A stretch of DNA of 64,000 bases from Actinoalloteichus fjordicus (GTDB taxonomy: Bacteria > Actinomycetota > Actinomycetes > Mycobacteriales > Pseudonocardiaceae), in contig NZ_CP016076.1 in the NCBI RefSeq assembly GCF_001941625.1, positions 6,618,001 through 6,682,000 of the forward strand, in the 5' to 3' direction. The position numbers were made by a program, and so were the translations under genes. Positions 1 to 64,000 of the stretch are shown in pieces; the first letter of the stretch is position 1, and every line of letters starts with the position of its first letter. The notes below the pieces were generated by a model. That model was not told the DNA's origin and did no database searches. It saw nothing but the letters and a program-made list of their open reading frames with translations.

Positions 1-75
1 GCGGTCGCTGCCCGCCTGAGACGGAATGTGACGCCGAACGGTTCCCCACCTGCGGCGGAAAGCCTCGCACACGAC

Positions 76-114
76 GGCGGGCACCGATCCTCTCGTCAAG
101 GATCGATGCCCGCC
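76..114 (-). terminator. Hairpin terminator after eccB
   Basis: Inverted repeat with 15-nt arms (76-90 and 100-114, one mismatch) and a 9-nt loop. It lies about 30 nt beyond the eccB stop codon. There is no U-run, as is usual in high-GC actinomycetes. Confidence 0.6.
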
Positions 115-146
115 GCAGTCCACTCGTCTCAGGTCGCACGCACGAG

Positions 147-1760
147 CTAGAAGCCGAACAGATCCTCTTCCGACTCGGTCTCCTCCGCCTGACCGGCCTC
201 GGGGCCGAGGATCATCCGGTCACCGCCGCTGCCGTCGAACGGCACCGCGTCGTAGACCCGGCTGACGTCCTCCTGGTCGAGTCGGGGGCCGCTGGGCAGC
301 AGGCCGAGGATCGACTCGGGCCCGGCGTCCACTGTGGAGCCCTCGGCGGCCAGGTCGAGCCCGACCACGTGCGCCATGTCCGGAATGCCATAGATCACGC
401 CTCGATCGGAGACGAAGTGCAGCGGCCCGCGCTCGAAGCCCTCCTCGCCGGTGGCGGCACGCACCACGGCGGCGTTGCCGGGCGGCATGAAGAAGTAGTC
501 CACGTCCGGGCTGCTGGACAACGAGACGGCGCGCATCTCGACGTCACTGTCCTCATCGGACTTCGGCAGCACGACCTCGTCGCCCAGGGTGACACCGATG
601 CGCTGGCCGTCCGAGCCGTCCCAGGTGAAGCAGGACATCTCCGACTCGCTGAACGAGACCGGCGTCGGCAGCTGCTCGGGAAGGTCCGCGACGTCGATCG
701 GGTTCTCGGACTCCTCCATCTGAGTGAGCTGATCGGACTGGATGCCCGGCGTCGCGACGGTGAGGTCCTGATCGGCCCGGATCAGGTCCGCGACACCCTC
801 GGGGATCCGCTGGTAGCCGTCCGCCAACAGGACGTAGTAGCCCCGCGCGCCCGCAGCGGTCTCGGAGAACGCCACCGTCCCGACCTGAGCGTCCGACTGG
901 TCGCTGAGCTGGACCGGGTTCGGCAGCGGGCTGCCCGCGCCCGGGATCTGCGGGGCGCGGAAGGCGCCTACCTCGGGGATCGCGTTCAGCAGACCGAGGC
1001 TGACGGCGCGCGGCGTCGGGTTGGAGTTCAGCACCGCCGCGGCCGCGACCGGGTCGTTCTCCACGTCGATGGGTGCCCGGACCACGCCCCGGGAGCCGCC
1101 GTCGTCGCCGGACGGACGATAGACCAGGTAGTGCCGGTCGTTCTCCGCCGAGTGGACCAGCAGCGCCTGCTCGTCCGTCATCGGCGTGCCGGGCATGTCC
1201 TCGACGCCCGCCAGGACCGTGGTCTCCGGCCTGGCCACCGCCTCCGCGTCCGGGTGGCTGGCGTCCAACTCGGCGACGTCGCACAGTCCCCAACTCGGCA
1301 CGATGCGCCGGTCCGAGCCCGGCATGTAGTCCGGGGCCCCGATCAGTCCGGTGAGCTGCCCGCGCGGAATGTCGGCGAGGACGTCGTCGCCGATGACCTC
1401 CATCTCACTCTTGGAGTCGGCACCGAGCTGCATCTGCAGCAGCCGGGCAGAGGCCATGTTCGTCATCGGGATGAGCTGCATCCCGTCGTTGTCCACCGCG
1501 ACGTAGACCCCGCCGGACGGTTCGGACACGACCACCGCGCCCGCGGCAGGCGGCTGCGCGCGCGGGGAGATGATCCCGAAGATGAGGAATCCGAGCAGGC
1601 CGACCACGGCCAGCGCGACCCCGGCTCCGACCGAACGCATGTGCGTGCGCATCGGATCGTGCAACATCACCGCGTCCTTGCGCACCAGCGCCGACTGCAT
1701 TCGTCGCAAAACGAAGCGATAAGCCTGGACCTGGGACTTGGTGGTAGGTGTTGACGGCAT
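147..1760 (-). CDS. eccB: Type VII secretion protein EccB
   Basis: EccB is a membrane core component of the ESX (type VII) secretion complex, with a short cytoplasmic N-terminus, one transmembrane helix and a large extracytoplasmic repeat domain. The 537-residue protein has a basic N-terminus (SKSQVQAYRFVLRRMQSALV, typical of EccB), one hydrophobic helix at about residues 45-66, and a long acidic extracytoplasmic region, with an acidic tail ending in EEDLFGF. The length fits the family (about 480-540). It is transcribed away from eccE across a roughly 200-bp gap, and the rest of the ESX locus probably lies left of the window. The ATG at 1760 was chosen because the conserved N-terminal motif begins just after it. 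Confidence 0.96.
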   Translation of the reverse strand: MPSTPTTKSQVQAYRFVLRRMQSALVRKDAVMLHDPMRTHMRSVGAGVALAVVGLLGFLIFGIISPRAQPPAAGAVVVSEPSGGVYVAVDNDGMQLIPMTNMASARLLQMQLGADSKSEMEVIGDDVLADIPRGQLTGLIGAPDYMPGSDRRIVPSWGLCDVAELDASHPDAEAVARPETTVLAGVEDMPGTPMTDEQALLVHSAENDRHYLVYRPSGDDGGSRGVVRAPIDVENDPVAAAAVLNSNPTPRAVSLGLLNAIPEVGAFRAPQIPGAGSPLPNPVQLSDQSDAQVGTVAFSETAAGARGYYVLLADGYQRIPEGVADLIRADQDLTVATPGIQSDQLTQMEESENPIDVADLPEQLPTPVSFSESEMSCFTWDGSDGQRIGVTLGDEVVLPKSDEDSDVEMRAVSLSSSPDVDYFFMPPGNAAVVRAATGEEGFERGPLHFVSDRGVIYGIPDMAHVVGLDLAAEGSTVDAGPESILGLLPSGPRLDQEDVSRVYDAVPFDGSGGDRMILGPEAGQAEETESEEDLFGF

Positions 1761-1965
1761 TTCGAACCTACAGCTCTCTAGTCCACGGTACGGTTCGGAA
1801 GAATAGCGGGCGCGGGCGCGGCCTGAGCCTGGATTGCGCAGAAGCCGTGCCCGGAGCCGCTGTCACACTGTGAGCCCGTCATGCTTCACCGCTGTCGGGC
1901 GATCACGCTCGCACCGCCCCACACCACCCACGCCGTCACGCGTCAGCGAGGGGAAGACCGAACAC

Positions 1966-3288
1966 ATGTCCGTGACCACACCACCGCATCCGGCAGCAGC
2001 GCGTCCTGCTCCGCCAGGACCAGGACAAGGGCCCGCGCCCGGGAACGCGGCCCGGCCGATCGGCAAGGCTCGCAAACGGACCGTGGGCGCCAGCCTCGGC
2101 GCGCTGCCGGTGGCCAACCTGGTGGTGCTCGAAGTCGGCCTCGCCGTGGGTCTGCTCGTGATGGCGATCAACATCGACCTCTGGCCGGTCTCGGCCGGGG
2201 TGCTGGTGCTGGCGCTGGCGATCGCGTTCACCCGGTGGCGTGGCCGATGGGTGGTGCAGTGGAGTGGACTGACGCTGCGTTATCTCGCTCGTCCGCACTC
2301 CCGGGTCGTGACGCCGCCCGCACCGACCGACGGCGAGGTGCCCGCGCCGGAGGAGAAGACCGTCACGGGCCCGGAGGACGCCAGGGTCGCGCTGCTGCGG
2401 CTGGTGATCCCCGATCTGGTCGTGGCGCACGCCAAGGATCACGAACGCAGGCCGCTCGGCCTCGCCTGGCATGACGGCGCCTGGACCGCGGTGCTGATGG
2501 TCGAGCCCGCCCCGGCACTGGTGACGCACGTCGGCGCGGCGCCGAACCTGCCGTTCGGCGCGCTGGCGCCGTGCCTGGAGGACCGGGGTGTGATCCTCGA
2601 CTCGATCCAGGTGATCTGGCACTGCTACCCCGGCAGCGCGTCGCTGCCCGCCACCTCCCCTGCGCTGAACTCCTACCTGGAGGTACTCGGACCGCTGCCC
2701 GCGGCCGCCCGTCGCAGCACGCTCGTCGCGGTGCGGCTGGACCCCCGGCGGTGCCAGAGCGCGGTGTCCGAGCGCGGCGGCGGCGTGGTCGGTGCGCATC
2801 GGGCACTCATCGGCGCCTTGTCTCGAGTGCGCAATGCGATGGAGGGCCAGGGGGTGCCCACTCGTCCGTTAGACGTCGACGAACTTCTTCGTGCAGGCAT
2901 CTCCACCGCCAATCTTCAGTCGGTGGCGGGGGCCCAGGTCAAGGTCGGCCTTCGGGAGCGGTGGGCGGGTGTCACCGCAGGCGGCGTGGGCCACGCAAGC
3001 TACGCCGTGACGTCGTGGCCGAGCCGAGCGGCACACAGCCTCAACGCACTGACCGGGGTCCGGGCGCTGTCCTCGACCGTCACGATGTCCATCTCGCCGA
3101 CGGAGGACGAGGGCCAGGTCAGCCTGCGCGGGCTGGTGCGGGTCAGCGCCCGCACGCCGAGCGAGCTGGCTGCGGCGCACACCAGGCTGAATCAGCTCAG
3201 CGGGAAGCTGGGCGTGACGCTGACGCCGCTGCGGGGCCTCCAGGTCCCCGGCTTCGCCGCCACGCTGCCGTTGGGAGGCACGGTATGA
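1966..3288 (+). CDS. eccE: Type VII secretion protein EccE
   Basis: EccE is a peripheral subunit of the ESX membrane complex. The protein has a Pro/Ala-rich N-terminus, two adjacent hydrophobic helices at about residues 45-90 (ANLVVLEVGLAVGLLVMAIN and VSAGVLVLALAIAF), and a cytosolic EccE-type domain (about 130-430). The reading frame is open back to 1834, but the ATG at 1966 follows an AGGGGAAG ribosome site by about 9 nt, so this start is preferred. That gives 440 residues. It is divergent from eccB and overlaps the next gene by 4 nt (ATGA), so the two are translationally coupled. Confidence 0.9.
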   Translation: MSVTTPPHPAAARPAPPGPGQGPAPGNAARPIGKARKRTVGASLGALPVANLVVLEVGLAVGLLVMAINIDLWPVSAGVLVLALAIAFTRWRGRWVVQWSGLTLRYLARPHSRVVTPPAPTDGEVPAPEEKTVTGPEDARVALLRLVIPDLVVAHAKDHERRPLGLAWHDGAWTAVLMVEPAPALVTHVGAAPNLPFGALAPCLEDRGVILDSIQVIWHCYPGSASLPATSPALNSYLEVLGPLPAAARRSTLVAVRLDPRRCQSAVSERGGGVVGAHRALIGALSRVRNAMEGQGVPTRPLDVDELLRAGISTANLQSVAGAQVKVGLRERWAGVTAGGVGHASYAVTSWPSRAAHSLNALTGVRALSSTVTMSISPTEDEGQVSLRGLVRVSARTPSELAAAHTRLNQLSGKLGVTLTPLRGLQVPGFAATLPLGGTV

Positions 3289-4013
3289 GCAGCAGTCGCA
3301 TCGCCTACAGCCAGCGCGGTGACGCGGGTGTCGCACCGGAGTTCCTGGTGTCCCCCGCGATGTTGGACTCGGTCAGCCCCTCCGGCGACCGGGGCGGGAT
3401 GGTGCTGGGCTCCGGCATGAAGGGCGAGCCGCTGACCATCTCGGTGCTGCGCTCGGCACCGACCAGGGTCGTCATGGTGGGCGGTCTGTATCTCGCCCGC
3501 CAGGTCGCCCTGCGGGCGATGGCCACCGGTGCCTCCGTGGTGATCGCCACGGGCAGACCCGCCGCCTGGCAGATGCTGGTGCGGGCGGCCGGGCAGCTTC
3601 CCGACGGTCGCCCGGTGCCGCTGGTGCAGATCCGCAGGCTCAGCCCCGTCGAACTGCCTCGGCCGACCGAGGACTCCCCGCTGCTCGTGGTGCACGACGA
3701 GGGACACCTGCCGCACGACCTCTTCCCGCCTCGGTCTCCCTGGCAGACGACCCTGTACGTGCTGCCCTATCTGCACCCCAACGCGACCGCCACCGCCAAC
3801 GCCGCCGATCTGGTGCTGCTGCAGCGGATGCCGGTCGGTCAGGCGCAGCTCGCGGCTCGGGTGTGGCGGCTCCCGCCGCCGATGATGCAGCAGCTCACGA
3901 CGTTGAAGGACGACGGCGTCGTGGCGCTGGGCCACAATCTCTGGCGTCCGCTGCGCCTGATCACGACGAAGAAGGAACAGGAGATCCTCGGCCCGGTACG
4001 GCGCGGGGACTAG
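3285..4013 (+). CDS. Unknown protein coupled to eccE
   Basis: A 242-residue protein I cannot assign to a named family. Its ATG overlaps the eccE stop codon (ATGA), so it is almost certainly made with EccE and may serve the ESX complex. There is no signal peptide or transmembrane helix. A central stretch (about residues 60-130) alternates beta-like segments and helices, such as RVVMVGGLYLARQVALRAM followed by ASVVIATGRPAAW. It resembles a Rossmann or P-loop-like fold, but without a Walker A motif. A second strand pair (SPLLVVHDEGHLPH, QTTLYVLPYLHP, ADLVLLQRMP) follows. The fold suggestion is inference; the link to ESX rests on the gene overlap. Confidence 0.85.
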   Translation: MSSSRIAYSQRGDAGVAPEFLVSPAMLDSVSPSGDRGGMVLGSGMKGEPLTISVLRSAPTRVVMVGGLYLARQVALRAMATGASVVIATGRPAAWQMLVRAAGQLPDGRPVPLVQIRRLSPVELPRPTEDSPLLVVHDEGHLPHDLFPPRSPWQTTLYVLPYLHPNATATANAADLVLLQRMPVGQAQLAARVWRLPPPMMQQLTTLKDDGVVALGHNLWRPLRLITTKKEQEILGPVRRGD

Positions 4014-4422
4014 TCAGGCCGCGTGCGCGCCCTCGGGTGCCGATCGGGCATTCGGGCCCGCGCGGGCGGCTTCGCGCTCCGGGCGTGAGGCGGGCGGCGC
4101 CACGCGAACCGGGCAGCCCCGTTTCCTCGTCTGACGCTCGGCGGGAACTCCTCCTGCCCGGCGCGGGCTCGGGACGGTGCCCGATTCCGACTGCGGCCGA
4201 TTCCGACTGCGGCCGATTCGACCAGAGCCGGTCCCGCCTACGGCGAACCTCAGTCGGACCTCGCCCGCGCACTCGGCCGGGCGTGCATCCTTGGTCCGGG
4301 GCGGTTCAGGCAGGTTTCCGGATTGCGGCACCCCTCGACGGCGGCACGGCCGTGACCGGACATCAGCATGTATCCGGTCCCGGCAGGCGTGGCGCAGCCG
4401 CGCACGGCAGGTGCAGGCGGGC
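4014..4422. other. Intergenic region with 16-bp tandem repeat
   Basis: No credible gene. It lies between two convergent genes. The only structure seen is a direct repeat of CGATTCCGACTGCGGC at 4182-4197 and 4198-4213, followed by a partial third unit. Confidence 0.6.
4182..4220. repeat. 16-bp tandem repeat, 2.4 copies
   Basis: Two perfect copies of CGATTCCGACTGCGGC and a third starting CGATTCG, in non-coding DNA. Confidence 0.8.
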
Positions 4423-4839
4423 TCAGTGTGCCGACCAGCCGGACCAGTGATCGACGTCGATCCTGATCACCGGCCCCGCAGGCGGGTCCGTCCGATACTG
4501 CGGATACTTCGCCGCCAGCGCGCGCAGCGGCGTCGCCATCACGGCGGGCTCGGCCTCGATCCGCGCCGTCCCGTCGACGCGGACCCACCACAGCTGAGAC
4601 CAGTCCGGCTCATAGTGGTCGACGAGAAGCGACACCGCCGGATGTCTGCGGATGTTGCGGAGCCTGGCGAGCTGCCTCGTGGACTTCGGCTTCTGGTCGA
4701 CCGCCAGATAGACCGACTCCCCCATCATCGTGAAGGTCACCGGCACGAGTTGGGGACGACCGACCGCGTCGATGGTGCCCAGCCTCGCGATCAGACAGCT
4801 CTCGAATCGCCTGCGGCATCGCGCGAGATCAAGGCGCAT
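4423..4839 (-). CDS. PPOX-class F420-dependent oxidoreductase (Rv0121 type)
   Basis: A 138-residue split-barrel flavin/F420-binding protein of the pyridoxamine-phosphate-oxidase-like fold. The opening (MRLDLARCRRRFESCLIARL then GTIDAVGRPQLVPVTF), the loop AVDQKPKSTRQLARLRNI and the end DWSQLWWVRVDGTARIE match the actinobacterial TIGR03668 (Rv0121-like) group as I remember it. These proteins bind the deazaflavin F420; the substrate is unknown. No signal peptide or membrane segment. It is convergent with the ESX genes. Family assignment is good, specific function is not known. Confidence 0.87.
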   Translation of the reverse strand: MRLDLARCRRRFESCLIARLGTIDAVGRPQLVPVTFTMMGESVYLAVDQKPKSTRQLARLRNIRRHPAVSLLVDHYEPDWSQLWWVRVDGTARIEAEPAVMATPLRALAAKYPQYRTDPPAGPVIRIDVDHWSGWSAH

Positions 4840-5032
4840 CGTCGGTCACCACCGGGGTGTCGGACGACAGGACGCGGCAGTGCGTGGCGGCGGGCGACGA
4901 GCACGACGCCGCCGGTCGCCGCCGGAGCGGACGAGCGGTGTCGACGTCGCACGCGAAGATCACGAACACAGAGTGGCACAGGTCATCCGACGAGAGAGGA
5001 CCGTCGGACCACCTGTGCCACGAGCTGATGAA

Positions 5033-5311
5033 TCAGCGGCCTGCGGTGCGCAGCGCCATCGGCAGCCGAAGCGGCATCCCGATCCGACGACGGTAGACGA
5101 AGAACCCGAAGGGGATACCGAGGGCAGCGCAGGCGATCAGGGGCAGAATCGGCACGACGAACCCGAACGAGAACGCGATGACCGCACAGGCCATGATCGT
5201 CGTTCGCGGTCCCATCGAGCTGAGTACAACGCCCACAATTCCGCTGAAAATCAGAATAAGTGCGATGATGAACAAAAAGGGGACAAGCTGGGTCGAGATG
5301 AAGCTCCCCAC
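5033..5311 (-). CDS. Small two-helix membrane protein
   Basis: A 92-residue hydrophobic protein with two to three membrane segments (about residues 8-30, 35-55 and 56-72) and a basic C-terminus (YRRRIGMPLRLPMALRTAGR). It starts with GTG at 5311, preceded by CAGGGAG at 8 nt, a good ribosome site. Function unknown. The hydrophobic pattern and clear ribosome site argue that it is real. Its upstream region is an unusually long gap. Confidence 0.65.
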   Translation of the reverse strand: MGSFISTQLVPFLFIIALILIFSGIVGVVLSSMGPRTTIMACAVIAFSFGFVVPILPLIACAALGIPFGFFVYRRRIGMPLRLPMALRTAGR

Positions 5312-5611
5312 CGAAACAACTCCCTGAAACGTCAGAACTCCCCGGGGACTCGATCACTTTAGCCGCCAGACGGCGATGAAGCCAACCACCGAATTCGACC
5401 TACCGACCTGCGACACAGGGCCAAGCGGCCGACAGAACGCCTGGTCAGTGCCATCGGCCACCAAGGTTGCCTTTCTGTGACTCGCATCACGTTCCGGCTT
5501 CGGCCCCGTCGAACAGGTGCCCACGGCCTGCTGACGCCCGCCGTTACCGGTCGGTATTCAAGGTTCGATCGGCGATTTGCGGACCGCCCGACCACACCCG
5601 GCACGGAGGTC

Positions 5612-5629
5612 GCGCGCCTGCAGGCGCGC
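5612..5629. repeat. 18-bp perfect palindrome
   Basis: GCGCGCCTG followed directly by CAGGCGCGC, a perfect dyad with no spacer, in non-coding DNA. It could be an operator, or chance in GC-rich sequence. Confidence 0.6.
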
Positions 5630-6091
5630 ATTGCCGTTAGGCCGACTCGGCTACGCCGCCGACTCCGAAGGACGATTATCGTCGACTATTCATCCTATTC
5701 TCCATTCGGCGTTCATCTCTTCTTCGTCGACGACGGCCGCACCCCGAGACATCGGCGGTCACTCGGCACGGGCACCCGCCGATCGAGGACGACAGGAGCC
5801 CCCGCGTGCCGTGTGCGGCGGGGCCGTTCAGAACAAGAATCGCTCGATCGTGGGAGACGACACGAAGGAGATGTCGGCGCGGCAGGCCTGCTGACCCGCA
5901 TCGCACGCCGTCGAGAACGCCGCGCGATGCATCAAGGGGAACCGGGCCGTCGCCGCGTGGATCACCGACGGTGGCCGGTCCGGCGACCGGCTCGGCGGCA
6001 GGGCATGGTCGGACAACGATCCAGCGGGCGGATGGTGACACACCGTGACATCAACCACGCGGTTCACGAACGTCGATGGTCGAGGCGGGAC

Positions 6092-6097
6092 TAGGAT
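6092..6097 (+). promoter_or_regulatory. -10 box for leaderless VKOR transcript
   Basis: TAGGAT, 7 nt before the GTG at 6105. This is the spacing of a leaderless actinobacterial promoter and supports that start over the upstream GTG at 6045. Confidence 0.5.
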
Positions 6098-6104
6098 CGC
6101 GGGC

Positions 6105-6785
6105 GTGGCTCACCAGCTCGCGGACGAGAGCGCGGCAGGCGCGCTCGATTCGACCGCACCAGAAGACCACCCCGACGACTCGGCCGCCCAGGCCGATCGG
6201 CCGGTCGGCCAGGCCGCCTCACGTGGGCTGGCGCTGCTGCTCACCATCGGCGGGGTCATCGGGTTCGCCGCCGCCTTCGTCCTGCTCATCGAGCGGATCC
6301 AGCTGCTGATCGACCCGCTCTACATTCCCTCGTGCAGTCTCAATGACGTCCTGAGCTGCGGATCGGTGATGACCACTCCGCAGGCCGCCGCCTTCGGCTT
6401 CCCCAACCCGATCATCGGGGTGGCGGCGTTCCCCGTGGTGGCGACGATCGGCGCAGCAGCGCTCGCGGGCGCCCGATTCCGCCGCTGGTTCTGGTTGGGC
6501 CTCCAGGCGGGCACCGTGTTCGGCGTGGTGTTCGTGCACTGGCTGATGTTCGCGAGCCTCTTCGAGATCAGGGCACTGTGCCCGTACTGCATGGTCGTGT
6601 GGGCGGTCATGCTGCCGATCTTCTGGTATACGACGGTGGCCAACATCCGCGCGGGCAGGCTGCCGCTCGGCGCGGTCGGGCGCGCGCTGGTCGACTATCG
6701 CCATGTCGTGATGCTGACCTGGTCGCTGGTGATCGTCGCCCTGGTGATTCAGTCGTTCTGGAGCTACTGGGTCAGCCTGTTCTGA
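6105..6785 (+). CDS. Vitamin K epoxide reductase (VKOR) family protein
   Basis: VKOR homologues are membrane enzymes that reoxidise DsbA-like partners using quinone, driving disulfide formation outside the membrane. The 226-residue form has an acidic N-terminus of about 45 residues, then four to five membrane helices. The loop cysteines lie in SCSLNDVLSCGSV and the redox CXXC is CPYC in the segment RALCPYCMVVW, both VKOR hallmarks. The frame opens at a GTG at 6045, but the GTG at 6105 has a TAGGAT box 7 nt upstream and is preferred. No fused thioredoxin domain is present, so its partner must be encoded elsewhere. Confidence 0.92.
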   Translation: MAHQLADESAAGALDSTAPEDHPDDSAAQADRPVGQAASRGLALLLTIGGVIGFAAAFVLLIERIQLLIDPLYIPSCSLNDVLSCGSVMTTPQAAAFGFPNPIIGVAAFPVVATIGAAALAGARFRRWFWLGLQAGTVFGVVFVHWLMFASLFEIRALCPYCMVVWAVMLPIFWYTTVANIRAGRLPLGAVGRALVDYRHVVMLTWSLVIVALVIQSFWSYWVSLF

Positions 6786-6942
6786 ACCGGGCCCGACTCG
6801 TGCCCGGCGCGGTCCGCCGGACCCGGCCCGCGATCCCGGTCGGCGGCATCACGACCGGCCGGGGCGGCAGGGTAGGCCTGCTCGACAGGCCGGTAGGCAC
6901 CCGCCGCGAGCCGCGAGCTGGCTCGTCGTCGACGCGGGTCCG

Positions 6943-7794
6943 TCAGTCGTCGTACGGGTCGTAGATGGCCGCCGTCTCATGGCCCGTCGCCTCACCGGGA
7001 TCGATCAGCCCGAAACGGGCGCCGGTGACGTCGCGGAGCACCGCGATCCGCCCGTACGCGGAATCGAAGGGGTCGACCCTGAGTTCGGCGCCGAGCGACC
7101 TGGCCTGTGCGACCGTCTGATCCACCCCGACGGCCGGATCGACCCCGAAGTACACGAGCCAATGCGGCTCCGTCTGCGGACCGGTGTCCTTGACCATCCG
7201 CACGCGAGCCAGCACGGAGTCGCCGCCGACGTACCAGACGACGAAGTCGGAGCGCCTGCTGTCGCCGAACTCCCTGGTCTCGTACTCGAAGAGCGTCTCG
7301 TAGAAGTGATCGGCGAATCGAACCCGGTTGGTGATCAGCTCGGCCCAGATCAACGATCCCGGCCTGCCCACCTCGAACTGCCAGCCGTTGCCCGCCTGTA
7401 ACAGCGCGATCTCGGCGAGGCTCGAGTCACGCAGTACGACACGGCGACCCAGTGCGCCGAGCTCCTCTTCCTTCCGCAGGACCTGCGCCCCGAGTCGCTG
7501 CGCGGTCGAGGAGGCCTCGGTGAGCCGCTGGGTGGCGAGGTGGAGCACCCAGCTCGACGCGGCCTCGCGGCGGGCGGAGATGCCACCGACCGGGATGCCG
7601 TCCCGCGTCGCCACGAAGTAGTCGTCGCCCGCGCCGCCCTGCTCGGCCGACTGCGTCTGATACTCCCAGTCGAACAGCGTCGCGTAGAAGTCCAACGCGG
7701 CCGACGGCTCAGTGGAGCAGAGGTCGACCCAGCACGGCAGTCCTCTCGGCAGGCTCGCGTACAGCATTGTTCCGCCGGACCTGGACATCGGCAT
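6943..7794 (-). CDS. Two-domain VOC (glyoxalase/bleomycin-resistance fold) protein
   Basis: A 283-residue cytosolic protein with two VOC modules. The first covers about residues 18-135 (GLPCWVDLCSTEPSAALDFYATLFDWEY) and the second about 145-265 (LIWAELITNRVRFADHFYETLFEYE). The pattern of a short lead strand followed by a helix ending FYxxLF is typical of the CFP30B-like proteins of actinobacteria. The substrate cannot be told. The ATG at 7794 follows GGGGGTGG; an internal ATG (MLYAS) is a less likely start. A -10-like CATAAT lies upstream at 7827-7832. It is convergent with the VKOR gene. Confidence 0.88.
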   Translation of the reverse strand: MPMSRSGGTMLYASLPRGLPCWVDLCSTEPSAALDFYATLFDWEYQTQSAEQGGAGDDYFVATRDGIPVGGISARREAASSWVLHLATQRLTEASSTAQRLGAQVLRKEEELGALGRRVVLRDSSLAEIALLQAGNGWQFEVGRPGSLIWAELITNRVRFADHFYETLFEYETREFGDSRRSDFVVWYVGGDSVLARVRMVKDTGPQTEPHWLVYFGVDPAVGVDQTVAQARSLGAELRVDPFDSAYGRIAVLRDVTGARFGLIDPGEATGHETAAIYDPYDD

Positions 7795-8146
7795 GTGACC
7801 ACCCCCGAAGTTGATCTGAGGCGCACATTATGTCGCGGGTTCACCAGCCGTGGGGCGGTTGTGGTCAAGGTCTGCCGGAACGTGCCCGCCCGCCACCAGC
7901 GACGTCCCCGAAAGCCTCGCCGGACCGTCGCTCGGCCGTCACGGGCCGCCTGGCAGCCTCGTCCAAGGCAACGGTCATGCATCCATGCCACACCGAGCGG
8001 TGTGAGCCCCTTGCCCAGGCCTCGAGGAACCGACACGATACGGACTCATCGCGTTCACGTGATGAGAACCGGCATCGGGTAGTCGGGAGGCAGGATGTCT
8101 CCTGAAGCGACCAGACAGGACCTCATCCGTCATCTAAGGAGCCGTC
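7795..8146. other. Divergent promoter region, VOC gene and fadD
   Basis: About 350 nt between two divergent genes. The only clear signal is CATAAT (minus strand, 7827-7832), a -10 box for the VOC gene with a leader of about 25 nt. The ribosome site AAGGAG of the ligase gene lies at its right end. No gene seen. Confidence 0.5.
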
Positions 8147-9958
8147 GTGACCGAGTTCAGTGTCCCTCCCTTGGTAACGACGCAGCCGGGAGGCGGACTG
8201 GCCGACATGGTCTACGTCAACGCCGCCGAGGCTCCGACACAGGTGGTGTTCGGGCGTAAGCAGAGCGACGGCACCTGGGCAGACGTCACCACCAGCCAGT
8301 TCCGCGACGAGGTCACCGCGACGGCCAAGGGCCTGATCGCCTCGGGCATCAAGTCAGGCGACCGCGTCGCGCTGCTGGCCAGGACCCGCTACGAGTGGAC
8401 GCTGCTCGACTACGCGATCTGGGCGGCGGGGGCGATCACCGTGCCCGTGTACGCGACGTCCGCGCGCGATCAGATCGCCTGGATTCTGGCCGACTCCGGC
8501 GCGGTCGCCGCCGTGGTGGAGAACCAGGCGAACGCCGACGACGTCGAGGCCGCTCGGGCAGACGCCACCGCGTTGAAGACGGTGTGGCAGATCGAGTCAG
8601 GCGCGGTGGAGGCGATCGTCGAGGCGGGCCGCGAGATCGCCGACGACGAGGTGGAACAGCGCCGGTCGGCCGCCAAGGCGGACGACCCGGCCACGATCAT
8701 CTACACCTCCGGGACGACCGGACGGCCGAAGGGCTGTGTCCTGACCCACGCGAACTTCTACGCGGAGGTCGACAACGCGATCGCCCGCCTGCCGCAGCTC
8801 TTCGTGAACCAGTCCCCGGAAGGACCGGTGCCCTCCACCCTGCTGTTCCTGCCCGTCGCACACGTGTTCGGCCGCATGGTGCAGGTCGCCGTCGTGCGGG
8901 CACGGGTGCACACCGCGCACGCCCCCGACATCACCGAGCTGACCTCGGATTTGCAGACCTTCAGACCCTCCTTCATCCTCTCGGTTCCTCACGTCTTCGA
9001 GCGCGTGTTCAACCGCGCAAGCCAGAAGGCACGGTCCGAGGGCAAGGGCCGGATCTTCGACCTGGCCGCGAAGACCGCCATCGCCTACAGCAAGGCGTTG
9101 GACGCGGGCAGGCCGAACCTCCTGCTCAAGGCCAGGCACCTGCTGTTCGACAAGCTCGTGTTCAGCAAGCTGCGGGCGGTGCTCGGCGGCCGGGTGCGTT
9201 ACGCCATCTCCGGCGGAGCCCCGCTCGGCGAACGCCTCAGCCATTTCTACCGTGGGATCGGCCTGCTCGTCTTCGAGGGCTACGGCCTCACCGAGACGAC
9301 GGCGGCCGCCGCGGTGAACTCGCCGGAGAAGATCAAGCTCGGCACGGTCGGCCAGCCGCTGCCCGGCAACGCGATCCGCATCGCGGAGGACGGCGAGATC
9401 CTGATCAAGGGCGGAGTCGTCTTCCCGCAGTACTGGAACAACCCGACGGCCTCCGCCGAGGCGTTCAGCGACGGCTGGTTCGCCACCGGCGACCTCGGCG
9501 AGCTGGACTCCGAGGGCTACCTGCGCATCACCGGCCGGAAGAAGGAGATCCTGGTGACCGCGGGCGGCAAGAACGTCGCCCCGGCAGGCATCGAGGACGT
9601 CATCCGGGCACACCCGCTGGTCAGCCAGGCTCTGGTCGTCGGGGACGGCAAGCCGTTCATCGCCGCGCTGATCACCGTCGACGCGGAGTCACTTCCGCAG
9701 TGGAAGTCGGAGAACGACAAGCCCGCCGATGCCACGGTCGCCGACCTGGCGGACGACGTCGATCTGATCGCCGCCGTGCAAGAGGCCGTCGACGCGGGCA
9801 ACGAGCGGGTCTCCCGGGCCGAGTCGGTACGCAAGTTCCGCATCCTGCACACGGACTTCACCATTGCCGACGGACACATCACCCCCTCGCTCAAGCTGCG
9901 GCGGGCCGCGATCGCGAAGGACTACGCGGCCGAGATCGCCGATCTGTACCGAAAGTGA
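8147..9958 (+). CDS. Long-chain fatty-acid-CoA ligase (FadD15-like)
   Basis: Activates a fatty acid to acyl-AMP and then acyl-CoA; cytosolic, in lipid breakdown or remodelling. The 603-residue protein has the AMP-binding P-loop YTSGTTGRPKG at about 185-196, the motif YGLTET at about 382-387, the ATP-binding aspartate in FATGDLGELDSEGYL, and the hinge and C-terminal motif GRKKEILVTAGGKNVAP. Length and the split into two mid regions fit the FadD15/long-chain acyl-CoA synthetase group. Start GTG at 8147 has AAGGAG 5 nt upstream. A strong hairpin follows the stop. It stands alone, so the fatty-acid substrate is unknown. Confidence 0.93.
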   Translation: MTEFSVPPLVTTQPGGGLADMVYVNAAEAPTQVVFGRKQSDGTWADVTTSQFRDEVTATAKGLIASGIKSGDRVALLARTRYEWTLLDYAIWAAGAITVPVYATSARDQIAWILADSGAVAAVVENQANADDVEAARADATALKTVWQIESGAVEAIVEAGREIADDEVEQRRSAAKADDPATIIYTSGTTGRPKGCVLTHANFYAEVDNAIARLPQLFVNQSPEGPVPSTLLFLPVAHVFGRMVQVAVVRARVHTAHAPDITELTSDLQTFRPSFILSVPHVFERVFNRASQKARSEGKGRIFDLAAKTAIAYSKALDAGRPNLLLKARHLLFDKLVFSKLRAVLGGRVRYAISGGAPLGERLSHFYRGIGLLVFEGYGLTETTAAAAVNSPEKIKLGTVGQPLPGNAIRIAEDGEILIKGGVVFPQYWNNPTASAEAFSDGWFATGDLGELDSEGYLRITGRKKEILVTAGGKNVAPAGIEDVIRAHPLVSQALVVGDGKPFIAALITVDAESLPQWKSENDKPADATVADLADDVDLIAAVQEAVDAGNERVSRAESVRKFRILHTDFTIADGHITPSLKLRRAAIAKDYAAEIADLYRK

Positions 9959-9979
9959 TGGGGACCACAGGGCGCTGAG

Positions 9980-10020
9980 CGTCGTCGAGTGGAGGCTCGG
10001 TAATCTTCCACTCGACGACG
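9980..10020 (+). terminator. 14-bp perfect inverted repeat between fadD and methyltransferase
   Basis: Arms CGTCGTCGAGTGGA (9980-9993) and its exact complement (10007-10020) with a 13-nt loop. It lies 22 nt after the fadD stop and 19 nt before the next start codon. It may end fadD transcription, act as an operator for the next gene, or form the leader hairpin. Confidence 0.6.
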
Positions 10021-10039
10021 GCACGGCACGAGGTGGTTC

Positions 10040-10843
10040 ATGACCCGGCAGACGAGAACTCCGTTTCCGGTGACGCTGGAGATGCCCAACGCCGCCCGGG
10101 TGTATGACTTCTACCTGGGCGGCAGCCGAAACTTCGCCGCCGACCGGGAGTTCGCTCGCCATGCGATCCGGGTGATGCCCGAGATTCGAGATCTGTGCAT
10201 CTACAACCGTCTGCTCGGCCGCAGTCTCGTGCATCACTTCATCGCAGGCGGAATCCGACAGTTCCTCGACATCGGCTCCGGTATTCCGACCGTCGGCAAC
10301 ACCCACGAGGTGGCCCAGCGGCTCGTCGACGACAGTCGAGTCGTCTACGTCGACAATGAGCCGCTCACCGTCGGGCAGAGCAGGCTTCTGCTGGCGGGCA
10401 ACGACCGCACGATGATCGTCGAAGCGGACGTCCGCGATCCGGAGCTCATCCTCGACGCGGCCGCCGCGAGCGGTTTACTGGACCTGAGTCGCCCGGTGGC
10501 GCTGCTGATGACGGCCCTGTTGCACTTCATCCCCGCCGCCGACCGCCCGACCGGTTTCCTGTCCCGGTATCACGACGCGCTGGCTCCCGGCAGCGTCTTC
10601 GCGTACACCCATCTCACCGCCGACCATCGGCCGGACGAGATGGGTCGATTCGCGAAGCTCTATCACGACACGCCGACTCCGGTGGTGATCAGAACGCGGG
10701 CGGAGATCGAGGCGCTGTTGAGCGGATTCACTCCCGTGGGCGGTGCGAGCGACGGCATGTCCTGGGTACACGACCAGGACGAGATCACCGGTCTGGAGCA
10801 TGTCGCGGCGTTGGGTTATCTGGTAGTCGGCATCAAGGGCTGA
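10040..10843 (+). CDS. DUF574 / Methyltransf_19 SAM-dependent methyltransferase
   Basis: A 267-residue SAM-binding protein of the family common in filamentous actinomycetes. The signature PNAARVYDFYLGGSRNFAADR occupies about residues 15-37. Motif I FLDIGSGIPTVGNTHEVAQ follows at about 75-93, then the acidic post-strand VVYVDNEPLT and the later loop HFIPAADRPTGFLSRYHDAL. Length is normal for the family. Substrates of these proteins are mostly unknown. The start is taken at the ATG at 10040, with GAGG about 8 nt upstream, just after the inverted repeat. Confidence 0.93.
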   Translation: MTRQTRTPFPVTLEMPNAARVYDFYLGGSRNFAADREFARHAIRVMPEIRDLCIYNRLLGRSLVHHFIAGGIRQFLDIGSGIPTVGNTHEVAQRLVDDSRVVYVDNEPLTVGQSRLLLAGNDRTMIVEADVRDPELILDAAAASGLLDLSRPVALLMTALLHFIPAADRPTGFLSRYHDALAPGSVFAYTHLTADHRPDEMGRFAKLYHDTPTPVVIRTRAEIEALLSGFTPVGGASDGMSWVHDQDEITGLEHVAALGYLVVGIKG

Positions 10844-10970
10844 ACCCGGGCCCGAAAAATCGGTACAGTTTCCATGAAGCGCACTGACTGTAACGCCCCG
10901 GTCGCACAACCCGGTCTTATTGCTGTAAGAATCAACTGGCAGACCGAGGAAGCGCACTGCGAGGCTTACC

Positions 10971-13307
10971 GTGACCCAGCAGCTGAATTGGTTACCTCAT
11001 GGACTCAGGCGAGCACCCGGTGCCGACGGGGGCAGCGATGTCATCGGCGGCGAGGGCGAGGGCGCACCGAGGGCAGGAGGTCCACCCCCAGCCGACGGCG
11101 GCGCCGCGAACGGAGCCGTCCGGGTGACCGACGAGCTGAGCACCTCCCTCGTTCACGAGACCAGGTCGGTCGATCGGCGGAGCCCGGCGCTGGCGGAGTT
11201 CGCCCACGACTGGGCGGCCTCGGTATTCCGGACCAGCTACGTCGCGATGACCCGTCAGGACACCGAGGACCTGCTGTCGCGCTTCGCCCACCGACTGCAG
11301 GCCGCCCTGCGGCGGGAGCCCTTCACCCCGGAGGAGGGCAGGCGGATCGGCACCGCGCTGATCGACGCCCACTTCACCGACTCGACGACCCTGGAGAACA
11401 CGCTCCGCGTATTGGGCACCCGGCTGCGGCCCTGCCTGAGCCCGCCCCCGCACCTCGGCGAGCGCGAGGTGGGGGCGCGGCTGACCGCGCTGATCAGCGC
11501 TCTGGCCGCCGGGTATGCCGCCGCCCTCCAGGATCACGTCCTGCGGCAGCAGGAGGACCTCAAGGTCTCGATGATGCTGGAACGCCAGCGGAGCGACGCC
11601 ATGCTTCAGGAGAGCGACGCACGCTTCCGGACCGCCGTCGAAGGGTGCGCGACCGGGGTGGCGACGCTCGACATCACGGGGCGGGTCCAGACGGCCAACT
11701 CCGCGTTGGAGGAGTTGTTCGGCACCCGCGCGTCGGAGCTGATCGGACACGACATCCACGCCCTGATCCACCCGGAGGATCTGCCCGGTGCAGGCGAGCA
11801 CCTGGCCGCGCTGAGCACCGGACTGTGCGACAAGTTCCGCTCGGCACTGCGGTTCCTGATCGACGGCGAACAGCCGGTGTGGACTCGGGTCACCGGCTCG
11901 TTGATCAGGGACAAGCAAGGGCGGCCAGACCAGCTCGTGCTGTTCATCGAGGACTGCACCCAGTCGTTTCTCAATCAGGAGATGATCCGCAGGCAGCTCA
12001 TGGTGGACCCGTTGACCGGACTGGCCAACCGATCGGTCCTGGTCTCGCAGATGGAGACCATCCTGGGATCACTGCTGCCCGACGGACGACTGGCACTGTG
12101 CTACTTCGGGCTCGACGGCTTCCGGCTGATCAACGACGGACTCGGTTACGACGTCGGCGACGAGGTGCTCCGCAAGGTGGCGGGTCGGCTTGCCGCCGGG
12201 GTGGGAACGACCGACGAGCTGGTGGCCAGGATCAGCGCCGACGAATTCGTGGTGCTGATCCCGAACACTCGCGGAACGGCCCCGGTCATCGAACGCGTCG
12301 AGCACCTGCTCCGCAGTCTCACCGAGCCGATGCAGGTGTGCTCGCAGGACGTGTCGGTGTCGGTGAGCGTCGGCGTGGTGGAGCGCCCCGCCGCCGAGGT
12401 GAGTCCCCTGGAGCTGATCCGGGCGGGCGATCTGACGTTGCGGACAGCCAAAGAGGAGGGCCGTGCGCAGTGGGCGCTCTATGACCCGGAGCGTGACCAG
12501 GCCGGACACCGCCGTTCCCGGCTCGCGGCCACGATGCCCGCCGCCCTGCGCGACAACGAGTTCTATCTCGACTATCAGCCGGTGGTGCGGCTGTGCGACG
12601 GGCGGCTGACGAGTGTGCGGGCCGTCGCCCGCTGGGATCACGTGGAGTTCGGCCTGTTGTCGCAGGAGGATTTCGTCGGGCTGGCATCCGACGCCGGGCA
12701 GGTGGTGGCCTACGGTCGCTGGCTCCTGCGGCAGGCCTGCGAGCAGGCGCAGCGCTGGCGCGAGAGCCTCGGCACCACGCCGACGGTGAGCATCACCCTG
12801 GTGGACCGGCAGGTTCGGGATCAGGACCTGGTGCGCGACGTGCGAACCATCCTGGCGGAAACCGGACTGCCTGCGGCGAGTCTCCGGCTGGAGGTGCCCG
12901 CCGGAGCCGCCTTCGCGGACACCGGAGAGCCGCTGGACACCTGGTCGATCCTGGCGGAGCTGGGCGTCCGCCTCACCGTCGGCGGGCTCGGCACAATGGG
13001 ACGGATGCTCTCCCGGCTGCGGCTGCTGCCCGTCGAGGCGGTCCTGGTGTCCGGCGGGCCCGCGCGCGATCCCCATGCGGGGTCCGACGCGGTAGACCAG
13101 TTCGCCCTCCGCAGCATGGTCGCGATGTTCCGCAGGCTGGGTCCGGCCGTCATCGCCAGCGACGTCGACGACGCTGCGCAGGCACGCAGGTTGCGGACGA
13201 TGGGCTGCGAGCTGGGTTACGGGGAGCTCTTCGGTCCGCCGTCAGACCCGGTGGACATCGAGGAGTTGGTCGTCTCGGGTTCGCTGGTGGCAGGCACGTG
13301 GCCGTAA
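10971..13307 (+). CDS. PAS-GGDEF-EAL protein with both catalytic domains degenerate
   Basis: A 778-residue cytosolic signalling protein with a helical N-terminal module (about 55-190), a PAS domain (about 215-325), a GGDEF domain (about 340-490) and an EAL domain (about 515-770). The order matches actinomycete c-di-GMP enzymes, but the key residues are gone. GGDEF reads SADEF, and EAL reads RAVARW. The later EAL motifs are also lost: the metal-binding Asn (SITLVD), the Glu of the ITES motif (LEVPAG) and the DDFG pair (VGGLGT). It probably neither makes nor breaks c-di-GMP and may sense or scaffold instead. The frame begins at GTG 10971. It is preceded by a non-coding leader of about 125 nt. 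Confidence 0.92.
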   Translation: MTQQLNWLPHGLRRAPGADGGSDVIGGEGEGAPRAGGPPPADGGAANGAVRVTDELSTSLVHETRSVDRRSPALAEFAHDWAASVFRTSYVAMTRQDTEDLLSRFAHRLQAALRREPFTPEEGRRIGTALIDAHFTDSTTLENTLRVLGTRLRPCLSPPPHLGEREVGARLTALISALAAGYAAALQDHVLRQQEDLKVSMMLERQRSDAMLQESDARFRTAVEGCATGVATLDITGRVQTANSALEELFGTRASELIGHDIHALIHPEDLPGAGEHLAALSTGLCDKFRSALRFLIDGEQPVWTRVTGSLIRDKQGRPDQLVLFIEDCTQSFLNQEMIRRQLMVDPLTGLANRSVLVSQMETILGSLLPDGRLALCYFGLDGFRLINDGLGYDVGDEVLRKVAGRLAAGVGTTDELVARISADEFVVLIPNTRGTAPVIERVEHLLRSLTEPMQVCSQDVSVSVSVGVVERPAAEVSPLELIRAGDLTLRTAKEEGRAQWALYDPERDQAGHRRSRLAATMPAALRDNEFYLDYQPVVRLCDGRLTSVRAVARWDHVEFGLLSQEDFVGLASDAGQVVAYGRWLLRQACEQAQRWRESLGTTPTVSITLVDRQVRDQDLVRDVRTILAETGLPAASLRLEVPAGAAFADTGEPLDTWSILAELGVRLTVGGLGTMGRMLSRLRLLPVEAVLVSGGPARDPHAGSDAVDQFALRSMVAMFRRLGPAVIASDVDDAAQARRLRTMGCELGYGELFGPPSDPVDIEELVVSGSLVAGTWP

Positions 13308-13646
13308 GCGCGGGTCGGCGGCTCCGGGTCGTCCACGACGTGGGGAACCGGCCGGTGCACGCGATGATCGACGCCCTCAGCTCGGCAGCCCGCGCCGATC
13401 AGCACCCGTCATGAGACCTGATCGCGAGTTCGACGGCGCCGTGACCTGTTGCGTCGAGCCGGGTCGCCCCGAGCCCGCGCCGCTGCGGTCCCGTCCGCCC
13501 GTGCCCAGCCGCCTCGCCGCGCCACCTGCCGCCGGCACGCCTGCCTGCCGCCGAGCCGGATCCGAGGCCGCGACGACCCGGTGACAGCTCTGCGCCGTGG
13601 CCTGCCGCCCGGTCTTCTCCCTCGCTCGCCATCGCGTCCCGCCGGC
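13308..13646. other. Intergenic region, nothing recognised
   Basis: About 340 nt of GC-rich DNA between two genes on the same strand. No plausible gene or strong hairpin; only a leaderless promoter at its right end. Confidence 0.5.
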
Positions 13647-13652
13647 TAGACT
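13647..13652 (+). promoter_or_regulatory. -10 box for leaderless PPOX gene
   Basis: TAGACT, 6 nt before the ATG at 13659 and with no ribosome site between, as in leaderless actinobacterial transcripts. Confidence 0.55.
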
Positions 13653-13658
13653 CGCCCC

Positions 13659-14123
13659 ATGCCTCGTCAGATCGCCACCACGGACATCGTCGAACTGCCG
13701 CAGCTGCTGGAATTCCTCCGCGCCCGCCATCAGGGCCTGCTCATCACCAGCCGTTCGGACGGTCGTCCCCAGGCGTCGCCGGTGACCTACGGCGTCGACG
13801 AGGCGGGGCGGATCGTCGTCTCCACCTACCCGCAGCGAGCCAAATCCCGCAATCTGCGGCGATCGGCCGCCGCGAGCCTGGTGGCGCTGTCGCAGGACTT
13901 CAACGGGCCGTGGGTTCAGGTGGACGGCACCGCAGAGGTCCTCGACATCCCGGAGTCGGTGGAGCCGCTCGTCGAGTACTTCCGATCCGTCGCGGGCGAG
14001 CATCCGGACTGGGCGGAATACCGACAGGCCATGGTCGATCAGGGCAAGTCGCTGGTCCGCATCACGCCGCAGCGCTGGGGGCCGGTCGCCACCGGCGGGT
14101 TCCCGCCGGAGCTGGCGGACTGA
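13659..14123 (+). CDS. PPOX-class F420-dependent oxidoreductase
   Basis: A 154-residue split-barrel flavoprotein, cytosolic, of the F420/FMN-dependent oxidoreductase families. The conserved patterns are RHQGLLITSRSDGRPQASPV at about 22-41, YGVDEAGRIVVST with the loop QRAKSRNLRRSAAASL, and WVQVDGTAEVLDIP. These place it with the actinobacterial TIGR03618-like proteins. It is only distantly similar to the other PPOX protein at 4423. Substrate unknown. It appears leaderless, with TAGACT 6 nt upstream, and a short hairpin follows (14152-14170). Confidence 0.88.
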   Translation: MPRQIATTDIVELPQLLEFLRARHQGLLITSRSDGRPQASPVTYGVDEAGRIVVSTYPQRAKSRNLRRSAAASLVALSQDFNGPWVQVDGTAEVLDIPESVEPLVEYFRSVAGEHPDWAEYRQAMVDQGKSLVRITPQRWGPVATGGFPPELAD

Positions 14124-14472
14124 CCGAACCGACGGACGGGCGGCGAGGACGGGCGGACGCCGCGTCCGCCGCCTGGGCGCCTTCGCTGCCGGGCTGCGGC
14201 TCGATCGGTTGCTGCGCGCTGCTTTCCCCCCGCCCGGCCGGTCGCCGTCGGACGCCGCACCGCCGCCGAGAACAGCGACGATCGACTCGTTCCGCCGCGC
14301 GCAAGCCGGCCGTCCGTCACCGCTCGCGCTGCGCGATCCCTACTCGTTCCGGATGATCGGTCGGTGGCCGAGACAACCTCGGCCGGGTCTGTCCCGTCTT
14401 CTGGGCAGGCGCCGATCAATGCACTCCGACGAATCGCCGCCGCAGCGACGCGGTGGCCAGGAGGTGATCCCG
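14124..14472. other. Intergenic region before lipoprotein gene
   Basis: About 350 nt. It holds the small hairpin at 14152-14170 and, at its end, the AGGAGG ribosome site of the lipoprotein gene. The lipoprotein frame is open upstream to 14209, but that stretch has no ribosome site and no plausible protein content. Confidence 0.5.
14152..14170 (+). terminator. Short hairpin after PPOX gene
   Basis: GGCGGACG and CGTCCGCC around a 3-nt loop, about 30 nt past the PPOX stop. A possible terminator without a U-run. Confidence 0.4.
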
Positions 14473-15147
14473 TTGGCTTTCACGAGCAGGACGCTGTGGC
14501 TGTCCGCGCTGACCTGTGCCGCACTGTTCGGCGTCGCAGGATGCGGCCAGGAGTCGACCCAGAATCAGGGCGAGGACGACTCGATGGCTGCGACGGAGAC
14601 GACAGACGCCGCGCCGACCACCGAGCCGTCCGAGACGAGCCAGGCCGAGACGAGTCCCCCGTCCGAGTCCGCCCCGGCGACCGGTGGGGATGTCGAGAGG
14701 CCGGAGTCCTCACGGGCGGCCGACGAGCCGGATCGTTGTCACGCAGGCGGTCTCAGCGGCTCCTTGGAGTCCTTGGACTCGGCGGCGGGCAACCGCTACG
14801 CGAACCTGATCCTGACCAATGACGGCGATGAACCATGCGCGATCTACGGATACGGCGGTCTCGAACTCGTCGACACGGACGGGACTGCGCTGCCGACGCA
14901 GCTCGAACGGGTCGCCGACCCTGCCCCGACGCTCGTCGAGCTGGCGCCGGGGGAACACGCGACCAAGCTGCTGCACTGGGGCGTGGTTCCCGGCGAGGAG
15001 GAGGAGCCCGAGGGTGACTGCGGGACGGAGCCGACCAGCATCCGGGTGATCCCGCCCGATGAGACCGACTCGCTGAACGTGGACTGGGAGCTCGGTCCGG
15101 TGTGTCAGGACGGCCGGATCGACGGCAGCGTCTACGTGTCGAGCTGA
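14473..15147 (+). CDS. DUF4232-type secreted lipoprotein
   Basis: A lipid-anchored extracytoplasmic protein of unknown role. The start is a TTG at 14473, chosen because AGGAGG lies 8 nt upstream and because it opens a complete lipoprotein signal: charged AFTSR, hydrophobic core, and lipobox VAGC with the modified Cys at residue 24. After a Ser/Thr/Glu-rich linker (about 25-85), the C-terminal domain (about 90-220) has CHAGGLSGSLES, LTNDGDEPCAIYGYGGLEL and a late CGTEPTSIRV, resembling DUF4232. An ATG further upstream (14419) would place a hydrophilic stretch before the signal and is less likely. Final length is 224 residues. Confidence 0.85.
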   Translation: MAFTSRTLWLSALTCAALFGVAGCGQESTQNQGEDDSMAATETTDAAPTTEPSETSQAETSPPSESAPATGGDVERPESSRAADEPDRCHAGGLSGSLESLDSAAGNRYANLILTNDGDEPCAIYGYGGLELVDTDGTALPTQLERVADPAPTLVELAPGEHATKLLHWGVVPGEEEEPEGDCGTEPTSIRVIPPDETDSLNVDWELGPVCQDGRIDGSVYVSS

Positions 15148-15529
15148 GCGCACGCCGTGCGGGTCGGCTACCGGCCCGCACGGCGACCGCCGGTCACCGG
15201 TCTCGGCGAAGGCCGCGATTGCCGAGACCAGGCGCGGCGTCCGATCGCCAGGCGTCCGATCAAGCAGGCGCCCCGCTACGTCCCGGCGCCCGCCGCCGGT
15301 CGACGGCAGCGGGCGTGCGCGGGCCGAACGCGCTCCGCAGCAGGCAATCGAGGCGCGCCGGGAGCCGCCCCTGCCGGAACCCCCGCAGCGCGGCGTCTGC
15401 CTCGCTGCCCGAGCCGTCGCACGCCCGCCGAATCGAGCACGACGCCTGCGTCCCGACGTATCGTCGACGGCGCGATCCGACCGCCGAGGGCAGGGGGGCG
15501 GGCGCGACGGCGGGAACGAGGATGTGCTG
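15148..15529. other. Intergenic region, nothing recognised
   Basis: About 380 nt of very GC-rich DNA between two plus-strand genes. Only the ribosome site GAGGA for the next gene is seen. Confidence 0.5.
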
Positions 15530-16168
15530 ATGACGGAGCCGAACGGCGACACCGATTTCTGGGCGGACCGATTCTGGGCCGAGGACGAACTGCTGACCGC
15601 GCTGCGAGCCGACATCGCGGCCCGCGCGCCGAAGATCCAGATCCAGGCCGAGGCGGGCGCGGCGCTGACCACTCTGCTGATGGCCGCAGGCGCCCGGCGA
15701 GTGCTGGAGATCGGCACGCTGTTCGGCTACAGCGGCGTGTGGATCGGCCGGGCGCTGCCTGCGGACGGCACGCTGGACACCCTGGAGCTCTCCCCCGCGC
15801 ATGCCGAAGCCGCCCGAGAGTGGTTCGAACGGGCCGGGCTCGGCTCGAAGGTCACCGTGCACGTCGGCGCGGCCCTCGACACGCTGGGCACGCTCACCGG
15901 CCCGTACGACGCCGTGTTCATCGACGCGGACAAGACCGAGTACCCGGACTACCTCGATCGGTGCCTGCCGCTGCTGCGCCCCGGCGGCCTGCTGATCGCC
16001 GACAACCTGTTCCGTCGAGGGGCCGTGGCCGCCTCGACCGGCGAAGGGGTCGACGAGCGGGCGGCCGCCGTACGGGTCTTCGCGGAGCGGATCGCGGGCG
16101 ACCCCCGGCTCCAGTCCACAGTGCTGCCGCTGGGCGACGGACTCTCGGTGAGCGTCCTCCGGGGATGA
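15530..16168 (+). CDS. O-methyltransferase family 3
   Basis: A 212-residue SAM-dependent O-methyltransferase of the catechol/caffeoyl-CoA type. SAM motif I reads RVLEIGTLFGYSGVWIGRAL at about 52-71, followed by the acidic TLDTLELSPAHAEAAREW. The metal-site strand DAVFIDADKTEYPDYLDR and the later GGLLIADN are typical of the family. The ATG at 15530 follows GAGGA by 7 nt. It stands alone, with no pathway context. The natural acceptor is unknown and is likely a diphenolic or similar small molecule. Confidence 0.9.
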   Translation: MTEPNGDTDFWADRFWAEDELLTALRADIAARAPKIQIQAEAGAALTTLLMAAGARRVLEIGTLFGYSGVWIGRALPADGTLDTLELSPAHAEAAREWFERAGLGSKVTVHVGAALDTLGTLTGPYDAVFIDADKTEYPDYLDRCLPLLRPGGLLIADNLFRRGAVAASTGEGVDERAAAVRVFAERIAGDPRLQSTVLPLGDGLSVSVLRG

Positions 16169-16233
16169 CGCCTGGTCGAATGATCGGTCGCCGTCACCCA
16201 CGCAGCCGTCCGGTCGCCCCACGATTCTCTTGA

Positions 16234-16396
16234 GAACGGTTCTTCGATCCCTGGCTTTCGGAGTTGCGCGGGGCCGACGCGGCGATCTGCGGCGTTGTCG
16301 TCGGTCACCATGGCTCCGCCATGGCTCTCTCCTCCGCCTGGCAGCTCATTCACGCCGATCCCCGCTCACGACTCCAGAGGGACCGAAGACAGGCTC
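16234..16396 (+). mobile_element. MITE-like element, copy A
   Basis: A 163-bp copy of the dispersed family described at 18495, 20953, 35462 and 42774. The right end (GGGACCGAAGACAGGCTC) is well kept. The left end is diverged (GAACGGTTCTTCGATCCC). The core with GCGGCGATCTGCGGCG and GTCGGTCACCATGG is shared with the other copies. It carries no transposase. Confidence 0.8.
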
Positions 16397-16542
16397 TAAC
16401 AGCCCAGCTCGACGCACGATGCCACGTCGAATGATTACCGTCCATGATCGAAGTTCACCCGAAAGAGTGGGATCACACTGCGATTACCCCTTGGCCGGTG
16501 CGGTTCCGGTGGCCGGTAGTGGTGGGGGAGAATCCTGGTCCA

Positions 16543-17565
16543 ATGGGCGAGGACCGATTCGAACTGCTCATCACCGTGGTGGTCGGCGTCGAGGACGACC
16601 GGCGGGCTCGTGCGGCCTGCCAGGGCCTGCTGTCCCTGGTCGGCGGCCGGATCGTCGAGTCAGGAGACTGCTCGGCCGAGGAGCCGGGCTGCTGGTCGGT
16701 CACGATCCGCAGACCGGCGGACGTGACGGCGGGCGACGACGAGAGCGTCACCCTGAGCCGGGCGATCCGCCGGTTCCTGCGCCGACTCGGTCCCGAGTAC
16801 GGCACCAGTCGGGTCTCCTGCGAGCCGCCGACGGCCTGGACCGTCCTGGACGATCCCGAACTGCTCGGCGCCATCGTGCCCTCGGGCGAACGGCTGCTGG
16901 TGGAGGCGTGGTCCGATGACAGCGCGCTGCCCGACGTCGAGCCGGACCGTCCTGCGGACTCCGAGGCCGGGTTCGGCTTCCCCAGCGTCGACCAGGACGA
17001 GACGCCTGCGGTCGCATCGACGGTGCGGCTGCGCGTGGAGGTCCAGGCCGAGCGGCAGGCGGGCGCCCATTGGCAGGCCCGCGCCGTGGCGAGCAGGCTG
17101 GCGAGCAGGGCGACGATCCTGCGCACCGAGTCGGCCGACGGGCGGACTTTCGCGGTGACCATGGACCTCGGCAGCAGGCCGGGTCCGCCGGACGAGGTCG
17201 CCCGCGAGGCCGCGGCGACCCTGGGCAAGTCGGGCTGGTCCCGACTCCGCGTGGCCGGCGAGTCGACGATCACGGAGTGGGCGGCGGCCTCTCCCGGTCG
17301 CAACGGACTCCTCGGTCTGCGGCTCGCGGCACGACAGCTCACCGAGTCGGATGCCGACGACCTGGCGGACGCCGACGGCGTCGACGAACAGTCCGACGAC
17401 TTCTCGACGGCAGAGGGTGGTCGACGTCCGGCGGCGGAGTCGGCGGAGGCGACGCGGGGAGGCCGGGCGGGCTCGTCGACGCCGTCGAAGGCAGAGCTGC
17501 TGTCGGTCGAGCATCGACGGTCGCTGCCACGAGACGAACAGCGCTGGTCGTGGTGGTCGCAGTGA
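16543..17565 (+). CDS. Hypothetical protein with two related alpha/beta domains
   Basis: A 340-residue cytosolic protein that I do not recognise. It seems to hold two similar modules. One is at about residues 4-120 (RFELLITVVVGVEDDRRARAACQ...GGRIVESG). The other is at about 165-265 (VRLRVEVQAERQAGAHWQARAVAS...RATILRTESADG). Each begins with a strand, then a helix rich in Ala/Arg, then a second strand, like an ACT- or ferredoxin-like duplication; this is a visual impression only. The tail (about 275-340) is acidic then basic and looks disordered. The frame opens at 16444, but the ATG at 16543 starts where the folded part begins and follows GGGGGAG, so it is preferred. It lies just after MITE copy A. 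Confidence 0.75.
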   Translation: MGEDRFELLITVVVGVEDDRRARAACQGLLSLVGGRIVESGDCSAEEPGCWSVTIRRPADVTAGDDESVTLSRAIRRFLRRLGPEYGTSRVSCEPPTAWTVLDDPELLGAIVPSGERLLVEAWSDDSALPDVEPDRPADSEAGFGFPSVDQDETPAVASTVRLRVEVQAERQAGAHWQARAVASRLASRATILRTESADGRTFAVTMDLGSRPGPPDEVAREAAATLGKSGWSRLRVAGESTITEWAAASPGRNGLLGLRLAARQLTESDADDLADADGVDEQSDDFSTAEGGRRPAAESAEATRGGRAGSSTPSKAELLSVEHRRSLPRDEQRWSWWSQ

Positions 17566-17649
17566 GCAGCGGCGGTCCGCGTCCGCCTGCGTGGGCGGTG
17601 TCCGCGCCCGCTTATTGATCATGGTCGTCTGGCGTGATCGACAGCGGAC

Positions 17650-17655
17650 TATCGT
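17650..17655 (+). promoter_or_regulatory. -10 box for leaderless XRE regulator
   Basis: TATCGT, 7 nt before the ATG at 17663, with no ribosome site in between. Confidence 0.5.
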
Positions 17656-17662
17656 GCGCGCC

Positions 17663-18508
17663 ATGAAAGGGCGACCGACGATCCGACACCGGAGACTGTG
17701 TGCACGGCTTCACCGGATGCGGAATGACACCGGCATCGAGATCGAGCAGGTCATGGCGGAGATGGGCTGGTCACGCAGCACGGCGCGGCGGAAGGAGAAC
17801 GGGACGACGTCGTTGAGCGTCACCGAGGTCCGTGCGCTCTGCGCTCTCTACCGGGCCACTGCGGAGCAGGAGGCCGTCCTGGTGGGGATCGCCGCGAGAC
17901 TCGGCGAGCCCGACTGGTGGCAGCCCTATGCGGCAGGCGCCACGGGCGCCTTCCGGGACTTCCTCGAACTGGAATCGGACGCCAGCGAAGTCCGGAATTT
18001 CGAGATCGACGTCGTTCCCGGCCTGTTGCAGACCGAGGGCTACGTCCGGGCGCTGGTGGAGTCGTGGATTCCGCGGGTCCCCGAGGCGACGGCACACGCG
18101 AGGATCTCCCTGCGCCTGGCGCGCAGACAGCGCCTCCTGACCGGACCGTCGACCCTCTGGGCAATCATGGACGAGGCGGCGCTGCGCCCGCGCATCGTGA
18201 CGGGCCGAGCCTGGCAAGAGCAGACGGCGGCCCTGCTGGAGTTCGCCGATCATCCGAACATCACCCTTCAGGTGCTGCCGTTCTCGGCGGGACCGCATCC
18301 CGCGATCGGGAGCCCCTTCGCGTGGTTGGGTCTGCCTGCGCCCGACCCCGGCGTGGTCCTGCTGGACAACGTCGCAGGCAGTGTCGCCGTCGAGGACGCC
18401 GCGGAGGTGCAACGGTTCCGCAACGCCTTCGACCACCTGCGGGCGATGGCGCTGGCTCCGTCCGACACTCGGTCCTTCCTCGCGACCGCCCTGAGAGCCT
18501 GTCCTTGA
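17663..18508 (+). CDS. XRE-family regulator with DUF5753
   Basis: A 281-residue cytosolic DNA-binding protein. The N-terminal helix-turn-helix (about 8-68, HRMRNDTGIEIEQVMAEMGW then SRSTARRKENGTTSLSVTEV) is followed by a DUF5753 domain (about 100-275, with VVPGLLQTEGYVRAL and FADHPNITLQVLPFSAGPHPAI). Such regulators usually stand next to a small DUF397 gene, which is absent here. The ATG at 17663 is taken over far-upstream starts because it begins the domain and has TATCGT 7 nt before it. The stop codon at 18506-18508 lies inside the terminal repeat of MITE copy B, so the last residues (ACP) are supplied by the element. Confidence 0.9.
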   Translation: MKGRPTIRHRRLCARLHRMRNDTGIEIEQVMAEMGWSRSTARRKENGTTSLSVTEVRALCALYRATAEQEAVLVGIAARLGEPDWWQPYAAGATGAFRDFLELESDASEVRNFEIDVVPGLLQTEGYVRALVESWIPRVPEATAHARISLRLARRQRLLTGPSTLWAIMDEAALRPRIVTGRAWQEQTAALLEFADHPNITLQVLPFSAGPHPAIGSPFAWLGLPAPDPGVVLLDNVAGSVAVEDAAEVQRFRNAFDHLRAMALAPSDTRSFLATALRACP

Positions 18509-18653
18509 TCCCCCTGGAGTCGTGAGCGGGGATCAGCGTGGATGAGCTGAGGCGGAGGAAAGAAACATGACGGAGTTATGTTGACTGACGACAACGCCGC
18601 AGATCGCCGCGCCTGCCCCGCGCAACAGGAAAGTGGGGATTAAAGACACGCTC
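18495..18653 (-). mobile_element. MITE-like element, copy B (between convergent genes)
   Basis: A 159-bp copy in inverted orientation. The ends read GAGCCTGTCCTTGATCCCC (left) and GGGGATTAAAGACACGCTC (right), an imperfect terminal inverted repeat. Flanks are TGA on the left and TCA on the right. The regulator's stop codon falls 11 nt inside it. The TCA beyond it (18654-18656) is the reverse complement of the peptidase stop codon. It may act as a two-way terminator. Confidence 0.85.
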
Positions 18654-20438
18654 TCAGGAGCCCGCCAGCCACGCCGAGGTGACCGGGCCCCAGTTCCCGT
18701 CGGCGTCCTGGGCTCGGACGTGGATCGGATGCCTCCCGGCGGGCAGCCCGGCGATGCTGATGACACCGCCCAGCTCCACCTCGGCGCCGGAGCCCTGCAC
18801 CCCGATGGGCTGCGGAGTGCCGCCCGCCCACGGCGGCGCGTCCAGGTAGACCTCGGCGGCCACCACGTCCTGCGCGGCCGGTCGGTCGACGCCGACCTCC
18901 CCGTAGGCGTCGTCGTCGGCCGTGGCGTGGACCGAGGCCCACCGGCCCAGCGCCCTCGTGCTCGTCACCTCCGACACCGTCGGCCCCAGCGAGAGCGCGT
19001 AGGGCTGCCGCGCCGTCTTCGCCGCGTACAGCAGCGCGTCCCGATTGAGATCCCAGAACATGTCCTGGCACGAGTAGGCCGCGTGGAATCCGGGACATCC
19101 CGAGGCCGAGGAGCCGATCTCGAAGGTGTAGGAGGCGATGCCCAGGGTGTCGTAGGTCCAGTCGTCGGTGGCCCCGGTGACCGCGTAGAGCACCTCGGGC
19201 GGCTGGCCGGTGGTGTAGCCGTTGAAGTGGCTGAGCCGGAAGCCCAGCGACCGCAGTCCCGCGTCGTTGGGCGCCTGCTGTGCCGCGTCGTGCCCCCAGG
19301 GGAAGAGCACCAGATCGCCGGTGGAGTGCAGGGTGATCATGGTGCCGGTGGTGGTCTGCGGCGCGGCGTCGTCCTCGCCGGGACCACGCTGGTCGGGAAA
19401 GAGGCTCTCGATCAGCGTGGCGAGCTGGTCGGTCTCCGGTTCGGAGTTGCCCGCCGGGCCGGGATAGGTCTGTCCACAGGGGTTCGGGCTGGTGCCGACG
19501 CCGCCCCAGCGGGTGTCCCAGTTGCGATTCAGGTCGATGCCGTCGTGATTGGACGACCAGGAGCTGCCCGTCCCGCACTCCGCGACGTTGTTGGCGTGGT
19601 CGACGTTCTTGCGCTGCCAGGCCGGGCTGCTCGACCCGAGGCCGACCTCCTCGATGCCGTCCTCGACGACGGTGACGCCGTCGGGATTGATCTGCGGGAC
19701 CACCCAGATCTCGGTGCCTGCGAGCAGCGTGGTGATCTCGGCGTCCCGTCGATGACCGTCGAGGAGCTCGGTGATGAACCGCCAGGTGAGCTCGCTGGTC
19801 GTGAGTTCTCGCGCGTGGATCTGACCCAGCAGCAGGAACCTCGGCCTCGGCGAGTCCGGGTCCAGGGCACAGTGATCGGCCGCGTCGGCGGTGATGCACA
19901 GCGCGGTGAGTTCGTGGCCCGTCGACCAGTCCTGCTGTCGCCGCCACGAGTCGCCGTACTCGACCTTGCGGACCAGGTCCGGATAGGCGGCGGCGACATC
20001 GTCGGCGAACCGCTGATGACCGGCGACGGTCCGGTAGCCGCCGTAGAACGTCGGATACTCCCGGCCGCCAAGTCGGTCGGGCAGCGGATGCTCGCCCTCC
20101 GAAAGCGGCAGTGCGGCAGGCGCGGCAGGATCGGTCCGAATCGGCTCGAGGCCCGTCGCCGCCAGCTCGTCGGCGTCCTCGGCGACGCCGAGGACGACCA
20201 GGTGATCGCCCTCGCGCCCGACCACCTCGAAGCCCTCGTGAGCGAGCCGCTCGGCGAGGGCGGTGTGCGACTGGTCGCCGACCGGCACCTGAAGGAGCAG
20301 CATCTGATCCCCGACCCCCGGCTGGTCGACGGCGGAGTCCGCCACGGCGACGGCGGCAGGGGTGGTGGCGAGAGAGACGGCCGCCGCGAGGAGCAGCAGC
20401 CCGATCCGTTGTCGGTGAACACGTCTGGCCATGGGCAT
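18654..20438 (-). CDS. Secreted M14-family zinc carboxypeptidase
   Basis: A 594-residue exported metallopeptidase. A signal peptide (MPMARRVHRQRIGLLLLAAA then VSLATTPAAVAVA) is followed by a propeptide-like region and the M14 catalytic domain (about 130-425). Zinc ligands are in GQIHARELTTSE (HxxE) and the later His in TLHSTGDLVLFPWG. The catalytic Glu is in YTFEIGSS. A C-terminal beta-rich module (about 460-594) ends with GRHPIHVRAQDADGNWGPV. The frame is open far upstream, but the ATG at 20438 begins the signal peptide and follows AGGCGG. Substrate specificity is not visible. Confidence 0.93.
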   Translation of the reverse strand: MPMARRVHRQRIGLLLLAAAVSLATTPAAVAVADSAVDQPGVGDQMLLLQVPVGDQSHTALAERLAHEGFEVVGREGDHLVVLGVAEDADELAATGLEPIRTDPAAPAALPLSEGEHPLPDRLGGREYPTFYGGYRTVAGHQRFADDVAAAYPDLVRKVEYGDSWRRQQDWSTGHELTALCITADAADHCALDPDSPRPRFLLLGQIHARELTTSELTWRFITELLDGHRRDAEITTLLAGTEIWVVPQINPDGVTVVEDGIEEVGLGSSSPAWQRKNVDHANNVAECGTGSSWSSNHDGIDLNRNWDTRWGGVGTSPNPCGQTYPGPAGNSEPETDQLATLIESLFPDQRGPGEDDAAPQTTTGTMITLHSTGDLVLFPWGHDAAQQAPNDAGLRSLGFRLSHFNGYTTGQPPEVLYAVTGATDDWTYDTLGIASYTFEIGSSASGCPGFHAAYSCQDMFWDLNRDALLYAAKTARQPYALSLGPTVSEVTSTRALGRWASVHATADDDAYGEVGVDRPAAQDVVAAEVYLDAPPWAGGTPQPIGVQGSGAEVELGGVISIAGLPAGRHPIHVRAQDADGNWGPVTSAWLAGS

Positions 20439-20691
20439 CTGCACCGCCTGAGACGAGTACGAAGAAGACGGACACTGAATTCTCTGCACGGGTCGCGCAC
20501 ACCGGCAAGACGCCATTCCGCTGCACCTGACTAGGGATCTCTCGGCCAGGCGTGGAAAGCACGGGCGGCAGGCGTGCCGAACGACGGTGATGTTCCTTGC
20601 ATGGCCGAGGTGATCACCCACTAACCTCGAACACACACGCGTGGCGACGATCGTCGGACGCGACTTCGGCAGTGATGTGGAGGCAGGGGGC

Positions 20692-20952
20692 ATGGCAGGC
20701 ATCGAAGAGGTTCGGGCGAGCGTGGCACTGGCCAACGAGAGGGTCAATCAGGCACTCGCCGCAGTGGCGTCAGCCGTCGAGGCGACGCAGGACGCACATT
20801 CCATCTTCTCCTCGGCGACGCAGGGCAGTGCCCAGGTCGCGGTGCCACAGGGCCTCGGGATGTTGACGCAGGCAGGCGAGAACCTCACCGCCGCCAACGG
20901 GAATCTCAACGGCTGGGTGGGGTTCGCCGACGAGTACGTCTCACGGCTCTAA
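20692..20952 (+). CDS. Small helical protein, first of a pair upstream of EccC-like ATPase
   Basis: An 86-residue Ala-rich protein predicted to be almost all helix (VRASVALANERVNQALAAVA and LGMLTQAGENLTAANGNLNG). Near its end is WVG followed by FADEYVSRL. The WXG and small helical form recall ESX substrates (WXG100 proteins), although WXG normally lies mid-protein, so this is only suggestive. The ATG at 20692 follows GGAGG by 8 nt; the frame also opens at 20641. It is followed within the locus by a second small helical protein and the large ATPase. The stop codon touches MITE copy C. Confidence 0.8.
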   Translation: MAGIEEVRASVALANERVNQALAAVASAVEATQDAHSIFSSATQGSAQVAVPQGLGMLTQAGENLTAANGNLNGWVGFADEYVSRL

Positions 20953-21105
20953 GAGCCTGTCTTTGACCCTGCTTTCGGAGTTGCGCGAGGCAGGCGCGGC
21001 GATCTGCGGCGTTGTCGTCGGTCACCATGGCTCCCTCCTGTCGCCTGGCAGCTCAGCCACGCTGAGCCCTCGCTCACGGCTCGAGAGGGATCAGAGACAG
21101 ACTCT
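20953..21105 (+). mobile_element. MITE-like element, copy C
   Basis: A 153-bp copy with well-kept ends (GAGCCTGTCTTTGACCC and GGGATCAGAGACAGACTC). It starts directly after the TAA stop of the small helical gene, and lies between the two small genes of the EccC-like locus. The flanks TAA and TCG do not match, so a target duplication is not seen. Confidence 0.85.
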
Positions 21106-21249
21106 CGAAGACTCGTTCGGAGTCGTCAGGGCATCGAGCAGCTGCGGCATGGCGGCGCGGTACGAATCTGACCCGCAGGGCGTCGATGCCCCGGGACAGG
21201 CACGGCGGACACGGCAGTGATCGAGTAGTGGTCGGAAGGTGACGCGGAG

Positions 21250-21501
21250 ATGTCGAGTGTCGAGGACGTGCGTGCCGCGCTGGAGCAGGTCAAGGACGAG
21301 ATCAACCGGGCACGGCTGAGCACGGCCACGGCCCTGCGTCTGGTCGAGGAGGCCCTGGCCATCGTGGCCGAGGTCGAGTCGGATCACCACGAGACGATCA
21401 CCCCGCCGGAGGCGAGCCGCGCCAGAGGAGACCTCGATCGGACCCTCGAGTCGCTGACGGGTTCGGAACAGGCGGTGGATGCGGTGCTCAGCCGGCTGTG
21501 A
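21250..21501 (+). CDS. Small helical protein, second of the pair
   Basis: An 83-residue predicted all-helical protein (MSSVEDVRAALEQVKDEINR and RLSTATALRLVEEALAIVAE). It resembles the protein at 20692 in size, in its helical pattern and in a common ending (VDAVLSRL compared with YVSRL). It lacks a WXG motif. The ATG at 21250 lies about 70 nt before the ATPase gene. The two small genes look like paralogues or partners of the ATPase. The role is unknown. Confidence 0.75.
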   Translation: MSSVEDVRAALEQVKDEINRARLSTATALRLVEEALAIVAEVESDHHETITPPEASRARGDLDRTLESLTGSEQAVDAVLSRL

Positions 21502-21577
21502 TGATCGCAAGTAACGTTGATCTCGACAGGCCGGTGGTCACCGAGCCGACCAGGGAGAGGCGTCACGAGGTGTGCTG

Positions 21578-24424
21578 GTGAACAGGCGAGACGAGCGACG
21601 ACGTCGCATCACGGAGTCCTTCGAGGAGTTTCGGCTGGCCGTGGCTCGCGCCCTCGGAGTCGCGGTCCGGCAGCACACCGCCGCTCAGCAGATTCACGCC
21701 GAACGCATCTTCGAGCTGTGGCTGCGGGACGCGGGTATCGATCGTGCGCTGGTGGACCCGGAGCTGGCCGTCGGGCTGCGCAATCCGGCGCTGGAGACCG
21801 TGGTGCAACGAGCCACGAACGATCGAGACGCGCACTTCGCCGACTGGACGGGCACCGTGCCAGGGGAGCTGGCGAGCCTGGTGGCCCGGTCGGCCCCGGG
21901 CTCGGCCTCCGAGCCGTATCCGGAGTGGCTCGGTTCGCCGGGCAGACGCGACGGCAGTGTCGGCGACGGCGGTGTTCCCGAGCTCTGGCGCATCGGCACG
22001 GCCGTGATGGACAGCGCCCCGGTCCCGGAGCCGTTCCCGGTCGCAGTGCCGCTCCTGGACGGCGCGCATCTGCACATCACGTCGTCACCGGAGTCCAGAG
22101 TCGACGCCGAGAACCTGGTGGAGACGCTGCTGCTGCGCGTGCTCAGCCACTTCCAGCCCGGTCTGGTGCAGGTGCACGTCTGGGACGTCGGCGCGCTCAC
22201 CGGATCGCTGCCGGGCCTGTACCCGCTGACCAGGGCGGGCCTGCTGACCGTGCACGACCCGGCCCGGCTGCATGACCTGCTCGACGAGTTCGCCGAGCAC
22301 ATCCGGCGCATTCACACCAGCGTGCTCGTCGACGGCAGACGCTCGATCGGGGCGCTGCACTCGGAGACCGGCAGACGCCCGGAGCCGTGGCGGGTCGCGG
22401 TGCTCTTCGGCAATCGCACGGCACTGCGCGAGGAGCATCAGCAGAAGCTCCAGCGCATCGCGCGCAACGGGCTCTCCTGCGGTGTGCAGCTCATCATCGT
22501 CGACCTGCCGATCACCGTGAACAGCGCCGTGGAGACGCTCCGGCTCCACGACGATCAGACGGCCCGATGCAGCATGACCGGGCCGCATGCCACGGTCTAC
22601 CTCGATCCGGCGCTGCCGAGGGAACTCGTGCCTCGGGCCTGCAATGCGATCGCCGACGAGCTGCTCACCCGACGCAGCCGGGTCTCCAGCTTCGACGACC
22701 TGCTGCCCAACGAGCCGTGGACCTACCACTCCGCCACCGGGCTCCAGACGCCGATCGGCTACGCCGACGGCGACCCGGTGTACGTGTCACTGGGCGACGC
22801 CTCGCCGCACGCCCTCATCGGCGGGCCGAGCGGCTCCGGCAAGACGAACTTCCTCTATGCGATGCTCGGCGGGCTCGCCGCGCGGTACTCGCCCCACGAG
22901 CTGGAGTTCTACGTCCTGGACTTCAAGGAGGGCGTGTCGTTCGCGCAGTTCGCCCCCGGCCGTCGCGACCCGAGCTGGCTGCCGCACGCGCGGCTGGTGG
23001 GGGTGAACGTCAACGAGGATCGCGAGTTCGGCGTGGCCCTGCTGCGCTACCTCTCCGACGAGATGCGACGCAGGGCCGAGCGCGCCAAGCAGCACGAGGT
23101 GACCAAGCTGGAGGAGCTGCGCGCCGAGGACCCGACGGGCCGGTGGCCTCGGATCGTCGCGGTGATCGACGAGTTCCAGTATCTGTTCGCCGCCAGAGAC
23201 GAGGTGACCAGCATGGCCGCCGCCCTGTTGGAGGACGTCGCACGGCGGGGCCGGTCGCAGGGCATCCACCTGGTGCTGTCCAGCCAGGACGTCTCCGGCA
23301 TCGAGGTGTTCTGGGGCAAGCCCGCGATCTTCGAGCAGTTCACCGTGCGCATCGCGCTCCCGAAGGCGCGCCGGGTGCTCACGGAGGTCAATCAGGCCGC
23401 GATGGAGATCCCGCGCAGGCACGCGGTGATCAACCACGACTCCGGCGTCCCGCACGGCAACGAGGTGGCCCGCATCCCGGACTCCACGGCGCGCGGCACC
23501 GCCGATCGGCTACAGGCCGATCTGTGGCAGCGCAGGCCCCCGGAGCTGACCGAGCCTCGGCTCTTCGACGGCAGCAACACCCCGAAGCTGCGCACGCTGC
23601 CGGACTTCACCCGGTTGGCCGCGCCCGCGACCGGGTCCCGACACGTCCCGGTCGCCCTGCTGGGCCAGGTCATCGACATGGCGGGCAGCGGCGCGGTCGT
23701 ACCGTTGGCGGCCAGTCCCGGCCGCAACATCGCGGTGCTGGGCTCGGTGCAGCGCGATGCGAGCGCGGTGCTCACCGCGGCGGCGCTGTCCCTGGCCAGG
23801 CAGCACAAGGCGGGGACGGTGCGCTTCACGGTGGCGTCGCTGGTGGAGGGCTCGGAGCAGGCGGCGGAGAGCCTGCACGGCGAGCTGAAGGATCTCGAAC
23901 ACCGTGCCGAGATCAAGTATCTCGTGGATGCCAGGGACCTGATCGACGCCACGGCCGACGAGTTGAAGGCCAGACTCTCCGATGAACCGCCCGCCGAAGA
24001 CGAGAAGAAGCTTCCGCACTACCTGCTGCTGTTCGGCGTCGACTCGGCGCACCCTCGGCTGGAGGATCGCGACACAAAGAAGGCCCGCACCGGTCTGGAC
24101 AGCCTCCGGCTGGTGCTCAAGCACGGACCGGAACTCCAGACCCATGTGATCGGCTGGTGGCGCAGTACCGGCAGACTCAAGAGCGCACTGGCGATGGGCG
24201 GGTTGGAGGACATCGGGGCGTGGGTGGCGTTCGACGTGCACGGGCAGGAGCTCGGCAGCCTGGCCGCGAACCAGGTGATCACCTGGTCGCCTCGGCCTCG
24301 ACGCGGCCTGTTCTTCGACCGCTTCCATCATTCCCGGCCGCAGGTCGTCATTCCCTGCGACGCGGGCGAACGAGAGACCCCCGGCCCGATCCCCTCGCCC
24401 GACCCACGGAGTGACGATGACTGA
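21578..24424 (+). CDS. Soluble FtsK/EccC-like ATPase with three ATPase-like modules
   Basis: A 948-residue cytosolic ATPase of the FtsK/SpoIIIE/HerA class. The middle module is complete: Walker A GGPSGSGKT at 415-423, and Walker B VAVIDEFQYL at about 527-536, followed by VARRGRSQGIHLVLSSQD. The N-terminal third (about 150-330) repeats the pattern of such a module (WRVAVLFGNRTALREEHQQK, GLSCGVQLIIVDLP) without a Walker A. The C-terminal third (about 680-900) has a degraded one (AVLGSVQRDASAVLTAAA, YLLLFGVDSA). This inactive-active-inactive layout recalls EccC of ESX systems, but no membrane helix is present. The start is GTG 21578, 7 nt after CGAGG; GTG 21572 is possible. It is coupled to the next gene by overlap. 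Function unknown. Confidence 0.88.
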   Translation: MNRRDERRRRITESFEEFRLAVARALGVAVRQHTAAQQIHAERIFELWLRDAGIDRALVDPELAVGLRNPALETVVQRATNDRDAHFADWTGTVPGELASLVARSAPGSASEPYPEWLGSPGRRDGSVGDGGVPELWRIGTAVMDSAPVPEPFPVAVPLLDGAHLHITSSPESRVDAENLVETLLLRVLSHFQPGLVQVHVWDVGALTGSLPGLYPLTRAGLLTVHDPARLHDLLDEFAEHIRRIHTSVLVDGRRSIGALHSETGRRPEPWRVAVLFGNRTALREEHQQKLQRIARNGLSCGVQLIIVDLPITVNSAVETLRLHDDQTARCSMTGPHATVYLDPALPRELVPRACNAIADELLTRRSRVSSFDDLLPNEPWTYHSATGLQTPIGYADGDPVYVSLGDASPHALIGGPSGSGKTNFLYAMLGGLAARYSPHELEFYVLDFKEGVSFAQFAPGRRDPSWLPHARLVGVNVNEDREFGVALLRYLSDEMRRRAERAKQHEVTKLEELRAEDPTGRWPRIVAVIDEFQYLFAARDEVTSMAAALLEDVARRGRSQGIHLVLSSQDVSGIEVFWGKPAIFEQFTVRIALPKARRVLTEVNQAAMEIPRRHAVINHDSGVPHGNEVARIPDSTARGTADRLQADLWQRRPPELTEPRLFDGSNTPKLRTLPDFTRLAAPATGSRHVPVALLGQVIDMAGSGAVVPLAASPGRNIAVLGSVQRDASAVLTAAALSLARQHKAGTVRFTVASLVEGSEQAAESLHGELKDLEHRAEIKYLVDARDLIDATADELKARLSDEPPAEDEKKLPHYLLLFGVDSAHPRLEDRDTKKARTGLDSLRLVLKHGPELQTHVIGWWRSTGRLKSALAMGGLEDIGAWVAFDVHGQELGSLAANQVITWSPRPRRGLFFDRFHHSRPQVVIPCDAGERETPGPIPSPDPRSDDD

Positions 24425-24806
24425 GTTCGGCTCGGCAGGCGAGCGGTACAAGGAGCTCTGCGGGACGGCCACCGGAGCACTGGCCGCGATGCGCGCACAG
24501 GATCAACGACTCGCGGCAGAGCTGCGCGAGTCCGTGGCCGAGGCGCGCGACGACGTGCTGCGCGCCGCCGACCGGGAGCGGGTCACCCGGCTCATCGTGC
24601 GACTGCGGTGGGAGGCTGCGGTGGAGGCCCTGTGGGATCAGCGCTGGCTGACCATGACGCCGCTGCCCAGACCGGCGGCGGTGGCACTCGCCTACGACCT
24701 CGACGACTGCGAACGGGACATCGACCGGGCCTTCGATCGGCTGGACGAGGCTCTGCGCCGCCGAGGCCTGCTCGACCTGCCGATGCTGACCCGTCGTCGG
24801 TCCTGA
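24417..24806 (+). CDS. Hypothetical protein coupled to EccC-like ATPase
   Basis: A 129-residue, mainly helical protein with no recognised domain. It begins with a helix-rich segment (GSAGERYKELCGTATGALAA) and has a Leu/Arg/Ala-rich C-terminal half. Its ATG overlaps the end of the ATPase gene by 8 nt and follows GGAG by 5 nt, so translation is coupled. It is therefore likely to be a partner of the ATPase. There is no signal peptide or membrane helix. Confidence 0.82.
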   Translation: MTEFGSAGERYKELCGTATGALAAMRAQDQRLAAELRESVAEARDDVLRAADRERVTRLIVRLRWEAAVEALWDQRWLTMTPLPRPAAVALAYDLDDCERDIDRAFDRLDEALRRRGLLDLPMLTRRRS

Positions 24807-24861
24807 CCGGAGGGCGTGTGGCCTTGCACCCAACTTCTAGAGCTGAAAGCCCCCACAGCGG

Positions 24862-25671
24862 ATGATCCGGCGCGTGCACGAATTGTTCGGCCCCGACGAG
24901 GTGGCCGCCTCGACAGACAGCCTGCTGGTCCAGTGGGCCTCGCAGGTGCTGCTGCCGACCCATCCCCACGGCAGAGGCCGGGCCTACCGACTCGGCGACG
25001 CGGTGGCCGTCGTGGCACCTCGGCTGAACCGGGACGATCGGATCGTGGTGGACGGGCCGGAACGCGACGTCGCGGAGCTGCTCATCTCCGCCTGGGAACG
25101 GCACGGCCCCGACTATCGGCCCCTGCTGTGGACCGACCTGGCCGACGCACCGCTGCTCGCCGGGTTCAGCGAGGCGGGCCGAGCCGACTTCGGCTGGATG
25201 GAGCTCAGCAGGCGGGGAACACCGGTGGAGACGCATCGGGCGCGCTGGCTGCGGGACGACGAGATCGACGAGGCCGACGAGCTGGTCCGGCGGAGCAATC
25301 CGGACGCCTTCGTACTGCCCTCCGGTCCGGAGCGAAGCCGATGGGCGGGCTGGCACAACACGAAGGGCCGGTTGGTGTCGGTCGGCGGCAACGCGTGGAG
25401 CGGGCCGACGGTCGGCTTCCTCGGCGGCGTCGCGACCGAGCCGCACTATCGGGGCCGAGGCGCGTCGACGGCGGTGTGCGGCTTCATCCGCGACTCGCTG
25501 ATCGCCGAGTACGGCCGAGCGACTCTGATGGTCGATCAACAGAATATGGCGGCGATTCGCGTCTATCGACGGCTCGGCTTCGACTATCGCCGGGTGACCG
25601 CGTTATGGGCGGTCGCCAGTCGGGCACGGAGGTCACCGGAGAAGACCGCCGATCCAGCCCGACAGCGGTGA
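24862..25671 (+). CDS. GNAT-family N-acetyltransferase
   Basis: A 269-residue cytosolic acyltransferase. The C-terminal GNAT domain (about 125-255) has the acetyl-CoA motif VGFLGGVATEPHYRGRGAST and the following helix, then QQNMAAIRVYRRLGFDY. The N-terminal half (about 1-115) is a second GNAT-like or decayed module (HGRGRAYRLGDAVAVVAPRL). Similar paired-domain GNATs act on small molecules or proteins; the substrate is unknown. It follows the small ATPase partner by 55 nt on the same strand and may belong to the same locus, but is not clearly coupled to it. Confidence 0.88.
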   Translation: MIRRVHELFGPDEVAASTDSLLVQWASQVLLPTHPHGRGRAYRLGDAVAVVAPRLNRDDRIVVDGPERDVAELLISAWERHGPDYRPLLWTDLADAPLLAGFSEAGRADFGWMELSRRGTPVETHRARWLRDDEIDEADELVRRSNPDAFVLPSGPERSRWAGWHNTKGRLVSVGGNAWSGPTVGFLGGVATEPHYRGRGASTAVCGFIRDSLIAEYGRATLMVDQQNMAAIRVYRRLGFDYRRVTALWAVASRARRSPEKTADPARQR

Positions 25672-25746
25672 GCCCGCGGACCCGCTCGCTCACCCCGCCG
25701 CCCTCCCGTCACCGTCACAGCCGCCAAGCGTGAGGAGCTGGTCGTC

Positions 25747-26754
25747 ATGACCGCGTCGAACTCCAGGGAGATCCGACTCGCCGCCCGTCCGGTCGGCTGG
25801 CCGGTCGCGGAGGACTTCGACCTCGTCGAGGTGCCGATCCCGGCCCCCGGACCGGGCCAGGTGTTGATCCGCAACCTGGCGATGAGCGTCGACCCGGCCA
25901 TGCGCGGTCGGATGAACGACGTCGAGTCCTATGCGCCGCCCTTCGAGATCGGGGCGCCGATGCAAGGCCTGGCCGTCGGCGAGGTGGTGATGTCGGACAC
26001 CGAGTCGGTGCGCACCGGTGACCTCGTCCTGCACAACCTCGGCTGGCGGGAGCACGCGGTCGTCGACGCCCGGCACACCACCCGGGTAGACCCCGATCTC
26101 GCGCCGCCGAGCGCATACCTCGGCGTGCTGGGCATGCCCGGCCTGACGGCGTATGCCGGGATGTTGGAGGTGGCGGCGTTGGCGGTGGGCGACGTCGTCT
26201 TCGTGTCCGGCGCGGCGGGCGCCGTCGGCTCCGTGGCAGGCCAGGTGGCCAGGCTCAAGGGCGCGGCCAGGGTCATCGGCAGCGCGGGCTCTCCCGAGAA
26301 GGTGCGGTACCTGACCGGGGAGCTCGGCTTCGACGCCGCCTTCGACTACAAGGACGGGCCGGTGGCCGACCAGCTCCGCGCCGCCGCGCCCGAGGGCATC
26401 GATGTGTACTTCGACAACGTCGGCGGCGAGCACCTGGAGGCCGCCATCGGCGCGATGCGGCGCAACGGCCGCATCGCGATGTGCGGCGGGATCTCCGGAT
26501 ACAACGCGACCGAGCCGCCGCCCGGCCCCCGCAACCTGCTGCGCTTCGTCGCCCGTCGGCTGACCATGCGCGGCTTCCTGGTCATCGATCACGCCGACCT
26601 TCGTCCCGAGTTCCTGCGCGAGGTCGGCGGCTGGGTGCGCGACGGCAGCCTCCGGTACCGGGAGACCGTCGTCGAGGGGCTGGAGAACGCCCCTGCCGCG
26701 CTCATCGGGATGATGCGAGGGGAGAACATGGGCAAGATGGTCGTCACCCTCTGA
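25747..26754 (+). CDS. NADP-dependent medium-chain oxidoreductase (zinc-free)
   Basis: A 335-residue cytosolic enzyme of the MDR superfamily, most like leukotriene B4 dehydrogenase/YncB-type proteins that reduce enones. The N-terminal GroES-like part has VLIRNLAMSVDPAMRGRMND. The nucleotide-binding motif is VFVSGAAGAVGSVAGQVARL at about 156-175. The region YFDNVGGEHLEAAIGAM is typical of this group. There is no structural or catalytic zinc motif. The ATG at 25747 follows AGGAG by 9 nt. It follows the GNAT gene but shows no clear operon link. Substrate unknown. Confidence 0.92.
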   Translation: MTASNSREIRLAARPVGWPVAEDFDLVEVPIPAPGPGQVLIRNLAMSVDPAMRGRMNDVESYAPPFEIGAPMQGLAVGEVVMSDTESVRTGDLVLHNLGWREHAVVDARHTTRVDPDLAPPSAYLGVLGMPGLTAYAGMLEVAALAVGDVVFVSGAAGAVGSVAGQVARLKGAARVIGSAGSPEKVRYLTGELGFDAAFDYKDGPVADQLRAAAPEGIDVYFDNVGGEHLEAAIGAMRRNGRIAMCGGISGYNATEPPPGPRNLLRFVARRLTMRGFLVIDHADLRPEFLREVGGWVRDGSLRYRETVVEGLENAPAALIGMMRGENMGKMVVTL

Positions 26755-27026
26755 CGGGGTCTCGGCAGGAGCGTGCGCGGCCTCCCGGCGGCTTCGACTC
26801 GGCAGGCGGGCAGAGTCAGCCGGGGGGTGGCGCCAGCCGGGGCAGAGCAGCCTGGCTCGGCAGCGATCTCGCACGGCCGCCGCCAGCCTGCGCGGTCGGC
26901 AAGGCATCGGGGCAGGCCAGCCGGACTGAGGGCCTGCGCCGTCGCAGCCGCCGGGCCGACGGCGCGGGGCTGCACAGGGAGTCGCCCCGCCGAACCGGGC
27001 CGATCGGCTCGACGCCTCGCATTCGG

Positions 27027-27239
27027 TCACTCCCCGGAGGACGGAACGCTGCCTCCGGTCGCGGGCCCGGCCGTCTCCGTCTCGGGCGCCCAGACGTGCC
27101 ATCCGTCGTCGTAGTGCGGGCATCGGCGGGCTACCAGGCAGCCGTCGGCGACCCGGACCAGCGCATTGGCGGTGCCCTCGTCGAGCAGGGCCCGGTGCGA
27201 GCACGGTTCGCATCGGTCCGCCTCGCTGTACATCGTCAT
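27027..27239 (-). CDS. Small Cys-rich conserved protein
   Basis: A 70-residue cytosolic protein with six histidine or cysteine residues: DRCEPCSH near the N-terminus, then VRVADGCLVARRCPHYDDGW. Their spacing suggests a metal-binding knuckle; this is inference. From memory, similar short proteins occur in many actinomycetes without known function. The ATG at 27239 follows GGGAGGAG and is preferred over the open frame's upstream start, which would add an unrelated stretch. It is divergent from the regulator at 27501. Confidence 0.7.
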   Translation of the reverse strand: MTMYSEADRCEPCSHRALLDEGTANALVRVADGCLVARRCPHYDDGWHVWAPETETAGPATGGSVPSSGE

Positions 27240-27464
27240 CCCGCTCTCCTCCCAGTGGCGAGTAGGCATCTCGGTGTCGCCGCACGCCTGCGGCGGCCGG
27301 GCCCGACGGGCAGGTCCGGATACACGCCCCAGGGTGCGGCGTCCCAGCTCGTCCGGCAATGCCCTCCGACGAGCCTCGACGGGCACCGATCGTAGCCACC
27401 CGATCACCTCGCGAGACCGGATCTCGGCCTGGGCGGGTCCACGACCACCGAACATGAGTTCGTT

Positions 27465-27500
27465 TTGACTTCCTGTTGTGTTTTTGCAACATTGTGTTGC
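27465..27500 (+). promoter_or_regulatory. Promoter and operator of XRE-NatAB cassette
   Basis: A -35 TTGACT (27465-27470) and a -10-like CAACAT (27487-27492), 16 nt apart. The inverted repeat GCAAC-ATTGT-GTTGC (27486-27500) overlaps the -10 and ends at the GTG start. This is a likely operator, possibly bound by the cassette's own regulator. Confidence 0.6.
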
Positions 27501-27773
27501 GTGAGCCCAGTCCGTAGGGGGAAAGACCTGCCGATCTTCAATCGGATTCAGGTGCTTCGGACCGAACGGGGGTTGTCGAGAGTGACGTTGGCGAAGGCGG
27601 TCGAGGTGAATCCACAGACGATCGGGGCGTTAGAACGCGGGGATCACTACCCGAGCCTCGACCTCGCCCTGCGAATCTGCGAGGTCTTCGGGCTGCCCGT
27701 CGAGGCGGTGTTCAGTCGAACCCCGTTCGCCCCCTTGTCCGAGGAGCTCTACGGCAGGCGGGGCGAGACGTGA
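27501..27773 (+). CDS. Small XRE-family regulator of ABC cassette
   Basis: A 90-residue helix-turn-helix protein, with the recognition region SRVTLAKAVEVNPQTIGALE followed by RGDHYPSLDLALRICEVFGL. It is a short one-domain XRE repressor of the type found in front of ABC-transporter genes. The GTG at 27501 lies 8 nt after a -10 box, which suggests a leaderless transcript; the open frame starts further upstream at 27465. Its stop overlaps the next gene by 4 nt (GTGA). With the following three genes it forms one operon. Confidence 0.87.
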   Translation: MSPVRRGKDLPIFNRIQVLRTERGLSRVTLAKAVEVNPQTIGALERGDHYPSLDLALRICEVFGLPVEAVFSRTPFAPLSEELYGRRGET

Positions 27774-28570
27774 ACCGGCAGGAGACGCTCCGGCAGCGCT
27801 ATCGCGAGATCCGCGTCGGCGCGCATCAACGCCGCCTGGAGCGGCTGGACCGCACGCTGCCCGCCTGGCGCGATCGAGCCCACCGCAGGCCGCTGGTGGT
27901 GACCTGCGGAGCCACCGCCGTCGCAGGCGTGCTGGTCACCGTGACCTCAGGCGGCGAACCGAGCTGGCGTCAGCTGCTCTGGCTCGGGTTGGTGGTCCTC
28001 TGGATCGCGCAGTGGATCCTGTTGCGTGTCGTCACCAGAGGCATCTCCGAATCCAGCACGCTGGTGCTCGACGAACGAGAGAGCGCCCTGCGGGACAGAG
28101 CGACCCGGTACGGCTTCATCACCGCGATGACTCTCAACGGGGCGGTCTGTGGAGCACTGGGTTCGCTGGGCGCCCAGCAGGTCACTGCGGCACACCTGGC
28201 CGTGGTGATCGCCTCGGTCACCCTGTTCTGCGGCACGGTCCCCGTCGGCGTGCTGGCCTGGACCCTGCCCGACGACGACCCGGCGGACCTGCTCGACGAG
28301 GTCGAGGAGGCGGGCGGCGCCGCGGCCACGCCTCGGCAGGCAGGCTCGACCACCGCAGTCACCGCAGAGAGCGCGGAGAACGCGCCCACCGCCCAGACTG
28401 TCCCCACCGCAGAGGCCCCACCACAGACACCGGAGTCGACCCGAGACCAGAACTTCCACCGCGAGGCTTCCACCGACGAGGCCGCCCACGGTGTGGAGCC
28501 CCGCGTCGCCCGCTTCGGCGACGCAGAACAGAGAACACCGCACGACAGAAATGGGGGAGGACGACAGTGA
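27770..28570 (+). CDS. Membrane protein of XRE-NatAB cassette
   Basis: A 266-residue protein with a basic N-terminus, four membrane helices (about 43-60, 66-88, 115-137 and 144-164) and a long acidic, Thr/Pro-rich C-terminal tail (about 165-266) that looks disordered. The loop after the second helix has ESSTLVLDERESALRDRATRYG, a pattern seen in small membrane partners of such XRE-controlled ABC operons. Function unknown. It starts with GTG and overlaps its neighbours on both sides (GTGA in each case), so all four genes are tightly coupled. Confidence 0.82.
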   Translation: MNRQETLRQRYREIRVGAHQRRLERLDRTLPAWRDRAHRRPLVVTCGATAVAGVLVTVTSGGEPSWRQLLWLGLVVLWIAQWILLRVVTRGISESSTLVLDERESALRDRATRYGFITAMTLNGAVCGALGSLGAQQVTAAHLAVVIASVTLFCGTVPVGVLAWTLPDDDPADLLDEVEEAGGAAATPRQAGSTTAVTAESAENAPTAQTVPTAEAPPQTPESTRDQNFHREASTDEAAHGVEPRVARFGDAEQRTPHDRNGGGRQ

Positions 28571-29478
28571 ACGAGTCCACCTTAGAGATCGACCGGCTGA
28601 GCAAACGCTACGGCGAACTGGTCGCGCTGAACGAGATGACCTTCGAGGTCCGGTCCGGAGAGCTCTTCGGGTTCGTCGGCAGCAACGGTGCGGGCAAGAC
28701 GACCACGATGCGCATCGCCATGGGGGTGCTCGCCACCGACTCCGGCGAGGTCCGCTGGCAGGGCCACGCCGTCGACTTCGACACCCGCCGCAAGATCGGC
28801 TACATGCCCTCCGAACGTGGGCTCTACCCGAAGATGAAGGTGCACGACCAGCTCGTGTACCTGGGTGAGCTGCACGGGATGGCCACGGCCGACGCACGTC
28901 GGGCCGCCGACGAGTGGACGGAGCGGCTCGGCCTCGCCGAACGCCGCAAGGACGAGGTGCAGAAGCTCAGCCTGGGCAATCAGCAGCGCGTGCAGCTCGC
29001 CGCCGCACTCGTCCACGACCCCGAGGTGCTCATCCTGGACGAGCCGTTCTCCGGGCTGGACCCGATGGCCGTCGACGTGATGAGCAGCGTGCTGCGCGAG
29101 AAGGCATCGGCAGGAGCGCCGGTGATCTTCTCCAGCCACCAGCTCGAACTCGTCGAGCGGTTCTGCGACCGCGTCGGCATCATCCGGTCGGGCGAGATGG
29201 TGGCCTGCGGCACCGTCGACGAGCTGCGCGGTGACGCGGCGCTGCGCATCCGGATCGACGTCCCCTCGGCGCAGCCGGGGTGGACCGACGCGATCTCGGG
29301 CGTGCGAGTCGTCGAGCAGACCGGCTCCGCCTACCTGGTCGAGCTGTCCCACGGCGTCGACGACCAGCAGCTGCTCGCCGCGGCGTTGGCGACCGGGCCG
29401 GTCCGCGAGTTCTCCCCCCACCGCCCCGCCCTCACCGAACTGTTCCGCAACGTCGTCAGTCAGGAGGTGGCGCAGTGA
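28567..29478 (+). CDS. ABC transporter ATP-binding protein (NatA type)
   Basis: A 303-residue cytosolic ATPase that powers the permease downstream. Walker A is GSNGAGKTT, the signature LSLGNQQRVQLAAAL replaces the usual LSGGQ form, and Walker B is VLILDEPFSGLD. The switch His is in FSSHQLELVE. The C-terminal region (about 220-303) is the extra domain common in NatA/DrrA-type proteins. It starts with GTG at 28567, overlapping the previous stop, and follows GGGAGGACGACA. It probably moves ions or small molecules out of the cell; the substrate is unknown. Confidence 0.93.
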   Translation: MNESTLEIDRLSKRYGELVALNEMTFEVRSGELFGFVGSNGAGKTTTMRIAMGVLATDSGEVRWQGHAVDFDTRRKIGYMPSERGLYPKMKVHDQLVYLGELHGMATADARRAADEWTERLGLAERRKDEVQKLSLGNQQRVQLAAALVHDPEVLILDEPFSGLDPMAVDVMSSVLREKASAGAPVIFSSHQLELVERFCDRVGIIRSGEMVACGTVDELRGDAALRIRIDVPSAQPGWTDAISGVRVVEQTGSAYLVELSHGVDDQQLLAAALATGPVREFSPHRPALTELFRNVVSQEVAQ

Positions 29479-30695
29479 GCGCCCCGACTCCCTCCCGCAG
29501 CCGGGCGGTCAGCCCCACGAAGGCGATCATGCTGGTGGCCAAGCGGGAGATCGACACCCGACTGAAGTCGAAGAGCTTCGTGTTCGGCACGCTCGGCCTC
29601 GTCGCAGCCATCGCGCTCTACATCGCCATGATGACCTTCATCGGCGGCCGTGACAGCTCGACGTCCATCGGGCTCACCGGCGAGATGACCGCGATCTCGG
29701 CGGAGCTGTCCGCGTCGGGCGAGGCGCTCGGCGAGGACCTGGTCGTCACTGAGGTGCCCGACGCCGCCACCGGCGAGCAGCAGGTGCGCGACGAGGAGCT
29801 GGACGTCCTGGTCGGCGGCACTCCAGCCGAACCCCAGGTGACGGTGAAGACCGGCCTCCCCGACACCGTCGAGGTCCTGTTGTCCGGCATCGCCCAGCAG
29901 GCGGCGCTGAACGCCCAGCTGACCGCAGGCGGGCTCGATCCGGCGCAGGTCCAGCAGGAGGTCGCGGCGGCGGCGCAGGTCCAGATCACGCACCTCGACG
30001 AGGCCAACCCCCAGCAGGTCGAGCAGCTCTTCATCGGCATCGCGACCTGCTTCCTGCTCTACATGTCGATGATGATGTACGGCTCCTACGTGGCGCAGGG
30101 CGTCGTGGAGGAGAAGTCGAGCAGGGTCGTCGAGCTGCTGCTCGCCACCATCCGGCCCTACCAGCTGATGCTCGGCAAGGTCGTCGGCATCGGGGCGGTC
30201 GGGCTCGTACAGCTGCTGTCCATCGCGATCATCGGCGTCGGCGGCGCCGTGGCGGCGGGACTGCTGACGGTGCCGACGGCGGCGTTGAGCGCCGCGGTGT
30301 CCGGCCTGCTGTGGTACCTGCTCGGCTTCTTCCTGTTGGCCACCTTGGCGGCGGCCTCCGGGGCGCTGGTCTCCCGGCAGGAGGACGTGCAGTCGGTGAT
30401 GATGCCGATGATGATGCTGGTCCTCATCCCGTTCATCCTGACCTTCACGCTGCTGGTCGGTGATCCGGAGAACGAGACGGGCGAATGGCTGTCGCTGCTG
30501 CCGTTCTTCTCGCCGTTCATGATGCCGGTCCGGATCGCGACCTCGGTGGTGCCGATCTGGCAGATCGGCGTGGCCGTCGTCCTCAGCCTCGTGGCGGCCG
30601 CGGTGCTGCTGGCGCTGGCGTCGCGGATCTACTCGAACGCCGTGCTGCGCACCGGCAGCCGGGTGAAGCTGAAGGACGCGCTGAGCAAGGCCTGA
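29475..30695 (+). CDS. ABC-2 family permease (NatB type)
   Basis: A 406-residue integral membrane protein. One N-terminal helix (about 34-55) is followed by an extracytoplasmic region of about 120 residues, then five to six helices at about 195-390. The sequence KREIDTRLKSKSFVFGTLGL and EEKSSRVVELLLATIRPYQL are typical of NatB-like permeases. It starts with GTG at 29475, overlapping the end of the ATPase gene, with AGGAGG 7 nt upstream. A 14-bp perfect hairpin follows. Substrate unknown; NatAB in Bacillus exports sodium. Confidence 0.9.
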   Translation: MSAPTPSRSRAVSPTKAIMLVAKREIDTRLKSKSFVFGTLGLVAAIALYIAMMTFIGGRDSSTSIGLTGEMTAISAELSASGEALGEDLVVTEVPDAATGEQQVRDEELDVLVGGTPAEPQVTVKTGLPDTVEVLLSGIAQQAALNAQLTAGGLDPAQVQQEVAAAAQVQITHLDEANPQQVEQLFIGIATCFLLYMSMMMYGSYVAQGVVEEKSSRVVELLLATIRPYQLMLGKVVGIGAVGLVQLLSIAIIGVGGAVAAGLLTVPTAALSAAVSGLLWYLLGFFLLATLAAASGALVSRQEDVQSVMMPMMMLVLIPFILTFTLLVGDPENETGEWLSLLPFFSPFMMPVRIATSVVPIWQIGVAVVLSLVAAAVLLALASRIYSNAVLRTGSRVKLKDALSKA

Positions 30696-30712
30696 TCCCA
30701 CGCCGCAGACCG

Positions 30713-30750
30713 ACTCGGCCCCGCTCTCGACTCGTGGAGCGGGGCCGAGT
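30713..30750. terminator. Two-way hairpin terminator
   Basis: Perfect 14-bp arms (30713-30726 and 30737-30750) with a 10-nt loop, between the convergent permease and photolyase genes. It can serve both. Confidence 0.75.
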
Positions 30751-30770
30751 CCCGTCTCGGCAGCGGTCCG

Positions 30771-32162
30771 TCAGCGACCGCTGATCTCGCCGAAGCGGCG
30801 CAGCGCCTCCTGCCGTTCCTCGCCGTGATCGACCATCCGCTCCGGATAGTCGGCGGGCGCGTCCTCCCCTGCCTTCCACGGTTCGTGCACCGCCTTGCCT
30901 GCGATCCCCCGCAGTTCCGGGACGTGCCTGCGCACGTAGTCGCCGTCCGGGTCGAAGCGCCGCCCCTGTGTCACGGGGTTGAACACCCGGAAGTACGGCG
31001 CCGAGTCGGTGCCGCTGCCCGCGACCCACTGCCAGTTATGCTGATTCGACGCCAGGTCGCCGTCCACCAGCGCCGTCATGAAGTGCCGCGCACCCCACCA
31101 CCAGGGCAGGTGCAGGTCCTTGACCAGGAAACTCGCCGCGACCATCCGCACCCGGTTGTGCATCCAGCCCTCGCGGGCCAGCTGTCGCATCCCGGCGTCG
31201 ACGAAGGGGAAGCCGGTCCGTCCGGTTCGCCACCGTTCGAAGCGCTCGTCCGCGTCCGGACCCGTGTCGTAGGAGATCCGGTCGAAGCGCCGGTCGAGGT
31301 TCTGCCGCGCCGACTCCGGCTGATGCCACAGCACGTCGGCGAGGAAGTCCCGCCAAGCCAGTTCACGTCGGAAGGCCGTCGCGCCTTCTCCTCGATCGCC
31401 TGCCAGGTCGGCGAGCAGGGTGCGCGGGTGGACACAGCCCCAGTGCAGATAGGTCGAGAGCCTGCTGGTGCCGTCGGCCGAGGGCCGATCCCTGCCTTCC
31501 GCGTAGTCGGCGAGTCGCTCGTCGCGGAAGGACGCCCAGCGGTCCAGCCCGGCCCGCTCCCCCGCTGCGGGCAGTCGGACCTCGCCGAGGTCGTCGTCAG
31601 CGGGCACGGGCACCGCCGTCGGGCCGCCGCGAAGCGTGCCGGGGTCGATCCAGTCGATCGTCGAGGGATCACTCGCCGAGGGCTGCCGCCACCCGTGTTC
31701 ACCCCAGGCCCGGCGGAACGGTGTGAAGACGCGATAGGGGGTGCCGTCCGGCTTGCGCACTCGGCCTGGCGAGACCGCGTAGGCGGTCCCGGTGCCGATC
31801 AGCTCCACGCCCTGTCCGGCAAGCCGTCGCTGCACCGCGTCGTCCCGACGTCGTCCGTACGGGCCGGTGTCGGTGGTGACGTGCACGGTGCGGGCGGACA
31901 CCGCCTCGGCTGCGGCCGCGACCGCCTCGACCGGATCACCGTGCACGATGAGCAGTCGTCCGTCGAGCTGCTCGGCCAGCGCCCGCAGACAGCGGAAGAG
32001 GAAGGTGCGACGCGGGGCGCCCGCAGGCCCGAGCAGCCGATCATCGAGGACGAACAGGGCCAGCACCCGGCCTGCCCGTTCCCCGGCCGCCGCCATCGCA
32101 GGCTGATCCCCGCAGCGCAGGTCACGCCGAAACCACAGCACGCTCGTGTCGTCCCAAACCAT
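30771..32162 (-). CDS. phr: Deoxyribodipyrimidine photolyase
   Basis: Repairs pyrimidine dimers in DNA with blue light, using FAD and an antenna cofactor; cytosolic. The 463-residue protein has an N-terminal antenna domain (VLWFRRDLRCGDQPAMAAAG) and a C-terminal FAD-binding domain with STYLHWGCVHPRTLLADL, EGWMHNRVRMVAASFLVKDL, WWWGARHFMTALVDGDLASN, NWQWVAGSGTD and the late YFRVFNPVTQGRRFDPDG. These are class I photolyase hallmarks. The ATG at 32162 has TAGCGT 7 nt upstream (leaderless); the open frame extends upstream to 32249 without support. Confidence 0.95.
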   Translation of the reverse strand: MVWDDTSVLWFRRDLRCGDQPAMAAAGERAGRVLALFVLDDRLLGPAGAPRRTFLFRCLRALAEQLDGRLLIVHGDPVEAVAAAAEAVSARTVHVTTDTGPYGRRRDDAVQRRLAGQGVELIGTGTAYAVSPGRVRKPDGTPYRVFTPFRRAWGEHGWRQPSASDPSTIDWIDPGTLRGGPTAVPVPADDDLGEVRLPAAGERAGLDRWASFRDERLADYAEGRDRPSADGTSRLSTYLHWGCVHPRTLLADLAGDRGEGATAFRRELAWRDFLADVLWHQPESARQNLDRRFDRISYDTGPDADERFERWRTGRTGFPFVDAGMRQLAREGWMHNRVRMVAASFLVKDLHLPWWWGARHFMTALVDGDLASNQHNWQWVAGSGTDSAPYFRVFNPVTQGRRFDPDGDYVRRHVPELRGIAGKAVHEPWKAGEDAPADYPERMVDHGEERQEALRRFGEISGR

Positions 32163-32169
32163 GCTCGCG

Positions 32170-32175
32170 ACGCTA
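32170..32175 (-). promoter_or_regulatory. -10 box for leaderless photolyase
   Basis: TAGCGT on the minus strand, 7 nt before the ATG at 32162. Confidence 0.5.
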
Positions 32176-32251
32176 GCCGCAGAGCATCGCCTGCGCAGCG
32201 GTGTCGTCGGCGGCGATCCGGCACCACCGGCACAGGAACCGGCCGACACAC

Positions 32252-32284
32252 CACGAAGGGCACCCCTGCGGAGTGCCCTTCGTG
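32252..32284 (-). terminator. Terminator of citrate synthase gene
   Basis: Perfect 12-bp arms (CACGAAGGGCAC and its complement) with a 9-nt loop, 22 nt past the citrate synthase stop. Confidence 0.75.
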
Positions 32285-32306
32285 ACGGTGCCTGCGGTGC
32301 GGCGGA

Positions 32307-33611
<1,305 letters not shown>

Positions 33612-34385
33612 ACTGGTCCCTCTCAACACTCGGACGAGACAACGCTCACCGTGCTAGTCGCACTACGCCACCGCAAGCCGAATCGGCTGCCCACAGCTGA
33701 AACGTCAGCACCGCCTCGTCGGGGTCCTGTCTCTCGCCACGCTAGTCCTCGGAATGGCCGCCGCCTACCCATCGCGTTAGCCGGCAGGCCCAGTTGGGAT
33801 CACAATCACAGATTGGGGAGAGGCTCAGCTCACAATTGAGCCCGCTGAGGCCGCTCCGCCCGCCCGCGCGGTCTCCGGCGAGCGGACACCCCCGACCGAC
33901 GGTTGCGCTACGGAGTCGGCGACTACTCCATCAGACGGATGCCTACGGCGGTCGAACGGCCGGACCCCGGCACCAGGACGGGGTGCAGCATCGGAGGCGT
34001 CCGCGAAGATCACCCGGAACGGAATGAGACGGACATCACACACAGTGATCGTTTCCGGCCGCTGGGCCGTCCGGGGTAGCACGACGGCGGAGACACCGAA
34101 GGCATAGATTCTTCACATTTCGACCCCGATCGGGCCGGATGAAGTGTCGATCCGTTCCCATTCTCGTGCCGGGACGATAAAGAAACCCGGATGCGGGCAC
34201 TGATCGAGGACACGGAAAGTGACAATTTCCGGTGCCCTCGATCAGAAGATGTTCGGCCGCCCGCGAATAGTCGGCTCACCAGTCACCGAGGGCATCCGAA
34301 ACCGAGGATGAGGTCATCGTCGGCGCCTGGACCGAATATCCGGGGACGACCAGGATCAATCGATTCGGCAGGCGCCATGCCGAAC
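33612..34385. other. Gene-poor divergent/terminal region
   Basis: About 770 nt with no convincing gene; open frames on both strands lack ribosome sites and plausible composition. It holds the citrate synthase promoter at its left end and a strong hairpin at 34201-34244. Confidence 0.5.
34201..34244 (-). terminator. Strong imperfect hairpin downstream of PfkB kinase gene
   Basis: The arms TGATCGAGGACACGGAAA and TTTCCGGTGCCCTCGATCA pair over nearly their whole length, with one substitution, one bulge and a short loop. It lies about 140 nt past the stop of the minus-strand kinase, further than usual, so a terminator role is only likely. Confidence 0.45.
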
Positions 34386-35429
34386 TCATCCCGTAGACCA
34401 CCCCGCCAGTTCGGCGGCCCAGGGCGGTTCGGCGCCCTGCCGAGAACAGGTCAGGGCCGAGGCGGCCGCAGCGAACGACAGGCAGTCGGTCCAGCCGCCC
34501 TCGTCGAGGCCCGCGAGACCGGCCGGGGTCACGGCGCCGTGCCGATGCAGCCACGCCAGCACCGCGCCGGAGACGGTGTCGCCCGCGCCGATGGTGTCCA
34601 CGACGGTGACCGGGACGCCCGGCACCTCGACGAGGCGGCCGCCGGAGAACAGGACCAGCAGGCCGTCGGCGCCTCTGGTCAGGATCACGGCGGCGGGCCC
34701 GGCCTCCTGCCATCGACGGGCCGCCGCCAGCACCCGAGGATCGACGCCGAGCGACTCCTGGGCACCGTCGACGCCGTGCGTCACCTCGGCAGGCTCGGAC
34801 AGCGGGGCAGGCTCTCCTGGCTCGACGTCGGCCAGCCAGGCCGCGTCGTCGTCGGAGAGCTTGAGTACGCCGACGTCGGGCAGCCAGGACAGGAACCGGC
34901 TGCGATACGCCGCCGCGTCGGGGATGAGCGCGGCCCGGATGTTCGGGTCGAGCATCGTCAGCGTGCCGCGTCGCACCGCCCGCCGCAGCAGCGACTCGTA
35001 CCGGCTCGCCCCCGGCTCCAGAACCATGCCCAGGGTCCCGAGGCACAGGGCGGTCACCTCGGCAGGCAGGGTGGCGGGCTCCTCGACCAGCCGATCGGCC
35101 GTCGCGGCGACATGGAAGGTGTACCGGGCCGAGCCGCCGCCGTCGAGGTCGACGACGGCGAGACTCGTCGGCTCCTGACCTCGCTGCACCAGTGTGACGT
35201 CCACCCCGGAGGCCGTGAGCCTGGCAAGCAGCGCCCGACCGAAGGAGTCGGTGGAGATCCGCGACAGGAAGCCCGTCGGCACACCGAGCCTGCCCGCCGC
35301 CATCGCCACGTTGAACGGGCCGCCCCCGAGCCGGGGCGACAGCGAAGCGAGATCGTCCTCGCAGGCTCGCCGATCCGCCGACTGCTCCGGAACGAGGTCG
35401 ACCAGCGCTTCGCCGCCCACCAGGATCAT
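34386..35429 (-). CDS. PfkB-family sugar kinase
   Basis: A 347-residue cytosolic carbohydrate kinase (ribokinase fold), probably acting on fructose or another keto-sugar. The opening (MILVGGEALVDLVPE) and the glycine signature RLGGGPFNVAMAAGRLG are followed by TMLDPNIRAALIPD. The PfkB signature 2 is VTVVDTIGAGDTVSGAVLAW with the catalytic Asp. The ATG at 35429 follows GAGGAG by about 6 nt. MITE copy D lies just upstream. The actual sugar is not visible. Confidence 0.92.
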   Translation of the reverse strand: MILVGGEALVDLVPEQSADRRACEDDLASLSPRLGGGPFNVAMAAGRLGVPTGFLSRISTDSFGRALLARLTASGVDVTLVQRGQEPTSLAVVDLDGGGSARYTFHVAATADRLVEEPATLPAEVTALCLGTLGMVLEPGASRYESLLRRAVRRGTLTMLDPNIRAALIPDAAAYRSRFLSWLPDVGVLKLSDDDAAWLADVEPGEPAPLSEPAEVTHGVDGAQESLGVDPRVLAAARRWQEAGPAAVILTRGADGLLVLFSGGRLVEVPGVPVTVVDTIGAGDTVSGAVLAWLHRHGAVTPAGLAGLDEGGWTDCLSFAAAASALTCSRQGAEPPWAAELAGWSTG

Positions 35430-35461
35430 CCGTACTCCTCATCGACAAGGTCACCGCCTCA

Positions 35462-35535
35462 GAGCCTGTCTTCAATCCCCACTGTCCTGTTGCGCGGGGC
35501 CAGCGCGGCGACGGAGGGGGATCAAAGACAGACTT
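35462..35535 (+). mobile_element. Short MITE-like element, copy D
   Basis: A 74-bp internally shortened copy. Ends read GAGCCTGTCTTCAATCCCC and GGGGGATCAAAGACAGACTT. It is flanked by TCA on both sides (35459-35461 and 35536-35538), a 3-bp target duplication. It lies about 30 nt upstream of the PfkB kinase start, so it could affect that promoter. Confidence 0.8.
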
Positions 35536-35630
35536 TCAGACCGGCGTCGCCCTGACCTATCAGACCCGAGGCCGCGTGGGCAAGACGTCGATCGCCATCC
35601 TCGGCGGTCGACGGGAGCAGGTGCGAGGCC

Positions 35631-36848
35631 TCAGCCCTCGCGATAGAACGGATCGGCGATGGTCTGCTCGCGGGTGGCCTCGTCGTAGGTCAGGACCTCC
35701 CGGCCGTCGACGAACACCCGCAGCGCCCGACTCATCACGTCCAGCGGGTCACCGGACCACAGCACGACGTCGCCGTCCAGACCGGGTGTCAGCGAGCCGA
35801 CCCGGTCGTCCAGGCCGAGGATGCGCGCCGGGTTGACCGTGAGCGAGCGCAGCGCTGCCGCCGGATCGAGCCCCTCCTTGACCGCCAACGTCGCCTGGTG
35901 CACGAGGAAGTTGATCGGGATGACGGGGTGATCGGTGGTGATCGCGATCTCCACGCCCGCCCGGTCCAGGATGCCGGGGTTGCGCAGGTGCCGCTGTCGC
36001 ACCTCGACCTTGGACCGGGTGGTGAACAGCGGGCCGATGATGACCGGGATCTGCTTCTCGGCGAGCAGATCGGCCACCAGATGACCCTCGGTGCCGTGGT
36101 TGATCACCAGTCGGTAGCCGAACTCCTCGGACAGCCGGATCGCGGTGGCGATGTCGTCGGCCCGGTGCGTGTGCTGGCACCACGGCAGCTCCCGGTCCAG
36201 GACCTTGACCAGGACCTCCATCGTCGCGTCCCGTTCGAAGGGCTTGCCCTCCTGGCGGGTGTGCTCCCGCCGCTCCCGGTAGTCCTGGGCCTTCAGGAAG
36301 GCGTCCCGGATGATCGCGGCCACCCCGAGCCGAGTGGACGGCGTCTTCTTCTGCTCGCCGTAGACCCGCTTCGGGTTCTCGCCGAGCGCGCTCTTCACGC
36401 TGACCGGCTGCCGGACGAGCATCTCGTCGACGGTGCGACCCCAGTTCTTCACCGCGACGGTCTGGCCGCCGATCGGGTTGCCGGAGCCCGGCTTGATCAC
36501 CGAGGACGTGACACCGCCCTCCAACGCGTCGTGGAAGCCGATGTCGGCTGCGTTGATCGCGTCCAGCGCGCGGAAGCGGGCGCCGTTGGGGTCGGTCATC
36601 TCATTGGTGTCCTGCCCCGCCCAGCCCTCACCCTCCTCGTGCACGCCGATGTGCCCGTGCGACTCGACGAAGCCTGGCAGCACCCATTGCCCGCTCGCGT
36701 CGATCGTGCGAATGCCGGTGGGCGCGGTGACCTCGGCGGCCGAGCCCACCGCGACGATCTTCCCGGCCTGGATCAACACCGAGCCGCCCGAGATCGGATC
36801 GCGGTCGACCGGGACCACGTATCCGCCTGTGATGAGGACATCTGTCAT
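35631..36848 (-). CDS. Amidohydrolase (imidazolonepropionase-like)
   Basis: A 405-residue metal-dependent hydrolase of the amidohydrolase superfamily. The metal motif HGH appears in LPGFVESHGHIGVHEEGEGW at about 65, and later metal ligands in QHTHRADDI, INHGTEGHLVA and ITTDHPVIPINF. The C-terminus has the typical VNPARILGLDDRVGSLTPGL. Substrate unknown; the family ranges from imidazolonepropionase to prolidase-like enzymes. The ATG at 36848 is preferred over the upstream open frame. A TAGCGT box lies 8 nt before it, within the short inverted repeat TTAGC-AAC-GCTAA (36851-36863). Confidence 0.9.
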   Translation of the reverse strand: MTDVLITGGYVVPVDRDPISGGSVLIQAGKIVAVGSAAEVTAPTGIRTIDASGQWVLPGFVESHGHIGVHEEGEGWAGQDTNEMTDPNGARFRALDAINAADIGFHDALEGGVTSSVIKPGSGNPIGGQTVAVKNWGRTVDEMLVRQPVSVKSALGENPKRVYGEQKKTPSTRLGVAAIIRDAFLKAQDYRERREHTRQEGKPFERDATMEVLVKVLDRELPWCQHTHRADDIATAIRLSEEFGYRLVINHGTEGHLVADLLAEKQIPVIIGPLFTTRSKVEVRQRHLRNPGILDRAGVEIAITTDHPVIPINFLVHQATLAVKEGLDPAAALRSLTVNPARILGLDDRVGSLTPGLDGDVVLWSGDPLDVMSRALRVFVDGREVLTYDEATREQTIADPFYREG

Positions 36849-36850
36849 GG

Positions 36851-36863
36851 TTAGCAACGCTAA
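36851..36863 (-). promoter_or_regulatory. -10 box within small inverted repeat, amidohydrolase
   Basis: TTAGC-AAC-GCTAA dyad immediately upstream of the ATG. It includes TAGCGT (minus strand, 36857-36862), a leaderless-type -10 box. The dyad may be a small operator. Confidence 0.45.
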
Positions 36864-37156
36864 TCTCTTCGGCCGATCAGAGCAACGCGGCATCGACGTC
36901 GGCGCAGGCGATCGGCGGACCTCCGGCACCGCACAAGACAGTCCGTCGAGACCGAGACGGGCGGGCAGAACACCCGCCCGTCGTCGAATCACGGTCGAAT
37001 CACACCCGCATCACCGTCGTATCGGGCTCCGCGACACAGCCACCGGCGCCCGGCCGCAGCCCGTCGAGACCCGCCAAGCGAGGCCTGCGCCGTCGAGCCG
37101 CGCGCCGGGCGTCGGCGTGCGGGTGTGACGGCGACAGGCCGCCCCCGGCACCGCGA
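36864..37156. other. Intergenic region between amidohydrolase and epimerase
   Basis: About 290 nt with one perfect hairpin (36956-36982) and no gene seen. Confidence 0.5.
36956..36982 (-). terminator. Hairpin after aldose 1-epimerase gene
   Basis: GACGGGCGGG and CCCGCCCGTC, perfect 10-bp arms with a 7-nt loop, between two minus-strand genes. Confidence 0.55.
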
Positions 37157-38083
37157 TCACACCCGCCGGATGCCCCAGCTGCCCTGCCAGGTCTCGCCGG
37201 GCTCCAGCCAGATCAGATCGACGCCCGAGTTCAACGCGTCCGGCGGACAGGTCATCGCCTCGATCGCCACCGCAGGGCCGTTCCCGCCGAGGTCCTCCGG
37301 AGTGAAGACCTGCACCCAGCTGAACACCGGCTCGGCCCACACCTGCACTCCGGAGCCGTCCGGGCCGAGCAGGCTGTGCCGGACCAGACCCGTCTCATCC
37401 GGCCGACAGTCGCCGAAGGCGGTGTCCAGCGTGACCCCGCGCAGCGGTCGGCCCGCCCGGAAGTCGAAGTCCGTCCCGTCGACCGGCTCGGCGGGCCCGG
37501 TCGGCAGCAGCCGGTCGTCGACCGGGAGGACCGTGCCTGCGGGCAGCGTCAGCGTGCAGTCCAAGGTCGGCGTGTTCCCCGGCCTCGGGAACGGATGGGA
37601 GGCGACCCCGAACGGGCTGCGGCTCCGACCGATGTTGGTCGCGCGGTGGGTGATCGTGAGTCCGTCCGCGCCGACCTCGTAAACGACGGCCACCCGCAGC
37701 GGAACCGGCCAGCCCGCCTGCACGTTGACCGTCGCGGCGAGCTCGATCCGGGCCTCCCGCCGCTCGACGACCTCCCAGGAGGTCTGCCGGAGCAGTCCGT
37801 GGATCGCGTTGTGCCGGGCTGGCTCGGTCAGGGCGAGCTGCTGCGGCTCGCCGTCGAGGGTCCACCTGCCGTCCGCGACCCGGTTCGGCCACGGCGCCAG
37901 CAACGTGCCCGCGCCGAACGGCGGCAGCTGCTGTTCGGAGAAGGAGTGCAGGTAGGCGATCCCGTCGACCTCGAATTCGCGCAGGCCTGCGCCGACCTCG
38001 GTCGCGACCGCACGAACCTCGCCGTCTCGGATCTCGTACTGCTCGCCGGTAACGGGTCGGACGGCCTGGTCAGGGGACGACAT
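37157..38083 (-). CDS. Aldose 1-epimerase family protein
   Basis: A 308-residue cytosolic protein that interconverts alpha and beta anomers of sugars. The pattern LLAPWPNRVADGRW at about 72-85, ARHNAIHGLL with the catalytic-type His, SPFGVASHPFPRPG (second His) and the late Glu in PAVAIEAMTCPPDALNSG match the galactose-mutarotase-like fold. The ATG at 38083 follows GAGGAG by 7 nt; the frame opens further upstream. The sugar kinase lies nearby on the same strand, but the genes are not coupled. Confidence 0.9.
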   Translation of the reverse strand: MSSPDQAVRPVTGEQYEIRDGEVRAVATEVGAGLREFEVDGIAYLHSFSEQQLPPFGAGTLLAPWPNRVADGRWTLDGEPQQLALTEPARHNAIHGLLRQTSWEVVERREARIELAATVNVQAGWPVPLRVAVVYEVGADGLTITHRATNIGRSRSPFGVASHPFPRPGNTPTLDCTLTLPAGTVLPVDDRLLPTGPAEPVDGTDFDFRAGRPLRGVTLDTAFGDCRPDETGLVRHSLLGPDGSGVQVWAEPVFSWVQVFTPEDLGGNGPAVAIEAMTCPPDALNSGVDLIWLEPGETWQGSWGIRRV

Positions 38084-38281
38084 CGTCGTGATCTCCTCAA
38101 GGGGAACTCTGGCCCGGCTGCGCCGGACGGGCTGTCGTGATCGAACTCTGTTGCCGATCGGCGGTCGTGCCGATCCGATGCCGCCGCACGGTGGCACGGC
38201 AGGATCGAGGGCACCGGGTTGATCCTCGGCGAGGTCGCTCCGGCCGGGGCGAACTGCGTTCGATCGGCGGAGGCAGGCGCG

Positions 38282-39667
38282 TCAGTCGGCTCGTCGCGAG
38301 CCCGCTGCCGGATCGACTGTCACCCTGCCCAGGATCATCCGGTTCACCGCCCAGAACACCAAGCCGATCACCAGCAGGATGCCTGCGATGCCGTACTCCT
38401 CCGCGGGCCTGCCGGTGAGCGGACTGGCCAGCAGGAAGCAGGTGATCGCGCCGAGCACCGGCACTGCCGTCGGGGCGCGGAAGTGTGCATGTGCCACCTC
38501 CTCGCGCCGCAGCACCAGCACCGCGATGTTCACCACGCCGAAGACCACCAGCAGCAGCAACGAGGTCGTGCCGCCCAGCAGGGCGATGTCCACCGTGCTG
38601 ACGAGCACCACGGCCACCATGCTGGTGAACAGGATCGCCACCCACGGCGTACGGCGCACCGGGAGCACCCGCCCGAACTGCCGGGGAATGATCCTCTCCT
38701 TGGACATCCCGTACAGGAGCCTGCTGGCCATCATCATGTTCATCAGCGCCGAGTTGGTGACCGCGCAGATCGCGATGGCCGAGAAGAGGATCAGCGGGAA
38801 GCCGGGAGCGCCGATCCGCACGACCTCCAGCAGCGGCCCGTCGGAGGCGGCGAGCACGTCGGTCTCGACGAGCAGCGAGGACGTCAGCGCCACCAGCACG
38901 TAGATCAGTCCGGTGATGCTCAGCCCGAGTAACAGGCCGCGCGGGAAGATCTTCGCGGGCTCGTGGCACTCCTCGGCCATGTTCACCGAGTCCTCGAAGC
39001 CGACCAGTGCGAAGAACGCCAGCGCCGTCGCGGAGGTCACCGCCAGCAACGGCCCCATCTCGGCGTTGAACTCCAGCAGCCTGCCCGGATCGCCCGCCCC
39101 GTTGAGGACCGCGCCCACGCCGATGGCGATCACGATGAGCAGCCCGAGCAGTTCGATCACGGTGAGCACGACGTTGGCGATGAGGGACTCGGCGACACCG
39201 CGGAGATTCACCAGTGCCAGGAGAACGATGAACCCGATCGCGACCACCAGCGCGGGAACCGTCACGAACTCCTGGAGGTAGTCGCCGCTGACCGCGCGGG
39301 CCGCCGAGGAGGCCGAGGTGATGCCGGAGCACATCACGGCGAAGGCGATCATGAAGGTGAAGAAGGGACTGCGAAACGCTCGGTTCGTGTACAGCGCGGC
39401 GCCTGCGGCCCTCGGGTACTTGCCGACCAGCTCGACGTAGCTGAAGGCGGTGAGGAAAGCGATGCCGAACGCGATCAGGAACGGCACCCACAGCGCGCCG
39501 CCGACCACTCCCGCGACCCGGCCGCTGATGGCGTAGATGCCGGTGCCCAGCACGTTGCCGATCACGAACAACAGCAGCAGCCGAGGGCCCATCACGCGTT
39601 TCAGCGCGGGCTCCTCCGAGGCAGGCTGCACCGGTGATCCCCCACTGGTCCCGTTCACCATGACCAT
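38282..39667 (-). CDS. APC-family amino-acid permease
   Basis: A 461-residue membrane transporter with about 12 helices, of the amino acid-polyamine-organocation superfamily. The opening helix LLLLFVIGNVLGTGIYAISG has the family GxG(I/V) break. Later markers are AFFALVGFEDSVNMAEECHE then PAKIFPRGLL, and SRLLYGMSKERIIPRQFGRV. The start is uncertain. The frame is open to 40015, but the upstream part is a shadow of the MFS gene region; the ATG at 39667 gives a short tail before helix 1. The amino acid carried is unknown. Confidence 0.9.
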   Translation of the reverse strand: MVMVNGTSGGSPVQPASEEPALKRVMGPRLLLLFVIGNVLGTGIYAISGRVAGVVGGALWVPFLIAFGIAFLTAFSYVELVGKYPRAAGAALYTNRAFRSPFFTFMIAFAVMCSGITSASSAARAVSGDYLQEFVTVPALVVAIGFIVLLALVNLRGVAESLIANVVLTVIELLGLLIVIAIGVGAVLNGAGDPGRLLEFNAEMGPLLAVTSATALAFFALVGFEDSVNMAEECHEPAKIFPRGLLLGLSITGLIYVLVALTSSLLVETDVLAASDGPLLEVVRIGAPGFPLILFSAIAICAVTNSALMNMMMASRLLYGMSKERIIPRQFGRVLPVRRTPWVAILFTSMVAVVLVSTVDIALLGGTTSLLLLVVFGVVNIAVLVLRREEVAHAHFRAPTAVPVLGAITCFLLASPLTGRPAEEYGIAGILLVIGLVFWAVNRMILGRVTVDPAAGSRRAD

Positions 39668-39821
39668 GGAGTGTGCCGCGCAGCCGACGATCCGGGTAGC
39701 GGCCGATGAGGATGGAACCCTTCTGTCGGAACGGACTGCGCCATCCAGGCCGGAACAGGTGAGCCGAACGGCCGACGAGCGGCGGACGCCGCCGCAGTCC
39801 TTCACTCGTTCAGCGCAGCGA

Positions 39822-41516
39822 TCACCTGACGGTGGCGTCGCCGCCCCGCTGCCCGTTCCGTTCTGTTTCCGCAGGCACGTCCGATTCGTGGCCGGTTGTC
39901 CTGATCTCAGGGTCAACGGCGTCGACAGCGAGGACGGTGTCCAGGGCGCCGACGGGCGCGTCGGCGGTGTCTCCTGCGCCGACACCGGTGTCGGCGGTGT
40001 CCACTGCGCCGACATCCGTATCGGTGTCCACGGCGGCTGCGCCGCCGGGCACCAGACCGGTCGACTCCGGCTCCGGACCGGCGGGCTCCGCGCGGGCCGA
40101 CTCCGATTCAGCCGCGCCCACTTGAGCCGCGCCCACTTGAGCCGCGTCCGATGGAGCCGCGTCCGATCCGGCGGCGCCCGCCCCCGCTGCGTCCTGGTCG
40201 TCGACGGGCGGCCGATATCGCCAGACCGCAGGCAGCAGCAGCGCGCCCACGATGGTCAGCACCACCACCAGCACCCCGCCGCCCGCCGTGGCGGCTGCGG
40301 TGCCCACCGACGCCCCCGCCGTGCCGTGCAGCACGTCGGCCAGGCGCGGCCCGCCCGCCACGACCACGAGGAACACGCCCTGGGTCCGCCCCCGCATGTC
40401 GTCGGTGGCGACCGTCTGCAACATCGCGCCCCGGTAGATCGTGCCCACCAGATCGGCCGCGCCGCCGAGCGCGAGGAACAGCACGGCGAGCCACAGCGAG
40501 TCAGCCAGCCCGAAGCCGATGACGGCCAGCCCCCAGCACAGCCCCGCGATCACCAGGCCCGCGCCCTGCCGTCGGATTCGCGTCACCCAGCCGGAGAAGA
40601 GACCGAACAGGAAGGCGCCGAGCGGCAGGGCGGCGTACAGCAGGCCCAATGCCGCGCCGCCGCCCGGCGGGTCGCCGAAGGTCCGCTCGGCCATCTCCGG
40701 GAACAACGCTCTGGGGAGCCCGAACACCATGGCGATCACGTCGAGGACCAGGACTGCGACCAGCACGGTGTGCACCCGCATGTAGCGCACGCCGTCGATG
40801 ACCGACCGCAGTCCCGCCCGCCTCGGCGCGGACGCCGACGGCGGCATCGCAGGCAGTCGCCACACCGCCGCCAGCGCCACCAGCAGCGAGAGCGCATCGA
40901 CCAGGTAGAGGGTGGAGAGCCCCACGAAGGGCAGCAGGATGCCCGCGAGAAGCGGGCCGACCACGGCTCCGAGCTGCGCGACGGTGGCCGTCAGCGCCTG
41001 CGCCGCCGGGAGCTGCGCGGTGGAGACCAGTCGCGCCACCGACGCCGTCCTGGCGGGCATGTTCACCGCGAAGAACGACTGCTGCAGGGCGTACAGCAGC
41101 AGGACGGTCCACACCGAGTCGGTGTTCACCGCCGCGGCGGCCCACAACAACAGCGCCGTGGTCGCGATGCCGAGGTTGGTGACGATCATCAGCTTGCGGC
41201 GGTCGACGCTGTCGGCGATCGCACCGCCCCATAAGCCGAAGACGAGCAGCGGGACGAGGCCGAACAGACCGGTCAGACCGACCCAGCCCGAGGAACCGGT
41301 GATGTCGAAGATCTGCTTGGGCACCGCCACGGCGGCGAACTGCGCGCCGACGGAGGTGACCACGGTCGACGTCCAGAGCCGCCGGAACGGGGCGACCCGC
41401 AACGGCTCGGTGTCCAGCATCAGCCTGCCGAGCCTGCCGAGCCTGCCGCGCGGCCGACGGGGCGGCGGGGAGGACGTCGATGACTCGTCGTTGTCGTCCA
41501 GCCCCGGCTCGCTCAC
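39822..41516 (-). CDS. EntS-like MFS exporter with long Ala/Asp-rich tail
   Basis: A 564-residue MFS transporter with 12 helices (about 45-430). Residues such as LFGLVPLLVFGLWGGAIADS then VDRRKLMIVTNL and RGAMLQTVATDDMRGRTQGV resemble enterobactin exporter EntS and similar multidrug carriers. From about 435 to 564 the tail is a low-complexity acidic region with repeats (SDAAPSDAA, VGAAQVGAAE, DTADTGVGAGDTADA). A GTG start at 41516 has TAGGCT 6 nt upstream (leaderless). A paralogue with a similar tail is encoded at 56416. Confidence 0.9.
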   Translation of the reverse strand: MSEPGLDDNDESSTSSPPPRRPRGRLGRLGRLMLDTEPLRVAPFRRLWTSTVVTSVGAQFAAVAVPKQIFDITGSSGWVGLTGLFGLVPLLVFGLWGGAIADSVDRRKLMIVTNLGIATTALLLWAAAAVNTDSVWTVLLLYALQQSFFAVNMPARTASVARLVSTAQLPAAQALTATVAQLGAVVGPLLAGILLPFVGLSTLYLVDALSLLVALAAVWRLPAMPPSASAPRRAGLRSVIDGVRYMRVHTVLVAVLVLDVIAMVFGLPRALFPEMAERTFGDPPGGGAALGLLYAALPLGAFLFGLFSGWVTRIRRQGAGLVIAGLCWGLAVIGFGLADSLWLAVLFLALGGAADLVGTIYRGAMLQTVATDDMRGRTQGVFLVVVAGGPRLADVLHGTAGASVGTAAATAGGGVLVVVLTIVGALLLPAVWRYRPPVDDQDAAGAGAAGSDAAPSDAAQVGAAQVGAAESESARAEPAGPEPESTGLVPGGAAAVDTDTDVGAVDTADTGVGAGDTADAPVGALDTVLAVDAVDPEIRTTGHESDVPAETERNGQRGGDATVR

Positions 41517-41920
41517 CGCCGCAGCCTAATGCCCTTAGCGACGCGAACAACTGCCCTGCCGAGGATCTCAGTCGCAGGCAGGCGGCGCGGGCGCGCGGCG
41601 CACGCCACCGGAACCGCGCCGCGAGAAGGCCCTTCGGGTCCGTCCCCGGGCGGCCCTGCGAGCGCCGCCCTTCCCGCACCACGGCCGATGTCGACGTCAC
41701 GTCCCGGTGGACGAACCTGCCGCATCGCCGGATCGACAGACCGACGCCCCCGCCGTCGGCATCGCGCCGGACCCGGCACGCCTGCCGTGCTGCGACTCGC
41801 CAGAGATCGACCGCCGCGAGGCAGCCCGACCGAGCGCGGACGGTGCCCGACGCGAGGGCCCGCAGCCGTGGTCAACAGGCTGCGGACCCGGTGGTCGTGG
41901 TGCCCGACAAGGAGCCCGGT
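41517..41920. other. Intergenic region, nothing recognised
   Basis: About 400 nt between two minus-strand genes. It holds a -10 box for the MFS gene (41523-41528) and no gene seen. Confidence 0.5.
41523..41528 (-). promoter_or_regulatory. -10 box for leaderless MFS gene
   Basis: TAGGCT on the minus strand, 6 nt before the GTG at 41516. Confidence 0.5.
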
Positions 41921-42574
41921 TCAGGGAGCGATGCGCTCCACCCGCCAGCCGTCCCTGCCCTGGCGGTAGCGGAGCCGGTCGTGCAGGCGATCGGGCCTGC
42001 CCTGCCAGAACTCGACGGTCTCCGGTCGAATCCGCCACCCGCCCCAGTGCGGCGGGACCGGCACGTTCTCGACGTCGGCGAATCGCCGCTGCACGGCCGA
42101 CAAGGCCGCATTCAGGCTGCTCCGACCGCTGACCACGGCCGACTGCGGCGAGGCCCAGGCGCCGAGCTGAGCGCCCCGTGGACGCTGCTCCCAGTACGCG
42201 GCCGTCTCCGCGCTGTCGATCTTCTCCACCTGCCCGCGCACCGTCGCCTGGCGCTGTAGAGCGATCCACGGGAAGGTCGCGGAGGCGTACCGGGTCGCGG
42301 CCAGTTCGTGGCTCTTGGCCGACGTGAAGTTGGTGAAGAACACGAGGCCCCGCTCGTCGAGCATCTTCGCGAGCACGGTCCGTGACGACGGCCTGCCCTG
42401 CGGGTCGGCGGTGGCCAGGACCATCGCGTTCGGCTCGGGAAGCCCGGCGGCCGCCGCCTCGTCCAGCCAGAGCTGCAGCTGCTCGGACCACGTCCCGGAG
42501 AGCTGCTCCTCGTTCAGCGCTCCCGCCTGGTACGCGACGCGCATGGAAGGCAGAACGACGTTCACCTCGGACAT
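41921..42574 (-). CDS. pdxH: Pyridoxamine 5'-phosphate oxidase
   Basis: Oxidises pyridoxine or pyridoxamine 5'-phosphate to PLP with FMN; cytosolic. The 217-residue protein has the FMN motifs PNAMVLATADPQGRPSSRTV at about 52-71, LVFFTNFTSAKSHELAATRY and the loop RQATVRGQVEKI, then the C-terminal RIRPETVEFWQGRPDRLHDR and YRQGRDGWRVERIAP, all hallmarks of PdxH. The ATG at 42574 follows GGGGAGTG; the frame also opens upstream at 42655. It is divergent from serC, whose product uses PLP, with MITE copy E between them. Confidence 0.95.
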   Translation of the reverse strand: MSEVNVVLPSMRVAYQAGALNEEQLSGTWSEQLQLWLDEAAAAGLPEPNAMVLATADPQGRPSSRTVLAKMLDERGLVFFTNFTSAKSHELAATRYASATFPWIALQRQATVRGQVEKIDSAETAAYWEQRPRGAQLGAWASPQSAVVSGRSSLNAALSAVQRRFADVENVPVPPHWGGWRIRPETVEFWQGRPDRLHDRLRYRQGRDGWRVERIAP

Positions 42575-44242
<1,668 letters not shown>

Positions 44243-44458
44243 ACGGGCGGCTAATCGGCATTGAACTGGCGCGATGACTACAGAGAGGGCAAGATCGGAG
44301 GTGGAGACAAGCTGCCGTGTGGGTGAAATGGCGGCACTGTAGGTAGATGAGACGGACCTCCCGGACCGGGGCGGGGCCGTGCGGCCTCGAGAATTCGGGT
44401 GTCGCACCGAGCCACTCCTGTCGTCCGAGGAGGCCTGTGGTCATCGGGGGAGGTCGTG

Positions 44459-45475
44459 ATGCGAGCGCTGCGAGTCGTCGGGCTCGACGACGACGGCAAG
44501 ACCGTCATCTGCGAAGACCCGGCGCGCGGTGAGCGCTTCTCGATCCCGGTGGACGAGCGGCTGCGTGCTGCCGCCCGGGGCGATGCCACTCACCTCGGCC
44601 AGGTGCAGGTCGAGATGGAAAGCCAGATGCGTCCGAAGGAGATCCAGGCGCGAATCCGGGCGGGGGCCTCGGTGGAGCAGGTCTCCGAGGCAGCGGGAAT
44701 TCCACCACACCGGGTGGAGCGCTTCGCGTACCCGGTGCTGTTGGAGCGCTCGCGGACGGCGGATCTGGCCCAGCGGGCACACCCGATGCGGGAGGACGGC
44801 CCGGACGTCCAGACCCTCGGCGAGGTCGTCTCGCACGCGTTCAGCCTGCGCGGGCAGGAGTACTCCGATTCGGAGTGGGACTCCTGGCGGGGCGAGGACG
44901 GCAAGTGGGTCATCTCGCTGCACTGGCACGCGGGCCGGTCCGACAACCGTGCGCACTGGGTCTTCCACCGGGGTGCACACGGTGGCACCGTGATCGCCCT
45001 GGACGAGCACGCCGCAGACCTCCTCGACCCGTCGCCGAGCAGACCGCTGCGCACGGTCCGACCGGTCACCCAGCTGGCCCGTCAGGCGTTGGACAACCCC
45101 TACGAGGACACCACGATCATCCCCGCCATCACCGACGAGGAACCCGCTGTCGAGGAGCACGTGGTGGCGGGCGATTCCGGCGGTGATCGCGAGCCGCTAC
45201 GGCCGGGCGATGGCGCCGAGACGGCGATCGACGCGACCGCCAGAGAGACGATCGTGCCGCCGCCGCTGACGGCGGGTCCCCGCCCCGGTGATCGCCGGGC
45301 TGCGGCACGGGCAGGCGGGGCAGGCGATGGCTCGGACGGGGCCGCTGCCCAGGGCACGGCGGACGCCGATCACGTCGGCGACGCGGGCAAGGCCGGTGCT
45401 CGGCGGAAGAAGAACCATCCGATCGTGCCCTCGTGGGAAGACGTGCTCCTCGGCGTCCGCTCCCAACGAGGCTGA
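44459..45475 (+). CDS. sepH: Septation protein SepH
   Basis: A 338-residue cytosolic protein that helps FtsZ ring assembly in actinobacteria. The N-terminal part (MRALRVVGLDDDGKTVICED then ERFSIPVDERLRAAARGD) is followed by a helix-turn-helix-like segment (about 55-105, RPKEIQARIRAGASVEQVSE) and a DUF3071 core. The last 80 residues are a disordered acidic linker ending in a basic C-terminal motif (RRKKNHPIVPSWEDVLLGVR), as in SepH. The ATG at 44459 follows GGGGGAGG; the frame opens upstream at 44399. A strong two-way terminator follows. Confidence 0.93.
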   Translation: MRALRVVGLDDDGKTVICEDPARGERFSIPVDERLRAAARGDATHLGQVQVEMESQMRPKEIQARIRAGASVEQVSEAAGIPPHRVERFAYPVLLERSRTADLAQRAHPMREDGPDVQTLGEVVSHAFSLRGQEYSDSEWDSWRGEDGKWVISLHWHAGRSDNRAHWVFHRGAHGGTVIALDEHAADLLDPSPSRPLRTVRPVTQLARQALDNPYEDTTIIPAITDEEPAVEEHVVAGDSGGDREPLRPGDGAETAIDATARETIVPPPLTAGPRPGDRRAAARAGGAGDGSDGAAAQGTADADHVGDAGKAGARRKKNHPIVPSWEDVLLGVRSQRG

Positions 45476-45509
45476 GGCCGGTCCGGCACTTCGACACCCG
45501 AACCGACGA

Positions 45510-45551
45510 GACGGAAGGGGCGGTCACCACTCGGTGACCGCCCCTTCCGTC
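45510..45551. terminator. Two-way 19-bp hairpin terminator
   Basis: Perfect 19-bp arms (45510-45528 and 45533-45551) around a 4-nt loop, between the convergent sepH and sunset-domain genes. This is the strongest hairpin in the window. Confidence 0.85.
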
Positions 45552-45617
45552 GTCGCCTAGGCCTCGTCGGGGTCCGTCCTGGCCGGTGCGGCCGCTCGGA
45601 TCAGGACGAGATCTGCC

Positions 45618-46523
45618 TCAGCGGACCGACGTCGATCGGCGTACGGCGCTGGACGTGAAACCCGCCTGCTCCGCGTCGGTCTCGGTCTGGAACCACACCG
45701 TCGCCTTGGTCCGGGTGAAATACGGCGAGTCGCTGGTGTGGTAGAGCTTCGACTTCTGGTTCCCCTTCACCCGGTAGTCGGGCGCGGGTGCCGTGCCGTC
45801 GGGCGACGGGCGAGCCGAGTTCCGGTACGGACCGGGCACGACCATGCGAGGGGATACCTGCTGCTCCTCCTCGGACGGCTCCGGACGGGCCGACCTCGCA
45901 GGCTCCGGTTCCTCGTCGACGGGGCCACGAGTCTGAGCAGGCACCTGAGCCGCAGCCAAGGGCTGCACGGCCTTGCTCTCCTGGGCCCCGTTGCCGTTGT
46001 GTCCTGCACCGTTCTGCCCGTCGCCCGCAGCGCCGTTCTTCTCCTGCCCGTTACTCCTCGGGTCGCCTGCGATCCCCGCCGTCTCGGGCTGCCTCCGCTC
46101 CTCGCCGGGCTCATGCCAGGCGGGCTCGCCGTCCGCCGCCGCATAGGTGAGCCGGACCGACAACGAATCCTCGAACTCGGCGTCTTCGAACTTCGTGTCC
46201 CCGAACTTCGTGTCCTTGACCTTCGGTGCTGCCGACCGAGCCTCCGTCGGCAGCACCGACCCCGGCAGGACCTCCGGGCCGGGACCGCCCGACGGTTCGA
46301 CGAATCCCTTCACCGCCCCGCCTGCCTTCGCCGCGCCGTCGCCACGCTCCGGTTCGATCGCCTGCGGCCGTGCGGCCTCGGCGACCTCGCCCACCGGGAC
46401 GGTCCGCACGGCCCGCCCGGTCTCGATCCGCCGTTGCCGCGTCACGAACAGCCAGGTCACCAACGACCCCAGCAGGAACGACAACGCGCACAACAGGAAC
46501 ACCTGCCCGAACAACCAGGCCAC
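45618..46523 (-). CDS. Membrane-anchored protein with C-terminal sunset domain
   Basis: A 301-residue protein with one N-terminal membrane helix (MAWLFGQVFLLCALSFLLGS, ending before TRQRR). A long charged, low-complexity linker (about 35-240) includes KDTKFGDTKFEDAEFEDS. The C-terminal sunset domain (about 240-290) reads DYRVKGNQKSKLYHTSDSPY, then TKATVWFQTETDAEQAGF. Such domains are usually placed at the envelope. It lies 9 nt downstream of the OmpA-like gene and is in the same operon, like the ArfA and ArfC genes of mycobacteria. The exact role is unknown. Confidence 0.83.
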   Translation of the reverse strand: MAWLFGQVFLLCALSFLLGSLVTWLFVTRQRRIETGRAVRTVPVGEVAEAARPQAIEPERGDGAAKAGGAVKGFVEPSGGPGPEVLPGSVLPTEARSAAPKVKDTKFGDTKFEDAEFEDSLSVRLTYAAADGEPAWHEPGEERRQPETAGIAGDPRSNGQEKNGAAGDGQNGAGHNGNGAQESKAVQPLAAAQVPAQTRGPVDEEPEPARSARPEPSEEEQQVSPRMVVPGPYRNSARPSPDGTAPAPDYRVKGNQKSKLYHTSDSPYFTRTKATVWFQTETDAEQAGFTSSAVRRSTSVR

Positions 46524-46532
46524 CGCTCTCTC

Positions 46533-47552
46533 CTAACCAATCTGCACGTCGACGACGTCGACGTCACTGTCATCGGCGGCATCCACCGAGCTGCGCATGG
46601 TGACCAGCGAACCGGACACACCTTGATCGAGCAGTTCGGCGCGGACCGCCTCCGCGCGGGCTCCGGCGAGATCGGCCTCGCCGTCTGCCGCGCGGCCGTG
46701 AAGGATCACCGGCATGCCGGGCGCCACCCGCAACAGCCCCACGAGCTGTCGAAGCACCTCGGTTCCGGACGTGGTCAACCGGGCCGAGCCCGCCGCGAAG
46801 CGGAGGCCGCCACCGTCGGCGAGCATCGTGCTGACGGTCTCCTGGAAGGCCTCCGCGCCGAAGGTGGCGGTCTCACCGAGCCGGGCCTGCCAGGTGCGGT
46901 CCTCCAGCCGGATCTCCGCAGGCAGCACCGCACGCACCGAGGTGCGGAGTTCGATCGCGGTCTGCTCGTCGATCACCGGACCGGTGAGCATCAAGGTGTC
47001 GGACCACCAGTACATGCTCACCGTCGCCGCGGTCCGTTCCGGCACCTCGGCCAGCACCTCGGCGATGAGAGCCGGGTCGGCGGGCAGCGCGGAGCCGTCG
47101 ACGACCAGTACGGCGTCGACCACCTCTCGGCCGTCCCGCCGGTCGCGGATCTCGTCGAGAAGCCGCCGGGCGGCCTGCTCGTCGGGAGCGATGCCCGACA
47201 CCGCGAGCTGCCTGCCTCGGGGGATCACCGACAGGCCGCCGCCCGCAGCGCCGTCGGCGACGGCGGACACGGCACGAACGCCTGCGACCTCTTCGATCTT
47301 CTCTCGTGCCTCGGCCCGCCTGCCCGATGGCACGCCGGACACCCGGACGTCCCGACCTCGGACCTCCAGGCCCGTCCAGGAGATCCGAGCCTCGGTCAAG
47401 GCCTCCTCGGATCGTCGGGTCAACGTCTCCTCGATCGCCGCACCCGGCCAGACCATCCCGGCCGTGGACAGCACGGCGGGCACGAGAACCAGCATCGCCA
47501 GCCAGCGCCAGTTCTGTGTCCGCCCCACCTTCGGCAGTTGCCTATGCACCAT
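46533..47552 (-). CDS. OmpA-family BON-domain protein (ArfA-like)
   Basis: A 339-residue envelope protein. A single N-terminal membrane helix (about 16-38, RWLAMLVLVPAVLSTAGMVW) is followed by BON-like repeats (about 45-200: ISWTGLEVRGRDVRVSGV, RQLAVSGIAPDEQAARRLLD) and a C-terminal OmpA-like domain (about 240-335, GLRFAAGSARLTTSGTEVLR then LLRVAPGMPVILHGRAA). This is the architecture of M. tuberculosis OmpATb/ArfA. The BON part is thought to sit at the membrane and the OmpA part to bind peptidoglycan. The ATG at 47552 follows GGAG by 5 nt. A porin role is inferred only. Confidence 0.88.
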   Translation of the reverse strand: MVHRQLPKVGRTQNWRWLAMLVLVPAVLSTAGMVWPGAAIEETLTRRSEEALTEARISWTGLEVRGRDVRVSGVPSGRRAEAREKIEEVAGVRAVSAVADGAAGGGLSVIPRGRQLAVSGIAPDEQAARRLLDEIRDRRDGREVVDAVLVVDGSALPADPALIAEVLAEVPERTAATVSMYWWSDTLMLTGPVIDEQTAIELRTSVRAVLPAEIRLEDRTWQARLGETATFGAEAFQETVSTMLADGGGLRFAAGSARLTTSGTEVLRQLVGLLRVAPGMPVILHGRAADGEADLAGARAEAVRAELLDQGVSGSLVTMRSSVDAADDSDVDVVDVQIG

Positions 47553-48035
47553 CGCACTCCGTCAGTCGGCCCGGCCCTTCCGGCAGACGCGGTCGTCGGC
47601 TGCGCAGCGCGCGGCGAGCGGACCGACGTCGACGTGATCGTTCACCGAAGACACCTACCAGTGTCGGATCGGTCACTGAGGGAAACGCGCCGCGCGCGAG
47701 ACAGGCGTTCCGTGGAGTCCACTCGATCGAGCAGTTCACGTCATCCGAACGGGCGGATCGCTGGAATTCGGTCATCGGGCTGCCGCAGGGAAGAGATTCG
47801 ACGTCCACGGACCGCCCCGCGCGCAAGGCGGACGGCAGGTCGATCCGGTCCGGCCAGGCGGTGGAACGACAGCGGCCGACCCGCGACGAGTCGGGCGGAG
47901 GCCTCGAGTGCGGAGGTCACGCGGCAGCCGCCCAGGGCAGGCCGATCAACCGGGGAACGCTCAGCGCCTGCTCTCGAACACGAGACCCGCCGACCGGCAC
48001 GACGCCGTCGGACGCGGGTGTCGGGACCCGGACGT
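47553..48035. other. Intergenic region, nothing recognised
   Basis: About 480 nt of GC-rich DNA with no convincing gene or strong hairpin. A frame on the minus strand (47542-47826) has no ribosome site and runs into the OmpA-like gene's start. Confidence 0.5.
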
Positions 48036-48272
48036 CTACAGGCGGTAGGCCTCGTCCAACAGGTTCAGATCCCAGCCCTCCTGCTCGCACCAGTCCTCGG
48101 CACCCGCTCTGGACAGCTCGGCCGTCACGGCGGGCAGGATCGCACCGAGCCGAATCCAGCCGTCCGCCGCGAGGACGTAGCCGACGCCGTCGACCGAGAC
48201 CAGCAGTCGTCCCACCGGGAAGGCCATGCTGGACGGGGTACGGAGGAAGGTCACCGAACGTCGGTCGGTCAT
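48036..48272 (-). CDS. Small hypothetical protein
   Basis: A 78-residue protein without recognised domain. It has a Val/Leu-rich middle (FPVGRLLVSVDGVGYVLAAD then GWIRLGAIL) and an acidic C-terminal half (DWCEQEGWDLNLLDEAYRL). The ATG at 48272 has CATGAT 8 nt upstream, a possible leaderless promoter. No signal peptide. Composition is protein-like, so it is probably real; function unknown. Confidence 0.5.
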   Translation of the reverse strand: MTDRRSVTFLRTPSSMAFPVGRLLVSVDGVGYVLAADGWIRLGAILPAVTAELSRAGAEDWCEQEGWDLNLLDEAYRL

Positions 48273-48437
48273 GGTCTCGGATCATGCCCGCAGGACGGGA
48301 GCGCGGCATCTCCTCACCTGCGAACCGATCGGCAGGCACGGGCCGTCGACCGCCCTCGTCCCTGCCGTCCGATCCACCGTGCCGGGTGAGAAATCAGGAT
48401 GCTTCGGCGCGACCCTGTCCGTAACGTCAACTCGGCT

Positions 48438-50654
48438 ATGGGTACCGACCTTCCCCACGTGGGTTCTCGTGTCAGTCCGGAAGCTCAGCCAGCTGAACCG
48501 AGCACCGACGCCGTCCGCACCGTGTTCCGTGCCGACGACGGTCCCGTCGACGCATCCGGTGACCAGAACGCAGGCAGCCTGCCGCGCGGACTCGACGCAA
48601 CCGCAGCCGGGGACACGACGAGACGTCGATCCGCCGTCCGCAGTCTTCTTCGGCTGCTGCCGTACGTTCGGCCGGTTCGGCTCCCGCTGATCGCGGCGGG
48701 CATCAGTGCCCTGCTGGCCACGCTGGCCGGACTGGCGATACCCCTGGTCGTCCAACGGATCATTGACGGGCCGATCGCGGAGTCGGACCGGTCGGGGCTG
48801 CTGTGGATGGTGGGGCTGGTCGTGCTGCTCGGCTGCGCCGAGGCCGTCCTGATCTTCCTTCGTCGCAGGCTGATCTCGGGTCCGACGACCGGTATCGAGG
48901 CGACGATGCGGCATGACCTCTACCACCATCTCCAACGCCTGCCCGCGTCGTTCCATGATCAATGGTCCTCCGGCCAGCTCCTGTCCAGGGCCATCAACGA
49001 CCTGGCGCAGGTGCGGCGGTTCCTCGCCTTCATCGCGATCTTCCTGGTGGTCAATACCATCACGATCATCGTGGGACTCGGCGTCCTGTTCTACCTGGCG
49101 CCCTTCTTCGGGATCGTCCTGCTGGTGGCGGGCATTCCGGTCGCCGTGCTGTGCGCCCGCTACGAGGCGCAGTACAGCGTCAGCTCACGACGCTCCCAGG
49201 ATCAGACCGGCGACCTGGCCACCACCATCGAGGAGTCGGTGCTAGGCGTCCGGGTGCTCAAGGCGTTCGGCCGGGGCAGGCACCTCGGCAGGAAGTTCGC
49301 CGAACAGGCTCGGGCGCTGCGGACGACCGAGATGCGCAAGGTCGGCATCATGGGCAGGTTGTGGCTCGTGGTGATCGCGCTGCCCGAGACGGGAATCGCG
49401 GTCATGATCGCTCTCGGCGGTCTCGCCGTCGCGGACGGATCGCTGACGCTCGGGGCGCTGGTCGCGGGCATCACCACGGCCACCGTCCTGCGGTGGCCGA
49501 TCGAGTCGATGGGCTGGCTGCTCACCGAGACGAGCCAGACCGCCACCGCCTCGGACCGCTACTGGGAGGTCCGGGACGCCGTCCGCACCGTCGACGAGCC
49601 CTCCCGTCCCGTCGCACTGCCCGCCGACGCACGTGGCGAGCTCCGCTTCGAGAACGTCAGTTTCGCCTACGCGGCCGAGGCCGCAGGGCCCGGCCGGTCC
49701 GCCCCGGACGGCCACGACGGCGCGGCGAGGACGAGGCAGACCGCCGCGCCGACGACCGTGCTGCGCGACGTCGACCTCGTGGTCCGTCCCGGCGAGACAC
49801 TGGCGCTGGTCGGCACCACCGGCTCTGGCAAGACGACGCTGACCGCACTGCCCTCCCGGCTCTACGACGTGACCGGCGGCCGGGTCACGCTCGACGGCGT
49901 GGACGTGCGTGACCTGCCGTTGGAGCTGCTGCGCACCCGGGTGGCCACCGCCTTCGAGGACCCGGTGCTGTTCTCGATGAGTGTCCGGGAGAACGTCGCA
50001 TTGGGTGCTCCGCAGGCGAGCGACGAGGACATCGTGGCGGCGCTGCGAGTGGCGCACGCACTCGAGTTCGTCGGGGCCCTGCCGTGGGGTCTGGACACCA
50101 GGATCGGCGAGGAGGGCCTGTCGCTCTCCGGCGGTCAGCGGCAACGACTGGCGCTGGCCCGTGCCGTGGTGGGCAGACCGTCGGTGCTGGTGATGGACGA
50201 TCCGCTCTCCGCATTGGACGTGCACACCGAGGCAGAGGTCGAGGCCGCGCTCCGACAGGTGCTGCGAGACGTGACGGCGCTGGTCGTCGCGCACCGACCG
50301 AGCACGGTGGCCCTGGCCGACCGGGTGGCGCTGCTCGTCGACGGCCGGATCGGGGCGGTGGGCACTCATCAGGAGCTGCTCGCCACCAGTGCCGAGTACC
50401 GCAGGATGCTGTCCACGCTCGATGAGGAGGTCGTCGCGGCGACGGCCACCGATCCCGCGCCTGCTGCGGACGTCGACAGCCTGAACGCCGGTCGAGGTGC
50501 CTGCCCCGACGAGACGTCCCCGGCCGACGCCGTGGAGTCCGAGGCGGCAAGTCCGCAGGAGATCGTCCGCGCCGAGACGCACCGGCCGACCGATGGGCGC
50601 GATCGGGTACGCAGCGGGCAGGCCCCGACGAACGAGGAGATGCAGGCGCGATGA
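48438..50654 (+). CDS. ABC exporter half-transporter (degenerate Walker B)
   Basis: A 738-residue fused membrane and ATPase subunit. After a long N-terminal region come six membrane helices (about 75-360). The nucleotide-binding domain has Walker A LVGTTGSGKTT, signature LSLSGGQRQRLALARA and Walker B VLVMDDPLSALD. The Walker B Glu is replaced by Asp, so this half probably binds but does not hydrolyse ATP efficiently. A 50-residue insert (AAGPGRSAPDGHDGAARTRQ) splits the domain start. A long acidic C-terminal tail follows. The ATG at 48438 is taken over the open frame start at 48399. It overlaps the second subunit by 4 nt (ATGA) and forms a heterodimer with it. Confidence 0.93.
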   Translation: MGTDLPHVGSRVSPEAQPAEPSTDAVRTVFRADDGPVDASGDQNAGSLPRGLDATAAGDTTRRRSAVRSLLRLLPYVRPVRLPLIAAGISALLATLAGLAIPLVVQRIIDGPIAESDRSGLLWMVGLVVLLGCAEAVLIFLRRRLISGPTTGIEATMRHDLYHHLQRLPASFHDQWSSGQLLSRAINDLAQVRRFLAFIAIFLVVNTITIIVGLGVLFYLAPFFGIVLLVAGIPVAVLCARYEAQYSVSSRRSQDQTGDLATTIEESVLGVRVLKAFGRGRHLGRKFAEQARALRTTEMRKVGIMGRLWLVVIALPETGIAVMIALGGLAVADGSLTLGALVAGITTATVLRWPIESMGWLLTETSQTATASDRYWEVRDAVRTVDEPSRPVALPADARGELRFENVSFAYAAEAAGPGRSAPDGHDGAARTRQTAAPTTVLRDVDLVVRPGETLALVGTTGSGKTTLTALPSRLYDVTGGRVTLDGVDVRDLPLELLRTRVATAFEDPVLFSMSVRENVALGAPQASDEDIVAALRVAHALEFVGALPWGLDTRIGEEGLSLSGGQRQRLALARAVVGRPSVLVMDDPLSALDVHTEAEVEAALRQVLRDVTALVVAHRPSTVALADRVALLVDGRIGAVGTHQELLATSAEYRRMLSTLDEEVVAATATDPAPAADVDSLNAGRGACPDETSPADAVESEAASPQEIVRAETHRPTDGRDRVRSGQAPTNEEMQAR

Positions 50655-52516
50655 CCGGCTCGACCGAACAGGGCCGTCCGGACGACCCGGCGGACGACCG
50701 GACGGACGCGGCATGGCGCGGCGTCGCAGCCGAGGACCAGGACGAGCTGAGCAGGAACACGAACCTGCTGCTGGCCGCCAGGTCTCGCAGGCTGCTCGGC
50801 TCGCTGGTCCGCCCGGTCCGAGGCCGGGTGGTGGCCGCCCTGGTTCTGGTGACGCTCAGCAGCCTCAGCTACCTGGCGGGCCCGCTGTTGGTGGCGGGCG
50901 CCATCGACCGAGGCGTCCCGGCCGCACTGGACGGCGACCCCGTCCCGGTTCTGCTGTTCGCGGCGGGCTATGCGGTGACCAACCTGTTGACCGGCCTCTT
51001 CCAGCTCGGCTTCGCGCTGGTGTCCGGCCGGGCGAGCCAGGACCTGCTGCTCGACCTGCGGCAGCGGATCTTCCGGCACGGCCAGCTCCTGTCCGTCTCC
51101 TTCCACGAGAAGTACACCTCCGGTCGGCTGATCTCCCGGATGACCAGCGACCTCGACTCGATGAAGGAGCTGCTGGAGGAGGGCCTGGACAGCCTGTTCA
51201 CCTCATTGCTGAGCATGGTGGGCATCGCGGTGCTGCTGATCTGGCTGGACGCGCCGCTCGCGCTGCTCACCCTGGCCGCGACGGTGCCGCTCGCCATCGT
51301 GGCTCGCTGGTTCCAGCGCCGGTCGCGCCGCTCGTACCGGCTGACCAGGTCCTCGGTGGCCAAGGTGATCGTGCAGTACGTCGAGACGATGAACGGCATC
51401 CGGGCCGTGCAGGCCTACCGTCGGGAACGTCGCAACGACGCGATCATCGACGAGTTCAACCAGGAGTTCCGCGACGCGAACCGACGCGCGCTCAACGTGC
51501 TCGCCGTCTTCACCGGACTCGTGAAGTGGATCGCGCACCTGAGCATCGCCTCGGTGCTCGTGGTCGGCGGCTGGGCGGTGGCGACCGGGAGTCTGGAACT
51601 GGGCATCCTGACGGCGTTCCTGCTCTACATGCGCCGGTACTACGACCCGATGGACCGGTTGGCGATGTTCCTCAACTCCTACATCTCCGCCACGGCGGCG
51701 CTGGAGAAGATCTCCGGAGTGCTGGAGGAGGCTCCCTCGGTCCCCGAGCCTGCCGAGCCGAAGAAGCTGCCCGAGTCGCGGGGGCGGCTGCGTTTCGACC
51801 AGGTGGAGTTCCGCTACAGCGCCGACCTGCCCACGGTGTTGCAGCCGCTCGACCTGGACGTCGCGGCGGGGCAGACCGTGGCGCTGGTCGGGACGACCGG
51901 GGCGGGCAAGTCCACGGTGGCCAAGCTCGTCGCCCGGTTCTACGACCCGAGCGCGGGCTCGGTGCGGCTGGACGGGGTGGATCTCCGGGAGCTGGCCGAG
52001 GCCGACCTCCGACGCTCGGTGGCGATGGTCACCCAGGAGTCCTTCCTGTTCTCGGGCTCGGTGGCCGAGAACATCGCGCTGGGCAGGCCCGGTGCCACCC
52101 GTGCCGAGATCGAGCACGCCGCCGCCACGGTGGGGGCGCACGAGTTCATCGCGGCCCTGCCCGACGGCTACGACACCGACGTTCGCAAGCGGGGCGGCAG
52201 GCTCTCGGCAGGCCAGCGCCAGCTGGTCTCCTTCGCTCGCGCCTTCCTCGCCGACCCCCGGGTCCTGGTGCTCGACGAGGCCACCTCCAGCCTCGACCTG
52301 CCCACCGAGCGCGCGGTGCAGCACGCGCTGGAGACGGTGCTCGCGGGCCGGACAGCGCTGATCATCGCCCACCGACTGTCGACGGTGCTGATCGCCGACC
52401 GGGTGCTGGTGGTGGACGCCGGCCGGGTCGTGGAGGACGGGGCGCCCGAGGAGCTCATCGCGGCCGGGGGTCGGTTCGCGGGTCTGCACCGTGCCTGGCA
52501 GGACTCGCTGGTCTGA
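50651..52516 (+). CDS. ABC exporter half-transporter (canonical ATPase)
   Basis: A 621-residue partner of the preceding gene. Six membrane helices (about 55-340) are followed by a complete nucleotide-binding domain with Walker A LVGTTGAGKST, signature LSAGQRQLVSFARA and Walker B VLVLDEATSSLD with the catalytic Glu. The pair forms a heterodimeric exporter with one active site. The start is an ATG overlapping the upstream stop (ATGA). Related actinobacterial pairs export lipids or drugs; the substrate is unknown. Confidence 0.94.
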   Translation: MTGSTEQGRPDDPADDRTDAAWRGVAAEDQDELSRNTNLLLAARSRRLLGSLVRPVRGRVVAALVLVTLSSLSYLAGPLLVAGAIDRGVPAALDGDPVPVLLFAAGYAVTNLLTGLFQLGFALVSGRASQDLLLDLRQRIFRHGQLLSVSFHEKYTSGRLISRMTSDLDSMKELLEEGLDSLFTSLLSMVGIAVLLIWLDAPLALLTLAATVPLAIVARWFQRRSRRSYRLTRSSVAKVIVQYVETMNGIRAVQAYRRERRNDAIIDEFNQEFRDANRRALNVLAVFTGLVKWIAHLSIASVLVVGGWAVATGSLELGILTAFLLYMRRYYDPMDRLAMFLNSYISATAALEKISGVLEEAPSVPEPAEPKKLPESRGRLRFDQVEFRYSADLPTVLQPLDLDVAAGQTVALVGTTGAGKSTVAKLVARFYDPSAGSVRLDGVDLRELAEADLRRSVAMVTQESFLFSGSVAENIALGRPGATRAEIEHAAATVGAHEFIAALPDGYDTDVRKRGGRLSAGQRQLVSFARAFLADPRVLVLDEATSSLDLPTERAVQHALETVLAGRTALIIAHRLSTVLIADRVLVVDAGRVVEDGAPEELIAAGGRFAGLHRAWQDSLV

Positions 52517-52975
52517 TCTCGATCAACCCGATCAGCCGACCGGTGCCTGCGACGGGGCGCGGACACCGGGTCGATTCGACAAGGCGGTTCAACACGGCGA
52601 GTCGACACGGCGGGCCTCGACGGCGATCGGCGGCCGCCGCGCGCCCCGCCCGGCGGTGCCAACCGCCGCGGCCGGCGTCGGGTGTCGAGCCGGACGACGA
52701 CCCGACGGCCACGGGCGGACGCGCGGCGCAGCGGCAGTCGCCTGTCTGCTTCATGCCGGACCTGCCTGCCCGCCTGCCCGCCTGCCTGCCCGATGATCAG
52801 CGGTCCGGCGGGTCCGCCCCGTCCGTCGCTCCGCCCGTCCGCCCCGATCGCTCCGCACCGAGGCGGCGGTGCTCGACGTGGGCAGGCCTGCTGCCGTCGT
52901 CCACCGCAGGCGAGTGCCCCGGCCTGCGACGACGGCGGCCCGGCTCCACGGCCTGATCCGCCGTCGCCGCCATGT
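52517..52975. other. Intergenic region with CCTG-rich stretch
   Basis: About 460 nt between convergent genes. It holds a simple repeat of CCTGCC-type units (52761-52792) and no gene seen. Confidence 0.5.
52761..52792. repeat. Simple CCTGCC/CCCG-type repeat
   Basis: Runs of CCTG and CCCG four-base units over about 32 nt in non-coding DNA. Minor; may vary between strains. Confidence 0.6.
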
Positions 52976-53596
52976 TCAGCCGAGGGCCGCAAGAGCGGCG
53001 ATGAGCAGACCCGTCCAGGACAACAGCACACCGGCCGCCGCGCCGTAGACGATCCAGCGCCAGACCGGCGTCCGGCGCAGCAGCCACATCGCGGGCACCA
53101 GTCCGCCGACGACCACGAGGTTCACCCCGGCCGCGAACAACGCGGCGGTCTCCGCCCAGCCCACCGAGACGGTCGTCAGCGTGATGGTCACGATGATCGC
53201 GACGACTGCGCTCACCGTGAGCCCGGTGGCCCAGGGCGTCGACTCGCCGCAGGCAGACCGTCCTCTGGCCTGCCGGGCGAGGGAGTCGGCACGCTTGTCC
53301 GGGGGCCTGATCCGCACCTGAACCTCCCGGATCGGATCGAGATAGACGACATCGCTGTCCGTGACCGTGGCGAGCAGCCCGGCGAGACGTCTGCCGCGAT
53401 CGGAGACCGCCGATCCGAGCGTGCCCTCCGCCGCCTCGGTGTCGGCGACGCTCTCGGCGACCGCAGCCCACTCGGTCAGCGCGGCACGCAGACCTGGGGG
53501 CAGTGCACTGAGATCGGGCGGGCAGCGCTCCTCCTCGCCTGCCGAGGCAGGCCTGCGGCTCAGTACCGGACGTCCGGTTCGAACCCGCAGCTCCAC
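52976..53596 (-). CDS. DUF2537-type membrane protein
   Basis: A 206-residue protein resembling DUF2537. It opens MELRVRTGRPVLSRR with a soluble part (about 1-115, including YLDPIREVQVRIRP), then three to four membrane helices (about 125-200). The start is GTG at 53596, with AAGGGGA upstream. In M. tuberculosis, Rv0882 (DUF2537) lies beside Rv0881 (SpoU methyltransferase), and a similar pair is found here. Function unknown. Confidence 0.8.
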   Translation of the reverse strand: MELRVRTGRPVLSRRPASAGEEERCPPDLSALPPGLRAALTEWAAVAESVADTEAAEGTLGSAVSDRGRRLAGLLATVTDSDVVYLDPIREVQVRIRPPDKRADSLARQARGRSACGESTPWATGLTVSAVVAIIVTITLTTVSVGWAETAALFAAGVNLVVVGGLVPAMWLLRRTPVWRWIVYGAAAGVLLSWTGLLIAALAALG

Positions 53597-53762
53597 GACG
53601 ACCGTCCCCTTCCTGGGCGGCGTTCCCTCTTGCTCTCACGGTGACAGCCCGGCGACGCCGGGACCACCCGGCGCGCTCCTCACGACCACGACGCGTGGTG
53701 CTGACGCGGCCGTCGTCTTCTCGACGATGACCGCGAGGTGCGCGCAGGCGGCGACGGCCGCG

Positions 53763-54594
53763 TCAGCGGCTGCGATACTCGGCAGGCTCGGGGAACACAC
53801 CGAGATGGTGGAAGGCGATGGCCGCTGCCGTGGCCACGTTGAGCGAGTCGACGCCGACCGCCATCGGGATGCGCACCCGCAGGTCGGCCCAGTCCATCGC
53901 CTCGGCGGTGAGCCCCGGCCCCTCCGAGCCCAACAGCACCGCGCCCTGTCCGCTGGCCAGCTCGAAGTGGGAGAGCGGAAGGGCGGAGGCGTCCGGCGTC
54001 AGCGCCGCGACGCGGAAACCCGCCTCCCGCAGCGCACCGAGGCCGTCCGGCCAGGGACGCAGCTCGGCGAACGGCACTCGCAGGACATGGCCCATCGACA
54101 CCCGGACGCTGCGGCGGTAAAGCGGATCGGCACAGCCGCCGCCGAGAAGCACGCCGTCGATCCCGAGGGCGGCGGCGTTGCGGAAGAGCGCGCCGAGGTT
54201 CTCGTGATCGCCGATCCCCTCCAGCACCGCGAGCGTTCTCGCCGTGCTCAGCAGTTCCTCCGCGCTGGGCCGCGGCGCCCGATCGGCCACCGCCAGCACT
54301 CCCCGGTTGAGATGGAAGCCCACGATGCTCGCCATGACCTCGGCCGAGGTCACGAAGGCGGGGATGTCGAGATCCGCCAGGATCCGGCATCAGATCGGCG
54401 ACGCGACGTTCCACGCCCAGCAGCGCCCGTACCGGATATCCGGACTCCAGCAGTCTGCGGACGACCACGGTGCCCTCCGCGATCACCAGACCTCGGCCGC
54501 CGGGGCGGTCGGGTCGTCGATCAGCGGCGGAGAGATCGCGGAAGTCGTCCACCTCCGCGTCGTCGGGGTCTGAGATCAGGGTCCAGTGCGCCAC
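53763..54594 (-). pseudogene. SpoU/TrmH-family RNA methyltransferase, frameshifted
   Basis: The usual gene encodes a 2'-O-methyltransferase with a SPOUT knot. The N-terminal part (VAHWTLISDPDDAEVDDFRD, GLVIAEGTVVVRRLLESGYP, VRALLGVERRVADLM) is in one frame from GTG 54594. The catalytic part (TSAEVMASIVGFHLNRGVL, VLEGIGDHENLGALFRNAAA, LLGSEGPGLTAEAM, VDSLNVATAAAIAFHHLG) is in another frame, from about 54380 to the stop at 53763. Near GGATCCGG (54380-54387) one base too many joins them; dropping one G restores a continuous reading. It may be a true mutation, a sequencing error or a programmed shift. Leaderless-type GAGACT lies 6 nt before the GTG. Confidence 0.8.
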
Positions 54595-54780
54595 ACAGGC
54601 AGTCTCGCATCGACGGACGTCGGCGGTGGCGAAAGGCACTTTCCCGCGCAGATCCCATGACCTGCCTCGTGTACGCAGCGTTAAACACTTGTGACACCGG
54701 GCACCGTTTTGGCCGCTGCCCTGGTGGTTACTCCCTGTGTCACGGTGAGCATCCGCTACCGCGCCCAGCAGGGAGGCACC

Positions 54781-56277
54781 ATGGGGAATGATCCGGCCGC
54801 CCGGTCGTTCAGTCCCGAAGACCGCCAACGATTCAGAGACAAGGTGCAGCGCTGTCTGGACGCGCTGGCGAGGATGCTCGCGGAGAGGAGCTTTTCGCCG
54901 GAGCGAGAGCACATCGGGCTGGAGATCGAGCTGAATCTGATCGATGGACAGGGCGTGCCCGCGATGGCCAACGCCGAGGTGCTGAATCAGATCGACGATC
55001 CCTCGTTTCAGACGGAGCTCGGCCAGCACAACATCGAGATCAACGTCCGACCGCACCCGCTGCGCGGCGACGAGGCGCTTCTCCTCGAGGACGAACTGCG
55101 CGCGTCACTGGACAGCGCGGAGGTTCGGGCGCGGACCGTCGGCACCGGCCTGGTGATGATCGGGATTCTGCCGACGTTACGCGGCGAGCACTTCGATCCG
55201 CACTGGCTGTCGGAGAACGATCGGTACGCGGTACTCAACCACGAGATCTTCTCCTCGCGCGGCGAGGAGATCATGCTGAACATCGAGGGGGTGTCGCTGT
55301 CGGGGCAGGAGCAGGAACGGCTCCACAGCTATGCCGACTCGATCCTCCCGGAGTCGGCGTGCACCTCCGTCCAGCTTCATCTCCAGGTCACTCCCGAGGA
55401 CTTCGCCGATCACTGGAACGCAGCACAGTGCCTGGCAGGCGTCCAGGTCGCCACGGCGGCGAACTCGCCGTTCCTGCTCGATCGGGCGCTCTGGCATGAG
55501 ACCCGCGTCCCGCTGTTCCAGCAGGCCACCGACACTCGCCCCCAGGAACTGAAGAATCAGGGCGTCCGGCCGAGGGTCTGGTTCGGCGAACGCTGGGTCA
55601 CGTCGATCTTCGACCTGTTCGAGGAGAACGCCCGGTACTTCCCCGCGTTGATGCCCGAGACCGACGACGAAGACCCCCTGGCGGCCCTGCGGGCGGGGCG
55701 CGCTCCCCGGCTCTCGGAGCTGCGGCTGCACAACGGCACGGTGTGGCGCTGGAACCGGCCGGTATACGACGTCGTGGACGGGCAGCCGCACCTGCGGGTG
55801 GAGAACCGCGTGCTCCCCGCAGGCCCCACGGTGATCGACACCATGGCGAACGCGGCGTTCTTCTACGGCGCGCAACGTGCGCTGGCGGATCAGGAGCGTC
55901 CGCTGTGGAGTCAGATGTCCTTCCACGCAGCCGAGGAGAACCTGTACTCCGGGGCGCGACACGGGATGGACGCTCAGCTCTTCTGGCCTGGTCAGGGCTG
56001 GACGCCGCCGCACGAGCTCGTGCTGCGCACCCTGCTGCCCATGGCACACGACGGACTCGCCCGGTGCGGAGTGTCCGACGCGGCGCGCGAGCGCTACCTC
56101 GCCGTCATCGAGCAGCGCTGCCTCACCCGACAGACCGGGTCGAGCTGGCAGCGCAGCAGGGTCGCGACCTTCGAGGAGCGGGGTGCGAACCGGCGGGAGG
56201 CCCTGCTGGCCATGCTGCGGGAGTACGTCGAGCTGATGCACCACGGTGATCCGGTGCACACCTGGCCGACGGATTGA
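54781..56277 (+). CDS. Glutamate-cysteine ligase-like (GCS2 family) protein
   Basis: A 498-residue cytosolic ligase of the carboxylate-amine ligase (GCS2) family, which form peptide-type bonds with ATP. Motifs include the acidic metal-binding EHIGLEIELNLIDGQGVPAM at about 42-61, the NIEINVRPHPL segment and ACTSVQLHLQVTPEDFADHW. The C-terminus has ELRLHNGTVWRWNRPVYDVV and LRVENRVLPAGPTVIDTMAN. It may make gamma-glutamylcysteine or a related product; the substrate is not certain. The ATG at 54781 follows GGAGG by 5 nt and is preferred over the upstream open frame (54691). A terminator follows. Confidence 0.88.
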   Translation: MGNDPAARSFSPEDRQRFRDKVQRCLDALARMLAERSFSPEREHIGLEIELNLIDGQGVPAMANAEVLNQIDDPSFQTELGQHNIEINVRPHPLRGDEALLLEDELRASLDSAEVRARTVGTGLVMIGILPTLRGEHFDPHWLSENDRYAVLNHEIFSSRGEEIMLNIEGVSLSGQEQERLHSYADSILPESACTSVQLHLQVTPEDFADHWNAAQCLAGVQVATAANSPFLLDRALWHETRVPLFQQATDTRPQELKNQGVRPRVWFGERWVTSIFDLFEENARYFPALMPETDDEDPLAALRAGRAPRLSELRLHNGTVWRWNRPVYDVVDGQPHLRVENRVLPAGPTVIDTMANAAFFYGAQRALADQERPLWSQMSFHAAEENLYSGARHGMDAQLFWPGQGWTPPHELVLRTLLPMAHDGLARCGVSDAARERYLAVIEQRCLTRQTGSSWQRSRVATFEERGANRREALLAMLREYVELMHHGDPVHTWPTD

Positions 56278-56320
56278 GCGCTTTCGTCGTCTCGACCGGA
56301 TCGTCGAGGTGTTGGAGATG

Positions 56321-56360
56321 ATTCGGCCCCGACACCGCCGAAGCGGTGCCGGGGCCGAAT
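56321..56360. terminator. Two-way hairpin terminator
   Basis: 18-nt arms (ATTCGGCCCCGACACCGC and its near complement, one mismatch) with a 4-nt loop, between the convergent GCS2-type and MFS genes. Confidence 0.75.
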
Positions 56361-56405
56361 CGGTTCCCGAACTGACTGCCGCTCCCACCACGAAGCGAAC
56401 TAGGA

Positions 56406-56424
56406 TTAGGTTAGCCTAAGTTTC
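56406..56424. promoter_or_regulatory. DtxR/IdeR-like iron box at MFS gene end
   Basis: TTAGGTTAGCCTAAGTTTC matches 16 of 19 positions of the IdeR/DtxR consensus TTAGGTTAGSCTAACCTWA (from memory). It overlaps the stop codon (TAG) of the minus-strand MFS gene and is not in front of any visible gene. Confidence 0.45.
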
Positions 56425-58299
56425 CTTCCCTGCAAAGGGGTCCCGCACGTTCCGTCGACGTTCGTCTTCGTCCCCGGTCTCCGAGCCCGCCGGACTCGCC
56501 AGCGCAAGGCCGGCCGGGTGCGGGTCTAGAGCAGCTGCGGCAGGGCCGTCCGCATCGCGGTCGGCGTCGTCGTCTCGGGCTCCAGCAGCCTCGGTCCCGG
56601 CGCACTCGGCCCCGACAGACCCGGCCGCAGCGCACTCGCCCGCAGCAGACTCGGCCGCATCGGCACGGACCGCACCAGACTCGGCCGCGTCGGACCGGGC
56701 CGCGGCGATGCAGTCGGTCTTGGCGGAGCCGGGCAGTGCCTCAGCAGGCACGGACAACTCCGGGACCGCGACCTCGGGCATCGCGACGTCGGGAACCGGC
56801 GCCCGCTCGGCGACCTCGCCACCCGGCGCGGTCGCCTCGGTCGCCCGCGCCGACGCCACGTCCCCCGCGTCCGACGTCGTCGCACCGTCCGCCTGCCGCG
56901 CCCGATCCGACGCGACGTCGGCGGCCGTCGGCAGCCCGCCGTCGGCACCGGCCCGCCGCCTGCTCAGCACGGTGCGCAGCCGCACGCCGGTCACCCTGGC
57001 CAGGACCACGCCGCCCGCCACCGAGGCCAGCAGCGAGATCACCCCGCCCACGATGATCGGTGACGGGACGGTGACCCGTTCGGCCAGCCAGCCGGACAGG
57101 GTGCTGCCCAACGGCATCCCGCCGAGCAGCACGAGCATGTACAGCCCCATGACCCGACCGCGCATCGTCGGCTCCACCGTGAGCTGGACGGTGGCATTCG
57201 CCGACAGGTTGAAGGTCATGAAGGTGATGCCGACCGGAATCAGCAGCAGGCCGAAGGACCAGAACTCCGGCATCAGCCCCACCACCACCGACAGCAGGCC
57301 GAAGGCCGCGCCCGCGGTCAGCAGCAGCCGGAGCCTCGGCCTGCCGTTCCTGCTCCGCCGAGCGGCCAGTGCGGCCCCGCTCAGCGTCCCGACGGCCATC
57401 AGCATCGAGAGCTGCCCCAGGCCTTCCGGCCCGGTCTGGAAGAAGTTGTTCGCCATGACCGGCAGCGTCGTGTTGTAGTTCATACCGAACGTGCTGACCA
57501 GGAAGACCAGGGCCATCAACACCGTCAGGTCGGGTCTGCTGCGCACGTATCGCAGTCCCTCGCGGAGCTGCCCTCTGCCTCGGGGCACCGGCGGCGATCG
57601 GTGCAGTTTCGCGGTGTCCATCAGCAGCAGGACGAGGATCACCGCCCCGACACTGGCGGCATTGGCCACGAACAGCCAGCCGGTGCCGATCGCCGCGATC
57701 ACGTAACCGGCGACACCGGGTCCGATGATCCGCGCGGTGTTGAAGGTCATCGAGTTCAGGGCGACGGCGTTGGCCACCTGCTCACGCCCGACCATCTCCA
57801 TGACGAACGACTGCCGGGCAGGCGTCTCCACGGCGGTGATGCAGCCGAGGAGGAGACAGAACAGGTACACGTGCCACAGCACGACCACGCCGGTGAGATC
57901 CAGGAGGCCGAGGCCGAGCGCACAGAGGCCCACCCCGGTCTGCACCACGAGCAGGATCTTGCGTTTGTCTAGGCGGTCGGCCAGCACGCCTGCCCACAGC
58001 GTGAGCGCCAGGGTGGGCAGGAACTGCAGCGCGATGGCGAAGCCCAACGCCACCGGGCTGTCGCCGGACAGCTTGAGCACCAGCCAGTCCTGGGCGATGC
58101 GCTGCATCCAGGTGCCGATCAACGAGATGATCTGCCCGCTGGCGTAGAGCCGGTAGTTGCGCACCCGCAGGGAGGCGAACATGCCCGCCTTCCTCGGCGG
58201 CCGCACTCGGCGACCGGGCGGCGGCAGGGTCGGATTCGCCTCGGCGGGGTGGGGTCCGTTCGCGGGCTTGCCGGCGTCGTCGGATGCGTACGCCGGCAT
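56416..58299 (-). CDS. EntS-like MFS exporter with Ala-rich C-terminal tail
   Basis: A 627-residue MFS transporter with 12 helices (about 40-430), including GQIISLIGTWMQRIAQDWLV, FLPTLALTLWAGVLADRLDK and RGRVMGLYMLVLLGGMPLGS. It resembles EntS-type exporters. The tail (about 440-627) is a long acidic, low-complexity region with repeats around DAAES and AAGSVGAE. Its start is the ATG at 58299. It lies 55 nt after the MarR regulator on the same strand, so it is likely controlled by it. A paralogue is at 39822. Confidence 0.9.
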   Translation of the reverse strand: MPAYASDDAGKPANGPHPAEANPTLPPPGRRVRPPRKAGMFASLRVRNYRLYASGQIISLIGTWMQRIAQDWLVLKLSGDSPVALGFAIALQFLPTLALTLWAGVLADRLDKRKILLVVQTGVGLCALGLGLLDLTGVVVLWHVYLFCLLLGCITAVETPARQSFVMEMVGREQVANAVALNSMTFNTARIIGPGVAGYVIAAIGTGWLFVANAASVGAVILVLLLMDTAKLHRSPPVPRGRGQLREGLRYVRSRPDLTVLMALVFLVSTFGMNYNTTLPVMANNFFQTGPEGLGQLSMLMAVGTLSGAALAARRSRNGRPRLRLLLTAGAAFGLLSVVVGLMPEFWSFGLLLIPVGITFMTFNLSANATVQLTVEPTMRGRVMGLYMLVLLGGMPLGSTLSGWLAERVTVPSPIIVGGVISLLASVAGGVVLARVTGVRLRTVLSRRRAGADGGLPTAADVASDRARQADGATTSDAGDVASARATEATAPGGEVAERAPVPDVAMPEVAVPELSVPAEALPGSAKTDCIAAARSDAAESGAVRADAAESAAGECAAAGSVGAECAGTEAAGARDDDADRDADGPAAAALDPHPAGLALASPAGSETGDEDERRRNVRDPFAGKET

Positions 58300-58354
58300 G
58301 ACTCAGCGCGCTTCTTTCGCGTCTCGCGGTGCGGCGCTCGGGCAGGTCATCCGA

Positions 58355-58783
58355 TCAGCTCCCCGCCACTCGCTCGATGATCTCCGCCGCGCGAGACAGC
58401 ACCACGCGCTCGGAGTCGTCGAGTTCGGCCAGCTTCCGCTCCAGCCACCGTTCCCGCGCGCTCACCTCGGCCTTGATGTAGCCCTTGCCCGAAGGGGTCA
58501 TCTCGACGATCGCCTGCCTGCCGTCGGTCGGATGCGGGCGCCTGCTGACGAATCCGGCGTCCTCCAGCGCGCTGATCACGCGGGTCATCGACGGCGGCTG
58601 CACGTTCTCCTTGGCGGCCAGCTCCCCAGGAGTCAGCGGCCCGCACTTGTGCAGGCAGGAGAGCGCGGAGAGCTGAGTGAGCGTCGCCGAGGAGTCAGCA
58701 CGCTGGGCCCGAAGCCTGCGGTTGAGCCGCACCACCGCCACGCGGAGTCTGCTGGCAAGACCGGAGTCGTCAAAATCCGACAC
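58355..58783 (-). CDS. MarR-family transcriptional regulator
   Basis: A 142-residue winged-helix regulator. The DNA-binding region reads GPLTPGELAAKENVQPPSMT and RVISALEDAGFVSRRPHPTD, with the wing GRQAIVEMT. It resembles M. tuberculosis Rv0880. The GTG at 58783 has TAGGCT 6 nt upstream and is probably leaderless. The MFS exporter gene follows, so the pair is a likely drug-response unit; the ligand is unknown. Confidence 0.9.
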   Translation of the reverse strand: MSDFDDSGLASRLRVAVVRLNRRLRAQRADSSATLTQLSALSCLHKCGPLTPGELAAKENVQPPSMTRVISALEDAGFVSRRPHPTDGRQAIVEMTPSGKGYIKAEVSARERWLERKLAELDDSERVVLSRAAEIIERVAGS

Positions 58784-58789
58784 CTCGTT

Positions 58790-58795
58790 AGCCTA
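58790..58795 (-). promoter_or_regulatory. -10 box for leaderless marR gene
   Basis: TAGGCT on the minus strand, 6 nt before the GTG at 58783. Confidence 0.5.
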
Positions 58796-58963
58796 CCTCA
58801 CTATCTGGGGCGCTCAGCACGTCGCGAGCTCCGTCTCAAGCGATCCTTGCTCATGTCTCGAGGATCCGTCGGAGTGACCGCCCCCACACAACCGGGCAGG
58901 CGGCCCCACGGCGAGCCGACGACTGCGAGCTCCGGCCTCGGCTGCCCGGGACCGGGAGCTCCC

Positions 58964-60538
58964 TCAGGAGGCGAACAGCTCCTGAATCGGGCCGACCGCG
59001 AAGTAGAGGACGAAGGCGCCCGCGACCACCCAGAGCAGCGGATGGATGCCGCGTGCCTTCCCGGTCGCCGCGCGCAGCAGCACGTAGCTGACGAAGCCCG
59101 CGCCGATGCCGTTGGCGATCGAGTAGGTGAACGGCATCACCACGATGGTCAGGAATGCGGGCAGGGCGAGGGTGAAGTCGGTGAAGTCGATGTGCCGAAC
59201 CTGACCAATCATCAACGCACCCACCACCACCAGCGCCGGAGCCGCCGCCTCGATCGGCACGACCTGGTAGAGCGGGGTGAGGAACATCGCGGCCAGGAAG
59301 AGCACGCCGGTCACCACGTTCGCCAGGCCGGTACGGGCGCCCTCGGCGATGCCCGCCGCCGACTCGACGAACACCGTGTTCGACGAGGCCGAGGCCGCGC
59401 CGCCCGCCACCGCGCCGACGCCCTCCACGAACAGCGCCTTGCCGACGCCGGGGAGTTGGTCGTTCTTGTCGATGAGGCCCGCCTCCTTGCCCAGGCCGGT
59501 GAAGGTGCCCATCGCATCGAAGAAGTTCGCCAGGAGAAGAGTGAAGACCAGCAGGCAGACCGTGATGATCGGGAGCCGGACGAAGGCGCCGAGCGAGAAG
59601 TCGCCGACCAGCGACAGATCGGGCAGCGAGAAGACGTCCGAGGGCAGTGACGGGTAGCTCAGGCTCCAACCGGTCGCGTTGTCCGGCCCGCCCCGCCCCG
59701 CGTCCACCAGCGGTTCGATCGCGATCGACAGCACGGAGGCGGCGGCGACGCCGATCAGGATCGCGCCCCGCACCTTCCTCGCGACCAGGATGCCGGTGAG
59801 CAGCAGGCCGAAGACGAAGACGGCGGTGGGCCAGGAGGCCACCGAGCCGTCGATCCCCAGGCCCACCGGGACGGTGGTGCCTGCCGCGTCGGGCAGCCTG
59901 CGCACGAAGCCTGCGTCCACCAGGCCGATGAAGCAGATGAACGCGCCGATGCCTGCCGCGATCGCCGCCTTCAACGGCGGCGGCACCGCGTTGAAGACCG
60001 CCGTGCGGAAGCCGGTCGCCACCAGGATGAGGATCAGCACCCCGTTGACGACGACCAGACCCATCGCCTCCGCCCAGGTCACCTGCGGGACGATCGTCAC
60101 GGCCACCAGCGTGTTGATGCCCAGCCCGGCGGCGAAGCCGAACGGATAGTTGGCGATCAGCCCGAAGAGCAGGGTCATCACGCCCGCGACCAGTGCGGTC
60201 ACCGCCGCCACCTGCGGCACGGTGAGGATGCCGCCCAGGACGTCGGTCTTGGCACTGGGATCGTCGGCGGCGAAGCTGCCCAGGATCAGCGGGTTGAGCA
60301 CGATGATGTAGGCCATCGTGACGAAGGTGACCAGCCCGCCGCGAACCTCCCGGCCCACCGAAGAGCCCCGCTCGGAGATCTTGAAGAACCGATCCAGCAC
60401 CGAGCCGCGACCTCGGGCGTTCGCCGGGTCGCCGGAGGCGGCGGCCTGCGTCTCGGCGGCGCCCGCCCCTGACGACCCCGCAGGCGTGGCGGACTGCTCC
60501 GCCGAGCCCTCTGGCCGATCCTCCTGCGCCGAAGCCAT
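58964..60538 (-). CDS. NCS2-family purine permease
   Basis: A 524-residue membrane transporter for adenine, guanine or hypoxanthine, of the AzgA/PbuG subgroup. A disordered N-terminus (about 1-45) is followed by 12-14 helices. Typical features are SSVGREVRGGLVTFVTMAYI, the region YPFGFAAGLGINTLVAVTIV, ANFFDAMGTFTGLGKEAGL and GGAASASSNTVFVESAAGIA. The ATG at 60538 follows AAGGAG by 6 nt; the frame opens further upstream but lacks a ribosome site there. It is divergent from the DUF2530 gene. Confidence 0.92.
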   Translation of the reverse strand: MASAQEDRPEGSAEQSATPAGSSGAGAAETQAAASGDPANARGRGSVLDRFFKISERGSSVGREVRGGLVTFVTMAYIIVLNPLILGSFAADDPSAKTDVLGGILTVPQVAAVTALVAGVMTLLFGLIANYPFGFAAGLGINTLVAVTIVPQVTWAEAMGLVVVNGVLILILVATGFRTAVFNAVPPPLKAAIAAGIGAFICFIGLVDAGFVRRLPDAAGTTVPVGLGIDGSVASWPTAVFVFGLLLTGILVARKVRGAILIGVAAASVLSIAIEPLVDAGRGGPDNATGWSLSYPSLPSDVFSLPDLSLVGDFSLGAFVRLPIITVCLLVFTLLLANFFDAMGTFTGLGKEAGLIDKNDQLPGVGKALFVEGVGAVAGGAASASSNTVFVESAAGIAEGARTGLANVVTGVLFLAAMFLTPLYQVVPIEAAAPALVVVGALMIGQVRHIDFTDFTLALPAFLTIVVMPFTYSIANGIGAGFVSYVLLRAATGKARGIHPLLWVVAGAFVLYFAVGPIQELFAS

Positions 60539-60794
60539 CTGCACTCCTTGGTCCTGACCTGCCCTGCGGCAGCGACGATCCTGCTCTGCGGCAGCGACGA
60601 TGCAACCGACGAGACGGTACGGGCTCGGCGTGACCGGTCTGCATCGCCCTGGCCATGCTCGGCGCCACACGAAGGAGACCCGCCTCACTCGCTGATCAGC
60701 CTCGACGCTCGCACAGGCACCCGCTCCGCACCCGGGCGGTTCCGCCGAACGGGGCGGGTCGAGCGACAACGCCCGGACCCGACGTCGAAGGGCG

Positions 60795-60800
60795 TAACCT
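60795..60800 (+). promoter_or_regulatory. -10 box for leaderless DUF2530 gene
   Basis: TAACCT, 7 nt before the GTG at 60808. Confidence 0.5.
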
Positions 60801-60807
60801 GCACCTC

Positions 60808-61101
60808 GTGCCAGAACCGACCGAAATCGAACCTCCCCCAGCCCCCCGGCAGTGGAAGACTCCGCCACCACTGAACCCCCGGCTCGCCGAGCCGGACCCG
60901 GTGGTCCTGGTCGGGACCGGCATGTGGGGCCTCGCCAGCGTCGTGCTGCTGCTGGTGAACCTGATGACGGACTTCGACGTCTCGATCTGGCTCTGGACCG
61001 GCCTGGCGGGCACCGTGCTCGGCCTGCTCGGCTACGGCGTCCTCCGGTGGCAGCGCGCCGCCGCCCGCAGCGGCTCCCGCTCGGCGCAGACCGGGGTCTG
61101 A
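60808..61101 (+). CDS. DUF2530 membrane protein
   Basis: A 97-residue protein with a Pro-rich N-terminus (PEPTEIEPPPAPRQWKTPPP) and two membrane helices (about 35-53 and 58-78). The opening and the motif LAEPDPVVLVGTGMWGLASV match DUF2530, which in M. tuberculosis is Rv0879c, next to the MarR/SpoU/DUF2537 group also seen here. Function unknown. The GTG at 60808 has TAACCT 7 nt upstream; the open frame extends to 60655. Confidence 0.83.
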   Translation: MPEPTEIEPPPAPRQWKTPPPLNPRLAEPDPVVLVGTGMWGLASVVLLLVNLMTDFDVSIWLWTGLAGTVLGLLGYGVLRWQRAAARSGSRSAQTGV

Positions 61102-61332
61102 CTCTCCTCTCGGGTCCGCATCCCGCCGCACGGCCCGCTTCACCCGCGACGACCTCCGGGTCACCGCGACCGGAACGGCCGCTGCACACAGACCCTGCCG
61201 ACATATCGGCGCCGAATCCGCCGCGTGTCCAGCCGCACCCGAGGCGATTCGAGAACGCCCCGACACCTTCGGGATCTTCCCAGACACCGCAGCTGAGCAA
61301 GCCGGTGCGCCCCGCCCGCCTAGGGGGACGGA

Positions 61333-64000
61333 TCAGCCCAACAGGCCGACGGCGGTGGACTCGATGAGCAGCGCGGCGATGAGGTGCCGCTGCGACCAGC
61401 GATCCAGCCGCCAGGCCAGCGCGCGAGCCAGTCCCTCATGGGTGTCGGCCGCATGCACGCCGCCGTCCTCGTCGACCCACCACGGCACCTGATGCTCGAC
61501 GTCACGGGATCGCACCGGCAGCTTCTCGTGCAGCCACAGCACACCGTCCGGGACGCGGACGCCCATCAGGTCGACCACGCGGGCGATGCCGTCGTGGGCC
61601 GCCCAGTCGATCGGACGGCCTGGCTCGGCGACGCGACCCGCCCACTCGTCCGAGGCGAACGGCAGGTCCAGCAGTTCGGCCAACTCCACCGCGCCGCCCG
61701 GCTCCGCCCCAGCCCTGAGGCTGCCGAGATCACCCGGCGCGACCTGGCTCCCGGCGCCCTGCTGCCGGGGCCCGCCTTCGTCGTCGGCGAACGGGTCCGG
61801 CTCGGCGACGGCGACACAGCTCGCGGGATCGCCGACGGCCAGCAGCCACGGCTCGTCGAGCACCACGACGTCCTCGGCGGCGGCCACCGCGCCGGTCAGC
61901 GTGCGCAGCGAGTCCGGCGGATCGATCCGCGCCGCGTCGATCAGCCCGGCGGCGACCGCATCGGCCAGCGCCCGATGGACGCGCAGGGCGGTCCCGGCCG
62001 AGACCGAGAGTTCCGAGTCGGCCAGCCGAGCGAGCAGCTCCACCGCATCCGCGTTCCCGGTGATCAGCAACTCGGTGCGGACACCGGCCGCCACCAACAG
62101 TTCCTCGTCGGTCTCGGCGAGTACGGCCTCGGGAACCGGGTCGTAGAGCCCCGCGAGTTCACCAGCGCTCGGCAGCCGCCACTGCCTGGGCGGACGTCCG
62201 GCAAGCGACGCGTAGCGGGCCAGCCACCAAGCGGTGTAGCCGGGTGCACGCACCGCCCGCCAGGTGGCGGGCTCCGCGCGCAGCAGCCGCAGCGCGGCGG
62301 GCCAGGCATGGGCGGCGACGAGGTCGAGATCGCGCACCGCGATCAGTTCGGCAGGCGGCTCCGCATCGCCGTCGACGTCGGCCCACCAGAGTTCCTCGTC
62401 GGCCAGGTCGTGATCGGGTCCGTCGGGTGACTCGACCGTCAGCACGCTGAAACCGCTGATCACGCCGACGCGACGCAGCACGTCCACCGGGATGCGGTCG
62501 GCGACCGACGCGGCGAGCACGCCCAGCCCGGCGTCCTCGTCGAGCACCGAGGCCAGCGGGGCGTCGGGCAGCATCAACTCGTCGGCGGCCCGCAGCTCAC
62601 CGGTCGTCGCGGGCAGGGGCAGCGATGCGAGCCAGGGCCTCGGGCCGTCCCCCGCCCTCGCGACCAGCCCAAGCACCAGGTCGACGAGCGCGGTGACCTC
62701 GCCGCCCGCCTCGGCCTCGTCGAGTCCGATGAGCACGGCCTGTCGCACCGGATCGGAGTCCAGCAGATCCACCGGGCCCGCTCGCACGGCGCCGAGCGTC
62801 TCCAGCAGGGGATGCACCGCGTCGGGGTGCGCGATCCGGAGGCCCGTCACGTCGACCACCGTCGTCTCGGTGAGCGCGGCCAGCTCCGGGTCGGGCAGCA
62901 GCACGTCTCGAGGCCCGGTGACCGTGCGACCGTCCACCAGCGGCACAGGCAGCGCGCCCAACTCGTCGCGGCGGGTCGCGGGCCCCTCGGCGATCGGGAC
63001 CAGCGCGGTGTAGAGCCGCCGCCACCACCGGGGTTCGCGTCGCAGGCCGGACAGCTCCGCGACGACCTCGGCAGGCCCGAGTCGGCGCACGCCCAGCGCA
63101 GACAGCACCGCCGTGTGCCGAGCCTCGCCGAGGCCTGCGGACAACAGTCCGGGGATCACCTCGGCGAGCAGTTCGATCAGCTCGGGCGTGCCGTCCTCGA
63201 TCACCACGGCTCGGCGGGCGGTCACCTCGGCGCCGGTCGCGGCGGGCAGCCAGGCCGCCTCGCGCAGGGCGGGCAGCAGTCGATCTCGCAGCACCTCGTC
63301 CAGCTCGGAACGGGGGAAGCCCGGTGCGGGCACCACGGCGATCCGACGATCGGGCGCCAGCGCGGCGGGCAGCTCGGCATAGGTCTGTGCGGCGCGGTCC
63401 AGGACCGCGTCGAGCGCGGTGCCCGGCCGGACCCGCCTGCGGTCGGCTTCGAGCGGGACCGTGGCCAGCAGGCGTGCGGGCAGCGAGAGCAGGTCGTCGG
63501 TGGGGGTCGGCGCGTGCAGTCGATCGGCGGCCTGGGGTTCCGGCGTCCCGTCGGCATCCACCGGCAGTGCCCAGCAGACCGACCAGCGACGACGTCGCCG
63601 GGCCTCCGCCCCGGACTCGCCGAGCTCGTCCTCGGTCAACACTCCGTCGGAGCGTCTGCACAGCCAGTGCCGAGGCCCGGCGGGCCCGTGCACCGTCACG
63701 CGTCCGTCAGCGTGATCCTCGCGCCGCCACGACCGGTCCTCGATCTCGATCCTGACCAGTCCCGGCAGAGCCAACAGCAGGTCGGCGGCCTGCTCGGCAC
63801 AGGCCGAGAGCACGGCCGCGCCGTCGACCTCGGCGCGCAGGGGAAGGCGCACCTCGGTCTCGAAACCCGCGGGCGGCGGCTCCGCCGACTCGACCGGCCA
63901 GACCAGGCGCAGCACCGGGACGGTGTGGTCCCGCTCGGCGGACTCGGCTGCCAGTGCGGGTTCGCCCGCGACGATCGCGCCGGTCCGGGCGGCGGAGAAG
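61333..64000 (-). CDS. Sacsin/Hsp90-like ATPase protein, C-terminal part (runs off window)
   Basis: A long protein whose 5' end lies beyond base 64000; 888 codons are visible with no stop. The right edge reads FSAARTGAIVAGEPAL, the end of an N-terminal ATPase (GHKL/sacsin-like) domain. The rest (LRLVWPVESAEPPPAGFETE onward) is a large C-terminal region of repeating helical and beta segments with no known catalytic motif. Such actinobacterial proteins are often called HSP90-like or sacsin N-terminal ATP-binding proteins. The role is unknown. It stops at 61333 and is convergent with the DUF2530 gene. Confidence 0.82.
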   Translation of the reverse strand, partial: FSAARTGAIVAGEPALAAESAERDHTVPVLRLVWPVESAEPPPAGFETEVRLPLRAEVDGAAVLSACAEQAADLLLALPGLVRIEIEDRSWRREDHADGRVTVHGPAGPRHWLCRRSDGVLTEDELGESGAEARRRRRWSVCWALPVDADGTPEPQAADRLHAPTPTDDLLSLPARLLATVPLEADRRRVRPGTALDAVLDRAAQTYAELPAALAPDRRIAVVPAPGFPRSELDEVLRDRLLPALREAAWLPAATGAEVTARRAVVIEDGTPELIELLAEVIPGLLSAGLGEARHTAVLSALGVRRLGPAEVVAELSGLRREPRWWRRLYTALVPIAEGPATRRDELGALPVPLVDGRTVTGPRDVLLPDPELAALTETTVVDVTGLRIAHPDAVHPLLETLGAVRAGPVDLLDSDPVRQAVLIGLDEAEAGGEVTALVDLVLGLVARAGDGPRPWLASLPLPATTGELRAADELMLPDAPLASVLDEDAGLGVLAASVADRIPVDVLRRVGVISGFSVLTVESPDGPDHDLADEELWWADVDGDAEPPAELIAVRDLDLVAAHAWPAALRLLRAEPATWRAVRAPGYTAWWLARYASLAGRPPRQWRLPSAGELAGLYDPVPEAVLAETDEELLVAAGVRTELLITGNADAVELLARLADSELSVSAGTALRVHRALADAVAAGLIDAARIDPPDSLRTLTGAVAAAEDVVVLDEPWLLAVGDPASCVAVAEPDPFADDEGGPRQQGAGSQVAPGDLGSLRAGAEPGGAVELAELLDLPFASDEWAGRVAEPGRPIDWAAHDGIARVVDLMGVRVPDGVLWLHEKLPVRSRDVEHQVPWWVDEDGGVHAADTHEGLARALAWRLDRWSQRHLIAALLIESTAVGLLG

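What the first reader, a model, noticed from the sequence alone, without database searches (positions are those of the whole stretch)
20692..24806. Candidate undescribed system: soluble EccC-like three-module ATPase with small helical partners
The ATPase (948 residues) seems to hold three FtsK-like modules with an intact Walker A/B only in the middle. That recalls ESX EccC, but it lacks membrane helices. Two ~85-residue helical proteins precede it, one with a WVG, and a coupled 129-residue partner follows. No EccB, EccD or EccE lies nearby. It could be a stripped ESX-like or DNA/protein-pumping machine.
Basis: partly seen in the sequence, partly recalled or inferred. Interest (0 to 1): 0.8.

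Follow-up and report, generated by a model that had tools for sequence, protein, structure and literature searches.

The report
Stripped ESX-like motor for leader-tagged toxins
A soil actinobacterium carries a four-gene machine built around a membrane-free relative of the type VII secretion motor, and relatives of its small partner proteins form the front end of many toxin-like proteins with neighbouring immunity-type genes, including DNA-deaminase toxins, so it probably handles or exports a class of antibacterial toxins.

Summary
The operon is real and conserved: A1 (86 aa), A2 (83 aa), a 948-aa ATPase and C (129 aa). AlphaFold2 gives the ATPase three FtsK-like modules; its best PDB match is the three-ATPase part of EccC, and only the middle module keeps Walker motifs. 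A1 and A2 are homologous; A1 is a helical hairpin. They precede the ATPase in 30 of 30 loci, C follows in 29 of 29, own included. The WVG is genus-only; EccB lies in the window, 19 kb away. New point: the A1-type domain ('GSxQ hairpin', my name) also starts scattered toxin-like proteins: BECR-like ones with a conserved downstream gene, and DddA-like deaminases with Imm1. In 120 family genomes, domain and ATPase occur in the same 94. DddA-like proteins carry the hairpin in 46 of 62 cases in ATPase-positive genomes, in 0 of 7 in ATPase-negative ones, where a hydrophobic segment stands instead. Best reading: a T7SS-like motor with its own leader. The membrane route is unknown; nothing was tested in cells. 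Soluble three-module ATPases with WXG100 partners are published for other lineages; the leader and toxin link were not found in my searches.

The parts
20692..20952 (+). A1: 86-aa helical hairpin, G[ST]xQ at residues 45-48 in the turn, ends YVSRL
   Evidence: AF2 pLDDT 95.8; ungapped 86-column alignment of 30 with starts chosen by me towards 86 aa; G[ST]xQ in 30 of 30, C-terminal RL in 30 of 30; upstream of the ATPase in 30 of 30 loci, own included
21250..21501 (+). A2: 83-aa divergent paralogue of A1, ends LSRL
   Evidence: hhalign A1 vs A2 96%, E 2.8e-9; present in 30 of 30 loci, own included
21578..24424 (+). ATPase, 948 aa, no TM helix, three FtsK/EccC-like modules
   Evidence: PF01580 E 1.7e-24; AF2 model and Foldseek to EccC 4nh0 E 1e-30
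21584..21892 (+). N-terminal all-helical region (residues 3-105, first helix ~50 residues)
   Evidence: AF2 secondary structure
21983..22603 (+). degenerate N-terminal FtsK-like module (residues 136-342); Walker B position reads FGN
22739..23473 (+). active middle module (residues 388-632)
22820..22846 (+). Walker A GGPSGSGKT
23156..23179 (+). Walker B VAVIDEFQ
23651..24352 (+). degenerate C-terminal FtsK-like module (residues 692-925)
24417..24806 (+). C: 129-aa protein overlapping the end of the ATPase gene; looks helical by eye (no structure was computed); no Pfam family above cut-off
   Evidence: present in 29 of 29 and 79 of 79 loci with downstream sequence
16444..17565 (+). U: conserved neighbour of unknown function, found upstream of A1 in other genera; here separated from A1 by a DUF5753/HTH ORF and a long ORF on the other strand. 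Membership uncertain
   Evidence: tblastn match in 38 of 80 named loci, mostly within 2 kb upstream of A1; no Pfam match

Best explanation
The operon encodes the motor and carrier proteins of a T7SS-like toxin-handling (most likely export) machine. Shown by sequence: a soluble EccC-like ATPase with one live FtsK module; two paralogous small proteins (A1, A2) as its regular companions; the A1-type hairpin as N-terminal leader of scattered toxin-like proteins with neighbouring immunity-type genes; and occurrence of the leader only in sampled family genomes that have the ATPase. Inferred: hairpins pair (A1 with A2, or a toxin leader with a stand-alone hairpin) as EsxA and EsxB do; the C-terminal tail (aliphatic at Y+4 instead of D/E) docks on a degenerate module as the YxxxD/E signal docks on EccC; a ring of ATPases turns ATP hydrolysis in the middle module into engagement and threading of the toxin; C is an adaptor. 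The membrane conduit is unknown: possibly the resident ESX pore, possibly one not yet recognised.
For: A profile of operon A1 proteins alone finds 16 further places in the own genome at E <= 0.1 (12 at E <= 0.001, best 4.6e-8), but matches only 5 of 296 genomes drawn from the phylum at E <= 0.001, two of them known to have the ATPase (own, G049), three weak (1.8e-5 to 4.4e-4). With the broader profile A5, built partly from 16 of those own-genome domains, the own genome has 34 matches. C-termini: DddA-like E 1.6e-18 in one protein; PBECR1 only weakly in one, E 0.0083, below cut-off. Immunity-type genes: 30 of 42 GSxQ ORFs of >=190 aa have downstream ORFs in one homology cluster (~115 aa where shown; 14 of 43 ORFs printed, some out-of-frame shadows); 9 of 9 tested genes downstream of DddA-like toxins are Imm1, while the one tested downstream of a BECR-like toxin matched no family. 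Same 94 of 120 genomes have ATPase and domain. Tail: D/E at the fourth residue after the conserved C-terminal position in 29 of 29 WXG100 controls (Y there in 28), in 0 of 30 A1, which all have L (Y there in 23). Fold.
Against: No membrane gene is part of the conserved four-gene unit. Recurrent flanking families include an ABC-transporter ATPase (17 of 80 loci; the family is broad, so orthology is not shown), an oxidoreductase (11) and others; an ABC ATPase/permease pair lies 3.6-6 kb beyond C in the window; I did not test a link. Every operon-bearing genome sampled also has EccB, so independence from ESX is not shown. Two distant ATPase relatives sit in conflict-type gene neighbourhoods. Many operon genomes show only 1-2 hairpin matches, so the core may have a non-toxin role. 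The 94-of-94 match is partly trivial because A1 lies beside the ATPase. The DddA comparison has only 7 negatives from 3 genera, related by descent; those types partly cluster in a poorly supported tree. 16 of 62 DddA-like proteins in positive genomes had no detected hairpin (10 too short an N-terminus, 6 other), and one of the 46 (L291) matches only in part. hhalign of A1 to WXG100 gives only 27%; the Foldseek search with A1 has no hit at E <= 0.001. No wet data.
Confidence: 0.6

Rival explanations
1. The ATPase complex is only a soluble adaptor that delivers GSxQ toxins to the ordinary ESX (T7SSa) channel; it is an accessory to ESX, not a separate system.
For: EccB is in 119 of 120 family genomes, including all 94 with the ATPase; in this genus EccB lies about 16-19 kb from A1 in three of three genomes; A1 aligns with WXG100 in register.
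Against: 26 of 120 genomes lack the ATPase while EccB is missing from only 1 of the 120, so ESX does not imply it. GSxQ proteins lack the D/E of the YxxxD/E motif seen in the WXG100 set. In three other genomes that I compared (G018, G024, G025) the nearest listed EccB is over 1 Mb from the ATPase; the rest were not compared.
Confidence: 0.2
2. An intracellular conflict or abortive-infection system: the hairpin is an effector-associated adaptor domain that holds toxins on a FtsK/HerA-like sensor until invasion releases them.
For: Distant ATPase relatives sit with Hsp70/TPR/GrpE (Rhodococcus plasmid) or VWA/CARF/PP2C/kinase genes (Caballeronia plasmid); one operon with many scattered effectors resembles effector-associated-domain systems (recalled); matches to mad8 and SspH exist but cover the ATPase domain only.
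Against: Neighbouring Imm1 or immunity-like genes are typical of delivered polymorphic toxins; related deaminases carry a hydrophobic, signal-like N-terminus where the ATPase is absent, which suggests that they are meant to leave the cytoplasm.
Confidence: 0.15
3. A DNA pump or chromosome-handling machine (FtsK/TcpA-like), unrelated to toxins.
For: FtsK motor domains also match by fold (2iut E 2.9e-13, 6t8b).
Against: EccC ranks far above FtsK (E 1e-30); Pfam shows no FtsK gamma domain; the partners are paralogues of a toxin leader.
Confidence: 0.04

Closest known systems
ESX/T7SSa motor EccC with EsxA/EsxB (WXG100)
   Same: three FtsK modules, best fold match 4nh0; tandem paralogous small helical proteins beside the motor; in the profile alignment the turn glycine and the C-terminal Tyr fall in the same register
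   Different: no TM helices; only the middle module is live; no WxG in the turn; L/I/V instead of D/E at Y+4; no EccB in the operon (EccD, EccE not searched)
Mobile WXG100 / three-module YueA-EssC-like ATPase operons (Zhang 2012, PMC3482391 Table 1 note 6; Type III-A CoCoNuT extension, PMC11090510; passages seen)
   Same: three modules with only the middle active; no TM (CoCoNuT form); two small WXG100-type proteins (CoCoNuT form); helical N-terminal region
LXG toxins of T7SSb with small WXG100-like partners (abstracts in listings; details recalled)
   Same: N-terminal helical targeting domain, C-terminal toxin, immunity gene next door, small helical partner sometimes encoded upstream (L139 and some others)
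   Different: shorter (~85 aa) leader related to the motor's own partner proteins; no EssC/YukB-type membrane motor
DddA-like (SCP1.201) deaminase toxins with Imm1 (PF14428/PF14430)
   Same: toxin and immunity families met
   Different: N-terminal domain is the GSxQ hairpin; Burkholderia DddA is delivered by the T6SS (PMC7901873, abstract and passages seen)

Membership tests
EccC (T7SSa motor) | three tandem FtsK-like ATPase modules | tested here: met
EccC (T7SSa motor) | N-terminal transmembrane helices | tested here: not met
   no hydrophobic segment (maximum KD19 1.57); N-terminal region is helical, residues 3-105
EccC (T7SSa motor) | score over the NCBIfam EccCa/EccCb cut-offs | tested here: not met
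   92.7 vs 509.15 and 77.4 vs 346.55 bits
EccC (T7SSa motor) | operon with EccB, EccD, EccE, MycP | tested here: inconclusive
   none recognised in the four-gene unit; EccB 19 kb away belongs to a separate ESX locus; EccD, EccE, MycP not searched
WXG100 (EsxA/EsxB) | ~100-aa helical hairpin | tested here: met
   A1 model; CFP10-ESAT6 chains are among the Foldseek rows but not significant (E 1.9-2.1, TM 0.60-0.62), so this is a generic fold
WXG100 (EsxA/EsxB) | WxG in the turn | tested here: not met
   3 of 30 A1 have WxG, and in the window it lies in helix 2; 0 of 30 A2
WXG100 (EsxA/EsxB) | YxxxD/E export motif | tested here: not met
   D/E at Y+4 in 0 of 30 A1; in 29 of 29 WXG100 controls (Y in 28)
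WXG100 (EsxA/EsxB) | profile similarity to WXG100 | tested here: inconclusive
   hhalign 27% (A1), 2.9% (A5), 1.0% (A2); A1 and A5 in register; no Pfam WXG100 hit
Mobile three-module soluble T7SS-like ATPase operons | three modules, only the middle with Walker A/B, no TM | tested here: met
Mobile three-module soluble T7SS-like ATPase operons | WXG100 partner | tested here: not met
   GSxQ hairpins instead; a WXG100 is annotated near the Caballeronia relative
Polymorphic toxin system (for the GSxQ fusions) | shared N-terminal trafficking domain, variable C-terminal toxin, adjacent immunity gene | tested here: met
   shared domain and two C-terminal types; Imm1 in 9 of 9 tested; for the BECR-like type the toxin call is weak and the downstream family unnamed
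Polymorphic toxin system (for the GSxQ fusions) | toxin leaves the cell and acts on others | not testable with these tools
   needs secretion and competition assays

The most novel reading that the evidence does not exclude
A membrane-anchor-free relative of type VII secretion with its own leader code (GSxQ turn, then an aliphatic residue instead of D/E at Y+4) is the dedicated delivery route for DddA-like deaminases and BECR-like toxins in Pseudonocardiaceae, independent of ESX; it would then be a distinct secretion or delivery type that uses an unrecognised conduit.
Probability: 0.3. Interest if true: 0.9.

Novelty: new variant of a known kind. Interest (0 to 1): 0.72.

Why it matters
It ties a published but uncharacterised class of soluble, middle-active EccC-like ATPases to a concrete substrate class and gives a testable targeting code. 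It proposes how many actinobacterial DddA-like deaminases (the enzyme family behind DddA-derived mitochondrial base editors) may be delivered, supplies a leader-swap comparison between genomes with and without the motor, and bears on how a T7-type motor could work without its own membrane parts.

Tried and rejected
Considered and set aside: WVG as a WXG signature (genus-only, in helix 2 not in the turn). Defence-library hits mad8, SspH and HerA match only the shared FtsK domain. DUF6244: weak in 3 of 30 A1; the genome search for it rang nowhere, controls included, so it says nothing. C has no usable family or PDB match. Viral contigs: 600 stretches matched a pattern, none encodes a relative. 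No Rfam hit in 16-26 kb; the promoter/terminator scan was uninformative. Clustering of flanking ORFs was swamped by shadow ORFs of GC-rich DNA; U was followed up, the ABC-transporter, oxidoreductase and other clusters were not. PHROGs: the ATPase matched two FtsK/SpoIIIE-like families, one of unknown function and one terminase, the small proteins nothing. PDB profile search with A1: best a flagellin, E 0.0024. The Foldseek search with A1 had no hit at E <= 0.001. Paper searches on this link listed no description of the leader or of this operon in Pseudonocardiaceae; I saw listings and, for six papers, passages; subscription papers are mostly not held, and Anantharaman et al. 2012 (PMC4104200) could not be read, so it is known to me only through PMC11090510.

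Dropped rows and biases: for the DddA comparison 74 loci were scanned; one (L264, G030, truncated, ATPase-negative) had no usable ORF; L209 duplicates L223; L139, L192 and L207 were preselected through the hairpin; without these four, 62 ATPase-positive proteins remain (46 hairpin, 10 short, 6 other). The Fisher value 1.7e-4 was computed on 49 of 65 vs 0 of 7, with those three still in, and ignores kinship; the 22 genera of hairpin proteins also refer to the 49. The profile was iterated on the same N-termini (42 of 62 without iteration). Of the 10 DddA-like matches in ATPase-negative genomes 7 were judged (one of G032, the one of G391 and the G030 fragment not). Loci were picked by me from listed matches, not at random; the hydrophobicity threshold (KD19 > 1.9) is mine. 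Start codons of A1, A2, ATPase and C in relatives were chosen by my rules. WXG100 controls: of 32 candidates L333 was dropped for lacking WxG and L329 and L335 were left out, so 29 were used. The 80 named loci are the best of 495. The number 42 is my own tally of ORFs >=190 aa among the 54.


Full report
What is there. The window lies at 6,618,001-6,682,000 of a 7.12 Mb one-contig genome. At 20,692-24,806 (+) are four genes: A1 (86 aa), A2 (83 aa), a 948-aa ATPase and C (129 aa, overlapping the ATPase by 8 nt). Pfam sees one FtsK_SpoIIIE domain above cut-off, in the middle of the ATPase (E 1.7e-24, residues 399-574), and nothing above cut-off in A1, A2 or C. A PDB sequence search puts EccC first (4nh0, E 2.8e-27).

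Three modules, one alive. AlphaFold2 on 29 aligned homologues (mean pLDDT 83.9, pTM 0.67) shows a helical N-terminal region (residues 3-105) and three alpha/beta modules with the same order of elements. Foldseek's best match is the cytoplasmic part of Thermomonospora EccC (E 1e-30, 964 columns), above EssC, FtsK and TcpA; the low TM-score (0.40/0.44) and rmsd of 16.6 say that the modules are placed differently. Profile comparison: middle vs EccC D1/D2/D3 99.6/98.8/98.3%; N module vs the protein's own middle 80% but at most 2.7% vs EccC modules; C module vs EccC D2 55%, D3 35%, D1 0.1%. Walker A is intact in the middle in 29 of 29 (28 GGPSGSGKT, 1 AGPSGSGKT), Walker B DEF in 29 of 29; the commonest variants printed for the outer modules have neither. 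No segment looks membrane-spanning.

The small genes. In 30 of 30 loci (own included) A1 and A2 lie upstream of the ATPase, and C lies downstream in all 29 with sequence there. In 80 named loci from a second collection (best 80 of 495, overlapping in species with the first), 73 of the 78 with upstream sequence have both hairpins and 5 show one; C is in 79 of 79 with downstream sequence. A1 and A2 are homologous (hhalign 96%). A1 aligns over 86 columns with invariant G45, Q48, R85 and L86; its model is a clean hairpin with G[ST]xQ in the turn. WxG is in 3 of 30 A1, all of this genus.

Not simply WXG100. Against 29 WXG100 proteins of the same bacterial family, A1 aligns in register (turn glycine, tyrosine 37-38 residues on) but at only 27% probability; A5 gives 2.9% and A2 1.0%. 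Four residues after the conserved C-terminal position stands D or E in 29 of 29 WXG100 (Y there in 28) and L in 30 of 30 A1 (Y there in 23); in the mixed alignment A5 (23 rows, 16 of them orphan domains) it is L, I or V in 21 rows. CFP10-ESAT6 appears in the fold search without significance, and nothing there reaches E 0.001. Works like Esx: plausible. Member of WXG100: not shown, with two defining motifs failed.

The toxin link. A profile of operon A1 proteins alone matches 18 places in the own genome at E <= 0.1, 16 of them neither A1 nor A2, 12 of those at E <= 0.001, but 5 of 296 genomes sampled from the phylum at E <= 0.001: the own genome, G049, which has the ATPase, and three weak ones. 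The orphans typically have the domain at or near the N-terminus, a Pro/Ser/Thr-rich linker and a C-terminal domain; some end soon after the leader. One C-terminal domain is DddA-like (E 1.6e-18); many others form one family with only a weak BECR hint in one member (PBECR1, E 0.0083, below cut-off). Of 42 such ORFs of at least 190 aa, 30 have a downstream ORF in one homology cluster, ~115 aa in the examples shown, the pattern of an immunity gene; the one tested in Pfam has no family. For 12 of 12 DddA-like toxins examined the next ORF overlaps the toxin gene, and 9 of 9 tested are Imm1. A stand-alone 83-aa hairpin gene precedes the own genome's DddA-like toxin, and similar ones were found beside some others.

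Coupling to the ATPase. In 120 genomes of the family (Pseudonocardiaceae, judged from the named relatives; the family name of those genera is recalled), 94 have the ATPase (E <= 1e-60) and the same 94 have a hairpin match; 26 have neither. The positive side is partly trivial, because A1 lies beside the ATPase; the informative part is the absence of any orphan match in the 26. DddA-like domains occur in 60 of 120 genomes, 5 of them without the ATPase. Adding three preselected proteins (49 of 65) Fisher's P is 1.7e-4, ignoring kinship; those 49 come from 22 genera, the 7 from 3, and the 7 partly cluster in a poorly supported tree.

Surroundings and wider relatives. An ESX locus is not absent: EccB lies at about 240-1751 (-) of the window, an EccC and two WXG100 genes about 5-12 kb to its left, and the two close relatives show a similar EccB-A1 spacing of 16-18 kb. 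EccB is in 119 of 120 genomes, including all 94 with the ATPase, so ESX accompanies the operon but does not require it. A conserved gene U lies upstream of A1 in 38 of 80 loci; an ABC-transporter family recurs in the flanks of 17, untested further. Beyond the family the ATPase is rare: 4 of 396 phylum genomes at E <= 1e-45, the own genome included. A Rhodococcus plasmid relative sits with Hsp70, TPR and GrpE genes and an 86-aa hairpin-like protein with GSSQ and YSSSL; Caballeronia and Helicobacter plasmid relatives have small proteins nearby, one annotated WXG100, the former among VWA, CARF, PP2C and kinase genes.

What is known. Zhang et al. 2012 (PMC3482391, passages seen) note 'solo WXG' with a distinct ATPase of three HerA/FtsK domains, only the middle active, as mobile T7SS versions in several non-actinobacterial lineages, and list Imm1 with SCP1.201 deaminases. 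The CoCoNuT paper (PMC11090510, passages seen) describes EssC homologues without TM domains, only the central domain active, with two WXG100 proteins, suggests defensive secretion by a different mechanism, and cites Anantharaman 2012, not held. My searches listed nothing on a GSxQ leader, on its link to toxins, or on this operon in Pseudonocardiaceae; the library lacks most subscription journals.

Mechanism. Most likely (0.6): A1/A2 and toxin leaders are Esx-like carriers that an EccC-like ring recognises through their C-terminal tails and pulls with its one live module, with C as adaptor. The parts, their conservation, the leader-toxin fusions and the co-occurrence are shown by computation; pairing, docking, ring formation, export and the conduit are inferred. 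Rivals: accessory to ESX (0.2), intracellular conflict system (0.15), DNA pump (0.04). The corrections made on re-checking did not change these odds.

Verdict. A new variant of a known kind (stripped T7SS-like motor), with a new leader and toxin repertoire. Interest 0.72.

Noticed in passing
window 16254-16400 (+), 18494-18660 (-), 20949-21100 (+): Three copies of a ~150-bp interspersed repeat (80-95% alike in the matched parts); one copy fills the unusually long gap between A1 and A2 (297 bp here, 228 and 170 bp in the two close relatives, 47 bp or less in the other 27 loci).
   Followed up: partly
window 240-1751 (-): EccB of an ESX locus that continues to the left of the window, with an EccC and two WXG100 genes.
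   Followed up: partly
window 16444-17565 (+): Gene U, no Pfam family, kept upstream of A1 in 38 of 80 named loci but displaced here.
   Followed up: partly
window ~28.4-30.7 kb (+): ORFs that look like an ABC-transporter ATPase and a membrane permease lie 3.6-6 kb beyond C; an ABC ATPase family recurs in the flanks of 17 of 80 named loci. Synteny or link not tested.
   Followed up: no
L304:12388-12999: In the Rhodococcus plasmid relative the gene after the ATPase encodes a protein ending in a strongly hydrophobic tail, so a membrane-anchored partner may exist in that branch.
   Followed up: no
L300:4172-5251 (-): In G049 the A2 position holds a 359-aa ORF: A2-like N-terminus plus a long Pro/Arg-rich extension.
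   Followed up: no
L302:3245-4077: Three small tandem ORFs follow a distant ATPase relative; weak matches to the hairpin profile (E 0.003-0.02).
   Followed up: no
L134:9244-9714, L175, L203 and others: Several hairpin ORFs end soon after the leader, and some matches contain stops, as if decaying or remodelled toxin genes; left as found.
   Followed up: no
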